From contig CM056999.1 in assembly GCA_029891345.1 (NCBI GenBank), positions 31,926,418 through 31,990,417 on the forward strand: a stretch of 64,000 bases of DNA, in the 5' to 3' direction. A program made the position numbers and the translations under genes. The notes under the pieces are model-generated. The model saw only the letters and a list, made by a program, of their open reading frames with translations. It was not told the DNA's origin and did not search any database. Every line of letters begins with the position of its first letter. Position 1 is the stretch's first letter. This document shows positions 1 through 64,000 of this stretch, piece after piece. Origin of the DNA: Dryococelus australis (lineage: Eukaryota; Arthropoda; Insecta; Phasmatodea; Phasmatidae).

Positions 1-16
1 GAGTAATCGACGTATA

Positions 17-249
17 GTCTGTTTGCGGTAAAGTGAGCACTTTTGAGGCCTCATTTACTTCTTTTCCTATCGTGCATTTCAAATCCTTCATCCACATTTA
101 AAATAAATATTGCCATATAAGTAATTAACAGTGTATATAGTTCACCTGACTTAAAAGTTAAGGTCTAAGATTACAATAAAATATATTTATTGACTATTGT
201 TCCAAATGAGAGGGCTTCAAAAAGAGCTAATTTTACCGTGAATGGCCTG
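17..249. mobile_element. MITE, family M1, degenerate copy
   Basis: The left end (gtctgtttgcggtaaagtga) and the inverted right end (ttttaccgtgaatggcctgg) match the termini of the better preserved copy at 48106-48339. TATA precedes the left end at 13-16. The interior is AT-rich without an open frame. Size (~233 bp) equals the other copy. The superfamily is not determined because no transposase is present. Confidence 0.7.
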
Positions 250-252
250 GTT

Positions 253-1080
253 TTAATGCTCTATCGTTTCGGCGAATTCAATACGTCGATCGAAACATCA
301 TTAGTGTCAAAAGAAGTGTGCTAAACCTAGTGTTGGCGGAGACGCGACAGGGATGACCAAGCGGCGGGACTAGATAGGATGGCGGCAGGCTGTTGACGGT
401 GTCCTGGGTGCATGGAGCTCGTGTCGTTCCCTCCGGCGCGTGGCAGCTGGTAGCACGCCGCACCTGTTCGCTGCGCTAGTGTCGCGTAGGCGGGGAGTGC
501 AGTTCCCACACTGCAGTGTGCACGCGGGGATCTGACTGCTGGGCCGTGCGTGTCGTGTAATGGGATCTCGCCTCCCGGCCTGATATCACCCGGACACGCA
601 GGCCACGCACGCGTGATAAGCCTCCGCCATTCCCCCCCCCCCCCCGGGTACCAACTGCCTCAACCCTCCGGACGGTGCTGATTGATGGCGGTCCCACGCA
701 GCAGGAGGAAGGTTTAAGGGGGGGAGAGACACCTGGCTCGCCCGGCCGAATGAAATGACCAGGGAATGCGGAGCTGGGAAGCCGAGGGGCTATATCGACA
801 CTGTTTCCCCATCTCACCTCCGTTCTGCCGGCTCATCCACTCACTCACTACCTCCGTTGCCAGACGCCCAACAGTTCCTGTGCGTGTTCCTCATTGTAAA
901 CCGTGGACCGTATCCGAATTGTCAGTATGCGTAGTATTGTTATAGATCGTGGACGCCGCGATGCGTGGTTGCCTACGCTCGAGGCGCCAGTCGAGCCACG
1001 AACTTCCTCACTGTGGTAGTGTATTTGTTAAAGGTAGTTCTCTGTAAAGTTAAATCTTTGAAATAAATATTTTTAAAATG
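253..1080. other. GC-rich, CpG-containing block without supported gene
   Basis: The part from about 330 to 1020 is clearly richer in G, C and CpG than its surroundings and contains a C homopolymer near 634. It could be a CpG-rich promoter or untranslated exon of a host gene, or an LTR-like piece of a retroelement. Short overlapping ORFs on the minus strand show no recognisable domain and look like by-products of the base composition. Confidence 0.4.
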
Positions 1081-1199
1081 GGACTACCCCCTACCTGCGT
1101 GTATTTTAGCATGCACACTTGACTGCCACGTGCTCTCTATAAAGTTGGTGACGATGTAGAGACTGTACTTCCATGTCTTAAAGCTGAATAAAAAATGTC

Positions 1200-1410
1200 A
1201 AGAAAACATTTGACATTACTAAAATTATTTCTTCCACTTTCTATTTTATGGATGTATGTAAGTGTTAGAATTAGCACGATTGTAAATTATTTACGCTTCT
1301 ATAGTAATTTTACAGTTTTACTTGACCGACACATGAATAGTGTGACCATGCCGATGGAAATGTAAATTTTACATATGGCGGAATCATGCAGAATGTCCAT
1401 ACAGGATGCT
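1200..1410 (+). repeat. Dispersed repeat R1, copy a
   Basis: This stretch aligns by eye with 8170-8350. Shared landmarks are ttttacagtt, cttgacc followed by catgaata, and aattttacatatgg. Both copies run in the same direction and neither has an open frame. Family unknown. Confidence 0.6.
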
Positions 1411-1928
1411 CTTTAGCAGGGTTTTCTAAAGTGCACACTTTACTCTGAACAGCTTTTAGGTACACGCACATAGTGCTAACTTGTCTTGGAAACTATTTTT
1501 CCATAATTCAACCCTTCGTACTACACCCGTGACACATTTTGGCGACATTAGCATGAATTACGAGAGAACAGAATTGTGTGTTGAATAAAGCGACGAACGT
1601 GTTACGATTGTTAGCTAAATCCTGTGCTGTTATGTACGAAAATAAGTAAAAGCTTGTCATGTTAAGCTAGCACTTGTGAAATCAGCCATTGAAAACCACA
1701 TTTTCCCATAACTACACCATGTATACCCAGTGCAGTAATATTGGCACACATTCTTCCAAGTTAGGTTGACAACGAATCAAGAAAATTAGTTCTTAGTCTT
1801 GGTGGTGTACTGAGAGACACAACCTGTCGTTAAAGTGTCGGCAAAGTGTCGGCAGATTGTCGGTCCGATACCTGTACTTTCGGCAACTGTCGTATAAATA
1901 CCAGAAGATAGACATCGGACAAAAGCGT
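1411..1928. other. Unassigned AT-rich sequence
   Basis: No open frame with a recognisable domain. Near 1835-1885 the short motif gtcggca/gtcggtc is repeated several times and recurs around 3490-3770, so this may belong to the same repeat complex as the tandem repeats downstream. Confidence 0.4.
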
Positions 1929-2700
1929 GATGTCTTTTTTGAGACAGATTGCTAGCCGTTGCGATAAAGATAAAGGCCCGGTGTATTATTTAAGACGACA
2001 GATTGATATCACCGAAAATATGTCGGCATGGTATGGCAGAGCAAACATGTTGCAAGCTTCTTAAAAATGATCCTGGGCCGATTCTCATACAGCATCTTTG
2101 TCTTTTCGGTAAGCTGGTCATCATCTTATTTATTCTCTCCCAGTAGCGTTTTCGAGACATGGCTCTTTATCACAATAAATATATAAATAAGATATTTTTT
2201 TTGCCGAAAAACTTTTGGAAAGTGTTTTGTATATGCATGATGTTAGCCAATTGTTAACATAATGTCTTTTTTTGAGACACAATGTTTGCCATTAGAAAAT
2301 ATACAATGGACCACTGTATTATTTAGGATAACGGATGGATATCACGTGAATTATGTCGCAGTGATTTCTCACAGTCAACCTGTCGCCAATGCCTCAAATA
2401 ATATCCTAGGCCAATGCCAATCCAGCTGTAGGTGGTCATCTTTTGTTCCCGTGCCCACCACCAGAGTGTGTGAAGGTCTCCAGCAGCTTTGTCTTTTCGG
2501 TAAGCTGGCCAACATCTTATTTATTCCGGAACAGTAACGTTTTCGAGAGAAGGCTCTTTATCACAATACAGATATTTATCTGATGTATTTTTGCCAATAA
2601 ACTGTTGGAAACTGTTTTGAAAAGGCAGGATGTTAGCTAGTTAATGGCATTATGTCTTTTTGAGACCGTGTTTTAACTGTTAGCATTTATTTTTTCAGGA
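1929..2700 (+). repeat. Tandem repeat, ~330-390 bp unit, about 2.2 copies
   Basis: Units begin at 1929, 2261 and 2651, each with atgtcttttttgagac. The block around ctttgtcttttcggtaagct occurs at about 2097 and 2490, and catcttatttattc follows in both. Spacing differs (332 and 390 bp) because of indels. An ORF over 2262-2537 lies wholly inside the repeat and is not regarded as a gene. Confidence 0.7.
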
Positions 2701-3111
2701 TTATATATGTGTCACATAGTAGCACATCGCATTTGTTTACTTTGCATTTTTTTTTTCATTTGTACATCCACCCGACAGATATATTAAATATTAACAAAAA
2801 GTATTTAGCTTGTAAGCCTCTGAATAAAGAGTTTTTATATAATTCGTGTTTAAAAATTTGTTGTTATATTGTCATGGCATGTACGCATTCGTTTATAAGA
2901 GTTTGTGTCATGATATATTTGAAATTACTGGAGAGTATCAGCAACTTAGCCCGCACTCGGCCAGCAAAAGATTTTCATACGATATAATGTGTAGAGAAGT
3001 AAATGAAAAGAATATATGCAAATAGGTAATAACAATTACTAAAATTTTAAATCGAAAAAATTAGAATTTTTTTTCATGGTTACACTGTTTTTTTTCTGGA
3101 CATCATACCGC
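2701..3111. other. Unassigned AT-rich sequence
   Basis: AT-rich with poly-T runs; the small open frame at 2709-2987 has low-complexity composition and no domain. I see nothing functional here. Confidence 0.4.
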
Positions 3112-3495
3112 TGCAAGCCCAGCATCGTAGCGACATCCAGCCATCGCAGGCCTCGCATCGTAGCTACATCCTGCCCTCACAGGCCTGGCATCGTAACGAC
3201 ATCCAGCTATCGCAGGCCCGGTATCTTAGCGACATCAATCCATCGCAGGTGCGGGATAACAATTTCCGTCCATCTCAGACCCGACATCGTAGCGACATCC
3301 AGCCTACGCAGGCCCCGCATGGTAATGACATCCATCTGTCGCAGGCCCGGCATCGTGGCAATCTCTACCGGTCGCAGGCCCGGCATCGTAACGACATCCA
3401 GCCATCGCAGGCCCGGCATTGTAGCGACATCCATCCATCGCAGGCCCGGCATCGTAACGACATTCAGCCGTCGAAGGCCCGGCAGTGTCGGTTAG
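3112..3495 (+). repeat. 33-bp minisatellite, about 11-12 copies
   Basis: The unit is close to cccggcatcgtaacgacatc plus cagccatcgcagg, 33 bp long. Because 33 is divisible by three, several frames stay open on both strands and give 11-residue peptide repeats. The four overlapping ORFs are a consequence of the repeat and not evidence for a protein. Confidence 0.88.
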
Positions 3496-3815
3496 CCGCC
3501 CGTCCATATTTTCATCGGACTGATTCCGGAACATGACATCGGGCCAGTATCGGCTGGCCGGAGTTTGTCGGCTAGCTTTTACCGGCCCGATTCTGGCCCG
3601 TACTTTTCGTGTATCTTGGACCGGAATTCATTTTGTATTTTGCTAGTAGCAGTACAGTGTATTTTTGACACTGTCGGCAAAAAGTCAGCCTCCAGTCCAT
3701 ATATCCATTGGGCCGATTCCAGAATATGACATCGGGCCAGTATCGGCTGGCCAGAGATTGTCGGCTAGCTCTTACCGATCCGATTCTGGCCCCGTATTTT
3801 CCTTGTTTGCTGGGA
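3487..3815 (+). repeat. 193-bp tandem duplication
   Basis: The block gacatcgggccagtatcggc followed by tggcc occurs at 3535 and again at 3728, a spacing of 193 bp. Each is followed by gtcggctagct and by cgattctggccc. It directly follows the 33-bp minisatellite and shares its GC-rich character. Confidence 0.8.
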
Positions 3816-4985
3816 TGGCTCCTAAAGTCTTGAGTTTTTATTTTCTTCACACAAGGGAACGAATTCGTATATTTTTAATACATTAATGTCCTTAGAATGT
3901 ATTTATTTTCACTTGGACGGTGTGTGAATTAAGTAAAACGGTCCTTTGCAATTTTAAATATTTCATGCAACGGATGGATACATATTGACAGAAAATTCGA
4001 TCTCGAGCATGGCTTTTTTAATCATGAACAGTCTATAGTAAAATATATCGTGGATTCTTCAGTGTTTACCAACCAATGTTGTAGAGGTCTATAAACACTT
4101 GGAATAGCTTATAAATTTTGAAAGAATTGTACCTAAACTTACAGACTATTTAACAACGCAAGCGATTCACGAGTGACAAATGTGACCTAAAAGAGTTTAC
4201 TTAGAGTCATATATTTCGTAAAAACTTACTGGTTTTTCAAAATGAGTTCTTTATGATATTCACAAAATGAGCTCAACTTAGTATAACTGAATATGGCGAC
4301 AGCAGAAAGATTGTAATTACACCCAGTTAGTAAGTAATTTTGTGCACTTGCCAATGACACAGCCTCTGTGAACTATACTGGGAATTCGGACCACTTCACA
4401 GGCGGGGCCAAGTATGGACATGTGTAAGTATACTTGAAGAGAATTCCTTCACGACCTTGGTATCGGGTATCGTTATTTCATCATCGTTAGCCAAGATACC
4501 AGATTTGTACATGCCCTTAAACAAAAACGCAGGTAACTTCGTAAATGAATGAAAACTGTTCACTCGAAAGTCAGGATTAATCAATCAACCCAGTGTTACG
4601 CTACCACCAAACATATTTAAGGATCAGATTTTGAATTTCAGTGTAGCTAACTCAATAAGGAATTCATTAAAACAGCGTGACATTTCAAAGTGCAGTGCAA
4701 AGTGTTTGTGTCCTCTTACGAAACGTAGATAATATTTCCGTCGAAGATTGAAATAAACGAGAAGTTACCGATATAACTAATGAGCCTACGTAACTTATTG
4801 TGTTAAAGTTCTTATAAAGTTGTATGGTAGGACGTCTCGTTGATAGCAATATCATTATAGATGGAACCAGGACCAAGTGCAATACTAATGAGACATTCAC
4901 AAATACACAGGTGCGTTATCTAGGTATGGAAACCAGGACCCCTTATAGCGTACCGTAAGTTCGCGTGCAATCTACTGCATACAGA
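3816..4985. other. Unassigned sequence
   Basis: No recognisable gene. Minus-strand open frames at 4396-4584 and 4685-4900 are short and have no motif I can place. Confidence 0.35.
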
Positions 4986-4989
4986 GGTA

Positions 4990-6130
4990 GGACTTGGAGC
5001 ATCAATTTCACCTGTCACAGTCTAGTTTTGGTAGACTAGGTTTACCAACCTCAAATATTTGCAGAGACGTTGTGGCTCACTTAAATCATGTTAGTTTATC
5101 GCCTACCAGCGCAGTATTCGTGTGCAGAATTTGTTGGAATCAAACTGACTGGTTCCCGAGATGTGGCATAAAAGCTTTATTTTCACATTTCATGCTATCG
5201 TTAAATAAAAGCCTAAAAACAGTATGTATGTATATCAAATGCTTCTAACAGATATCGCCACTATTTTGAAAAGCAGTGTTCTACATACGCAAAACATTTA
5301 AATTTACATCGCCTACTGTAGGACTACTTTTGTACATATTACTGTGGAAATCGGTTGATTGGTCCCGGATATGACATAAAGAATCCATTTGCTCATGTGG
5401 TGCTATCTTCGTTAATAAAGAACAACACGGTTATGTTTTGGCTCATTCTATGTTTGTCATATATGTATACTGCTACATAGTAAAAATTGTGAAATTGTTT
5501 GGGAGATATGAACTGCTAACCTAAAATGTGTACATGTGCGTTATTTTGAGAATATGCGACTACCTCCTTGAGTCACATACATTTACATTGACTACGAAAG
5601 TATAAATAATTGTGGCCTGAGTTTGGTGGTATCAGTTAATTTTTTCCCTAGATAGGACACGTGAGCTTAATTTTGCATGTGGTGTTATCTTCCAAAATGA
5701 CAGACAAATGAGTTTATGCATCAGCTTATTTAATAATTGTATACTAAGTCATCATAGTAAGTTAAGTTGAAATTCGTTACATTGTTTCATAGAGATAGCA
5801 TACTTTGCTATTTTGAAAATAAGTGTCTTGCCATCTAAAGATATAGTCTAAAAGTCTGCATGGCCTATCAGAGTGCTACTTGTGTACAACTTAATTAGGA
5901 ATCGACAAATTGTTTCCCGAGATATAACAAAACATTTCTATTCACTTAACAATATCTTACAAAATGGTGGGCGAAAGAGGATCTGTGTATACAATTTGAC
6001 TGGTGTAAAAGATAGCCATCATACAAAGTAAAGGTGAAAGTGGTTGGCGTGATCAAAAATACTAGACCATATATGGAGCGAGTATGGTGAAATTCGGTCC
6101 ACTCCTTTTATAGTTATTCTTGTGATTGCA
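4990..6130 (+). repeat. Array of ~280-bp units, family T290, copy 1
   Basis: A core resembling cccgagatatgacataaa recurs near 5157, 5367, 5649 and 5921. It is followed by a variant of gtgctatcttnnaaaatg and preceded by a variant of tttggtnggaatcggttnat. The end near 6090 (gagtatggtgaaattcggt) resembles the end of the larger array near 54200 (tctggtgaaattcggt). The units are more diverged than in copy 2. They behave like a tandem-repeat portion of a dispersed element. The family is unknown to me. Confidence 0.65.
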
Positions 6131-7986
6131 TAGGCCTATCTTTCCTTCAGAGAGTCGGCTCAAAAACTTTTCTTTCGTGAAATATTTAACACATATTAAG
6201 CAAACGGCTGAAAATGTCCAGAAAATAATTCGATAGTGCGCAAGATTTTATGACTAAAAGCATATTTCACTGTGCTGGTTGGTAAAAGTGTTTCATCTCC
6301 TCTGTTTGGCAACATTGTCCACTACAGTTAACCGCTCTCCCCTTCTCCTTCCTGTACATTTCCAACCTCACGCCACCCTCTTTCCTGTACAACTTTTATT
6401 TCCCGTCCAATAACAGACTCCTCCCTCCAGTACTCCCTCACGCGAGATTACAGCCGACAAGAAACTGTTACGTGACGGAAATCTTTCCCTCTCCTCGCCC
6501 TCCCGCCCATTGATTTACACCTCCTAGCTGAGAGCCTTGTCTGATACACTGCAATCTTAGAGTTTATTGAAGTCCGCCGCTATGCTCAGCCGGACATGCT
6601 GTCAGAGCGGCCAGCCGACCAGAAAATTGAATACATTTGACATAGTTCTCCCACGCCAACACCACTGTTTCTTCCTCTGCAGCTAAACGAGGCTTCGCGA
6701 GGACACCATCCTGCGGGGGGGAAAAATTAACACACATTTTGTAAAGCTTTTAGTGGAATTTTGTTTCTTTTAATTTATTGTCATTGTCCCGTTCATGTAA
6801 TGGCAGTGTAGATAACTATATTTTTATACTGCTTTAGTTGAACTGTAGCCTTTCAGATCTAATGTCTAAATCGCGTCGTTTTATGATAATCGCACGAAGT
6901 TTCTCCAGCAATTGATCAAATACAAAATCATATATTTTCCCTCTAAGTCACTGAATTTTTTAAGGCTTGCAATTCTGCAGCCAAAATAAAAATACTAACA
7001 TATTTACAATATAATACCTTCGATAACATCAAGAAGGCAAATTCGCCTGCATGGAAATGGAACGCGGAGAGATTATAGGGTAGAGCGCGCTTGCCAGCTG
7101 CCCAAGAGCAAATTTCAATCAATTAAGGGCCATTTTTTTTGCTAGACATGTAAAAAAAAACACGTGTCTTAATCTTATAGTTTGTGCAACTGTGTCATAA
7201 ATACGGGCGTTTAAAGACCATTATTCCTTTTTGAGACCAATACCGACCATAGTATATTATATTTTAAACATGTGTCCACGATCGTAGGCACTTTGATTGA
7301 ACATATTAATAAAACGAAGAAAAATTATAATTATATATATGTATACAACACATATATGTGTAACTGTGTGTGTTTGTGTGGAAGAACATCTATGTTGGAA
7401 AAATGTGTGTACAGAAACATCGTGTGTTTCTCCGACAGCACTACAAAGTTTAAATGTGAAGTACGTATATGACATCATCTAGTATAATTCACTTCTCATT
7501 GGGATAACACAAAACTAATGTGACCACTCGCCTCGTACTGCTGTTAACCGGGGATCGGTCTAAGTGCCGCCACTCCCGATTTTCATAATATTAGAATGAT
7601 GGCAGACGGTGTTGTTGGTCAGCGGGTTTCCCCCGTGTGCTTCCACCTCAACTGCATTTTGTCGCTGGGTCGTGTTTACTTCACTCCACCCTCATTGTCA
7701 ATAAATACCATGTCTACTAGACAAAGCCCAAATATCTACCAATGAAAGTGAAACACATAAACACTTTCAATTTCTGTTTTGTTTTTTTTTTTTTTCCAGG
7801 AAATTTTTCCCACTTGAGCACATTAGTTTATGCGGCCGTAACACCATTGCTTATATTTCAAACGATGGATTTATCTAAGGAAATAGACGGCAGGATTTGC
7901 CTAATCTATGAGTTAGAATGTGATATCTTATACGCGAAAGAAACACAGGAAATTATCCACACAGGACACGGTAGAGGCTGTTTCAA
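6131..7986. other. Unassigned sequence with pyrimidine-rich patch
   Basis: Between about 6300 and 6720 the plus strand is C/T-rich and more GC-rich than its neighbours, without a domain-bearing ORF. Around 7335-7410 there are short AT and GT simple repeats. The ORFs at 7257-7478 and 7742-8002 are low-complexity and not supported. Confidence 0.35.
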
Positions 7987-8040
7987 AGGCTGTTCAAGGT
8001 AAAGTGAGCACTTTTGAAATCAACCTTTCAAAAATGTCAC
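7987..8040 (+). mobile_element. Partial MITE M1 terminus
   Basis: The sequence aggctgttcaaggtaaagtg and the following agcacttttga match the terminal inverted repeat of the M1 MITEs at 17-249 and 48106-48339. No matching opposite end was found nearby, so this copy looks truncated. Confidence 0.55.
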
Positions 8041-8169
8041 CTGCATATAAACAAGTACACCGACTGGGGCGCGTGCCCAACTAAGTTGGCAATGGCGGAA
8101 GAAAGTAGTTCCAGGTTTAAACGTTGAATTAACAGTTCAGGTAAGATTTGTGAATACTAAACTTATAAT

Positions 8170-8350
8170 TATTATTTTCGGTTTTTTCCTCAAATGCATA
8201 CAGGTGTAAGAATGAACAAGTTTGTAATTTTTTTTCTAATTATTTTACAGTTTCCCTTGACCAATGCATGAATAAAGTGGTTAGGTCCACAACAATGTTA
8301 ATTTTACATATGGTCGAAGATGACACAATCTGCATACAAGTAGATCGTAA
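8170..8350 (+). repeat. Dispersed repeat R1, copy b
   Basis: Aligns with 1200-1410 over its length. Both copies lie about 1 to 1.2 kb or less downstream of an M1 MITE terminus, so the two may be parts of one older element. Confidence 0.55.
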
Positions 8351-9382
8351 GAATGGCTTTGGAAAGAGCTCAGTTCACCGCGGACAGCACACATCAGCAC
8401 ACTGGTAGCACACTGCTGCGAGTATTGGCAGAGTGTGGAGAGTTTGGCCGATTAGATTATTGCGCACTGTTCCGCAGGGCCAAACTCTGCTATTTAACTG
8501 TCTTGAGATATCCACTCACGAAACACGTCGCATTTAGACCTAAGAAACAATCGATGAAATTACTGCTGCCAATGATATCGGAAATGATTAAAAACATCTT
8601 GTAAAATATATATTAAAGAAATTAAATTATCAGTGACCTATTCAGCACATTGGAAGATTACGATCTTGAAGATAAAATGGTGCAATGTGACATAACCCAG
8701 ATACATCACCACATCAAACAATAATAATTGAGTAGCCATTTGAAAAAGCAGCTATATCCAAAAATATGCGGAATATAATACTGGTGTCCCTGGATTTTTT
8801 TGCTCCTTGGTTACGAACTAAACATTTAAAAAATGTGCAAAAATATTTAGAAACCCTGTAAAATATAGGACTAAAAGTGGGTCCAGTACCAAAAGAAGTT
8901 AAATCCATGTTCTTTACAGTTGCAGAAACATTTACATCCATCTGCAATATATACCATCGTTTTAAATCCTAATGGAAATGTGGATATATTAAATTTCAAG
9001 AAGGAAAAGAAGATATAGTTTTAGTTAACCATCGGGTTTATTTTCTTTAAACATTAATATATTTACCGCCATATATAATTACAGTTAGGCTACTGTAGAG
9101 GAGTAGTAGAACAGTATGTATTTCATTATTGTGAAAGTCTGAGATGGTAATATGTTGGTGACACTGGAGATAGCTGGTATCTTATCAACGTCATAGTTCT
9201 TATTGTAGGTTTACAGTTGCTTCGCGGTTAGGTTGAAGTATTTTCCACGAGTGTATTAGGATATGAAACTAATGAGATGAATGAGTATGAATGCACTGTT
9301 CACACACCTTCCAACAAGTCTAGGGAGAAGAGGCATTGTCCACAAACGTGAAAGAGTTACACTAGAAAGAAGTGAATGAGTG
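8351..9382. other. Unassigned AT-rich sequence
   Basis: No domain-bearing ORF, no inverted ends and no clear tandem structure seen. The ORFs at 8353-8604 and 8714-8947 carry no motif. Confidence 0.35.
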
Positions 9383-9626
9383 AAGAGATTTGGACGACTA
9401 TTAACAGCGAAGTTTTGAGAGTCGATGAGGGTGGTTTAGGTGAGTGTGAAGCAGCGCCGGAATGAAATGGCAGGGGAAATGGAAGATCCCCGAAAAAAAC
9501 CGCCTACCAGTGACATCATCCGGCACGATTCCCATTTGCGAAAATCCGGCGTGAACCGGCCGGGGATTGAACCCGTTTTGCCTTGGAGGTAGGCGAGCAG
9601 TCTAGCCACTCAGCCACCTTGGCCCC
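9383..9626 (-). mobile_element. tRNA-derived SINE, family S1
   Basis: Read on the minus strand it starts ggggccaaggtggctgagtg, an A-box-like head. It continues to a B-box-like gggttcaatccccgg, followed by a non-tRNA body with cggcgctgcttcacactca. Copies at 11710-11900 and 19479-19605 share this head or body. The head would support internal RNA polymerase III transcription by analogy with known tRNA-SINEs; activity is not shown. Confidence 0.8.
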
Positions 9627-11709
9627 AATTTCATGAGAATAACAAACTTTCCAATGCAATTTACGATAGTCAGTATCTTAGAGAGCACTGTAGTGTAATA
9701 TGTTCTATCGTACCTACAAACACAGTATGCACAAGCTAGGGACTGACTGTAACTATATATGATGTGGAAGGGAGAATACACTGATGAGAATATTATTTTT
9801 GTCTTGGGTGAAATCAATTTTTCCCACGTACATTGAATTCTGGATTTGAGTTTGAACTTGCCCGGCTCCACAGGACAGCAATGATTTAGCAGAAACGTAA
9901 AACAACTTAGATATGTTTACCAAGGATGGAATACTCGGGAACATCTCAGTTGCAACCAATCTCCGTAGGCTAGAAACAACATGCATAACACTGGGAAGAA
10001 CAGAATACAAAAATACCATTAGCTACAGAAAATGAAATACACACAGACACTTGAGAAAAACTAGTTATATTTAATTTGATGAAAAAGTTTGATTCTGACA
10101 TCATAAAATGAAAATCTGAAATGTGCAAATATTTTTTTGAAAACCATTGTAAGCTATAAGATAATTTTACTCGATGTGGACTTAACTAAACCTGTAGCCG
10201 TCTCGTACAAGTTTCTCTTATTATTTTTATATTAATGTCTTTAAAAGATTTCTTAGCTTCTTGCAAAAATTAAATTAAATTAACTTTCTTCCTCAAACCA
10301 ACTCAGTCGGGAAAACAAATTATATCGTGGCAGTACTCCGCAGGAAAATTAAGCAGATAAACTTCAACATTCTGTTATCCAAAATGGTGCAACGTTTGCC
10401 AATTGTATTTAAAAAATATTAAATGAAATCCCTGGTGACATCTTTTTGTAGAAATTCTAAAAAACACTTAGCGGAAAATACTAAGTTGGAACAACATCTT
10501 GTAGAATCTTCGTCGGCTGGTCCCACTGCATTCGCCTTAATATATACATATTTCACTCACAATGCTCTCGGGCCTGAGGTACGCTAATACAGTCCATATC
10601 GTACAACACGGAACATTCCGGTAGCTCAAACTTGAATCTAATTATAAACATCGTAGGTAGCGCGTGCGGACTCTATACTTGCAGTCCTATGCAGCGCTTC
10701 TTCGCCCCGTCAGGCAGTAAGCATGAGTGGTACATACCCGGCCAAATTAAAAATAAAATTAAAAATTCCTACCAGGTCGATGACCCACTAGGTCTCGATC
10801 TGCCTGGTGGAAACAAGATGGCTAGACGCCTTCTAAACTACATACTTTTAACACCTTCAAGCGTTGCGCCAATCACGAGAGGGCTGCATCATTTAAAATA
10901 CATGATGCCACGCGTACCTATGACAGTTAAATAACACATTCCTTTTTACAATTTAACCCACATACAATAACTTTTTAGTTGAAATTCTGAAAAACGTAAG
11001 ATCGTGATTAAAGGTAAATACACTTTCTGGCGTTATAATACCTTGCAATTAACAATAAACAATATTTCAGAAGTAAATAAAATGTAGCTGCCACAAATAA
11101 ACAACAAATAAATAGTTAAAGGTTACGTGATTACATACAGTGAAAAAATAAACTGAAATAACGGCAGCAGATAAATGCAGCTGGTTTTAAGGCGTTACAA
11201 CACCGAAACGGGATGAAAACAAACATACTCTTTCTCATATTTGTTATTTAGCTTACTTCCTGAAGGATTCAGGCGTGTGTCCCTGAAAACTCCTCAACAC
11301 ATTTGTTGTATGTCACTAGAATTACTAATGTAACCGACCATTATACTTCTCAAACATGCCGGATCCCTGTTTTTTTTTTTTTTTTGAGAATGGCGGTTGT
11401 TATATATTTTTTACTGCTATGTCATCGCTCAGAAACCATTCAACCCATTATAACGAAATCAGTTACTAGTCCGTTATTTTGTAAAAAAATTAATATCCCA
11501 AGTAGAAAATTCAGTTGGCTCACTTGTGCAAATCTGCTTATACACTAGCAGCCCACAAACAGTTTCCATAATCATTCAACCTCTGTATAATGCTCAGGCA
11601 GATTCTTGTGGCCCACATGTTGCCTCTTGATAGTTGTGTGCAGTAGTCACATCTGGGTTACTGTTTATATAACATCTATGTAAAAATACAATCTGTCCAT
11701 AAGCGGCCA
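9627..11709. other. Unassigned sequence
   Basis: No gene recognised. ORFs at 9753-10019 and 10632-10934 lack motifs. The stretch 10770-10820 contains a short inverted repeat (taccaggtcgatga and tcgatctgcctggt). Confidence 0.35.
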
Positions 11710-11900
11710 GGGGGCCACGGTGGCGTAGTGGTTAGACAACTCGCCGGCGGGGTCGTGCCGGACGGTGCCGCTGGTCGGTAGGTTTTCTCGGGGATCTCCC
11801 GCTTCCCCCGCTCTTGCATTCCGGCGCTGCTCCACACTCACCCCTCTTGAACCTCGTCGGCTCTCAAGACCTCGACGTTAAGAGCCGTCTAAATCTCTTC
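11710..11900 (+). mobile_element. tRNA-derived SINE, family S1, B-box deleted
   Basis: The head gggggccacggtggcgtagt is A-box-like. The body with ttccggcgctgctccacact and the tail with cgtctaaatctcttc match the minus-strand copy at 9383-9626. The segment that should hold the B box (gggttcaatcc) is missing, so this copy has an internal deletion. Confidence 0.75.
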
Positions 11901-12702
11901 ATAAGCGGTCAACTTCTGCGTAACCAACTGTATTCGAAGCATGCTAGCGCCATCAGTGGGGCATATGTGGCAGCAGTAGCCCACTGGCTTTCTGCTTCTG
12001 ACCTGCCGTAAGTTAACTAACCACTTGTCGTCAGTCAGCTGTTGGCTAGCTACTTGTGGCCCAGCTATTAACCACACGCATAGTAGCCTAGCTATTTGCT
12101 ACTTACAACCCCGTTAATATCCACTTGTGGCCCACTTAAAAGCAGTCTGCCATCCATTTTCAAAGCCAAAAAATAATTACGTTTTACCCAAATAAAAGTT
12201 TCTATTTTACTATCTTCATATAAGTTACATTCAGCTTTATTTCACAACTATTAAATTTCTTAGAGAGAGCCTGGAATTGAACTCTAGAATGTTAACAGCT
12301 ACAATACAATATATTCATGTGAAATATTTTAAGTTAATCCCAATACTTTTTCACATAATAGTTCCATTACTAGTTTTGCTAAGGACATAATTTATGTTAG
12401 TATTAATAGTCATTATCGAGATTTCTGTGTTTTGTTTAAAGACTAGTAATTTTTTGTCGAGCTACTTTCAGATGGTATTTAAAATGCAAAATAAAATATT
12501 TTTTTTTACCTGTTAAGCATCGCAGGTTTCCAGTCTAGAAATTATTTTTTCCTATTACTAGTAATGTTGCACGACAATTTTACTTCATACATGCATAAAA
12601 TAAAAAAAATCAAGTTAATTCACATATGCTGTTTGCTATTTTACAACAACATATAGTCGGAATTGCATAATGTTTCATGAAATTGTCAGTAAAATGCCCT
12701 CA
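11901..12702. other. Unassigned sequence with degenerate short repeats
   Basis: Phrases such as cacttgtggccca recur several times between 11600 and 12140 at irregular spacing, suggesting an old repeat. The rest is AT-rich without a gene. Confidence 0.35.
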
Positions 12703-12900
12703 ACAGTAACAGTTGATATGTCTTAAATGGCACATAAACTTGCTGATACTGTTACTTCAGTAATAAGCAACTGTTGGTATACCAGAGCAGGCCCGTAAGT
12801 AGGGTGCTATTATGTCGCCAGCAATAAGCATCAGTTACCATGCCGTACATGGCCCATTAGCTTGCTGCTAATATTTTCCCAGCAGTAAGTAACAGTTGGC
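12703..12900 (+). repeat. Degenerate ~60-bp tandem repeat
   Basis: Related blocks begin at 12703, 12758, 12819 and 12880 with cagnaataagnaacagttgg variants. Spacing is 55, 61 and 61 bp. Confidence 0.55.
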
Positions 12901-15900
12901 ATTTCGTCTATCGTCTGCTTGTGGGATTCTGTTGAATTCTAACAATAACTGTAAGAGCATTGGCTCATATTACAATTATTGAATTAATAAGTTGTGCCAC
13001 TTTAGTTTATATGACCTGATTGTCAGCCATATAAGAAATACTGATAGTAATAACTAGAAACGTTTGCCACCGCTGCCAACAGGTGGCCAACTGTTATCTG
13101 CTTGTCGTTTTCTACGTCGGCTCATACACCACGTCTCGGGAACTCGACCGATCAGGAACTGCTCGACCGACCGTAGCTTATAATACAGTACCTACCTTAT
13201 CGTTAAGACTTGTTTCAACCAAACGTGACACGCTGACTGTACCTATTGCAAGCAAATAAATATGCGAATTCATCTTCTCAAGTGTCTGCCGTTTTCGAAA
13301 TTGGCGCCACTTGATAAAATAAGATTGTGTTATGTTTCTAAAACAACACCCTCGATTTCCATCAGTGATCCTCTCTTACCATACACGTTTTTTGTATGCC
13401 ATTAAAATAGTTTACTTTAGTGTAGCATTTTAACCAGACCACATGAAAGGAAACATATTCCGGGTTTGAAGGCAGACATCGATATGGAATCCAGCTCAGC
13501 GGATTTTTCGTCTTGACGTGGTTGTATGTGTCAATACTTCGTCCTCGCTCACACACTCGGGAGTATATTCAGACGATTCATAACAAGCCGAACATTCTAC
13601 TGGTGCTCGGCGCCTGACAGCGAATGGCTTGGCACATTCCCACGATATGTCACGATCAAGGAGAATAACACTACGATGGCTGTCGGTTTCTCTCGCCTCC
13701 AGTTATTCTCTGGCTCGCATAATTTTGCTGTCTCGCCTTATAACCTTTTTATTTACGCTCCTGTAAGGTGTGTGATGCATTCGTTATAATAATTTTTCTC
13801 ATGAATTTCAGCGACGATAATGAGGAATAAAGTGAGAATTATTTTGATTAAGATTGTAAGAAACATATCGAAGAAATACCGAAACGTAATTTGCAAAGAA
13901 AATTGCAAATTATGTCCGAGAAATAGACCTTTGATTACTAATAAAAATAATCTAAATATAATAATAAAACGTTGATTTTCGCTATCGTCAATTTTTTGTT
14001 TCCTATTGACTGGCCCTTGGGAAATTTTCTCAGTGGAATATAATGTACATTACTGCTCAAATTTCAATAGTCTGTTGTGAACGATTTTAGCCGCTGTGAT
14101 GAATCCTCCTAATGGAGCCCACGCTGTTAACTTTCACTTCAGTCAGCTTCTGCTAATCTTTTACACTCTCAGTCTGTAGGCTTAAAAGTCAGCTGCGGCG
14201 ATTGGTGAAACTGAATCGCTTATCCAGTGACAAGTCAACTACGTCATCAGCGAAGTCTCTCTGTTGCCACTTGGAACAGTCTTGGATGGCCCAGGGGTGC
14301 GGAGGAATGAGCAAGCGGTATTTCACCTTTAAGCAGCGACAGTCGAATCTTTTCACTTCTAACTTTGGAAGTATAAATTAATTTTTGATATTATTTGTAG
14401 CAAATTTCGACATTGCTGTTACCAACATCTAAATGATTAAACTCGTGGTGCCTGCGGGGCGGGATAGAGTGAAGTAGAAAGCTACACATGCGTTCTGGGA
14501 GTTATAGACAGTCTGTAGCTCTAATATGAATTAAGTTAAGTAATTGTATAAATTTTTGCCAGTCACGTGAACTTGTGGCTCAGTGTTAGTAGAAGTTAAA
14601 ATTTAGGAAATATTTGTAAAATGGGAGCTTAGCAGTACGTATTTCATGAAATTAATAGTTTAGGTCGAAATTACCGCTTTTTATCCATGTAAGCTTTTCG
14701 CCGTCATTTTCAAAGTAAATTTCTAGCTTGGGTACAAAGGTATTGTGTTATAAAGTCAATATAAATGGGAAGGAAGAAGTTTGAAATGTCACATATATGA
14801 ATTTGCATAGTGTGGGAGACAATACAGGCATATCTTAAATTTTACGAGACATAGTTCGTTCATTACAGTAAGAAATTTTACCGTGATAAATATTCGTAAC
14901 ATCGCAGTAAATTGTAACAAGTAAATTATAGGGAAAATAATATTTTAAATTTCATAATGTTAATGATTTTGATATAGTGGAGCACATTTTAGATGCAACA
15001 CTAATTGTAATACAGAAACAGAATATAATTTAATGGGAATTTAATGTGATTTCACCAATAATATAGTGTTTGCACAATGTGCACTATTTTATTGCCTTGT
15101 GGAAGTTTTATTGTATTTAGAGATATTCGGGATGCGCTTATTGCCCCATGCCACAAATAATCCCAGAAAAAAAAGTGCTTTGATTCCATTTTGAGTCCTC
15201 CATGCCGGCCTATGTATGCCTGTAGTTATAAGACTGGAATATTAAATATTTTGTATTTTTTTTTTTTGCGATATTGCTGTTGGATCTTTCCAGTTTATAA
15301 TTTCTAGAATATCATTAGGATATCTGTATGTAATGAAGCCGGGTGATTCGATGGAGTATTGGTAGTTTGGAAGTTTTGTTCTGGATTCTCCCAAATAATT
15401 CAATAGCTCCTGTCAAATTTTTTTCTTTTCCAAACAGCATACTATACGTAATTTCCGATCTACTCAACTGCTTGTTCGCTAAATTGCTGGCTTATCACCA
15501 TGCACGTTACACATTATATCTGTGGAGCAATAAACGAGTTGTTACCGTCTTGGCGTGCTTGTAGTATGGTTTTTTGCACTATATACCCGAATTTATATTT
15601 TCTGTTAACTTTACCCGCATATATACGGCACATGAAAATTAGACTAATTTTCATATCCCAGTAAGATTCCCACCACAATCGTTATGAAAACAGTGTTATT
15701 TAAAGCCACCCCAAATTTTATAAAGTAGTCTCTTAGTTCAGTATATAAATAATGAGTTAAATCATATTATTAGTACCAGAGATATGGCATGTTACTCTAA
15801 CTCAGTGACACAGCTGCTTTGAAAATAGAGTTTGGGTATTACACTTTAAAAAACAAGTCTACTATTATTATAGGCCATCGTCACATCCAGAAGTTACTCA

Positions 15901-15916
15901 ACCGATTTTTATGAAA
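12901..15916. other. Unassigned AT-rich sequence
   Basis: Three kilobases without a domain-bearing ORF or clear mobile-element end. The segment 13080-13200 is somewhat more GC-rich. The ORFs at 13526-13789 and 15343-15564 show no motif. Confidence 0.35.
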
Positions 15917-17730
15917 TACTAGCTGACCCTTGCGACTTCGTTCGCATGAAATTTTTGTAAAGTGATTAAAATAAAGCCCACCATAGTTTCATTAGGGTTT
16001 TATGTTTAAAATACTAATATTTCTTCTTTTACGTTTAACGGAGTTATTAAATTACACCCTACCATCGCTTCGTACATGTTTTATGTTAGAATCATATTTA
16101 GGAATTTTAATTGATCTAGCTATTTTTTATAGGGTTCTCCAGCCACTGAGCTACTGCGGCCCTATTATTGGGTGCTCCAGCCACTGAGCTACTGCGGCCC
16201 TATTATTGGGTTTTCTAGCCACTGAGCTACTGCGACCCTACTGTTTGGTGTTCTAGCCCCTGAGCTACTGTGGCCCTATTATTGGTTGCTCTAGCCCCTA
16301 ACCAGTTGCGGCTCCACTATTAGGTTCTCTACCCACTGAGTTTCTGAGTCCCCTCTATTGGGTTCTCTACACACTGAGCTACTGCGGCCTCACTATTGGG
16401 TGCTCTAACCCCTGACCAGTTGCAGCCCCACTATTGGGTTTTCTAGCCACTGAGCTACTGTGGCCCTATTATTGGTTGCTCTAGCCCCTAACCAGTTGCG
16501 GCTCCACTATTAGGTTCTCTACCCACTGAGTTTCTGAGTCCCCTCTATTGGGTTCTCTACACACTGAGCTACTGCGGCCTCACTATTGGGTGCTCTAACC
16601 CCTGACCAGTTGCAGCCCCACTATTGGGTTTTCTAGCCACTGAGCTACTGCGGCCCTATTATTGGGTGCTCTAGCCACTGAGCTACTGCGACCCTACTGT
16701 TTGGTGTTCTAGCCCCTGAGCTACTGTGGCCCTATTATTGGCTGCTCTAGCCCCTAACCAGTTGCGGCTCCACTATTGGGTTCTCTACCTACTGAGTTTC
16801 TGAGTCCCCTCTATTGGGTTCTCTACACACTGAGCTACTGAGGCCTCACTATTGGGTGCTCTAACCCCTGACCAGTTGCAGCCCCACTATTGGGTTCTCT
16901 ACACACTGAGCTACTGAGGCCTCACTATTGGGTGCTCTAACCCCTGACCAGTTGCAGCCCCACTATTGGGTTTTCTAGCCACTGAGCTACTGCGGTCCTA
17001 TTATTGGGTGCTCTAGCCACTGAGCTACTGCGACCCTACTGTTTGGTGTTCTAGCCCCTGAGCTACTGTGGCCCTATTATTGGCTGCTCTAGCCCCTAAC
17101 CAGTTGCGGCTCCACTATTGGGTTCTCTACCTACTGAGTTTCTGAGTCCCCTCTATTGGGTTCTCTACACACTGAGCTACTGCGGCCTCACTATTGGGTG
17201 CTCTAACCCATGACCAACTGCGGCCCCACTATTGGGTTTTCTAGCCACTGAGCTACTGCGGCCCTATTATTGGTTGCTCTAGCCCCTAACCAGTTGCGGC
17301 TCCAGTATTGGGTTCTCTAGCCACTGAGCTTCTGCGGGTCCCTTATTGGGTGCTCTAGCCACTGAATTACTACGATCCCACTTGATATATATCTATCCAC
17401 AGGGTAACTGCGGCCCCACTTTGAATAACTCCAGCCACTGGGCCACTACGGATTTTTTTATGGGAATGTACAAGTCATAGACAGAAAAGAAATGATAAAT
17501 TATGGAATTTTTTTTAACAATGCTTATTTTTATGGAGTAATCCTAAGAAAAGCTTAATCCAGTACCTATTTACATCCCTGAACATAATTTTTTTTTCGGA
17601 ACCGTTTGAGATATCTTAATGAAACCGTAACTAAGTTTGTCCTGGGATTATTATCTATAAACTATGTAAATTTGATGTAAGTACGTCAAGTGGTTTTTGA
17701 GTTAAATCCGTTCGTAGAGACAGACATTAG
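15917..17730 (+). mobile_element. Dispersed element E1 carrying a large tRNA-like minisatellite
   Basis: The left end is tactagctgacccttgcgac, a head of the type common in insect dispersed repeats. The right end has gtttttgagttaaatccgtt followed by agacagaca. Between them lies the 38-bp array at 16128-17455. The unique right part (17460-17575) is repeated in reverse orientation at 37105-37195 next to the same minisatellite, which shows that array and flank travel together. No coding capacity is seen. A Helitron-like or non-autonomous retroelement origin is possible. I cannot decide between them. Confidence 0.7.
16128..17455 (-). repeat. 38-bp minisatellite of tRNA 5'-half-like units, ~35 copies
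   Basis: Read on the minus strand the unit is close to gcagtagctcagtggctaga followed by gcacccaataatagggcc. The TAGCTCAGTGG core fits the RNA polymerase III A box and tRNA D arm. A marker variant (attggttgct or attggctgct) lies at 16281, 16471, 16737, 17079 and 17269. The gaps are 190, 266, 342 and 190 bp, all exact multiples of 38, so the array keeps strict register and shows higher-order duplication of blocks. No B box or complete tRNA fold is present. Confidence 0.9.
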
Positions 17731-17999
17731 ATATGGCTTAGTTATCAATAATTCTATACGAACAATAATTAAAAGTGAAAGATTCTAAAATCACAGACAG
17801 GCACTTCTATTTTATTTAGTATGGACTAGATCATCCGAAATTCCTTCTATTTGTACATTTTTCAACACGTATAATCCTACTGTCTGTGTCTATGGGCACG
17901 TGGCCAGGACTACTAAAATATAGATATAATGGAATGTAGGCATACTGTATGTCTGACCTCTTGTTATAATTTTCCTTGTATATATTTCTTTATTTGACA

Positions 18000-18146
18000 G
18001 AGGAGACGATGTCATACACATGTAACACTTTCCCATAGGAGGACACTAATCCACGACCAATTAGCAGACTACAAATATGCACCGATGCCTTGGTCGGGGC
18101 TCGAACGCCGAAAGTGTCGCGTCATACGCCGGAGTTCGGCTACAGG
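18000..18146 (-). mobile_element. tRNA-derived SINE-like sequence, family S3
   Basis: On the minus strand tagccgaactccggcg resembles an A box. It is followed at tRNA-like distance by gcgttcgagccccgacc, a good B box. The downstream tail is non-tRNA. No second copy was found in the window, so the family assignment rests on the tRNA-like head alone. Confidence 0.55.
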
Positions 18147-19478
18147 ATACGACTTTTCGAATTATTCCGGGCAGCTGTTCCATTGTATATGTTGCATGTA
18201 CTCGTGTAGAATTTGTGATGAAAAAATTTGTATGAGCTATGACTCAAATAAACTGTGATGTCGTCGCCTGTGTCATGACAGCTGCCATTCACCTGTGGTA
18301 GAATACTTCCAACCCTTTCGTTCACATGTTAAGTTATTATTATGAGGTTGCAACTAAGTAATTTTCTGTCTACAATTATTCTTTCACGGGTACAACGCCT
18401 ATCTACACTTCCGAACTATAACGAACGCCGTTGTTCTTGATAGCACTGACAGTAGATGCATGTGAATTAAACAGTGGCCTCAGCAATAAGACGTATTTCA
18501 AAGGGAAAGAACATCTAATACTAAGCGCTAGTTATTTCATGAGAAGGGTGAAATATTTAATTCGCTTTCTGTGCATGTCGCCTACATTGGACTCTATTAC
18601 AGTCATTTAGGGTGACTTTGTACCCCCTAAATAATTTAATTTCTTTTGAATGCCCGAAGAATCACTACGTATTAATGTATTTCTTATAAATAAAACTGGT
18701 AATAATGAAGCTCACATTTAAGTGGGAAATGTAAGTGTTCATTAAACCCAATTCAGACCCAGTGAATACAAGTGTACATTACGCAAGTGTAGGTAATTTT
18801 TGGTGTCTACGATCTCACCTGTGAGTAAATGATTCGCAAACCGTCTTACTGATCTAGGTCATAATTGGTTCACATTACTGTAGCCGAAAATATAGCCTAC
18901 AGTTCATTGGCTGTGACAACCAGACAAGTATTGTGTCGATTTAAGTACAGGGCGCATCATAAGTTTTTGTAAGCAACACCTGAAACCGTAAATTAAAGTG
19001 GGTATGAAAGGGTTAAATGAAAATGTGTGGTGCAGAGTTACTCTTCGTTGGTAAAATGTTATCCCAAACGACTGAACTGAAAAGGTGAATTACGGAATAA
19101 AGTAGGTAATTCCGGATAGTGTGCCGGGCTTGAGACGTTACAGTGTTCGAACTTGTTTCATTCGCGCGCACGCGTCCTCCCGCTCCAGTCCCGGTTCTAG
19201 GAGCAACGACACAACTGACGGAAGACGTCGCTGTGCTAAAAATAGACGTTTCTCCAGAGTGCTTGCTTCCCCGTCCTCTTTGTGAGGCGCCGACCTCAAA
19301 ACGGGGGCGTTCGATTTATACCATCGCCGACTGCCTGTCACGAGATGATTGATACGCGGCATTACACATTCAGCACAAGTGTTTCGCCTCGCGGCCATGC
19401 GATAAATATAACCCAGCTGCCTCGCTGCCATTGCGGCTACAATTCTCTTTTATGAGTTTTTATTCCTGTTTCTGTGTG
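18147..19478. other. Unassigned sequence with GC-rich patch
   Basis: The part 19131-19440 is CpG- and GC-rich with overlapping open frames on both strands. These frames appear to come from base composition, as no domain is visible. It could be a promoter region or a retroelement fragment. The remainder is AT-rich and empty. Confidence 0.35.
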
Positions 19479-19605
19479 CGCCCGACCAGTGGCATCGTCC
19501 GGTACGATTCCCATGTGCAAAAATCCGGACGTCACCCGGCCGGGTATTGAACCCGGTTCGCCGTGGTGGGAGGCGAGTAGGCTAACCGCTTATTCACCAG
19601 GGCCC
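19479..19605 (-). mobile_element. tRNA-derived SINE, family S1, truncated
   Basis: Read on the minus strand it begins gggccctggtgaataagcgg and contains the B-box-like gggttcaatacccggcc. It then shares ggatttttgcacatgggaat and the following block with the copy at 9383-9626. The distal body is missing. Confidence 0.75.
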
Positions 19606-21846
19606 ATGTGTGTAAAGGACCGTTTTAAATAGGTATTCGGTCACAGTTATCAAATTAAATTGCATATTCCTTCCACAATATCAATTTGTTTGGCTTAAAT
19701 TTAGGAACCCCATAAAAATTCACGTGCGAAACCGTGGCCTAAAAACTGTCGATCTACAACGGTTTCGTATAGTAACTAATTTACTGTTTCTACTCTAGAA
19801 AATGTATTTGAAAACGTATGCTAAATCACTCGAACATGAGCGAGGAAGAAGATGCGGAATTCAGACTTACAGTATATTGCGTTTACTACACTGAATTGCT
19901 AACAAGAAACACCTTCGGGTCCAAGCAAACAAAACACCACCAAACGTCAGCTTTTGAACATTTAAGTATCTTTGTTCTTTTTCTTGACAAGATTTTGGCT
20001 GTAAAACTTTGCTGTTGACCAGTAGGAATCTCTGAATATTTCGAAGCGTAAAGAGTTTATCTTCGCGAAAATAATTACTTGCACAGGGTTGTTGAATTTA
20101 AACCTCGTTACGAATGGTTTGGGTGAACTAGTGTTCTAAGATATATAAGTGTGTGTAATTTCTATAAATGTATCACAGCAATAACCGAAGCCACAAAATT
20201 CACAATAAATAAGTGTAATTTCCGGACACCCATACAATGCACTTTCGCTACGAAAGCCAGTGTTGAAACCACTACGATGACGCCATTGAAATTCTATACA
20301 GGTTAACCACAATGGTAGCAGATTTATGCCATGCATAACAAAGCATAATTTTTTTGTATCTACACAAACAGTTTATTTTTGGAAAATTCTGCTATTTATT
20401 TTGACAGCGGAATTTGGAAACGTAGTGTTATGTATTTGGCCTGTCTTCCTATTTCTTAAAGTTTATGTTGTTTAAAAAAATAAACATTAATGGTTTCAAA
20501 TTAATTATCCTTGTTTTAGTAGAATTAATTTTAAAACAATATTTTCTGCCAGGAGGCCTTTTGAAGTGTCTTCTTTCATTCTTGTGTCCAGACCAGGAAT
20601 GACACTGTAAGAGGAACTTACCAGGCAGACATACACTCAAAACTGACGCAGAGAAAATCTGTATATCTCCTTTCTCGCATTTCCGCTCACGTAAGCTTCT
20701 ACGAGAACGTTTTAAGAACACATTTGTTAGATTTCTCTTCCCACACGTGGTCCAAATTTTCCATTGTGTTCTTGGAAGCACGTGAAATATAGAATAGTTT
20801 ATCATTAAAAATTGTGACTACACTGGACAGTTGGACATTTTTCAAATAGAAGTTGATATGCATTGTGGCTGCTGGCTGCTCTCAATGAATTGCTTATCAA
20901 CGCCTTCGTCACCATTAAAATCACTTTAATCTTACGTTACGATACTGTAAATTTTGAACAGGTTTTCGTATGTGCTAATAATTAAGGACACAGAAACTTA
21001 CTTTGCAGACCTCCGCCATTTTCAGTTCGCGCTTTATTTTGTGATTTCAGCTCAAACGGTTTCACTACATTAAGTGGATTGATTAATATACTTCGATCCA
21101 TTTTGTGGCATCACTACTTATCCAAGCAAACAAGGCATGCGATACAAACACCTGCACACTTTTGACTGGCGTAGCAAGAGGCGAGCGATCGGCGACTCAA
21201 CGGAGCCCCTTACTGAGCAATTGCGGAGTTTTGAAGACAAACGACTATCGCCATTGAATTCCGTGATAAATAACTGACCAACTACTGAATATTGGTGTAG
21301 TTCTGTTTACTCCAACGCGAGGGTGTTCCTTACAGGTAATGACATCGGATATAAAGAAAACTCATACCTTCCTGTGACACCATCTTGTGCTAACCAATCA
21401 TCTTTTTAAAAGTTCACACGTACATTACGTGGTGGAAATTCCCACACACATGTCTTTGCTCCTAGTGAACTAGTTCCAACTTTTCTGAGCAGCAGCACTG
21501 CTAACGATTACACCAAAGGGACAACGTACTGTATCCGTGCACTAATATCAGTCATATTTTGCATAAGAAATATTTCCTAGTAGGTAATACCAACACACTT
21601 ATTTTACCGCTGTTTTTATTCATATTAATTATAAATGAAATATTATGATTTGTATATAAATAATAAGTAGACGTTTAACTTAACCAAAAATCAAATACAT
21701 CAATATATAAAATGTTAACTCACGTGTAAAACACTTGTAATTTATGACGTATGTAGGAAACAACCAAAAACGACACGAGTGGAGTGATTTTTCAATGCTT
21801 GATTCAGAAAAGGTGAGATTCCTTGAACAGACTATAGCACACTACA
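19606..21846. other. Unassigned sequence
   Basis: No recognisable gene. The longest open frame (20449-20805, minus, 118 codons) is Lys/Arg-rich without a domain. I see no inverted ends. Confidence 0.35.
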
Positions 21847-23542
21847 CAGAATGTTTCTCAATTATACCGACAAGCTTCGTGAGGTGTCTCCTTATGTAAA
21901 AATAAGTAGAAAATATATTGGATGCGTACTGCCTAAACTGAATACTAAGGGTGTTGTAAGCCCTTGAAATGTGAGATTCTGAAATGTATTTTTGCAATTT
22001 TTTGGATATGAAGTGAAATGAAATTACAGTTCTCCGATCATTCTTATATGTTAGTGGGATCTTCAACTTAAGAGCACACTCACATTAATACTTTTCCCCG
22101 TACAGGAAATATCAGAAGTGGCCACCCTATTTTCCTGGCAACTCTTTTTCAGTCAGGAATTTCGTTCTTTTGATGATTAATTATTCAGTAGCGTGGCGTA
22201 TGTAACAAAATTTTTCCTCTTTTCGCAACTGTCCAGGACCCATCGTTTACTTGTAAAACGCACACAAATATTCGTCTGCAGTAATTCAGTGCCTAGCACA
22301 TAGGCAATACTATGCACATTCACGTACAAAATGCTGCGTTTCCACTGCACAGACGACTGCCTATTTCGTTCTGGAGAAAGTTTATATGTATTCCTTGTAT
22401 GGTATGTTTGAGTGGTGTTTTTGCAAATCGTAAAAGAAGTGAAACTAAATTACAATTCTTCAAATAATGTGTTATGTGGCGGGGAACGTCAACCTAAGAG
22501 CAAACCCGTATTAATTACTTCCCATCCCTCCACCAACACTCCAGCAATGATGATAGCAGGGATGGCAACCCTCTTGTTGCATACAAAGTTTTTACCGTCA
22601 GGAAATGTTGAACGTGTAGTGCTTGTTTATTGAGCAGGTACACCTACGTAAAAGAAATGGTCCTCTTGTTGCAACAACTTAGGACACACCATTTTCAAGG
22701 TATCAGAAGGTAAAACTGATGGGGTTCGTGATAATGCCTGCGAGGTAGGCAGCACTCGTATTAGGGACTTGTACAAAGGCATCCACGCAAGGGAGGGTAT
22801 GCCCACATATTTTTCAGCTAACACTTGGCCACCCCTGTTAGCTTTATTACGTTCCTAAGGGGGATGGGAAGTAATTAATACGGGTTTGCTCCTAGGTTGA
22901 CGTTCCCCGCCACATAACACATTATTTGAAGAATTGTAATTTAATTTCACTTCTTTTACGATTTGCAAAGATAGCATTCAAACATACCGTACAAGGAATA
23001 CATATAAACTTTCTCCAGAAACAAATAGGCAGTCGTCTGTGCAGTGGAAACGCAGCATTTTGTACGTGAATGTGCATAGTATTGCCTATGTGCTAGGCAC
23101 TGAATTAATGCAGACGAATATTTGTGTGCGTTTTACACGTAAACGGTGGGTCCTGGACAGTTGCGAAAAGAGGAAAAATTTTGTTACATACGCCACGCTA
23201 CTGAATAATTAATCATCAAAAGAACGAAATTCCTGACTGTGAAAGAGTTGCCTGGAAAATAGGGTGGCCACTTCTGTTATTTCCTGTACGGGGAAAGGTA
23301 TTAATGTGAGTGTGCTCTTAAGTTGAAGATCCCACTAACATATAAGAATGATCGGAGAATTTTAATTTAATTTCACTTTACTGCCGATATATTGCAAAAA
23401 TACATTTCAAAATCTCACTCTTCAAGGACTTAAAATTCCCTTTATATTCAGTTTAGGTAGTACATATCCTATATATTTTCTAATTGTTTTTACTTAAGGA
23501 ATCGCCTCACGAAGTTTGTCAGTCTAATTGAGAAACAGCCTG
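21847..23542. mobile_element. 1.7-kb palindromic element, ~683-bp inverted arms
   Basis: The left arm (21847-22529) and right arm (22861-23542) are near-complete reverse complements from end to end. The outer ends share tgtttctcaatta. The inner ends share cccgtattaattacttccc. A loop of ~331 bp separates them. Mismatches and small indels are scattered, so the arms diverged after formation. The loop has no recognisable domain. This fits a foldback-type or long-inverted-repeat DNA transposon without its transposase. I found no convincing target duplication. Confidence 0.88.
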
Positions 23543-23599
23543 TTTAAGCGAAGGGACAAACTCTTGGGAACCGTACACTAGTTTGCTGCCGTAAAGTCA

Positions 23600-24960
23600 A
23601 AGGAGAGAGTTGTGTGAGTATGACGGGACATGACATAAGGACCTACAAAGTCGGCCATTTCGCCAGCGAGATTCACAGCAGCAGTTAAAGGTCCTCCAGT
23701 TGACTGATAGCAATGTAGTTGCCAAGTGGAAACGTCATGGAAGTGTTGATCCCAAGCATCGCTGTGGTAGATCAAAGAGTTTACCTGATGAAGATCAAGG
23801 AAATGTGAAGCGTGTCGTACGAACCCGTCGTCAGACAGCCATGTCAACGACTGCAGAGCACTGACATTGCATCTCAGGTATGGTAGCCGAGAGGTGAAAG
23901 CATGCAGTTTTCCTGGTTATCAATGTTGTCAGAAATCCACTGATCAGACGAAACAATGCCCGAAGTAGTTCGGAGTGAAGCAAGAAACACCATCATTGGA
24001 CTGTGGAGCAGTAAGTGAGAGAGTGTATTATGAAATATTGTGTCACAATACATCAGCAGGCACTAGGATGGACGTGTATGGATCATACGGATCTATGGCG
24101 AACATTGAAATGATCTGGCACTGTAACTGTTTGGTTAAGGCTCGACTCACCTCTTTTTTAGAAATACTTCGTTTTCATGTCGTATTTTTTTTTAGAATAG
24201 TTATACACAAAGTAGGATTAAATGAGATTTAAATTTTACAATTGTTTAAAATTTTTATGCTCAATTTTAATTGTGTAATATCTACTAGTTTTAAAAAGTC
24301 AAAAATATATTTATATTTTATCATCTTAATTTCTGCATTTTTGCAAGCTGGAAATAACTCACAGTCAAAACTGAGTTACAATAGTATTAAACAACTCGTA
24401 AATTTGAAATGTTCTATAATGAAATATTTCCAATGATATCTCTGAAACTGAAACTATGACATGAAAACGAAGAATACTTAAGGCTGGGTCATTAATTTTA
24501 GTCCATGGATCGGTGAGCTTTAACACGTACCGGACAACAACATACTTCACATAACTACTGCAAAAGTAGTTTGGAGTAGAACCTTTCGTGCAATAGCACA
24601 ATACGCCCTTGTTCGTAACTCAAGGTGAATTGCGTCGCGAGTTGAAAACGAACAGACTGAACTGTCAGTCTGGCCCGCTCAGTGTTTCGACATGAATACA
24701 GTAGAAAACCACTGGGATGAGCAGGATCATCGATCGCTTGTCAAGACTCACCGTGACAAACAGGCTTACATCAAGCATTCACAATGCCACAGAAATAATT
24801 GAAACAAATTTCTCCAGAAATTAGTGGAGAACATAATGCACTCCGAAAGGTTGATGCTGTTTTAACAGCAAAGGAAGGTCCAACTTCCTATCAGTTAAAC
24901 TTAAGGCGCCTTTGAAACAAGAAGCACTGTGTGTTCTCTGAATTTTGGCTACACGACTTA
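23600..24960 (+). pseudogene. Tc1-type transposase relic, interrupted
   Basis: Fragments in all three plus-strand frames line up with the order of a Tc1 transposase, the DDE enzyme that cuts and pastes the element at TA sites. Around 23690-23860 a helix-turn-helix-like part ends in NVKRVVRTRRQTAM. Near 23930-24110 a linker and first catalytic region follow, with RNNAR and HWTVEQ. Then comes the insertion at 24143-24477. After it, WPAQ, DMNTVENHWDEQDHR (24680-24730) and a C-terminal LVENIMHSERL (about 24825) remain. Frameshifts and stops are numerous. The catalytic acid in NTVENHW is retained. It starts within 60 bp of the palindrome at 21847-23542. It is clearly dead. Confidence 0.75.
24143..24477. 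mobile_element. ~335-bp MITE-like insertion inside the Tc1 relic
   Basis: Inverted sequences acttcgttttcatgtcgta (near 24165) and tatgacatgaaaacgaag (near 24455) lie at the two ends. The 8-bp string ttaaggct occurs at 24135-24142 and 24478-24485 and may be a target duplication, as in hAT elements. The left inverted repeat begins ~17 bp inside that boundary, so the exact edge is uncertain. The interior is AT-rich and non-coding. Confidence 0.65.
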
Positions 24961-25158
24961 TGTGCCACTATTTTGTACCATGCAGAAAGTTAAGACAAAT
25001 TGCAAAATAACTTAATTCACCACTCAATGTCTCTTCGGTCAATAATGCTCTTATATAATTACCTTTGGTTAGGCCAAGTAACTAACTGCAGTAACGAGAA
25101 GAACAGGTATTAAGACTTCGTTCCTTCTAGTGTATAAGCGAGGTAGTGCAATCGATGA

Positions 25159-25400
25159 GCGAGGTAGTGCAGTGGACTCACATTCGACACGACCCGGGTT
25201 TTATTCCCGGTCCGGTCATCCTGATTTCGATTTTCCATTGTTGTTCGAAATAACTCGCGACGAATGCTGGGAAGGTTCCTGGTCAGTTACTCTTCCATTT
25301 CATTAATCTCTAGTGTTTGTCTACCAAGACCGGGCAAATTTTTACATCTCATTTGGTATCTGTCTGCCACTTGTACAATTAAAATTGTCAAGGGCTTCAT
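25159..25400 (+). mobile_element. tRNA-derived SINE, family S2
   Basis: The head gcgaggtagtgcagtggact is A-box-like, and cccgggttttattcccggt is B-box-like. A body beginning ccggtcatcctgatttcgat follows. The copy at 48976-49198 shares this order. Just upstream, at 25139, the first 13 bases of the head are repeated, a small 5' duplication. Confidence 0.75.
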
Positions 25401-26138
25401 GGCATTATTAATGCTCCGTTAATGTAAAATTGTATGTTTGTTAATAATTTAAAGCCGTTACTGATATGAAAATTTATACTATAGTGTGTATAAAACCAGA
25501 AATACTAAATTTAGTTGCTATAAACGTTAAAATTGCTCTGGCAATACAAAGTTAAGAACTAGTTTTATCAACTCGCAGCCTACTTAACTAGGAACCTGCG
25601 TGTGAGTGTGCAACCTGTGTTGCAGTTAGTATTATGAAGCCTAGTTCTGAGTAGTGGTTCTTTTTAAAAGTAATACAAAATGGTCAAGAAATTTATGTAT
25701 AAAATACACGAATGTAGGTTTTACTAACTAGAAAGTTGGTGTTAAAACACACACAAAAATAAGGTGTTAAAATATATCAACACAAAGTACTTAACATCTT
25801 CATTTTGGGTTTTATTTCTGTACTTTCTTTTTATTAACATAATGTTATCATTATAACAATACATTTTCCGTACTGCACTTTGACAATGACTAAATAAATG
25901 TACATTTATAGCAACGACTTGATAAAAATACCATTATTGTAAAAAAATAATAATAAATTTTCATGTTCAGGTCTCTGTAAATTCCAGATTTGTTTACATG
26001 TTCGGTAAAAAAACCAACAGTGTGTAAAATTTTACCCAACACTTATCAGGTATCCAATGAAATCTTCAAACTTCAGTTTATTTAGAAGGGTGTAGAACTT
26101 CATTAACTCAGTTATCTACGTGGTAAAATAATAAGTTA
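25401..26138. other. Unassigned AT-rich sequence
   Basis: No gene, ends or repeats recognised. Confidence 0.35.
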
Positions 26139-26702
26139 CACTATCTACCAAAAAGTAATTGGGCACCTGTCTACAATGTTTGCTCGGTGGTTGTCACCCC
26201 GCTAGAATCTCGTAGGGCTACCTCTTGCGGCTATAACAGCAGCCGCCCTGTCTGGCATGCTCTCTACGAGTGTTTGCAGGACATCCACAGGGATTAGTCG
26301 CCATTCCTCTTGCAACCATTCTGTGAGTTAAGCAATGGTTTTTGGCAGCGCCTGATGAGCCCTCTCCCGGCGATCCAATTCGTCCCAAATATGTTCTATA
26401 GGGTTGAGGTCGGGACTCTGGGCGGGCCAGTCCAATCGGCGAACATTGTTGTCGGCGTACCAGTGCATAGTAGCCCTTGAAACATGGCACCTGGCATTGT
26501 CATCCCGGAAGTAACACGGGTCCATTCCGTAACACCACAACGTTGGGAGCATTTCATTGTCCAGAATATTACAATAGGCCACGGTGTTCATGCTACCACG
26601 GACAAAGACCAGCGGTCCTACGCCGAATGCCGTGAAACACGTCAACTGAGGTACTGAATTACCTATCTTCACGGGTGTCCAATTACTTTTTGGTAGATAG
26701 TG
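26139..26702 (-). mobile_element. Internally deleted Tc1 element with intact ends
   Basis: Terminal inverted repeats start cactatctaccaaaaagtaa and match over ~31 bases with one or two differences. TA flanks both ends (26137-26138 and 26703-26704), the expected Tc1/mariner target duplication. On the minus strand only ~30 bp separate the 3' inner edge of the right terminal repeat from the middle of the transposase. The N-terminal half has therefore been deleted while both ends stayed intact. Confidence 0.92.
26206..26672 (-). pseudogene. Tc1 transposase, C-terminal half
   Basis: The frame encodes the second and third catalytic acids of a DD34E transposase. The motif DDNARCHVSRA is followed after 34 residues by the E in SPDLNPIEHIWDELDRR. 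One in-frame TAA at about 26329-26331 interrupts it just before LTEWLQEEWRLIP. The frame then continues to the family-typical end LVESMPDRAAAVIAA. The helix-turn-helix DNA-binding part and the first catalytic Asp are absent. Codon identity is high compared with the relic at 23600-24960, so this insertion is younger. The protein cannot transpose DNA itself, but the ends could be used by an enzyme supplied from elsewhere. Confidence 0.9.
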
Positions 26703-26704
26703 TA

Positions 26705-27456
26705 TATTTGTATAAGAAGTGTCTGCATATTGCCAAACTGTTTGTTTTTGACCAGATTTGGGTTAACTCATATGAGGTATTATTAAAAATTATACAAAAC
26801 CACTGCCATTAAGTCTATGAAAATGTGTCCCGAAATTGGGTATTTTAGTACGGTAATCTCTAAAGATAATTGTAAAACAATGCATCTATACAATTCAATG
26901 TGCGGTGTAAATATTCTCTAATTTTTCTATTTTAATTATAAATCAGTGACGTAAATTTTTATTATATGTCGTTTCCTGTAATTTTATTCATGGCGAGGAA
27001 ACTTAAAAAAAGAAAAAAAGCCACGAAAGCAGCCGTAAACACATTAACCCTGATTAATTCTTGGTTAAAAATGAAATCTTGATGCTATATAAGTTTGGTA
27101 TGTCCAAACCCTTACGAAAGTTTTTTTTTTTAACTAAGTTATAACTGCCGTATAAGTTATTATATATGTGTAATGTTACATCAATTTTTAACGAGATATA
27201 CACACACTTAAAATATTACGTACATAAACTAGGGTGTTTGAGTAGGCATCCCGAAAAATACTTTGTTTCATAAAGACCTTGTGAAGAAATTTGGTTTGAA
27301 CAGCTTATTAGTCGCAATGTTAGGACTTACTGTATATAACTTAAATAATTCAACGAAAATATGAATTGCGGGGGATAAAAATGTGTTTTGGAAACGACGA
27401 ACGGTTCTCGAAGACGTTACCAGATGATGTCGAGGACAACCAAGTCTTGCATTTAT
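26705..27456. other. Unassigned AT-rich sequence
   Basis: No gene, ends or repeats recognised. Confidence 0.35.
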
Positions 27457-27784
27457 CGCTTGGTTCTTTCACCACGTACAGTTCCATACTTATTATTCTA
27501 GGCAACGATCGCCACCAAGCGTTAGTTGCTGGTGGTTGAGGGGTTACGACGCCCCGTTGTTGCTCTGAGTGTCAAAGGTACGAGGTCTAACCAAGGCCGG
27601 GAATGTTGTAGATTATGAGACGCTTGGTTCTTTCACCACGTACAGTTCCATACTTATTATTCTAGGCAACGATCGCCACCAAGCGTTAGTTGCTGGTGGT
27701 TGAGGGGTTACGACGCCCCGTTGTTGCTCTGAGTGTCAAAGGTACGAGGTCTAACCAAGGCCGGGAATTTTGTACATTGTGAAT
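27457..27784 (+). repeat. Tandem dimer of a 164-bp tRNA-like (SINE) unit
   Basis: Two copies starting cgcttggttctttcaccacg at 27457 and 27621 are identical for ~150 bp and diverge only in their last bases. Each contains ctggtggttgaggggttacg (A-box-like) and, further on, aaaggtacgaggtctaacc (B-box-like), so the unit is probably a small tRNA-derived SINE or a tRNA-like repeat. The near identity implies a recent duplication. Confidence 0.85.
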
Positions 27785-29482
27785 GGATGATCAAAGATTA
27801 AATTATCTAGTATATAATTAAAATAGTGAATGTTGCGTAATTTACGTGTGGACTTTTCGAAAAAGCTGACAAATTATACGTTAGCAATGTAAACAAATAC
27901 AAAAGTTTAAGATCTCTTTTGCAGTAGGCGTTATTTGTTACAATAGCGTGTATTAATACAAACACAGTGGCTTATATATTTAATATGTGTTATGAAATAT
28001 TTACTATGACATAAAAGTAAGAACAGATGAGCATGGTTTGGTGTAAAATTACACTGACTTTGGTGAAAACTCTGCTGCCACATACATTTTGTGTTAAATG
28101 ACATTAGTTTTTTTTTTTTTTTTTTTTTGACAGTGATCTGCTAAGAAACAGAGTTTGCTATGGGTGTAATACGATTTTGTTCCAGTAGCGACCGGTAACA
28201 TACACTGAATTTGAATTATTATTAATCTCATTATCTTTAAGTATGATTACATTTTATTCTGTGTTTGAAACGACTTTTTTTAATTTCCATTAAGGCAGTT
28301 GCTTTTTTTTTCAGAGCAATATTATATTGCTGCGTTTTTTCTTCTAAACCATATTCTACTACAGGAGTAACAGAAGCGTGATTTACGTTTGGATAACTCG
28401 TATATGCAGCCACATTACGTATCTGTCTAAAAAAAAAAATCAATGTAAATTTTAGGAACAGTGTGTTACCTTGAGATAAATCATCATGTTTCATCGCAGA
28501 GCTGCGTTCAGTTGTCATTTTACTTCCCTTGTAATGGCAGGTTTGTGAGATTTTGTTATCTTAAAAAATATTAAATCTAAAGACATTAGAATTAGACTTG
28601 TAATTTTTACAAATTTCTACTCTTAGTATAAATTACGTTGTACTATGTTTGTGGAGTCATGGTAGCAGAATACGGTCATGCGTTATTTAATTCATATCAA
28701 CTCAAAGCTTCACTTTGAATTAATTCATTGTGCTCGACCTACAAATAATTTTCATAACATACGGCTGCCTAGGATCGCATAATAATTTTAAACGTGTATT
28801 TTAAATTTCCCTATCCTTATGTCCTTCCTTTAAATACAAGCTCGGGTACTTGTGTTGCACATTGTCTAGTAGTCATCTGTGATCAAGGCATTTTTGTAGG
28901 TTAGTGTTGGTGTGTTGTCACCTTTTAATTCATGTAAGTTGGCAATATGTATTTTTAAAATGGGTAGCAGAGGTTCAAAATGGACATTGTCCCAATAATT
29001 CACTAATTGAGTGTTATACATCATTAAATAGAGCTTAAAACGAGCTACAAAACGGAATAGGTATAATGTTGCAAATTAATACCTGTGCTATTATAAATTG
29101 TGTTTGAAACGATTCTTGTCCTTTGCTTGTGCTGTGTCAAAATTAATATTGTTACTTTGGATAAACTGCTGCAAAAGAAGCCTTGTCCACCATACCCAGT
29201 ATGAGTTAATAAAATATACTCAATCAAACAGACCCCTGTCCGAAACAATAACAATGCGAGTGCTAATGCTGTATGGCTCCTATTCTTCGGTGTAAAGAAA
29301 ACAAATAATTATAAACTAAAATATTCTCTTTGAAACGAAGTATGTATCTATGGGTTGGTATAAATACAGAGATGATCAGCTGTTTTTATGTTATTTGTTC
29401 CTGCTGGTTTGCCACATTGTTGTTCCACACAAACACTTTTGTCATTCTTTTAGTTTTTTGGAATAATTGTAGACATGAAATA
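27785..29482. other. Unassigned AT-rich sequence
   Basis: It contains a poly-T run near 28109-28130 and further T runs around 28310 and 28430. No domain-bearing ORF is present. Confidence 0.35.
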
Positions 29483-31417
29483 ATGGATCCTCAGTAAAAC
29501 GTTCTACGAAATAACAATATAGTGCCAGTTCAGTCTGACCGAGGAAGAAAGCAGCAGAGAGATCCTGCGAAATGGAAGAGTACCCTAACCAAAGTTCAGA
29601 GGTAACTAATGTTATCATAGCAGATAACTGTTAATGTTCAGAGTATTGAAAGTAGAGTTTAGGAAAGAGACATATTATAAAGTCTATACCAATGAGAGTA
29701 ACTATTGATACACGTATTCTTCAAAATTACTACCAACAATGCCCACCTGCAGACACATTGCCAAACATACATTCTAGTGTTTCGATGTGAACATGCAAGG
29801 TGTGAAAAGGTTTCGCAGCAAGTTCTATGACCTTGCCAAAATGGAGAAAGACATCAAGATGAAACAAAACATTTTATTTTTACGCTCTGTTACAATACCA
29901 TGTCCTAAAAGGTCTCGAGCCAGAACACAGCATATGTCCAAGAAGGGAGTCACAGTAAGATATTGCATTCCTCGATATCGAAAGCTTCAGGAGAACGCCT
30001 TGTGCAAGTATGTCAAAAACATTCCTTACATATTAAATATCTCCAAATCGCGTGTTAAGAGTGTATTAAAAACAGATAAACGACATGGGGTCTTCACCTA
30101 GATAAGCAAGGGGAAGGATCGGCGTTCACAGAAATTTGCTGCAAGAAGACAAAGTGTAAAACAATATATGGAACAGCTTACACCCATTGAGTCACACATT
30201 TGTCGTGACAAATCTAAACGGCAATACATGAATAGTGACTGCAGTTTCAGACATCCGTGGACATCATACAATCCTCAAGTTAATGTTCATTTAAGGGTGA
30301 AATATGACTATTTTAGGTGCGTTTGTGTACAAGGCTATAATGTTAGCTTCGGTAGCCCCGCGATTAACCAGTGTCCACGCTGCACACAGCTAAGGGAGAT
30401 GATTAAAGTAGCAGTCGATCCCACAACGAAAAGTTAACACATGATTGATTTACGAATTCATAAACTGAGGGCTAAAGCATTTTTTTTATTTACTTAGAAC
30501 AGAGGCTGATACAGATGTAACCTATTCTTTTGATTGTGAGAAGAACATGGTTCTACCAAAGATACCAGACCAGTCATGTTATTACTGTAGACAGTTGAGT
30601 TGCATGTCTATAGTTTCACAATGTGTAATGTCACGCCTGAATCCCATCAAAGAGAAGATAATACATTTGTATATACATGGACTGAATTAGATAGTAACAA
30701 GGGATCAAATGAAATTGTGCATTGTGTCCATCATCGTCAGAATAATAAAGAGTTTCAGGAACATCATAACATTGTTAGACTGTTTACCGGTGGATGTAGA
30801 GGACAAAACATAAGTTCAATCACGATCGGAATGGTAGGAAAGTGGCTTTTTGTAGAAGCACCTAAACACATCACACAAGTACATTTACTTTTTACTATTC
30901 CTAGCCATTCTTTTATGCCTCCTGACAAAGTATCCGGACGCATCTGAAAGATTGTGATAAAAAAAGAAACAATAGTACAACCAGAAGGGTATTTTGAGAT
31001 CTTTTCCAAATGTGGTACAGTCATTAGATCAAGTGAAGAAATTATATTTTATGATAGGAAAAAATCAGTGCTGGAAGTAGTTAAACCACCACGATCATAG
31101 TATTTTAGGTTTGCACCTACAAAAGATTCGTAATAGCCTCAACTGCTAAAGGTAATATAATAGTACGAGGAGAAACATCATATTGTACTGATGTAGGGGT
31201 GGGTGAGACAGTTGTGATACGGGGGAAAACGGCTGCGCAAATCAAACCAAGTGTTATCCATGGACCTACTACCGACACTCCCAAAAGCTACATAAGTTGA
31301 AAAACTGCTTGTAAAGCACTATGGACCACAGCGGCGAGACCACGCCAATCTCAAATTTTACAAAAATTCACTAATACGTAAATATGGAAAGAATGATGTA
31401 AGTGAAGACGATGATTA
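29483..31417 (+). pseudogene. Decayed DNA-transposon-type protein, ~640 codons
   Basis: Frames can be followed for nearly 2 kb in one order. The basic start has SDRGRKQQRDPAKWKS, with a stop at codon 5. A charged region follows (29790-30100), ending at a stop after KRHGVFT. Next is IESHICRDKSKRQYMNSDCS (30180), then a CPRCTQLREM zinc-knuckle-like pair (30370). An acidic-motif segment RLFTGGCRGQNIS (30790) follows, then FTIPSHSFMPPDKV (30890). The C-terminal tail ends in a stop at 31415-31417. This order matches a protein family repeated in many arthropod and cnidarian genomes that I regard as a DDE-type transposase (Sola-like is a guess). At least three stops or frameshifts kill it. Terminal repeats were not found. 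Confidence 0.7.
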
Positions 31418-34400
31418 ACCCCTGAGTGATGTGGAATGTGCTGACTAGAAGATAAATAGAACTGTATTTTAAACAGTTACAAGCTTGGTAATTATATTAC
31501 AACGGTTTTTTCAATGGGACAGTTGTACTTAAAATCTTATTTCTCACGCTATTCCAATTATGTTTGGCGTGATATGTATACTTTAAATAAAACCAAATGT
31601 TTGTTTACTTTATTGGTACGTTTTTATATTTAATAGTTATTCTAAAAACAGATAACCACGCCCTTGCAATTTGAATAGATGGGTTTCAAAATAAATCTTG
31701 TTCAATATGTTCTGTTCCTAAACGAATCTTATGCAGATAACTTTTGCAAAGTTGTTCTTGTCCAAACGTTATCATAATTTTACAGCACTTACATTAATGT
31801 ATGTTTTATAAGACAGTGTACAAATGGGTTCCGTTGACCCATTCGATACATATAACCTGCTACTACCATTGCAATAGTACTACAAATTAAACTATAACGT
31901 TTTGTTTTGTTATTTAGCTTAGTTCACCTTTGGGTGGACAAGACCCGTATTGAATCTTTGCTGCTCAAATTTTTCTTTCATAATATTAGTGATTGGGGTT
32001 TTACGAATCGTGTATATACTTTTTAAAATACTAGTTGTTGTATACCTACTTTTTTAAATACATGTGAATACTTATTTTTAAGATGAATGTTTTGAAGTAA
32101 ACTCTTTGCAAACTATCTCTTCTTATTTTTTTTTTATCAAAGCTAAAGAATAATGACTGATTCTTTAAGCAACATTTTGTCACTAGGCCAGTTATACTCG
32201 ACATTTAGTTTGTGATACATTTGATTTTGTTCATAAGTATAACAGACGTCATACTATTTCCTGCAGCTAAGGAAAACTGTCATGCATCCGTCAAATTAAA
32301 AAAAAAAAAAAACACCTTTCACTTCTTTGTATATTACCTACATAAAAAGAGAATAGTGACCTGAATATTCAAATTGGCAAGAAACTGACCATCACCTTAA
32401 ACTGCCTTAGATGCTTCCTCTAAGCTTTCTACAAATCTCGTACTCCATTGCAAGAATTTATGTTAAGAGTTAGCAGTCCTCTCATATTTTCTGTACATTT
32501 GTGTTTCCGCGTTGGCACGTTTCTCAGCAAATAAATATCGCGAGAATGCAATTTTCCATCAGAAAAGATAAAAACCAACAATCTGAGCCCTACTGTTTTA
32601 TATTTGTCAAATTAAAGATATTAAGAAATAAAATAAAAATCGTTATAATGCTAAAAAAAAATGGCACTGTAGAGCTTCTCTGCGCAGTTTCCTTGAGGTG
32701 CAGTAAGAGTAAAACTCTACAGTCGTAGTTATATCTGAGTGCATTCATCGCGTGTAGTAAAATACCACTGTTGCAAATCTCACTTGCCCAGGAAGGCTTG
32801 TCGACGGAAGTACTGCATGAGGGATCAGCGCCTTGCCTGTGTGGGCGATAGGGCACTGGGTGCTCTATTTGTCGCCTTTATCGCTGTGCCTCGAACGTGG
32901 AGAAAAAAAAACTTCACGGTGGTATGCGCTCTTAATAGGCAGAGAACTATCAAAATAATTTGCTTTACACAATATTCTGTGACTACGCTGTATTTCAGCG
33001 TGACATTCTCTTCAGGATGTAGCGGCGGATGTTTGTTTCTTTGCCACATTTGTTGCAAAGACAAAGACTGCGGTTAGTTTTAAACTGCGGTATGAATCCA
33101 GAATATAACATGTGACGTGATGAGTTACAAAAACTTGGGTCTTAGCGCGCAAACAATGCATCACTGACAGATAACTGACCTTCTGCCATGCCTGTAACAG
33201 TAACTTTAAAAGTAAGAGTAATTTCATGGTATTTCTTGATATACATTATTTAGGTATCAGATCTACTGTGCGCGTATTTACGATACCGTTCTGTGTGCAC
33301 GTTAACCTATTAAGTCTTGAAAGAATATGTGCTCAATTTCTACGGTAGTTGGTCTTGATGTTCAAGAGCCTCGTGTAGTACATAATTCCTTGCGCAATAA
33401 GGTCAAAGCACGTGAACATCGTATCTTCATTAAGCCTCCAACTTGAAGCAACTTGTTACCAGAAAATGTGTGTCGTAAGGAGCCATTTGTATGGAAAGTA
33501 CATTAGCGCTGCTTCCCTGGAAGAGTTCATTTGAATTGCAAATCTTTCATTAGGTTACGTTTTACGATGTATTTCTTCAGCAAACGTCCCACATCCGCTG
33601 AAGATTTTTTCGGAAGTTAATAAGGCTTACATTGCAGTGAAAAACAAGAGGAAAAAGAAAAAAACAAGTTTGGATTTTCAGTGCAACAAATAGCAAATAA
33701 AAAACATAAACGACTTTATGTGCTGTGTGCAATACTGACAAAAAGTGAGAAGGTAAATTACATAAATAGGCTCTTTTGAATTCCGTCCTGATAGGAACCT
33801 ATTGAATTAAGTTTTAAATTGAAAGTATGAAAACTAGAGCTGTGTGGTAACTAAATTTTCGTAATACTCCATTCAGAAGGAATAATTACGGTACAGATTA
33901 TATATATATATAATTACGCTGCTTCAATTCTAGTTCATATAAAAAGGGGATATGCGATATCGAGCATTTCACATATTGGGCTAATCGAAAAAAAGAGCAT
34001 TGAAAACAGATACAATTTCTACGTGCGTCGCTTAGAATATAAAATTGACTTAATACGAATTAGTTAAAAAGGAGAAAATGTATCACTATCGTGACAGTTT
34101 ATACGTGAAAATAATTTAAACCAACATGCTTATTAAGTCTCAAATAACTAAACACATTGAAATAGCATGTGAACTTTTGCACCTGATTCAGTTCAGAAAA
34201 ATGATTAATAATATGGTACTTTCATACACGTGGCATAAGTGGTAACAATTCTTTAATATTCGTAACAACAATACTTGTTAGTAACTTCTAATTAATGACT
34301 GTATTCCAGATGCACAATTATCAAGTAATTTCTTTCAATTAATATATGTAATGTGTTCGTAAATACTTAATATAATTTGTGATAATTTATAAGTGTGTTA

Positions 34401-34799
34401 TTTTATAATTTTTTCTAGGGTGTTTTATATTTTTGGCATTTATTTAGAGCACACTTCACTTAAATAATTGGTAGACAGTTGACCTGCGTTTCATATACGT
34501 AGTTGGAAGAGTAAAATTTTGGGTGATATCTACATAGAAATAGCGTTTAAGAAGAAAGGTTTCACATCAGAATACTAGTTTCCGTTTTCTTTATCCGTCT
34601 ATGCTAGTTGAATGAGCTACGGTTTCGTATACATACTATATCAGAGATATGTTTTACGCCGCGGCTAACCAAGAATACTATATAAATTAATGAAGCTAAT
34701 AATATATAAAATAATAATGAAAACGAACCAAGGTTAGACGTAAATAGATACGTAAGTAATGCGATGAGAGAGCCGTAGGAGAAATTTAGTTGTACTCCA
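31418..34799. other. Unassigned AT-rich sequence
   Basis: No domain-bearing ORF in 3.4 kb. Overlapping ORFs on both strands at 32590-33227 show no motif. A poly-A run lies near 32298 and a short (TA) run near 33902. Confidence 0.35.
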
Positions 34800-34992
34800 G
34801 AGAGAGAGAGAGAGAGAGAGGGAGAGATGGAGAGAGGGAGAGAGGGAGAGATGGGGAGGTGGGGAGATGGGGAGATGGAGAGATGGAGAGATGGAGAGAT
34901 GGAGAGATGGGGAGATGGGGTGATGGGGAGATGGGGAGAGGGGGAGGGTGATGGGGGGAGAGAGAGGGGGGGAGGGGGAGAGGAGGGGAGAT
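34800..34992 (+). repeat. Purine tract: (GA)n grading into GGGAGATGG repeats
   Basis: The plus strand is almost pure purine: (GA)n, then units such as gagagatggggagatgg. Open frames on both strands (34604-35131 minus, 34827-35030 plus) are products of the repeat. Such mirror-like purine tracts can form triplex DNA. Confidence 0.92.
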
Positions 34993-35483
34993 CAGGAAAA
35001 GTAGTGAAACTGACGAATAATGATTTGTAAGCTACGAACTCCGTGTAACGACGACAACACAGATGAACACAGAGGAAAAAACCGAAGTAAAATGTGCCCA
35101 GAAAGTGGAAGCCATAACTATGACAACACAAACTAACATGGCAGACTTACTTTGTCATCTACAGATTTGACATTCATTTCGTGAACAGGAATATTTTTCC
35201 TTCTTCAGGATCACACACAGACTGACTGTTTATTTTACTTATGTGTTGTTGGCAACAACTAGCACTGGCTGGACTTTCATTTGATTTTTGCCAATGTTTT
35301 TATATCATTCTGTTGTTTGACGAGGTACAAATTACAGTGTCTGAAGTGGCGTTTGTCCGAAATAATAGTTCATTTTATCACTTAGCCTCGTTACAGAATC
35401 ATGAAACGGTCACATCCGCCTATATTGAACATGTTTAAAAGAGAAAACGGGCTAAAGGGAATTTTCATAATAATTTTTAGGTT
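34993..35483. other. Unassigned sequence
   Basis: No gene or repeat recognised; the ORF at 35241-35438 has no motif. Confidence 0.35.
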
Positions 35484-35990
35484 TTAAAATTTTGGTTGAA
35501 TATATAACAGAGGAAGCGCACAAAATCCGTACACACCTATAAGTCCATCCAATATACTAAGTCCGTATGTATAAACGTGGACCACACCTTTAAGAATCAA
35601 AAAATATGTTTGTGTCCCTCCATGATTTGTGCATAGCTGAATGCACCACTGAGATATGTTGCTCATGTTGATCAACATTCTTGGGGTCACTTCCTCGAAG
35701 GCTGTGCGCATTGCATTTCTGAACTGATCATGACACATTTTCTTTGGCGAAATCCCAAATTGTGTTACCTGGTGTTGTCAGACCAGGGCTTGTTGAACGC
35801 CATGGTCGATCCTCTTCGGATCCAGCGATTCTGGCAGACTACTTTCAAACATAATCAGACAGCAATGTTTCTGTAAACCAGTTCAATATTCTCCAAGTGA
35901 TCGACGACTGACCCATCCCAGAACTACGAAACGTGATAATCTTGGAAAGTGTTGTGTTTCTACAAGATGGGGCGCCGGAACACTTTGCAT
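35484..35990. pseudogene. Rearranged mariner-type transposase fragments
   Basis: On the minus strand the ORF 35738-35484 begins MCHDQFRNAMRTAFEEVTPR, and a frame just upstream reads TTPGNTIWDFAKENV. Both resemble the C-terminal part of insect mariner-like transposases with a DDE_3 core. On the plus strand at 35955-35990 the string VFLQDGAPEHFALAV resembles the second catalytic region of the same kind of enzyme. The two pieces are in opposite orientation and out of normal order, so the relic has been inverted or two insertions abut. All parts contain stops outside the short ORF. Confidence 0.55.
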
Positions 35991-36959
35991 TGGCCGTATA
36001 TTGATGGGCAATGCATCTTTATCGTATAGTTACGCTATGGAACGGTATAATCACCACTTAAAGTCTAATAAAGGCAAGATTTGGACGGGGAAAACTGCAT
36101 GCCAGTTCAGTGCTTTATGCAGAGAAACAATAAATCATTCAATGTACGTGTCTGTACCACATTATTCGAGACCTCTGACGTAAAATGCCCTTCATAAAGT
36201 GTTACTTAAACATTGTGATTCCTAATATTCAAATATTATTCATTTTTTTTCATTTTCATGCGTTTGGAAAGCCTATAAAGGAATAACTTCTCGTCGAACT
36301 ATGTTGAGGTCGTGGTAAAATTATTCATAACGACAGTCATTTTTTGGAACTATTTTGCTACCATTACGTAAAAGATGCTGATAATCTCCAAACGACCTTT
36401 ATAATTTTTCCGTTCCGCAGTAACACATCGAAAAAGAATCGAACTGAAGTCTTTATATAATCCGGAAATTTGGTAGTTGTGGTGCTTCGCAGAAAAGCAG
36501 GTATAAAATGGGAGTTCGCTCGTGTTGTATATTCTGATGAAAGTGCCCCTGTCCGTTTTCTTCGCTGCGCTATTGGCGGATGGGGTCGGTAAAACCACAA
36601 ACGTGGGTGGCTTAGTGCGAAGTACAGTTCGTGTAGCGCAAGAACACCCCGCCGAAGCGATCTGAAACCTGTGCTGTGCAGTTATGCAGCGTACATGGTC
36701 CACTTATCTTCATTTCTCTGAACAAGTAGATTATTATCGTGTGAACTAATACCTTAAATTAATTTTCCGACTGCAAAGCAACTAATAGGCGGTAATGTCC
36801 TTGCTCAAGATAAAAGGAAGTGCGGCACCTTACAAAGATACATCAAAATACTTCTAATTATGCTATGTTTACTAAAAGCCAGGCTGTTTGCATTGTCAAT
36901 CCTTACAACTATGTAAATGCTTAAGTGTGTTTTGTTTTTTGTTTGTTTGTACTTCTTTC
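35991..36959. other. Unassigned sequence
   Basis: No gene recognised. The minus ORF at 36350-36703 and its overlapping partner carry no domain that I can identify. Confidence 0.35.
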
Positions 36960-37500
36960 ACGTTAACAGGGAGCAACGGATCGACGTTATTTTTTGCACA
37001 AATATAGTTGGAGGTCCAGAGAGTGATAATGGCTACTCTTTATCCTACTAAAATATCTCAAACTGTTCCAAAAAATGATGATTAGGTGATGTACATACGT
37101 ACTGGATTAAACTTTTCTTAGGATTTCTGCATAAAAAAACATTGTTAAAAATTTCTCCTTTCTTTTTTGTCTATGGGGTGTTTTACATTACTTCCCAAGA
37201 GCCGCTGTAGATCAGTGGCTAGAGAACCTGATAGAGTGGAGCCGCAGAAGCTCAGTGGGTAGAGAACCCGATAGTCGGACCGCTGTAGCTCAGTGAGTAG
37301 AGAACCATCAGTGGGGCCGCAGTATTTCAGTGGGTAGAGAACCTTACAGTGGGGCTGCAGTATTCTAGTGGGTAGAGCACCCGATTATGGGGCCGCAGTA
37401 GTTCAGTGGGTAGATAACCCGATAGTGGGGCCGCAGTAGCTCAGTGGGTAGAGCACCTGATAGTGGGGCCGCAGTATCTCAGTGGTATCTCATCCAATTC
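36960..37500 (-). mobile_element. Dispersed element E1, second copy, inverted
   Basis: Positions 37201-37490 hold about eight 37-40-bp units such as gccgcagtagctcagtgggt plus agagcacctgatagtgggg. They are the reverse-orientation counterpart of the array at 16128-17455. The adjacent 37105-37195 (gtactggattaaacttttct and aggattt) matches the reverse complement of 17460-17575. Only the right part of the element is present. Confidence 0.82.
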
Positions 37501-37639
37501 CCAAAGATTATAAGTTTTAATCTTAGGAACAGACAACCACGCGGCTAAAGAGAAAAATGCATGTATGGCAATACAGTTATGCTTACAAACATCACATATG
37601 CTCAATATGCCTTAACCTGCCCCCTCTCCACCCAGCCCC

Positions 37640-37700
37640 AATTGGTTCTGAATCACTTGGGTGCTAACTCGGTGCTCGGTTGAGCTATACCAAGGTCCCA
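37640..37700 (-). mobile_element. Possible tRNA-like SINE head
   Basis: On the minus strand gtgggaccttggtatagctc followed by aaccgagcacc resembles the start of a tRNA. The B-box candidate gtgattcagaacc is weak. No second copy was seen. Confidence 0.35.
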
Positions 37701-38361
37701 CACGTCAGCGAGTATGTCATTTCACTGCTAAGATTGGATTGAAATGTTTCACTTGATTGCCACTAGGTGCCTCCCTGGTGTGTAGATGGTGAGTAACCAG
37801 CAGGTGCTCCCTTCAGTATGTATCAGGGTGACGGCCCATCAACAGAAGGCCTTTCACATTCCCCAGTTCAACAATTGTAAGTCTGCGACAACTGTGCAGC
37901 GTGTTAGCGAAGGTATTCACGGCTCCATGATATTGGAGCTGTAAACCTGCATCATCGCTAACTGGTTGCCGCCAGTGGCGATTCTGCGATTGAGCTTTCC
38001 CCTAAGTTCAGAAATGCATCTCAGCATGAGAGGGCAGTCCGTACAAAGAGTCCTTTTCATGCGACTACTACTAATTGGGAAACATGGTGGTGGCCTGTCG
38101 TAGTGCGGCATTGTTCAGTACAAAGCCGATGTTGCGCATCAACCAATGGCGAAGCGTGGTGGGAGCCAGCTGTAGTTCTTGGCGCTTTTACAAAAAATTG
38201 TGAATACAGTTTACCCAGGAAGAGATTAAATATACCGAGGGGCCTGGATATATGTATACTTTTTTAAAGCAAAGTATTAAATAAGATTTTTTCCTTTTTG
38301 CTTTTGGAGGTACGACTATATAATTTTATTTTAAAATAATGTGAATTTATTTTAACTTGCG

Positions 38362-38364
<3 letters not shown>

Positions 38365-38414
<50 letters not shown>
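38365..38414 (+). repeat. (CA)n(TA)n microsatellite
   Basis: A run of CA dinucleotides of about 34 bp passes directly into a TA run of about 16 bp. Confidence 0.97.
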
Positions 38415-38472
38415 CTGCACTTAGCACCGTAAACGGCACCGCACTCGCCGCAGTCCGCATGAAATCACCTTC

Positions 38473-38556
38473 GCAATAGCAATCAGCTTCACAAACAGCT
38501 CCGCAATCAGCTCTGCCTCTGCAATCAGCTCCGCCTCTGCAATCAGCTCCTCAGTT
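38473..38556 (+). repeat. 18-bp minisatellite
   Basis: The unit gcaatcagctccgcctct is repeated at 38503, 38521 and 38539, with more degenerate copies upstream. Confidence 0.8.
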
Positions 38557-38899
38557 AGCCCGCTGGTGGTGGCGGTGGCGTTGTTGGTGGCGAGGGGTCA
38601 TTTTGGAGTCAATAGGAGTAATTTTGAAGTCAGAGATTGAATTCCGTATGTGATGTTTTAATGCCTGCATATGATTGGTCAGCTGCAATCTCGTGGCAGC
38701 ACGGTGATTGGCAGGTCGGTGTCTGCACAATGTATTAATGGTACAGTACGATTGATTCAAAGTCAATATGATGCCATAGGGCTTGCATACTCGTATATTA
38801 CATGCACTAGAGGGGTAAGCTGAGAGGTTTAGTTTGACAGCAGCTATGTGGATGGTAGATCATCTCGGCTAGTTTTTGCCTCTGCAAATAGATTTTTTC

Positions 38900-40335
38900 T
38901 CGACTTTTTGTTTTTAAGGTTAGTAAAGGTCATGTGGTTAATCTCGAGTAACCTGCCTCTAATAGGGTGGTAGTAGTATGTTATGTATTAACCTTGCTGA
39001 TTTTAAAGAGATTTTTCTCAAATTTTGGTTTTCAAGGTCATTAGAGGTCGTAGGTTCAAGGACGAGATATTCTGCAACTAATATGGTGGTGGTAGTTTGT
39101 AATGTATTATGCTTGTTGAGTTTTATGTATTTTTAAAGTTTTTTTTTTCAAGGGCATTCAAGGTCATGGGGCGATATTCTGCATCGAATTGCTTGTAGTA
39201 GTCTGTAATGTATTATGCTTGCTGACTTGTATGTATCTTTTCTCGAGCTTTTGTTTTCAAGGTCATTAAGTTCATGAGATCAAGGTCAAGGTAGACTGTA
39301 TCTACTATGGCAGTGGACGTCTGTAATGTATTATGCTCGCTGACTTTTGTGAATTTTTCTCGAGTTTTTGTTTTCAAAGTCATTCAATGTGTTTCTCAAG
39401 GTCGAGGTAGTCTGCATCAAGACGGTGGTAGTCTGTAATGTGTTATGCTTGCTGATGTTTATGTATTTTTTCTCGATTTTTGTTTTCAAGGTCATGGGGT
39501 CAAGGTCGTGGTAGTCAGGATATAATAAGGCAGTAATAGTCTGTACTGTATTGTGCTTATTGATTTTTATGCATTTTTCTCAAGTTTTACTTACAAGGTC
39601 ATTCAAGGCCATCGGGTCATGGTCATTGTCATTGGCTTTAAATATGATTTATGGGTGATGTCTACCAAGATGGTGGTCGTCTACAAATATGGTGACATCC
39701 AGTAATGTATAAACAAATGACGAATGAAAAAATCAAGATGGCGGAATAAGTATAGGTGAGAAGAGAGGGGATGGGGGATTTTTTGAATTTTTTTATTTTT
39801 ACATTTTAAATGTCAAAGGTCCTGGGTAAAGGGCAAAGGTAATCTGCTTACAATATGGATGCAAGATGGCTGATGCTTAAGTCTGACTCTTATCCTGTAT
39901 CCCTTGTATTGAATTGGCATTGGGTATGACTACAAAACTAATATGGCTGCCACTTCTCTGTAGGCCCTAAGGAATCCCCTCAAATTAATTACATTGGTTA
40001 AAATTATATTGCAGGATCTTATGCTATTTTTGAAGGAAAAATAGCTCATTTCTGAGCATCCTGTTAATACTTACTTTTTTTAAAATAATTTTTAATAATT
40101 TTATTAATAGATTTTTTAGAATTGTTGTTGGTTTTTCTGAAATTTTTTGGGATTTTTTGAGGATCTTTTGGAATTTTGTTTTGTTTTTTAATGTTTTTTT
40201 GAGTCAAAGGTCCTCGAGGTCAAGTTCAAGGTCTATGAGCATATGGGTCAGGCGTGAAAGGACAATGACATCCAAGATGGCGGTCGGTTGAAATAACAAC
40301 ATGGTGACTCCTCTCATGATGCGGGACTTTGACAA
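38900..40335 (+). repeat. AGGTCA/ATGGCGG module, copy 1, with 113-bp tandem repeats
   Basis: The unit marker tttgttttcaaggtcat recurs near 38912, 39032, 39148, 39257, 39373, 39486 and 39593, a spacing of 107-120 bp. Many copies are followed by tctgtaatgtattatgctt. A block with ccaagatggtggtcgtctac and aatgtataaacaaatgac comes next. An AT-rich spacer follows, and then a closing part with aggtcaagttcaaggtc and ccaagatggcggtcgg. The same order occurs in four other places in the window. No coding capacity is seen; the minus ORF 40204-40449 is inside the repeat. Confidence 0.85.
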
Positions 40336-40747
40336 CCTGCATAATTTGTTTAGTATATAATTTTTATTAAAAATTTCAAGTTCAAATTGAAAAAGTATTT
40401 TTTGTTTAATTATATAATTGTACATATAGTAAAATGTTGCTTTACACAATACTTTTTATTTAAATATATTTTATTTCTGTGCCTTGTTAAATTTTAATTA
40501 TATTCTGGAAAATTAGGTAAACATGAAATGAAACACAACTTTATTCACACGCATTTTATTCAATTAATGTATTACATTCGTTTATGCCCTCGACAAAATA
40601 TTACAATATGCTTCGATATATATGTAAGGATCTCAATATACGTAACTTAGTTGTAGGTTACAGTCCTTATGCATATCGCTATTCACACTCGTGTTTTCTT
40701 TGTGCGAAAAACTTGTTTCATTTACTACGCCGAGACACTGTGCAGGG

Positions 40748-41331
40748 CTAACCACTTTTGAGGACATGTACCGAAGTCACAAGTGACCTGCTCGCAGAAA
40801 ACCAGCTACCAAGGTATGAATGAGAAATGCACTTCACCTTTACAAAATGGTCGCTACGACTGAACTGCTTACCGTACCTGTCACACAAATATGACATGCA
40901 GCAGGAATTTTTGGCACAATTGAAGTTCTCATGTCGCAGTACATTGTGGCCGAAAGTAAATGTCTTATCACAGTGACACTTATGATGACATAGTGGTTCA
41001 GGCAAAGACTCTGACAGACCTGTTGGAGATGTAGGTTCTGGAGCGAAAGAAGCAGGTAACACTGGCAATGGTGTTAGGTACCTCAGCCGAAAAGTTCGAT
41101 GGCTACACGGAAGCTTTCGTAGGCGTAACAGCTGAAGAAGTCGATGGTACTGCAGCATCTTTTTATGATCATGCTGCACTGGTAAATTAGATACTGGTAG
41201 TGAGGTAGTTGTCACATCTGAAGAAGTCGATGGCGCTGGTAAAACAGGAGACATCTCACTCGAAGAATAAATGTATGGCACGAATCAATTGGCGAGCAAT
41301 ATCTGCTCCAATTTCACGTAACTAGCCATGG
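40748..41331 (-). pseudogene. Degenerate zinc-finger protein between AGGTCA modules
   Basis: The ORF from 41281 to 40748 is Pro/Ser/Thr-rich in its first ~95 residues. Two broken C2H2-like fingers then follow: HHKCHCDKTFTFGHNVLRHE, followed by NFNC, and YLCDRYGKQFSRSDHFVKVK, followed by C. In the first the Cys pair is C-x-C, not C-x2-C. In the second one Cys is replaced by Tyr. A longer frame begins at about 41331 (MASYVKLEQILLAN) but meets a TGA before the 41281 Met. The fingers point to a nucleic-acid-binding protein. The setting between two modules suggests it belongs to the same large element. A host zinc-finger gene is less likely because of the defects. Confidence 0.55.
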
Positions 41332-41529
41332 ATTACCGGGCGTAGAAGCTAGCCCAGACGATCCACCTTTCGCATTAGCTGTTGTCAAACTAAGCCTTTC
41401 AGCTGGCCCTACTACTGCTTATAATATACGCGCAAGCAATCCCTATGATGTCATATAAACTATAAACCTATCATATTACACCATTAATACATTGTTCGGA
41501 CACCGACCAGCTAATCACCGAGTTGCCAT

Positions 41530-42012
41530 GTGATTGCAGCTGACCAATCATGTGCACGTACTGAGACATCATGTGCAGGTAGGCAGGCTTTAGTTGCTTA
41601 TCATTATTATCTATATGAACTGCACAAACACGTCAATACATCAGACCATGAACAACATAAGGATGAGGCCCCCGTCCAAGAAATTTTCTCGGAAGGACGA
41701 TACAATGATGAGAAAACCAAATTGTTCACTTTTTTACCGCCGGGTCCATGGCAGCACCTCGACCACACTACGCAACAGGCATACCGCCTACAGACATACG
41801 AAATGCAAGGACTAAGGTGGGATGAGGGAAATATTCCATAAGCGGAAATTCCGGCAATGTTAGAATCTGCCATAATTTGCGAGTGCTCTGTGTATGTGTT
41901 TGGAAGATATCAAGAGTCGGTGATTCGCAATGCGTGCCCCATCGGAACGAATGTCGTAGAACTTCACAAGCATTGTCGCTGCACACTGTTTCGACAGCTC
42001 GACGATACATAA
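41530..42012 (+). pseudogene. Unidentified 161-codon ORF with one internal stop
   Basis: One frame runs from 41530 to a TAA at 42010-42012, broken only by a TAA at 41839-41841. The sequence on both sides of that stop reads smoothly (DEGNIP, stop, AEIPAMLESAIICECSVYVF). After the stop, CECSVYVFGRYQES and a CRC pair near the end give a Cys-rich finish. I do not recognise the family with certainty. The intact frame across a single stop suggests a formerly real protein. It lies divergently from the zinc-finger relic, 200 bp away, and both sit between two AGGTCA modules. Confidence 0.5.
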
Positions 42013-45000
42013 GCCACAACACTTCAAGAGTGCAAATAGTAAAGATATTTCTGTTCTTTGTGCAACTTCGAAGTCCTTGCTGTGAGGAACCCATGCTACA
42101 TAAAAAATATATTACTTGTGTAATTGCATACGAAACTCAGAGAGGAAACTCGTTAAAAAAATCTGATGGGGAAAATATAATATTTTGTATTTATCAATTT
42201 TGTTATATTTTATAGAAACAAAAAAATTAATATCTTCTATGAAACTCTAGCCATCACTAAAATATTATATTATAGATTTTGCATGTATAGTCCATTCACG
42301 ACTAGAAGAGAATTTTGAAAACGAACCTTTGAACTAAGACCCCAGGCATAACATGTCAACATGTTTTATAAGTAACTTGTATTCCACAAATATATAGCAC
42401 TGTGATTGACTTTAAAGTACTGTATTAATGAATAAATAAAACTGTAACTCAGAACCTTCTATAACTTGTAATATTTATTTTGTATTTAATACGAATTAAA
42501 AACATTGAGAGCAGTGACGTGTTCACAATGGCCGGTATAAAATAATCCACAGTTAAAATATTATTTTAGCCTAATTTTTAGTATGCTAATTGTAAATTAA
42601 ACATTGCTTATTAAAATATTTAAATAGCCCCGATGGAAATATAAATTATTTTTACAGTTTAAAATAACAGCACAAAATATTGTGTGTAGGGTGTATTGAC
42701 ACAGTGTTTGTTTTATCGACTGAGAAGCAACTGTCGGCTGGGTGAGGCTTGTCGCTCACACTCACTTTTTTTCTCTCACACTCGGGAAGTTTCGCATCGT
42801 TAGCAAGGAAAAAATTATTTATGTTTTCAATTGTAGCATATTTCCTACTTATTAGAGCAAAATAGTGATTTTTTTTTGTAATGTACTACTGAAAAAATAT
42901 TTTAATCTTTGAATACTTATTCTTATATATTTAGATATGATGGCGGGATGGAAACAATCTGAAGTTGGCAGACGTGGCGAGCCATGACATGGCGTATTGC
43001 TTTCTGCAAAATTAAGAGTAAATTACTCTTACTCCGAAGAATAATACAAATTACCACATCATGTTGGTAGATGTGTTTTTTTAAAACTACCTAGGCAAGT
43101 TACGATGTTGTGATAATTCTGTTTTTTCCATGGCAGTAATAAGTATACTGTCCCGTGTGTTTCGTTAACTGCTGCGTGTGAAATGGCGTGACATTGCTGT
43201 GTGGTGGTCGTTACGCCAGCCCTGTGTGTGTGCGTAATATCTAATATTTGATGTGCACTATTTACACGTTTTAACAGTGAGCACTGTTTATGACACAGTT
43301 ATTATTTACTATCACGTCTGTTTATTTATCTAAATGTCGTACCTTTGCCCCTAGATGTTTGAAACACAGCAGTGTAACGTGATTTGCCATAATCCCAACA
43401 AAAGCCCTGCCCGATAAATTTCAATAAACCTAATAAACAGTAAGTAGCAATACATAGAAATATGACTCGAATAAAAGTTACGGTTGACTTATTTGTGTGC
43501 ATGTTCACCGTTATCTTTAAAATTTGTATGACAAAAAATAAGTGACACGAGTTGCATGCTTGAATTTAATGTGTATTTTTCGTTGGACTGGCTTTCTCTT
43601 CGTTTTAATATGTATTCAAACTGGAGCCGTCCTTTTAAAGAAATAACCAAATACATATCAGAAACAAGAATTAAATACTACAGTTATTTACCCCGCAGTT
43701 GTAACAGTGTTAAACACAGTCGTGGCAAAATATTAATGTGCATTACGTGTAATGTGCTATGTCGTGGAAAACAAATATGTTAATGAAAAATAACCGTAAA
43801 AACTATCGTCAATTCGGGCATTTTTAAAACGTGATGAAGCTGATCTAAATAATTTTATAGGCCTAAACTGAATATTCGTACGGTATGGTTTTCGGAATGT
43901 GACAGAATTCTCTGAAAAGCTGCAAACAGTAAACACATTTGACAGGTATAAAAGTAGGTCACATTTCAATGTTTATGTTTGGGTGTAGCGAAAGTATACA
44001 AACCCATGTACACACAAACACACAATGGAATGTAAACATTGATTTTGACAGATGCTACATCGCAGTCACATGGCAAAGTTTGTTTCTATTTGGCGAAACT
44101 ATACGAAATGGACCTGCAAGTACATATTTATCAGTGCTCCGAGGAAGTCTCTTCCAGTCGGGAATGAACTATAAGAACGTAATTATTTATTTAAAAAATA
44201 AATTAAGGATTAGGGGTAAAACACTTTGCAGATGAAGGTGGCCTCGGAAACTATCTTTCGATGTCCCATTCAGCAGAAGCGGCAGAGGCCACTGGAGTTA
44301 AGGTTGGCACCATGGGCCATATTTATGAGTTAGCAGCCGTGCACGAGTCGTGCTCGGCCCTTCCTGCTGTGCACGCAGTCAGTGGCTGGCGGTGCGTGCG
44401 CGGGCCACCTATAGCCTGGGAAGGAGGCGAGCAGCTCGCTCGCCTGCATCGGTGGCTTCACTCTAGCTACATTAAATTTACTATTCCAACAGATATGGGT
44501 TGCACATTAATTATTATGTAAAAGTGTAATAAGTTTCAAAAAGAATTCACGAATGCATATTAATTTTATCACACAATCATTAATACGCCGGGAAAAGCAT
44601 ACTTTGGTCTATAGCCCATTCGAGAATACTCAAGGGCACACTGACAGGAGGATCCAGGTTAGATACTTGGGAAAATATACACGTTACCATACCTATGGAT
44701 GAAAAAAAATACAGATCATACTGATGGGTGAAAAATAAAACATACTACACACAGAATCCCAACACCTTTATTTCTTTTAAAATGTTAATTATTTAAAACA
44801 AAATTAATGTCAGTGCGCAGGGAAAATAAGATATAAAGTCATCTCTGCACCTTCCATTCATAATCTTCTTCATCCTAGCTAACACGACTTGGAATATTTC
44901 ACACTTGAAACATAAATTCTAGAATAAATCTTTATTATGTTGATCTTTCCTCTATACAGACACATCGAATGGAAATAAACTTATAGTACAAAAATTTTAA

Positions 45001-45329
45001 ATATTTAACCCCTTACACCAAAGTCAATTTTTTAACTATATATGGACAAAAAATAAACCCTCACACATGATTTGCCACGGGGAAAAATTCAGTTTTCATT
45101 CATAAACAATGAAAAGTATTGTTATTCCGGGAAGTATCCTACCAGACGAGTTGAAAAAAACTTATGACCGACTCACTAGCTGCTAACTAATCACCCCTGC
45201 ACTGCCCGGGAATAGATTTTTTAAATGTGAAAATATATTTCGCCCCTGTGTTATATTCAACCAGCTTGAACACATGGATGCACATAAAGCAAACAAACTA
45301 CTGGCAGACCAACTCCTCACAATATGGAT
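42013..45329. other. Unassigned sequence with GC-rich patch
   Basis: Mostly AT-rich and empty. The stretch 44260-44470 is GC-rich, containing gcgagcagctcgctcgcctg, and has an open frame (44261-44521) without a domain; it could be an LTR or promoter fragment. Confidence 0.35.
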
Positions 45330-45478
45330 CCATAATAACCCATAAATGACCGCTGATTACCCACATGACCATAATTACCCATAAATGTCTATAAATGACC
45401 CATAAATGACATAAATGACCCATACATGACATATAAATGACCCATACATGACCAATAATAACCCCTAAATGACCCCCG
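45330..45478 (+). repeat. Short tandem repeat, cccataaatgac unit
   Basis: The 12-13-bp unit cccataaatgac and the variant cccatacatgac occur many times with irregular insertions. Confidence 0.88.
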
Positions 45479-45479
45479 A

Positions 45480-45745
45480 TTGTGGTGTGTGATGCTAAGT
45501 GCTGTGCTGTTTGTGGTACATGCAGTGCTTATAGTGGTGCTTAGTTTGGTGCTGATTGTGGTGCTGATTGTGATGCATGCAGTGCTGATTTTGGTGTATG
45601 TGATGCTGATTGTTGTGCATGTGGTGCTGATTGCCGTGATGATTTTGGTGGGTGAGGTGTATGTGGTTTTGATTGTGGTGCTGATTGCGGTGTGTGGTCC
45701 TGATTGTGGTGTGTGTAGTGCTGATTGTGGTGTGTGTCGTAAGTT
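45480..45745 (+). repeat. 12-15-bp repeat, gtggtgctgatt unit
   Basis: Units such as gtggtgctgatt and gtggtgtgtg repeat throughout. The open frame 45480-45752 encodes only a Val/Leu-rich repeat created by this pattern and is not a gene. Confidence 0.88.
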
Positions 45746-46249
45746 GAAATAAATTCCTCTTATTTTAAAATAAAATTATGTAGTCTTACTTCTAAACCCG
45801 AAAAGTGGATATATTATTAAAAAATATCGCTTTATAAAACACATAGGCAGGTCCCTAGGTATATTTAATCGTTTCCGGAGTAAGCTATATTTGCACTTTG
45901 CAATGAAAGCGCCTAGCACCCCAGCGAGCTCCCCTACGCTTCACCATTTATCGTTGAAAAGAAAAAATTTGGACTTTGTACATCTTGACGAGAGTTTAAA
46001 CGGTGGCGAATGATTGGTGATGCAGGCTTGTTCGGTAACTAAATCAAGTCACTTATATAAGCCGTCAATAATTTCCATCCTGCACATAATGAACAAAATT
46101 GACTTCTTCAGCTGTGACACCTACAACACTACCAGCATATACTTCCACCAGTGCAGCACGATCATCTACAGATGGTATACTATCGATTGCAAAAATATGT
46201 TTTAAATAAAGTAATGGAAAATTACAGATTTATTCTGTGTCTATAAATA

Positions 46250-46970
46250 AGAGTGCCGTCAGCTCACCTGGTGGCTGAATCGAGAAATTAACGCCACCTC
46301 TTTGTTGAAAATATAATCCAACGTGGAGGGTGCCGACAGCGCAACCTATACTTTCAAAACAGAAACAAATATGGCTGCCGCATGGAGGTGATATCGATTA
46401 TTAATACATCATCACCGTCTAGATGTTGAAAGCATATGAATTCCAATATGACGTCCTCCAGCAATGTATAAACAAATGACAAATTAAAAACTAGATGGCC
46501 ACATGAAATAGAATGAGTATAGGTGAGGGATGAGGGGATTAGTCGTCTGTGGGCATGGTGCTGGGGGAACCACCTGAAATGTAAGTTTTTTTATAATTTT
46601 ATTAAAATAATTTCTAATAATTTTTAATTATAAATTTTAATAGCTTTAATAATACATTTTTTATACATTGCTTCTATATTTTTGGGGATTTTTAAGGGAA
46701 TTTTTTGCGAATAAAGAGAAATTTTGATTTAAGTTTAATCAGTTTTGAGGAAAAAGGGAAATTTTTGAGGTAAAATTATTTCAGGGTTACTAATTTTAAA
46801 ATATTTTTTTTATAATATTTAACAAAATTTTTATAACAATTTAAATAAATTTTGTTAGAATTTATTTTTGGATATTTTGTTTTATTTTTGGGCAATAGTT
46901 CACCGGGATTAAAGGTCCAGTCCACCCGATCCAAGATAGCTACCGGCCGACCGGAATGACAGAGCATGAA
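46250..46970 (+). repeat. AGGTCA/ATGGCGG module, copy 2
   Basis: Starts with a tcacctggtggctgaat segment. It then holds ccaatatgacgtcctccagc, aatgtataaacaaatgac and gagtataggtgaggg, as in copy 1 at 39690-39770. A long AT-rich spacer follows, then ttaaaggtccag and ccgatccaagatagctaccg. The 113-bp tandem part is absent here. The reverse complement of this arrangement is at 56600-57290. Confidence 0.8.
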
Positions 46971-47055
46971 CAGCTCCAACGCTCCATGCCAGGCAACACT
47001 GCGCCAATACCGGTTATTCCCTTCTACTCAGGCAGAGTTCAGTTATTTAATTTTC

Positions 47056-47400
47056 TAGCACGACGGAGCACTGCCGCTTGCAAGTTCGAACATTCCTGAA
47101 AGAGCTTCCACATCGATGGATCAGCCAGGAACCTGCTATTCTGGCATTACACCACTTGTGACTAAAGTCACCTGATCTCACGGTCTATAAGTTCTTTTGG
47201 TAGGTCTTCGTGAAGGATTCAGTTTTTGTGCCGCCCCTTCCTACAACAATGGATGAATTTCCAATCTGCACAGGCACAGTAGTGGCTGCAGGAACACCAG
47301 ACGTCCTGGCTAATGTGTGGGACGTGTTTGACTGTCATGTTGATGTATGCAGTGTGTCTGTAGGGGGGGCATATTAAGCATTTGTCATAACTGTATACCA
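47056..47400 (+). pseudogene. Mariner-type transposase C-terminal fragment
   Basis: Frames read CKFEHS, then VRTFLKELPHRWISQEP (47085-47130), KSPDLTVYKFF (47165-47200) and VFVKDSVFVPPLPTTMDEF (47205-47262). A C-terminal DVLANVWDVFDCHVDVC (about 47300-47352) follows. This is the order of the DDE_3-type transposase in insect mariner-like elements: region before the third acid, third-acid motif, C-terminal helices. Two frameshifts and several stops make it inactive. The N-terminal part and the ends were not found. Confidence 0.7.
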
Positions 47401-48105
47401 AATTTACTGTCCGAAATGTGTTTCATTATGTACCATGTGATTCTCTGTTTCTAGTATAAAAATATGGCCTTTTTAAATAGGACGAATATTTTTGAAATAA
47501 CCGGTTTATGTGTCTTTCATTTCCTTATTGTAAAGTGAGCATTAACTTTGCTTTTATGAAGCAGGTTCACACCAAACAAATATGTATTTAACCAGATTAG
47601 TTTTCCATCAATATTAATTACATTTAAGATGTTATAAAGTTTACTGGAAGAAACATACGACACTGTAAACTATCGTGGGTGATCTGATTATGTTCGATTT
47701 TTGTATAAATAACTTTGTCTTGTACTATAGAAGCATCACACTACCTAGTTTCCATGAACAATATTTAAATATAAAGTTTTTGCAGAGATAATAACTTTAT
47801 TGCATTAGTAAAATGAGCTCATTGATTCTGTGGAATGTCCTTTTTAGCAGATGCGGTTATATTCCAGATCCATGTGAGTTATTTTATCTTAAATTCTTGT
47901 GTATGTGATTGTTTGTGTGTATAGAGTGTAGAGTACTGTGGGCTCTGCTGTGGCGAGGGGATTTTATTACTGTACTTCCATTCTCGCCTTACCACATTTT
48001 TACTCCAAGCTGACTGGGAATAGCAGGTCTGCCCTGGGGTAGGCCAGCTGTTAACGTTGACTCTGCGTCAAGCAGAGACGATTACCTAAGAAGAAAATGG
48101 TTATA
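47401..48105. other. Unassigned AT-rich sequence
   Basis: No gene, ends or repeats recognised up to the MITE. Confidence 0.35.
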
Positions 48106-48339
48106 GGCTGTTCACGGTAAAGTGAGCACTTTTTAAGGCCCTCTAAACAGTCATAAACCACTAATAAATATATCTTATTACAACTTCAGGTATTCAATTT
48201 TGAGGGTGGTGAAATGTATACACTGTGTTTATTGGTCACATTGCAATATTTGTATTAAAAATCAGCAGGAACATGGGAATTATATGAAAGGAAAAATTTA
48301 TAAGGGCGTTGATAAATGCTCACTTTACCGTGAACAGCC
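48106..48339. mobile_element. MITE, family M1, best copy
   Basis: Terminal inverted repeats ggctgttcacggtaaagtga followed by gca are identical at both ends. TATA lies directly outside each end (48102-48105 and 48340-48343) and is probably a TA or TATA target duplication. The 234-bp interior is AT-rich and non-coding. Related sequences are at 17-249 and 7987. Confidence 0.92.
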
Positions 48340-48975
48340 TATAGGTGAGCACTCAACGATGAATCGGAGTGAGCCATGCATTGTCCAGATACACCGGAGC
48401 TCCCACAAGAATGCGGGAACTCACCGACTGTCGTCTGTTAGACAGGATTCAATCCGACATTCAGCTGGTCAAAGTACAATTTTTGTCATAGTATTTGAGC
48501 GACAGCCATTTGTCCGCTATAGCAGCTGACCGAAAGTAAGCTATGAGAGCAGCAGGACTTAAAAGCTAACTGGAAGTGATCACGACAGTTAATACAGTAC
48601 ATGAACTGCTGATAAACAATAAACTGTACTAAAATGTAGCAAGCCAACAGTCAGCTGTTCGTCTTGCCAGCTAGTAGACAGGCAGTTGCCTTACATGCCA
48701 CTTGACAGACAAGCAGCTGTTCGATTGGAAGTCAGTGGTTCGAATACACCAGCTAGTCGAGAGACAGCTATCCGATGGGACAGCTATATTGTAGCCACGC
48801 AGTGTTCCGAAATGGCCGAAAATGACACCGCAGAGTCTGGCCGATGAATGTCGGACAGCTGACTGTAGCCCCAACGCACCATGTGTGGCCTTCCTTCGTA
48901 GGAAACGAATGTTTATTTTCAAAAGCTCCGCTCAGGAAACATAATTTAGGTAAATTTCGACAGACGCCGTACTCA
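48340..48975. other. Sequence with many scattered cagctg motifs
   Basis: Phrases such as acagtcagctgttcg and acaagcagctgttcga recur between 48440 and 48860 with irregular spacing, suggesting an old short repeat rich in E-box-like cagctg. ORFs on both strands lack domains. Confidence 0.45.
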
Positions 48976-49198
48976 GCGAAGTGGCGCAGTGACAACACTC
49001 AGAACAAGCATTTTAAAGAACCCGGTTTTGATTCCCGGCCCGGTCATCTCGATTTCTGTTTTTTGAAATCATTCCAGGCGGTTGTCGAAATGCTTCACTA
49101 CAAAGAGTTCGCGACAGTTTCCTTCCCCCACCCGCTCTTCTTCCTGATTGGCCAAGAGTCGAGTACGTGGTTTCGTCTTTAATGATCCCTTGTCGACA
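48976..49198 (+). mobile_element. tRNA-derived SINE, family S2
   Basis: The head gcgaagtggcgcagtgacaa and the B-box-like cccggttttgattcccgg are followed by cccggtcatctcgatttctg. All three parts match the copy at 25159-25400 in order. Confidence 0.75.
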
Positions 49199-49745
49199 GC
49201 TGTTCTCGTCAAGGCGTTACGTTCATGTGTCGGACAAAATGTGCCTCATCGTCGAGTTGGTATTCATGCGGTTCGGAACCACAGGATGAAGATGAAGTAG
49301 AGAGATCTCGCTGGTTGCGCGCACCCAATATCCGTGCCACAACATTGAACTGCTTTACTGCCAATATGACTAGCAAAAACGGTGTGGATAGGATTTGAGG
49401 TTAGAATATTGTTACAATTGCTTTGCATTGTTTGTATACTTCCTCGATCCCATTTAGAATGTGGTTAAATTAAACTCAAATCGGGGAAAGTATTTTATTC
49501 AAATAAACGCGCTTGTCTTTTGAAAATTAAGATACAAACAAACACGTTAATCACTATTGACCATGTGATTTTGACGGTTGTATTCTTTGTGGTAGGTCAA
49601 TATTGGGTACACACATGCGCGCAATCTATTTAGGAAGTGCATCATCGTTTGCCCCTCTCTGCAAAATACTTCACCGAGAAATTCAAAGAAACAACTGACG
49701 GCGTGAATTACGAGTCACGTTCGCAGGAGACAGGAAAGAGGAGCC

Positions 49746-49780
<35 letters not shown>

Positions 49781-50221
49781 ATCACCTTGCGGGTCAACTT
49801 TACGCGTCGTAAAATACAGCTCGCTGCGCTTGAAGACGTGATGTGACATCTAGATTCCACATAGCAGTGGAATTGTATCTGCCGTGGGAAATCCTTCGTG
49901 TTAACCACTGTTTTTTTTTTCTTTATTGCTTTATATTCGTACAAAATACCGTCCAGTTTGTAAACGTTACTTGTAAGAAATCTTTCCTCGAATTAACATA
50001 ACTAGGCGGGCAGCCCTTTGATACTATATTGCAATCTTGTTGCACCATGGTCCTTGCGGTCGCATCTCGGGTTTCTCTGTGACCACTGAAAATATTTAAA
50101 CTGCATTAAAACGGAATCCTGAATTACGAATCTTGCGTTTGTCGTAATGAACGCAATGTTAACCCGAAGCGGTAAAGACAATATTACTATATTATTACAG
50201 TATGATTATTACACTTGTTAT
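49199..50221. other. Unassigned sequence with (AG)n microsatellite
   Basis: A 32-bp (AG) run lies at about 49748-49779. The ORF 49637-49846 passes through it and is not regarded as a gene. A poly-T run lies near 49909. Nothing else recognised. Confidence 0.5.
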
Positions 50222-50870
50222 ATACCAGATGGCCCGAATTAATATTTACGCACTTTGTACGTTGATAACAGAGAAACTATTAAAGACAATCTGACGGGGG
50301 CTGCGTGTATTTGACATTATAAGGACAACGCTCTGCTGTCCGCAGTTACTTTTGCAGACACGAGCGGCAGTGCCAAATGTATACTAGTTGGCGAAGGTAT
50401 TCTTCCTAGTAACGTAAGTGTATTTTAAAGTATTATTGGAAATGCGAGAGCATGATGAGGTGCAGATACGATAGAGGGTAGAATTCGATACTGCGCCACC
50501 TCCACGTGTAACAATGATACGATTACGTGACAAGTTTGAGAGGGACACAACTGTGCGTGATGTGAAGAAAGGGCGGTGCCACACGGCCAGCTGTTTCGCA
50601 TTCAGACGTCTGCAAATCAATAATGCCAATCGCATTTTAAAGAAAGTAAATTAGAGACGCCAAATTCCCATGCTATGAACGAAGACGGCCTAGATTGGAG
50701 TGTCGAATTTTATGGGTGGCTTGGAAACATCTGCAACACAAACTAACATTTTACTGACGTTAATGTTTGGTCCGATGAGGCAACCTTTAAATGAAATGGA
50801 GACGACAATCACCACAACTGTGTGTACTGGGCAGATGGAAATATTGACTCCTCTTTTATAAAGCAATAAC
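50222..50870 (+). mobile_element. Mariner-like element, left part
   Basis: The left end ataccagatggcccgaatta looks like a terminal repeat of insect mariner-like elements that begin with a tggcccgaa-type motif. It is followed by the transposase relic at 50484-50859. The right half and right terminus are missing, because sequence after 50870 is unrelated. Confidence 0.6.
50484..50859 (+). pseudogene. Mariner-type transposase relic, N-terminal and first-acid region
   Basis: The frame starting FDTAPPPRVTMIRLRDKFER corresponds to the helix-turn-helix region. It continues through TVRDVKKGRCHTAS to a stop. After a frame change, HAMNEDGLDWSVEF is followed by VNVWSDEATFK, which carries the first catalytic Asp. 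Then come a stop and NHHNCVYWADGNID. This matches the N-terminal to central part of DDE_3-type insect mariner transposases. A segment is missing between the two halves. Inactive. Confidence 0.75.
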
Positions 50871-52802
50871 GTTAGAAATTAAACCAGAAACGTATGCAAC
50901 AACAGTGAGACAACTAGAAACACACACGTGCCCAACCCAGGACTTGAACACAAAAAATATCGTACAATCATATAGCGTGCAATGCACTGCATTATGTAGG
51001 TCGGATTCGAAGAATCAAATTCAGATTAAATGGGTCTAATGTTTCGAATGATAGAGTTTACTAACCTAAAATATTATTAGCACCGACATTTTGAACCACT
51101 TAAAGCGTGTCGTTTTACATGGCCTACCATAGCGCTAAATGTGTGAAGAATTTGGTGTAACTCGGTTGTTTGGTCCTTGATATATGGCACAATTTACTTA
51201 ATTTTTTAATTGATAATATCGTACAAAATTAAAAAAAGAGAGACTACACACGATTATTCTAATGAATACTGTTCACATAAAAATTTTGTTTGCATTTTAT
51301 TAAACAGTTTAATATATAAGACAAACTTACCTAAATTATATGATGCTGCCATTTAGAACTGGCCCATTTAATTCATGAATGTTAACATGAACTTCTGTAG
51401 AATTTGTGGTGTGCACAATTTGCTACAAATTAGTTTTTATGTCCCAGTGTAACTTTTTGTGGGAATCTGTAAACCGGTCCTCGAGATATGGCATAAAACG
51501 TCTATAATTTTCATATCAAGATATTGAGAAATGGAGAACAAGAAAGTGATGTAGAATCACATTCTATGATTATATACTGCCAATATACAAAGTTAAGTTA
51601 AAATAGATTACATACAATTGTAGATTTATCACACAAAATTAAAACCATTTTATAGCCTCCATTCTGAAAATAAGTGTGTAATATATAAAAAATAACTATA
51701 TTAATATGACCTCCCACAATGCAACATCTACGCCAAATTTTATAAACATAGGTTGATTGTTTCTCGAGATATGAGATAAATTATAATTTATATTGGTGGT
51801 GCTATCTTAGAAAATGGCAGAGAAATGAGGCTATGCATGGACGTACCTGATAGTTGTAGTTTCCACTGTCAGCATACAAAGTTAAATTTGGATTTGTGTC
51901 GTTGATAAAATATACCGAGCTAAAATATTTACAGTCACCATTTTGAAAATAAGTGTCTGACCTGCTTAAAACATACCAGTTAACACCACCTGCTGCATTA
52001 CTGTTTTTTTGCCAAATTTGGTAGAAATCTGTCAATTTTTTTCCCGAGATGTGACATAAAACTCTTATTTATTATATTTTCGCCATCTTACAAAATGGAG
52101 GACAGCAGATGCTCCGTGTAGATAAAGTTGATAGTTGTAATATCTACTGCTAGCATACAAAGTTCAGTTGGAATTGATAACGTGGTTTCGATTATATAGC
52201 AATCTAAGCTAAAAATGGCTACGAGCCGCCATTTTTAAAATAATAGCCTGGCATGCTTAAAAAATACCACTTAACATAATTTGCGTCAGTATTACTTGTT
52301 TGCCAAATTTGATAGGAGTATATCAATTGTTTCCTGAGATATGACATAAAAACTTTATTTATTCGAAGGGTGCTATCTTGAAAAATGGCGGAAGAAAGAT
52401 ATTCCATGTAGATACAGTATAAAATTTTAATATCTGCTGTCAGCTTACAATAATAAGTTGGAAATGGTTATAATGTTTTGACGTTATAGTGTTTAAAACT
52501 AAAATAACTAAATGTACGCCATTTTGAAAATAAGTGTCTGACGTACTTAAAACATGTAATTTTACATTATCTGCGTTAGTACTTCTTGTTTTGCCAACTT
52601 TAATAGTAATTGGTGAATTGTTTTCTGAGATATCATATAAAACTTCATTTATTCGCATGGCGCCATCTTACAAAATAGCGGACAAAACATGATCCGTGTA
52701 GATAAAGTAGATAGCTTTAAAATCTACTGCCAGCATACAAAGTTATGTTGGAATTGGTTATATTATTTCGACGATAAAGCTTTCTAAGCTAAAATGGCTA
52801 TA

Positions 52803-53538
52803 CATGATGCTCGGAAATTCTCCTTACAAACTCCTAGCTCTTAATACAGTGGGTTGAGTAGACTATCTTTTGAATAGGAGACCATGACCGTGCTACACCC
52901 ATGTCAAATCAGATGTATCACTCGTCCAATTCCGCTGAGGGGAAAAAAGAACAGTGTCTCGGATGTGTCTGTGTTGTCATGCAACCAGGTAGGCAGTACA
53001 TTAACTTCAGACTATCACCCGATGGCAAGCGACATCTATCCAGCCTCAAGACCCATTTACGCGCATTTGTGTCTCCGATTAACATGGTTGAGTACACGTT
53101 CGCGGAATGCACAGACATGATCCTTGTGTATGGCACAGCTGAAGGTAGTGGAAGAGCATCTCGTCGGCTGCATTAAGAGCGTTATACACAACTACGCAGT
53201 GGCTCCGAGAACAAGGAACCTTCGCCGCTCCCAAGAAACGCCGCACTCCCGAATTGGAAAAAGGTGTACTGCATCACGTTGAACTGAACCCGTCAGCGAG
53301 TTCGCGAACATTTACGCGTGCAATGGGGCTCGAGGCAGGGTAGACGTCGCGTGACATCAGGTGATTGTCTGGAGTAATGTACTGCCTACCCGGTTGCATG
53401 ACAACACAGACACATCCGAGACATTGCCCTTTCCCTCAGCGGAAGTGGACAAGTGATACATCTGATTTGAAATGATAGTCTACTCAGCCCCCTCTGCAAA
53501 TCCTAGTATTTTTGTAACGGGAATTTCCGAGCATCCTG
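52803..53538. mobile_element. Foldback-like DNA transposon nested in the T290 array
   Basis: Ends tacatgatgctcggaaattc and, inverted, tacaggatgctcggaaattc match, with a TA at each side (52801-52802, 53539-53540). The inverted arms extend inward for ~190-230 bp. The shared stretch tctcggatgtgtctgtgttg plus tcatgcaacc is on the plus strand at ~52958 and on the minus strand at ~53415. The left arm has ~30 extra bases. The centre carries a transposase fragment. Confidence 0.9.
53084..53340 (+). pseudogene. Transposase N-terminal fragment inside foldback element
   Basis: From Met at 53084 the frame reads MVEYTFAECTDMILVYGTAE, then RASRRLH and a stop at 53174-53176. In another frame TTQWLREQGTFAAP and ELEKGVLHHVELNPSASSRT follow to about 53340. 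This resembles the helix-turn-helix region (DUF4817-like) of insect mariner-like transposases. The catalytic domain is absent, so the element is non-autonomous. Confidence 0.75.
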
Positions 53539-54235
53539 TATGCCAGCCATCTTGAAAATAAGTGTCTAACATGGATAGAACATATCACCGAACATCATCT
53601 GAACCAGTAATACTTGATTGCCAAATTTGGTAGGAAACGGTTAATTTTCTACCGAGATATGCCATAAAAACTTTATTTATTCGTATGGCACCATCTTTCA
53701 AAATGGCTGGCGAAAGTAGTTATGTGTTGGTGTATATGATACTTGTAACACATACTTTCAGTATAAAATATTTTGTCTGAAATTTTTTAATGGTATGGTA
53801 GATATACCAAATAAACCTACAAAAATGTGTGACCTTCATTTTGAAAATAAGTATTTAATGAATTCCAATCACTTACGTTTACTTCCATTATCATTGTATT
53901 ACTTAACTGCCATATTGGGCGAGAATTGGTTAAACAGTTATCGATATATAATAAAAAAAATTATTTCTTAATTTGGTGTTATTTTCCAAAATGGTGGATC
54001 AACAATACCCAGATATAAATTTCATACTAACGTGATGATCTGGCAGCACAGAAAAGTAGGTTTAAATCGGTTGAATGGTTTTCGAAATATGACATCACCC
54101 AAATTTAAAATGGTCGCCATTTTGGAAGTAAGTTTTCGATGTGGTCGAAAACTATAGAAGTCAGGTGTCCCCACTAAGTATTGTATATGTGCCAAGTCTG
54201 GTGAAATTCGGTAAACGCGCTCAAAAATTGAAAAT

Positions 54236-55616
54236 GCACACACCCAAGCACAGACGCACACACACAGAGAGACACCTGCACAAAAAAAAAAAACGTACCG
54301 GAAAGTGATCTAATAAGTTTTTCCTCTCCTTCGGAAAGTAGGCTAACAAGACGCTGTAAGGAAAATCTGTAACTTGATCGGCTCTCGCGCTGCTTGCCTC
54401 CTGCTCGCTGACCAAAAATGGCGTACAAGTAAACGCACTTTTTATAGCGCCTTAATTGCACTGAGTGCGTATGAACGCGGCACGTCGCCCCTTTGGTGTA
54501 ATTTTCTATACTTGGTTAAGTTTTTTTTTTCATGAGGCGGAGGAATATCGTGGAAAAGGGACTTAAGATGTCTTCAAAAGAGGTGTGAGTAACCGTGAAT
54601 GGACAATATGTCGTTCTTCGAAACACATATTAACGCATATTAAAACTTATGAAGTAATTACTCGTTTACAATGAACGAAGAAGATGAATACTCCTCCGCT
54701 GAGATGCTTATTACGTCCAACAACAAATGCACGGCACGGACTACTTTACGTCCCGGTGAGCTGCGGCGACGGAGGTTCGTGGCGCGCGCATTCGCTGACA
54801 GCGAAAGAAAGAAAGCTGGTAGGGAGCCGTACGCGGGCAAGTTTTATTATAGCGTAATATTGCTTGTCGTGGCGCGCTATTTAAATTTTTTACCCGGTTT
54901 ACGAGCAACACTTGGCGCTACGTGGCGGGGCAGAGGCCCGCAGGCACTCTAGTTATCCCCAGACGAGTCGTTCCAGCTCAGGAGAAGCGGAGGCAGAAGT
55001 TGGAGAGTGGATTTGCTGCCTCCGCTGGGAGCACATTCCCTCCCACCCCGCCCCCTCTCACACTCTCTCTCTCTCTGAGTCTTCTCTTACGTCTCTTGCC
55101 AGTGGTTCCTCTCTTGAGCTTCGCCGTTACCATGAAAATCAGGATGAAGCTTGTTTGACTTCCAGACTGCCGTCTAAATTCTTTAATCTCGGCGAGCTCC
55201 ATACGTCCTGAATGTATTAGAAGATGAAAAAATAACATTGGTTTCTCCTCCACCCACACCCCCTCCTTTTTTCCACAAGACATCCCAACCAATTTTTGCT
55301 TCGCCGTGAGCTGGGGATTGTATTGAATAGCTTCACGCACTCTAAATTCGAATAAGTGGAAAACCACTGATTCGAAGTTAAATTCAAGTACTCGAATCAG
55401 CAAAAATGGTTCCACCTAGAATCAGTGGAAAAACCACTAAATGTTTCAGTGATAAAATTTCACGGATTGAATTAGTGACATGAAACAATTTCACTGACGG
55501 TCAACTGCAGCGGTGAATTAAATATCGTTTGTATTGAAATTCACCAAATAATTACGAGAAATGAAGATATTTTCGATAGTTTACTATTTATACTGCCCAA
55601 TTTTCTGTAATTTAAA
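54236..55616. other. Unassigned sequence with GC-rich block
   Basis: An (AC)n and poly-A patch closes the T290 array near 54240-54293. From about 54660 to 55210 the DNA is GC- and CpG-rich with a pyrimidine-rich stretch (55030-55080). Overlapping ORFs on both strands (54671-54952, 54912-55211, 54978-55415) have no domain. A promoter, untranslated exon or LTR remains possible. Confidence 0.4.
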
Positions 55617-55695
55617 AAAAGTAAAATATTTACGCAGGTGGCTGGGGTTGAACTCACACACCCTTTCCAATTCACTTCTAAACCATTATCTTACC
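55617..55695 (-). mobile_element. tRNA-like SINE head
   Basis: On the minus strand gatggtaagataatggttta resembles an A-box region. It is followed by gggtgtgagttcaaccccag, which contains a strong B box. No second copy seen, and no full tRNA fold was established. Confidence 0.5.
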
Positions 55696-55910
55696 ATCAA
55701 GTTGACAAGAAAGGGGAAAATATATGTCTTATATTTCTTGATCGAAAATGTGTAGTTTCAAATTGTATGCCCTTACTTTACGTTTTTAGTTGGACTGGTG
55801 CCTTCAAACATAGCACTGTGGTGATTCCATGTCATCAACGAAATGAAAGACGAAATGTTCATGTTACCGTACAAAATGGTGTTTTGAAATACGAAACGCA
55901 TTTTATAAAG

Positions 55911-56225
55911 TACTAGCTGGTACCGGCGAACGTTATTCCGCCTCTTTGACGTTCTATTTTTCCTTCTCAATGCGTCCTCCTTATTACGTCTGGTACGTCG
56001 ACCGATGATTGACCGTGTTATCGCTGGCATATTTCTCTTTCAGATCAACAAACATTCCCTGCAAGTATGAGCAAAAGGACCCCAAAAATATAGAAATTTA
56101 CTCCAGCGTCACCTATCGGAATGAAACATAACAAAAAACCTTACTCGCCATCGCAATAACATATTATATGAATATGGTCTCAATTGGTCCAGCAGTTTGC
56201 CAGTGATGATGCGGTTTAGTCACGC
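55911..56225 (+). mobile_element. Short dispersed element with E1-like ends
   Basis: The head tactagctggtaccggcgaa resembles the head of E1 at 15917. The end holds ttggtccagcagtttgcc, similar in type to the end of E1. It has no minisatellite and no ORF. Such heads are common in insect non-autonomous elements; the class is not known to me. Confidence 0.55.
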
Positions 56226-56599
56226 ACAATGGATTTTGTTTATATAAATATTTTGAATTAGTTTTATTATGATATGCGTTGTTGTTTCACTTGATACACA
56301 TTGTTTAACGGCCATTTTCGCGTGATGTTTGAGGGAAATTTTTACACGCCAGTAATTTAAAATAGAGAGGTTGGGGCTATCGGTGTCTGGCATCGGATCC
56401 GACCTCCGGCATCTTGAATTTCCCTTTCTCCCCTCCAAATTTTCCTTTGCCCCTCAAAATTTCCCATTATCCTTCAAAAATTCCCTCGTTTCCCTTTAAA
56501 AAAAAAAAAAAAAAAAACCTTCGATCCCTGCAGCTGCAAAAACGATCCCCCGAAAGGCTCTTTTCGATCCATCGAAAGGATTTGGGGGGGATCGTTCTC
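56226..56599. other. Unassigned, with poly-A and ttccc repeats
   Basis: Around 56410-56495 the motif aatttcccttt or aaatttccca repeats. A poly-A run of ~20 follows near 56496. The string catcggatccgacc near 56390 resembles the inverted end of the AGGTCA modules, so the module next to it may extend this far. Confidence 0.4.
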
Positions 56600-57290
56600 G
56601 AAGGCAGATCAGTGGAAGCCATATTGGTTTTATAGGCATAGGATATGCCAAATCGGCAAATGAGATCCAGGATCGGAGCCAGAGAAAACTATCTTGGTTC
56701 TGTCAGCCATCTTAGCCGCCATTTTTGATCCAGATAACCTTGACATTGACCCCATGACCTTGAATGACCTAAAACCCTAAAAAATTCAAAAACCTTTTTT
56801 TTTAACTGTATAAAAATTATTTTAAAATTTTTCTAAAAATATATAAAAATTATTTTTATAATATTAAGCATTTTAATGAAAAAACTTACATTTCCGCAGT
56901 TCACCTTCCCCAGCTCCATGTCTAACAGACGACTGACCATCCTGCAATAAATCCCATTGTCTTAACATTCGCGTCTCCTACCAATGATACTCATTGTTTA
57001 ATTAGTCGACAGACCTCTACCCTCCTCACCCATTCTAATTCTGACATCTTGGATTTTTTAATTTGTCATTTGTTTATACATTTCTGAAGGCCACCATCTT
57101 GGATTTCATGTTTTTATTTTCAACACCTTAATGGCACTGGTGTATTAATTCACCCACCAGGCGAGCTGGCTATTTAGCCACCAGGTGAAAGTCATATTTG
57201 TTTATGCTTTTAAATTATAGGTTGTGCTAACAGTGTCCTCCCTGCTGGATTCTGTTTTCAATGTTTAGATAAAGCTAATTTCTCGGTTAT
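56600..57290 (-). repeat. AGGTCA/ATGGCGG module, copy 3
   Basis: The reverse complement carries, in order, ttcacctggtggctaaat, aaacaaatatgac, ccaagatggtgg and aatgtataaacaaatgac-like sequence. An AT-rich spacer follows, then tcaaggtcatggggtcaatg, caaaaatggcggctaagatg and tctggctccgatcc. This is the same order as copy 2 at 46250-46970. Confidence 0.8.
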
Positions 57291-57566
57291 GCAGCCTGCT
57301 ATGGACCTGTAGCGAATTGTGACATTGACCATACCTACATAGTATGTAAATTGTCATATTTAATTTTTTGAATAATTTATAAAAATACATTTTTATTAAA
57401 GATATTTTTGTATAAAGCTATGTTTTTTTAAATTAATATAGACACATTTTTTAACACAAAGTGTAGTTTATGTATGATAAAATATACATAATCAGCAAAA
57501 ACTCAATAATATAATTAAACTTCGAACAGTCAAAATTACATATCATTATAATCTGCAGGTCTTTAA

Positions 57567-58184
57567 TTATGATTTTTGGGCATCTCGTAGAAGGCTGAGC
57601 AATTCATGTATGGTGGTAAGCAGCAGTGCTCTATGAGGGACCGCACAAATCACAGGGTAGCTATGAAGGCCATCGACACAAGCAGCAACAGCAGTACTTC
57701 TCTCTGATTCACCATCCATCACATTATCATTGCAGTGTAGACTTGACTCCTTTTTGATAGATGGCTCTATGATACTTGTGTCAATACCCGGCTCATCAAC
57801 AAAAGGTCTGTCGGTAGCAGACCCGCCATCAGCAGCCTCAGGAGTACACATTGCTGGTCGTCGACGAGTGAGTGCATGTTAATTTCTGGAACCAGAGACA
57901 GAATTATCCATCGTGGGTACTGACACGAGTGCCTGGCATCGGCGATTCACTCAGCAGTGTCTGATCGTCTGGCTGGCGTAATCCTTCTTGGACCCAGGTT
58001 ACTGGGAGTGGACCGATGGTCCATGCCCCGCCTGGAGCGAATCCATCTCACAGTCTGGCGTGTGCATGGTAGCATGAGTCTGTGCTAGAGCGATGATTAA
58101 GTCCATGGTGTAGGGAAGCTGTGTCTCCAGTCTCATGAACACGACAAAGGCCGATGCTCCTGGGCAATCCATTTGGAACTGCAT
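57567..58184 (-). CDS. Unidentified minus-strand ORFs at the end of the virus-like block
   Basis: Two open frames, 57851-57567 (94 codons, acidic, begins MCTPEAADGGSATDR) and 58184-57999 (61 codons), lie downstream of the recognisable virus-like relics on the same strand. The DNA here is less AT-rich than the neighbouring modules, as expected for former coding sequence. No domain is recognised. They may be pieces of one further gene of the element or chance frames. Confidence 0.3.
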
Positions 58185-58464
58185 TGGTTCGTAGACGATC
58201 GGAAAATGTGCGAATCGTCATTGCTGCATGCGATTACCATCGCACGTCTAGGTTTAGATGCACAGATAAAATTCTTCTGCCACGAAACTATGCTCCATGC
58301 TACTGTAGTTTGGCTTGGTGGTTGTAAACATGTTCGTAAGGCAGAATGGAGTCTTATTTACAATCAGACCTCTAGGAAACGACTAACGAACTCGTAGATT
58401 CTCCCACTTATATATATAATTGATGTCTATCAGGTGTGCCACCTTATGAAAAATTAAATTCCCT

Positions 58465-58960
58465 CACATGTTGAGAAGATGTGGTGAAATTTTGTCTAGT
58501 CGTAGGCAGCCGATATCCAGTCCAAGTACGAGGCACACCATTTGTGCAGCAGCTGCACAGCGAAGGACATCCATATTTTGCCCGACATAGATAATTTCCA
58601 CTTCATATTTACATAAGTAGCTAAGCCATTTTTTCTGCTGAGGTCTTGCTACGTTAGTCGGAGCCTTCCGGTACAGCATCAGCAAGTCTCGCAGCATGTT
58701 TCCCACCTGTTAATAAGGAATTTTGTCTTCGTTCCCCTTTTGTTCTTGGTAGTAATTGGTTAGCCAGGCATTTGTTTTCTTGCTCTTCTCGTGCAACAGT
58801 TTCCACGAATAAGGCGGGTGGAAATTGTGGGTTTGTGTTTTGCCATCTTAATTGTAGGACACTGCGATCTCCTTGAGCACGTAGCCTCTGTGGTTTTGGA
58901 AACCCTGCAGATTACAGTGCATCTTGACGCTGAATATGTTCGAAGATGGACAAAAGTTCT
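58465..58960 (-). pseudogene. Virus-like element gene relic, third of the block
   Basis: A frame reads from about 58935 (NLQGFQNHRGYVLKEIAVSY), across one stop, through NFHPPYSWKLLHEKSKKTNA (about 58850) and NAWLTNYYQEQKGNEDKIPY (about 58790). After another stop it enters the ORF 58706-58464 (MGNMLRDLLMLYRKAP). I recognise this order from proteins encoded next to capsid-like genes in large arthropod Polinton/adintovirus-like elements; their function is unknown to me. Two stops show it is dead. Confidence 0.5.
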
Positions 58961-59079
58961 CGTGTGTGTAAACAGTTATATTTATGTATTCTCAGCTGCG
59001 CTCACGACAGTATTTTGACAATTTTAGCTCGGTAATTGTATGACACAAGCCAGTCGTGAATTATCAGGCAGAATGTCTA

Positions 59080-60000
59080 CGTGTTGGCAGGAATATTTAC
59101 ATGTGTAGTGAATTAGATCCTGCAGTCGATTACATTGGATGTAATATGCTTGTCCTGTTTACTCTCATCGCGAGACCAAACTCTTGAAAGTATCAGGACT
59201 CGATGTCGTGGATTTGGGGCGCCCATAATATGCACTTTGGAGTTGAGCATACATCTAATATAACACAGGTACTGCCAATTTTCAAAGTTCATGTTCATGT
59301 CAATGTACGGATAGCTTTCGTTTCAAAAATATTTTCACATTTTATATTTGACATGTGTTGAACTGCGAATGGCTGACTCTCACATTGTGGTGCCTTCTGG
59401 TTTGTAGCCCTACAATGATGTACCTCGCATTCTCAGAAGCAAAGCTGGACTTCACTACCAAGTTGCTAGCAATCGGGGGAATGTCTCGCGACTCCACGAC
59501 CTGAAAGTCACTTAGATGTTTTTGCCATCTTCCACATTCTATAGTATCTTTATACGTTCAGCAGTGCTCAACTGCACATGAGGCACCGTCTATCCAATAG
59601 ACTGTAGTTTCAGTTCCACCGTCTCCAGGTTTCCTCCCATACCCACGATGGTGCCTGCATGCATATTAGCTAAGAGGAGCACATGTTCTTGCTTCGAATA
59701 GAAGATCATTTATTTGTAGTCTTGGGCAAATTCCAATAGCATGGAGAGCAAGATGCACGCTTCGGACTTGTCTTCAGAGTATATAGGAACACTGTAGTCA
59801 TTTTCGTTAGCCCAGCCTGCCATCTTGGCTGCAGACAGCTCATTCGGCGTAAGCAAAAGGTAATTTTTGATTGTTACTGGTTATGCCCACATCTCGCGAC
59901 TGGTCCACCTTGGTACCATTGAAAAAATATGTGATATGATCGATCAGGTGAAGATTTCCATTGCTTGTTATATTCGTCGATGCTGGGTTGGTTCCTTCTT
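59080..60000 (-). pseudogene. Virus-like structural-type gene relic (capsid candidate)
   Basis: Minus-strand segments in one order: FFNGTKVDQSRDVGITSNNQ (about 59925), ENDYSVPIYSEDKSEACILL (about 59800), KQEHVLLLANMHAGTIVGMG (about 59690), VPHVQLSTAERIKIL (about 59585) and SSFASENARYIIVGLQT (about 59445). Last comes a C-terminal YLCYIRCMLNSKVH (about 59270). The pieces switch frame and carry stops. The pattern fits a conserved protein of large arthropod virus-like elements that I take to be a major capsid-type protein; that role is an inference. No intact reading frame remains. Confidence 0.5.
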
Positions 60001-60419
60001 CTTTCGTCAGAGTTCCCCTAATTCGCAGGAAAGGCTAGTAAGGAAGAGAGCAAATATCTTGGTGTTGGACCACTATACAAACTTCCGATGATAGTGTGTA
60101 TGATCGAATCAGCAAAGGCTGGAACACATGAAATTCTACTTATGTTTCGCTGTCTTAAAAAATTACTACCAGCTCTTCGATGTTTAGGTAACCTTCCATG
60201 GCGATTTATTTTGAAGCAGAGACTGTAGAGGAAAATTTCGCTATTGCATGTTATCTCCTTGGATACCTACAGTGTAATAATTGCTGGTTTTGCGTGACAC
60301 TTTACTTTTTTGCTTCTGGTCGCGGTAGATTTTATTCCCAACTTTTCGAATGTAGTAATAGGGTTATTTATTAGTTTCGAAATTTCACCAACTTTCCATG
60401 TTGATCGACGACTGTCACG

Positions 60420-61019
60420 GCCAACTCGTGTACTCTCTTTGCAACGACCGAAACTTAAATGATGCTTTGCAGTTCCACGACCAGTTTAAACACTGAAGGG
60501 AGCGTAAGCAAAAATTCGTCCAGTACATCGCTCGGCCTGCCATTGAGGTATGTGTCACTAGCTGAATTGCAGTTTATTCGTATCACATTGACCGGCAGTT
60601 GTCAATGGGCCGCCACGACTCATGTGTTTTGCCATCTTAATAGACACATGGTTCGAACCCCAGCATCGGTCCAGTAGTATCTGGTTTCGTAAAGTTGATA
60701 TCTTTGCTGCATCTGATAACACTCTTCAGAGTATTGGGATTTCCAGGTAGTTGGAATCCCATGTCGGGGTTCAGCATATCATCTATTTACCTTGTAATGT
60801 CGTCCATTTGATAAGAGCCTAAAGGTAGCGACTCCTCGCGGGAAACATTACCCCTTTTCACGAGGTGCATCTTACAGTTTTTTCATCGCTGTTCGGTATC
60901 ACATTGTAGGTTTAAAAATCGACAAGGCCTATGCACCTTTCCCCCTCCTGGTCGAGTGATGGAAAGTGTACCACACACAGCTCGGAGCTATGACCTGTCA
61001 GGGTAACGATTATCGACAT
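60420..61019 (-). pseudogene. Virus-like structural-type gene relic (beta-rich protein)
   Basis: Starts at Met 61019 with MSIIVTLTGHSSELCVVHFP and CIGLVDF, then a stop at about 60914. LPLGSYQMDDITR (about 60830), GNPNTLKSVIRCSKDINFTK (about 60740) and PMLGFEP follow. After a frame change come MAGRAMYW-type sequence (about 60545) and LAVTVVDQHGKLV (about 60410). The combination of a short beta-strand-rich protein with the GSYQ-DDI and NTLKS motifs is one I associate with virion-type genes beside the protease in arthropod Polinton-like elements. It starts 10-100 bp after the protease relic, so the two were probably adjacent genes of one transcription unit. Confidence 0.55.
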
Positions 61020-61029
61020 GACATACAGT

Positions 61030-61417
61030 TTCCTCACAATATATAGCCATTTAATGCAATTACTAGTACAAGCGAACCAAGAAGCGAAGACACAAATTTT
61101 CCACAGTTTCACGTGTTAGGCATTTGCTCCATTTCGTAACTGTACATTAGTTTGGTACATTTCAGATACTCTCGCAGTTTGGGTGGAGGATGCAAATTCC
61201 CGAAACTGTCACAATAGTCTGCATGTTTGTCTCATGTTTCGTAAGCTACCAAGTGCTTACTGCTTACTGGGCCTGGCTCCTGTATCCAGATTAATTATGG
61301 CACATTCGTTTCTCTTTTGTTAAGGGGTAAAATCATCTATCATTACTTTCCCCTGAAATGCAGTCTTTTCAATTTGTGTGTAAACAATTCCATGTCCACG
61401 ATTGTGAGTGGTTGTTT
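61030..61417 (-). pseudogene. Adenain-type cysteine protease relic
   Basis: Minus strand, in order: LTIVDMELFTHKLKRLHFRG (about 61405), a stop, then RNECAIINLD (about 61305). Next are KHLVAYE (about 61270) and YCDSFGNLHPPPKLREYLK (about 61215), then MYSYEMEQMPN and NCGKFVSSLL (about 61135-61080). The spacing of His, Asp-Ser-Phe-Gly-Asn, Gln and Cys-Gly fits the catalytic layout of adenovirus-type (C5/Ulp-like) proteases, which Polinton and adintovirus elements encode for capsid maturation. The usual Trp after the His is Leu here. Stops and at least two frame changes break it. Confidence 0.65.
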
Positions 61418-61490
61418 CAGTACAGAATGCATTAATGCCTTATTCTGTTGCATCACTTTTGCACACGTCCACCTTATACTATGTATGCCC

Positions 61491-61706
61491 TTAGATAGAA
61501 GCCTTGGCCAATTCTTTACCCTTGGCGATAGCTTCCATATTTGCATTGTGTCTTTGTGCCTCGGGCAATTTCTTACGTTTGATCGATGCTGTGTTGATGG
61601 CTCGGGTGATAACATTCGTGGCTCTGATTAGGTACCTGAGGTCGCCGAGTGCAGGCAAAAGCATTGAAAAATCTGCCGGTAGATGCTTTCTTGCCCTTGC
61701 ATTCAT
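61491..61706 (-). pseudogene. Small basic protein at the head of the virus-like block
   Basis: The open frame of 71 codons has a hydrophobic stretch (FSMLLPALGDLRYL), then TRAINTASIKRKKLPEAQRH and NANMEAIAKGKEL. The sequence upstream of the protease relic in related elements has this type of Ala/Gly-rich start followed by a basic segment. I regard it as the gene immediately 5' of the protease. It could be the precursor of a small virion protein; this is inference. The ORF ends in a stop at 61491, 70 bp before the first protease segment. Confidence 0.45.
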
Positions 61707-61799
61707 TTCTCTCTTTTGTTACTGCTTTTAGTTTAACTTGTGCCTTTCGTTTGCTCTATCTGGCTGATCCCATTTTAATCTGCGCCTTTCAGCAGTACG

Positions 61800-62840
61800 G
61801 AACTGATGAGTCTGGGGAAGGGCATCGGGTATCGGAGTCAGAGCCAGGGGATCCGCCATGTTTTTACATCACCCGACCGCCATCTTGGATTTCATTGACC
61901 CTGGTCATTGACCAGTGACCTTGAACTTGACCCCGGGACCTCTAACCTTAAAAACTGTTTAAAAAACGTATAAAGTATCCCCAGAAATTCCTCAAATATT
62001 TCTAATTAAAATTCTAGAAAATTCCGAAGAAATGTATTATTTAAAAAAATTATTAAAATATTTTAAGAGGATCTCCAAAAATTTCCAGTGTTCCCCAGAA
62101 CAGGTGAAGGGGATCAGAGATCCATGTGACCCAGGGGCAAAGATCAGAAACCCAGGTGATCAGGGTCAGTGACCCAGGGGCCAGGAGATAATGACCTCTG
62201 ACCTTTGACTTTGGCCTTGTCCTTTAACTTGAAAAATCAAAAATCCGAAAATTTCACAAAGAAATAAAAAAATTATTTAAAACTATAAATAAGTTTATTT
62301 GAAAATATAAAAAAATTATTTAAGTAACTAAAATTTCCTGTAGTTTCCCTACCTCCCTCGCCTAACATATTTGTCAGCATGCCTCCAACCCCTTACCCAT
62401 ACCCAGTCAGCCATCTTGGTAGGCGATCACCCTCTTGGTAGGCAACTACCATCTTAGTAGACACCGCATTATCACCATCTTGGAAGCCAGTGTCCATTAG
62501 CAATTGAACGTTGACCTTTGACACTTGACCCCTGACCCATTACCTCGACCTTGACCCAATGACCTTAATGACATTGAAAACAAAAACTCGAGAAAAATGC
62601 ATAAAAGTCAACAAGCATAATACACTACAGACTATTACAGCCATATTAGATGCAGACTACCTTGTCCTTGATCCCATGACTTTTAATTACCTTGAAAACA
62701 AAACACATTACTTTAAATCAAATTCAGCAAGCATACGACATTACAGATTACCACCACTATATTAGCTGCAGACTACCTTGATCTTTAGTACATGACCTTG
62801 AATTACCTTGAAAACAAAATTCGAATAATAATTTACAAAA
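61800..62840 (-). repeat. AGGTCA/ATGGCGG module, copy 4 (left arm of hairpin)
   Basis: The reverse complement begins with 117-bp units carrying gttttcaaggtaattaaaag-type sequence. It then has aagatggtagttgcctacca and ccaagatggctgactgggta, an AT-rich spacer, and ggggtcaagttcaaggtcac. It closes with aatccaagatggcggtcggg and tctgactccgatacccgatg. Order and orientation agree with copy 5 reversed. Confidence 0.88.
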
Positions 62841-62849
62841 GTCAACAAC

Positions 62850-63930
62850 ATGGGGTCAAGGTCGAGGTAGTCAGCATCTAATATGGTGATAGTAGCTTGT
62901 AATATATTATGCTTGTTGACTTATGCATTTTTCTCAAGTTTTTGTTTTCTAGGTTATTCAAGGTCATGGGGTCAAGGTTGAGGTAGTCTGCATCTAATAT
63001 GGCGGTAGTAGACTGTAATTTTGTTTTATTGTTGAATTTTATTTATTTTTCATGTGTTCTTGGTTTTTCAAGTTCATTAAAGGTCATGGGGTCAAGGTCG
63101 AATTATTCTGCATTTCTTATGGTTGTAGTAGTCTGTAATTTATTATGCTTGCTGATTCTTGTGCATTTTCTCGAGTTTTTGTTTTCAAGGCCATTCAAAG
63201 TCTAGGGGTTAAGGTCTAGGTAATGAGTCAGGGATCAAAGGGTCAAATGTCAAAGTTTAATTGCTAATGGGCATTGGCTTTCAAGATTGTGAACGGGTGA
63301 TGACTGCCAAAATGGCGGTTGCCTACCAAGATGGCGGTCGTCTATCAAGTTGGCGGTCACCTACGAAGATGGCTGACTGGGTATGGGCGTGTGGGTGGTC
63401 TTCCGACTAATTTGTTAGGTGAGGGAGGTGGGAGAACCACAGAAGATTGAATTTTTTAAAAATAATATTTAGTAATTATTTAAAAATTTAATCAATTTAT
63501 TCATAGTTTTTAATGGTATATTTTTGGTAACTTTTGTAATGTTTTTTATTTTCTTGTTTTCATGGTCAACATCAAAGGTCAATATCATGCGCTCCTGACC
63601 CCTGGGTCACTGATACGGTCACCTGGATCGCTGATCCCTCTCGCCTGCTCCAGAAAAAATTATAAATGTTTGGGGATCCTATTTAATATTTTTAAATAAT
63701 TTTCATAATACATTTTTCGGAATTTTGTAGAATTGTTTGGAACTTTTTGAGGATTTTTGGGGATTTTTTGTAGGGTGTTTGAGGTTAGAGGTCCCCAGGA
63801 TGAAGTTGAAGTTCATGGGTCAAAGGTAAAGGTCAATTGCATTCGAGATGTCGGTCGGGTTATGTAACAAAATGGTGGCTCCCTTGGCTCTGGCTCCGAT
63901 GTCCGATGCCTTTGCCCCAAATTCATAATT
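62850..63930 (+). repeat. AGGTCA/ATGGCGG module, copy 5 (right arm of hairpin)
   Basis: Units begin with ttgttttctaggttattcaa near 62945, 63063 and 63180, a spacing of ~117 bp. A stretch with aaaatggcggttgcctacca and agatggcggtcgtctatcaa follows. After that come an AT-rich spacer, aggtcaatatcatgcgctcc, and finally gatgtcggtcgggttatgta and ctctggctccgatgtccgat. It is the inverted counterpart of 61800-62840. Confidence 0.88.
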
Positions 63931-64000
63931 TCCCTACTACTCCTTTCTCTTGATCTTATCTCCCATTCCCATTTTCAACTTGGCGTTCATCATGTTGAAT

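What the first reader, a model, noticed from the sequence alone, without database searches (positions are those of the whole stretch)
57560..61706. Minus-strand relic of a Polinton/adintovirus-like gene block
Five adjacent minus-strand relics lie in order: a small basic protein, an adenain-type protease, a short beta-rich protein, a larger capsid-type protein, and a further element-specific protein. Seen in the sequence: ordered motif strings with stops, including NECAIINLD, DSFGN and NCGK of the protease. Known: adenovirus-type proteases next to capsid genes mark Polinton/Maverick and adintovirus elements. Inferred: the roles of the non-protease genes. No polymerase or integrase was found in the window, so this is a deleted derivative.
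Basis: partly seen in the sequence, partly recalled or inferred. Interest (0 to 1): 0.88.

Follow-up and report, generated by a model that had tools for sequence, protein, structure and literature searches.

The report
Decayed Maverick virus-transposon without its polymerase
A worn-out copy of a Maverick (Polinton), a virus-like jumping element, sits in what looks like a stick insect genome; it belongs to a large family in which shortened copies that had lost the DNA polymerase but still carried capsid genes also spread.

Summary
The three protease motif strings lie where stated. The block is a phospholipase A2/capsid protein, adenain-type protease, penton candidate, double-jelly-roll capsid protein and a downstream gene X, broken by stops and frameshifts. 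The element is larger than reported: 56351-66315, past the window end, with inverted terminal repeats, AG...CT ends and a 5-of-6 matching 6-bp target duplication. An integrase part lies just beyond the window (64537-65043). No PolB lies between X and the repeat. A 2151-bp foldback with Polinton-type ends and an exact duplication (CCTTTC) splits the phospholipase gene. The copy belongs to a large family (2397 first-look candidates; 40 scored, all matched). Three of 19 other copies keep a PolB start after X. Another PolB-less junction is crossed by all 40 matches scored (1961 candidates), so a PolB-less form multiplied; where its other genes were read (4 copies) capsid genes are present in all and integrase in 2. 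Coding regions show a weak third-position excess. Mavericks, and their abundance in stick insects, are known; the polymerase-less spread is the interesting part.

The parts
56351..57510 (+). left terminal inverted repeat of the main element, starting AGTAATTT (inner end approximate); preceded by target duplication CACGCC (right copy CACGCT after 66315)
   Evidence: ends, duplication 5 of 6; arms 79% identical, K2P 0.245
57840..58557 (-). gene X relic, in the place of ORF8 of Spodoptera Mavericks; function unknown
   Evidence: tblastn 9.7e-09 and 1.8e-05 with L010 piece; no third-position excess in 4 copies; place compared with the ORF table of PMC5803895
59116..60190 (-). major capsid protein (double jelly-roll) relic, stops and frameshifts
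60530..61146 (-). penton / minor capsid candidate relic (role inferred from position; no family hit)
   Evidence: tblastn 4.3e-35; no Pfam hit for two pieces of other copies
61100..61624 (-). adenain-type cysteine protease relic
   Evidence: motifs; tblastn 6.8e-48; kin L019:105-437 matches PF00770 at E 0.01
61512..61788 (-). C-terminal half of capsid/phospholipase A2 protein; the 'small basic protein'
   Evidence: tblastn 2.7e-16 with L018 piece that matches PF08398 at 9.4e-11
61791..63941 (.). nested foldback (two ~1.07-kb arms, 79% identical) with AG...CT ends and exact 6-bp target duplication CCTTTC
63943..64000 (-). beginning, inside the window, of the N-terminal PLA2 half (runs to 64340); beyond the window follow the N-terminal, zinc-finger-like stretch of the ATPase gene 64337-64546 (+), integrase 64537-65043 (+) and the right inverted repeat to 66315
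   Evidence: using L009 (window positions 58001-68000)

Best explanation
The feature is a dead, internally deleted copy of an insect-type Maverick/Polinton. The ancestral element, as seen piecewise across copies, ran: terminal repeat, integrase, an ORF2-like gene and ATPase on one strand; PLA2-capsid protein, protease, penton candidate, double-jelly-roll capsid, gene X and PolB on the other; terminal repeat. It inserted with a 6-bp target duplication, by its integrase (duplication shown for two copies, each with one mismatch; role of the integrase inferred). Forms that had lost PolB then spread as units (shown: shared deletion junctions). In the four copies of the larger PolB-less class whose other genes were read, capsid and protease genes are present in all and integrase in two. 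They were presumably replicated by PolB supplied in trans (inferred). The window copy is a PolB-less form of another junction; it also lost most of the ATPase gene, ORF2 and the integrase start, received a terminal-repeat-only foldback with its own target duplication, and decayed.
For: Ends and duplications: main CACGCC/CACGCT, nested CCTTTC/CCTTTC; copy L024, right end followed by GATTAT, one place in 3 kb on the left with GACTAT before the same terminus. Genes: rve PF00665 1e-8, PLA2 PF08398 9.4e-11, DJR PF21738 3.2e-46 and 6.5e-11; ATPase piece of L027 related (2e-19) to one matching Pox_A32 at 4e-4, below cut-off. PolB N-terminal sequence (recognised by kinship to the stretch directly upstream of a PF03175 match) after X, same strand, in L016, L017 and L024: 3 of 19 other copies. 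Shared PolB-less junctions: X|repeat in window, L010, L015; capsid end|repeat in L013, L014, L026, L027 with near-identical letters, crossed by all 40 matches scored, on 12 contigs, of 1961 candidates. PolB_2: 54 matches in 47 places from 91 scored of 6288 candidates; PLA2: 150 matches from 150 scored of 11228. Spread: 20 copies, mean K2P 0.254, internal branches 7.5% of tree length, near the 0.245 between this copy's own arms.
Against: Penton and gene X roles rest on position only. No Pfam hit for the window family's protease pieces themselves. L018, where both ends are visible, shows no matching duplication (read by eye), and leaves the capsid end at the same place but with other letters after it. 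The 40 and 20 copies are the best matches of a query, not a random sample. Many of the 19 copies are deleted or run off the fetched stretch on the PolB side, so 3 of 19 is no frequency. PolB counts depend on one Pfam model. Supply of PolB in trans was not shown; the one PolB place read on both sides (L033 5 kb, L035 4 kb) has no virion gene or terminal repeat there.
Confidence: 0.85

Rival explanations
1. Ordinary full Maverick whose copies lost PolB independently after insertion by random decay; no PolB-less lineage ever moved.
For: Copies are heavily decayed and carry many different deletions.
Against: The same capsid-end|repeat junction in L013, L014, L026, L027 and an alignment through it in all 40 matches scored, on 12 contigs; the arm at that junction includes about 120-160 bp otherwise found beside the integrase.
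Confidence: 0.07
2. The PolB-less form is ancestral and some copies captured PolB later.
For: Polinton-like viruses without PolB exist (PMC11071308, passages; PMC11071296, passages).
Against: Spodoptera Mavericks carry POLB with the same small-ORF series (PMC5803895, section 11 part 1); in the capsid-end junction class the repeat arm reaches into sequence that belongs to the integrase side.
Confidence: 0.08
3. A free-living adintovirus integrated repeatedly (endogenous virus) rather than a family that multiplied inside the genome.
For: Virion gene set and integrase; a much less decayed, different virion-gene element lies beside copy L019.
Against: Star-like tree of old copies and large candidate numbers suggest multiplication in the germline; this copy is old (arms K2P 0.245).
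Confidence: 0.15

Closest known systems
Sf Maverick 1 and 2 of Spodoptera frugiperda (PMC5803895; passages and part 1 of section 11 read)
   Same: ATPase (A32-like), integrase, CAP with parvovirus-type PLA2, adenain-like PRO, small ORFs with a 404-aa ORF7, and POLB; weak database hits for PRO there too
   Different: Here integrase, ORF2-like gene and ATPase lie on the strand opposite the virion genes (Sf: eight small ORFs in tandem on one strand); PolB sequence was found in only 3 of 19 other copies. The ORF2 equivalence is by place in the order, not by a sequence test
Mavericks of other stick insects, Timema cristinae and Clitarchus hookeri (PMC5691397; one passage read)
   Same: Mavericks abundant in phasmids: 145,675 copies, 3.13% of the T. 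cristinae genome; third most abundant repeat type in C. hookeri
   Different: That passage gives repeat counts only; no gene order, junctions or PolB status in what was read
Adintoviruses (PMC11071296, passages read)
   Same: Adenovirus-like virion genes, adenain, PacK-type ATPase and retrovirus-like integrase together
   Different: Defined there by an OTU-bearing PolB, BLAST-recognisable hexon and chromodomain integrase; PolB is missing from this copy and these domains were not tested

Membership tests
Maverick/Polinton | AG...CT ends with 6-bp target site duplication | tested here: met
   Main element 5 of 6 bases, nested element 6 of 6, L024 5 of 6; L018 failed. That these are Polinton hallmarks is recalled
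Maverick/Polinton | long terminal inverted repeats | tested here: met
   About 1.1-kb arms, 79% identical
Maverick/Polinton | retroviral-type (rve) integrase | tested here: met
   Part at 64537-65043 by tblastn; family copy L025 PF00665 1e-8
Maverick/Polinton | adenain-type protease | tested here: inconclusive
   Motifs in order; only a related element's protease reaches PF00770, E 0.01, below its cut-off
Maverick/Polinton | double jelly-roll major capsid protein | tested here: met
   PF21738 3.2e-46 in L022; window pieces 0.004 and 0.006, below cut-off
Maverick/Polinton | A32/FtsK-type packaging ATPase | tested here: inconclusive
   This copy keeps only the N-terminal stretch, not the ATPase domain (64337-64546); L027 vs L032 BLASTP 2e-19, L032 Pox_A32 4e-4, below cut-off; no Pfam hit for L027 itself
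Maverick/Polinton | protein-primed PolB | tested here: not met
   Not found in this copy; PolB N-terminal sequence in the expected place in 3 of 19 other copies, so the family had it
Adintovirus (strict) | OTU-bearing PolB and chromodomain integrase | not tested
   No PolB in this copy; integrase C-terminus not examined for a chromodomain

The most novel reading that the evidence does not exclude
In this genome a Maverick lineage shed its DNA polymerase but kept and used its integrase, packaging ATPase, protease and capsid genes, and as a polymerase-dependent satellite outnumbered the complete elements; its proteins stayed under selection after the loss, and even terminal-repeat-only foldbacks were mobilised.
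Probability: 0.35. Interest if true: 0.65.

Novelty: new variant of a known kind. Interest (0 to 1): 0.42.

Why it matters
Non-autonomous transposons usually lose their genes and keep only their ends (recalled). Here forms that multiplied had lost the polymerase while still carrying virion genes. If selection really continued on those genes, capsids would matter to the spread of Mavericks inside an insect lineage, and the question whether Mavericks are viruses or transposons could be tested with one genome. The paper on the assembly that this genome matches left 1.56 Gb of repeats unclassified, and the words Maverick and Polinton do not occur in its main text.

Tried and rejected
Led nowhere: Pfam on ten window pieces; PDB by sequence with protease, capsid and PLA2 pieces (0 matches each; ATPase: 6 weak matches, best E 0.12); protein database with the L024 protease (8 candidates, none passed); viral contigs with the capsid (9 pattern matches, none confirmed); a scan for further Polinton-type pairs in 37-48 kb of the window (none); a scan for exact 6-bp duplications between terminus-like motifs in the window stretch and the 23 loci held then (L010-L032: only the nested element).

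Rejected: that the family never had PolB. I held this until PolB starts turned up in L016, L017 and L024. Weaker zinc-finger-like matches to the same query in L012, L010, L020, L021 and the window lie elsewhere and were not counted. Rejected: that overlapping PLA2 matches at the nested insertion mean a long target duplication; the ends give CCTTTC.

Not obtained: the PF00770 and PF21738 genome searches, a genome search with the nested foldback and one with the window's own X|repeat junction did not complete. One paper (PMC8502044, adintoviruses) is not held.
Full report
What was checked. The window is G000:C7:31926418-31990417 of a 3.42-Gb genome. The stretch 60900-61600 drew 2397 first-look candidates in the same genome; 40 were scored and all 40 matched, the window itself and 39 others at 75-78% identity. 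So the block is part of a dispersed family.

Genes. I fetched 19 other copies with flanks and used their natural open stretches, unrepaired, as queries. Pfam on ten pieces: rve integrase 1e-8 (L025), PLA2-like 9.4e-11 (L018), double jelly-roll 6.5e-11 (L010) and 3.2e-46 (L022), and double jelly-roll 8.4e-16 for L019:2652-3905, which belongs to another element; the other five (two of L020, L027, L028, L010:8684-9370) gave no hit. A further ten pieces: two of the window's own match double jelly-roll weakly and in order along the profile (59840-60034 E 0.004, positions 6-35; 59342-59557 E 0.006, positions 173-209), L020:1290-1748 matches rve at 3.3e-6 (below cut-off), L019:948-1415 (other element) PLA2 at 1.1e-14; the L024 protease, two penton-candidate pieces and an ATPase piece gave nothing. 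By tblastn the window copy holds X 57840-58557, capsid 59116-60190, penton candidate 60530-61146, protease 61100-61624, PLA2 protein 61512-61788 and 63943-64340, all on the minus strand, then the N-terminal stretch of the ATPase gene 64337-64546 and an integrase part 64537-65043 on the plus strand. Stops lie inside most of these matches. The ATPase domain, the ORF2-like gene and the integrase start have no match here.

The protease identity rests on the motifs and on a relative: beside copy L019 lies another, much less decayed element whose protease (L019:105-437) matches Peptidase_C5 (PF00770) at E 0.01, below the family cut-off, and whose ATPase (L032:6876-7487) matches Pox_A32 at 4e-4, also below cut-off. 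The family protease of L024 is related to it (BLASTP 9e-10), and the ATPase of L027 likewise (2e-19); the ORF2-like genes are not measurably related (E 0.33).

Boundaries and insertion. The main element runs from 56351 to 66315 (9965 bp with the nested element), begins AG, ends CT, and is flanked by CACGCC and CACGCT. Its arms, about 1.1 kb, are 79% identical (K2P 0.245). A 2151-bp foldback at 61791-63941 has ends of the same type and an exact duplication CCTTTC; arms 79% identical, K2P 0.251. For fixed ends an exact 6-bp match has a chance of 1 in 4096 and a match of at least 5 about 19 in 4096 (arithmetic, equal bases). The same was then looked for in copy L024: its right end is followed by GATTAT, and the only place in the 3 kb on its left with that word (one change allowed) before AG is GACTAT followed by the same terminus. 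L018 shows both ends but no duplication.

PolB. Copies L016, L017 and L024 (3 of 19; many of the 19 are deleted or run off the fetched stretch on this side) carry sequence after X, on the same strand, related to the stretch directly upstream of a PolB_2 match elsewhere; the polymerase domain itself was not seen in them. In L024 the left repeat follows within about 40 bp, so its PolB is cut to a start. The window, L010 and L015 go from X into the repeat (the junction is AT-rich and its exact base uncertain). L013, L014, L026 and L027 go from the capsid end into the repeat with near-identical junction letters; their arm begins about 120-160 bp further in than those of L010, L015 and L024, in sequence that otherwise lies beside the integrase. 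L018, also printed, leaves the capsid end at the same place but differs after it. All four of these copies keep capsid and protease matches; L013 and L014 also an integrase match. A 261-bp query across that junction drew 1961 candidates; 40 were scored and all 40 matched on 12 contigs (79-85% identity and L013 itself at 100%); each starts at query position 13 or earlier and ends at 226 or later, while the junction is near position 128, so each crosses it. The junction was therefore inherited: the PolB-less form moved. What other genes those 40 carry was not read, except for L013 and L027. None of the 47 PolB places lies within 20 kb of the 40 junctions. In the genome PolB_2 gave 54 matches from 91 scored of 6288 candidates, PLA2 150 from 150 scored of 11228; both are lower bounds.

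Age and selection. Twenty copies (701 bp; the best matches of the window query) differ by mean K2P 0.254 (0.123-0.308), in a star-like tree with 7.5% of the length in internal branches, close to the divergence of this copy's own arms. This fits a burst followed by decay; no clock was applied. Third codon positions vary more than first and second: over eight gene pieces in L013, L014 and L026, which share the PolB-less junction, 449 of 1441 third positions vary against 362 of 1446 and 333 of 1445 (Fisher p 7.7e-7); without CpG sites 309 of 1206 against 282 of 1264 and 245 of 1276 (p 9e-4). With L027 added p is 7e-6 and 0.004. Genes differ: the penton candidate and the integrase show no third-position excess in the four-copy test; within the wider clade the protease (p 0.09) and integrase (p 0.11) are not significant while PLA2, ORF2-like gene and capsid are; X shows none in 4 copies. 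Part of the variation may predate the deletion or have come by recombination (L027 falls outside the others in the tree), so selection after PolB loss is suggested, not shown.

Host. The genome has contigs of 403.5, 376.2, 373.0, 326.6 and 262.28 Mb among those seen (not all lengths were seen); these five make 51% of the length and the first four 43%. The Dryococelus australis assembly is reported as 3.42 Gb, 17 major scaffolds, N50 262.27 Mb, L50 5 (PMC10268593, abstract and passages). The identification is inferred from these numbers.

Comparison. The gene set matches Spodoptera Maverick 1 and 2: ATP, ORF2, INT, CAP with PLA2, PRO, ORF6, ORF7, ORF8, POLB (PMC5803895, passages and section 11 part 1), except that integrase, ORF2-like gene and ATPase are on the opposite strand. 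Mavericks are known to be abundant in stick insects (PMC5691397, one passage). Searches for print on PolB-less or non-autonomous Polintons showed 15 of 20, 12 of 200 and 6 of 6 papers; none of those listings, by title and start of abstract, describes a capsid-coding PolB-less derivative. I did not read those papers beyond the ones cited, and subscription journals are mostly not held.

Verdict.

Noticed in passing
L019:105-3905 and L032:5384-8000: A different and much less decayed virion-gene element beside copy L019: ATPase, protease, PLA2 protein, further ORFs and a 418-aa double-jelly-roll ORF; no integrase or PolB seen among the open stretches printed.
   Followed up: partly
window 38894-40314 and 46278-46692: Further repeats (38.9-39.6 kb with about 106-112 bp period) related to the nested foldback arms and the main terminal repeat; no matching ends with duplication found.
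   Followed up: partly
L032:2102-4847: Open stretches that look like a BEL/Pao-type retrotransposon (recognised by eye) next to the younger element.
   Followed up: no
L033:1-1935: A PolB_2 gene start with a zinc-finger-like stretch that has no virion gene or terminal repeat within 5 kb on one side and 4 kb on the other; PolB may also travel alone.
   Followed up: partly
L013, L014, L026, L027 left arms: The left repeat arm of the capsid-end junction class carries about 120-160 bp otherwise found beside the integrase, as if copied from the right end when PolB was lost.
   Followed up: partly
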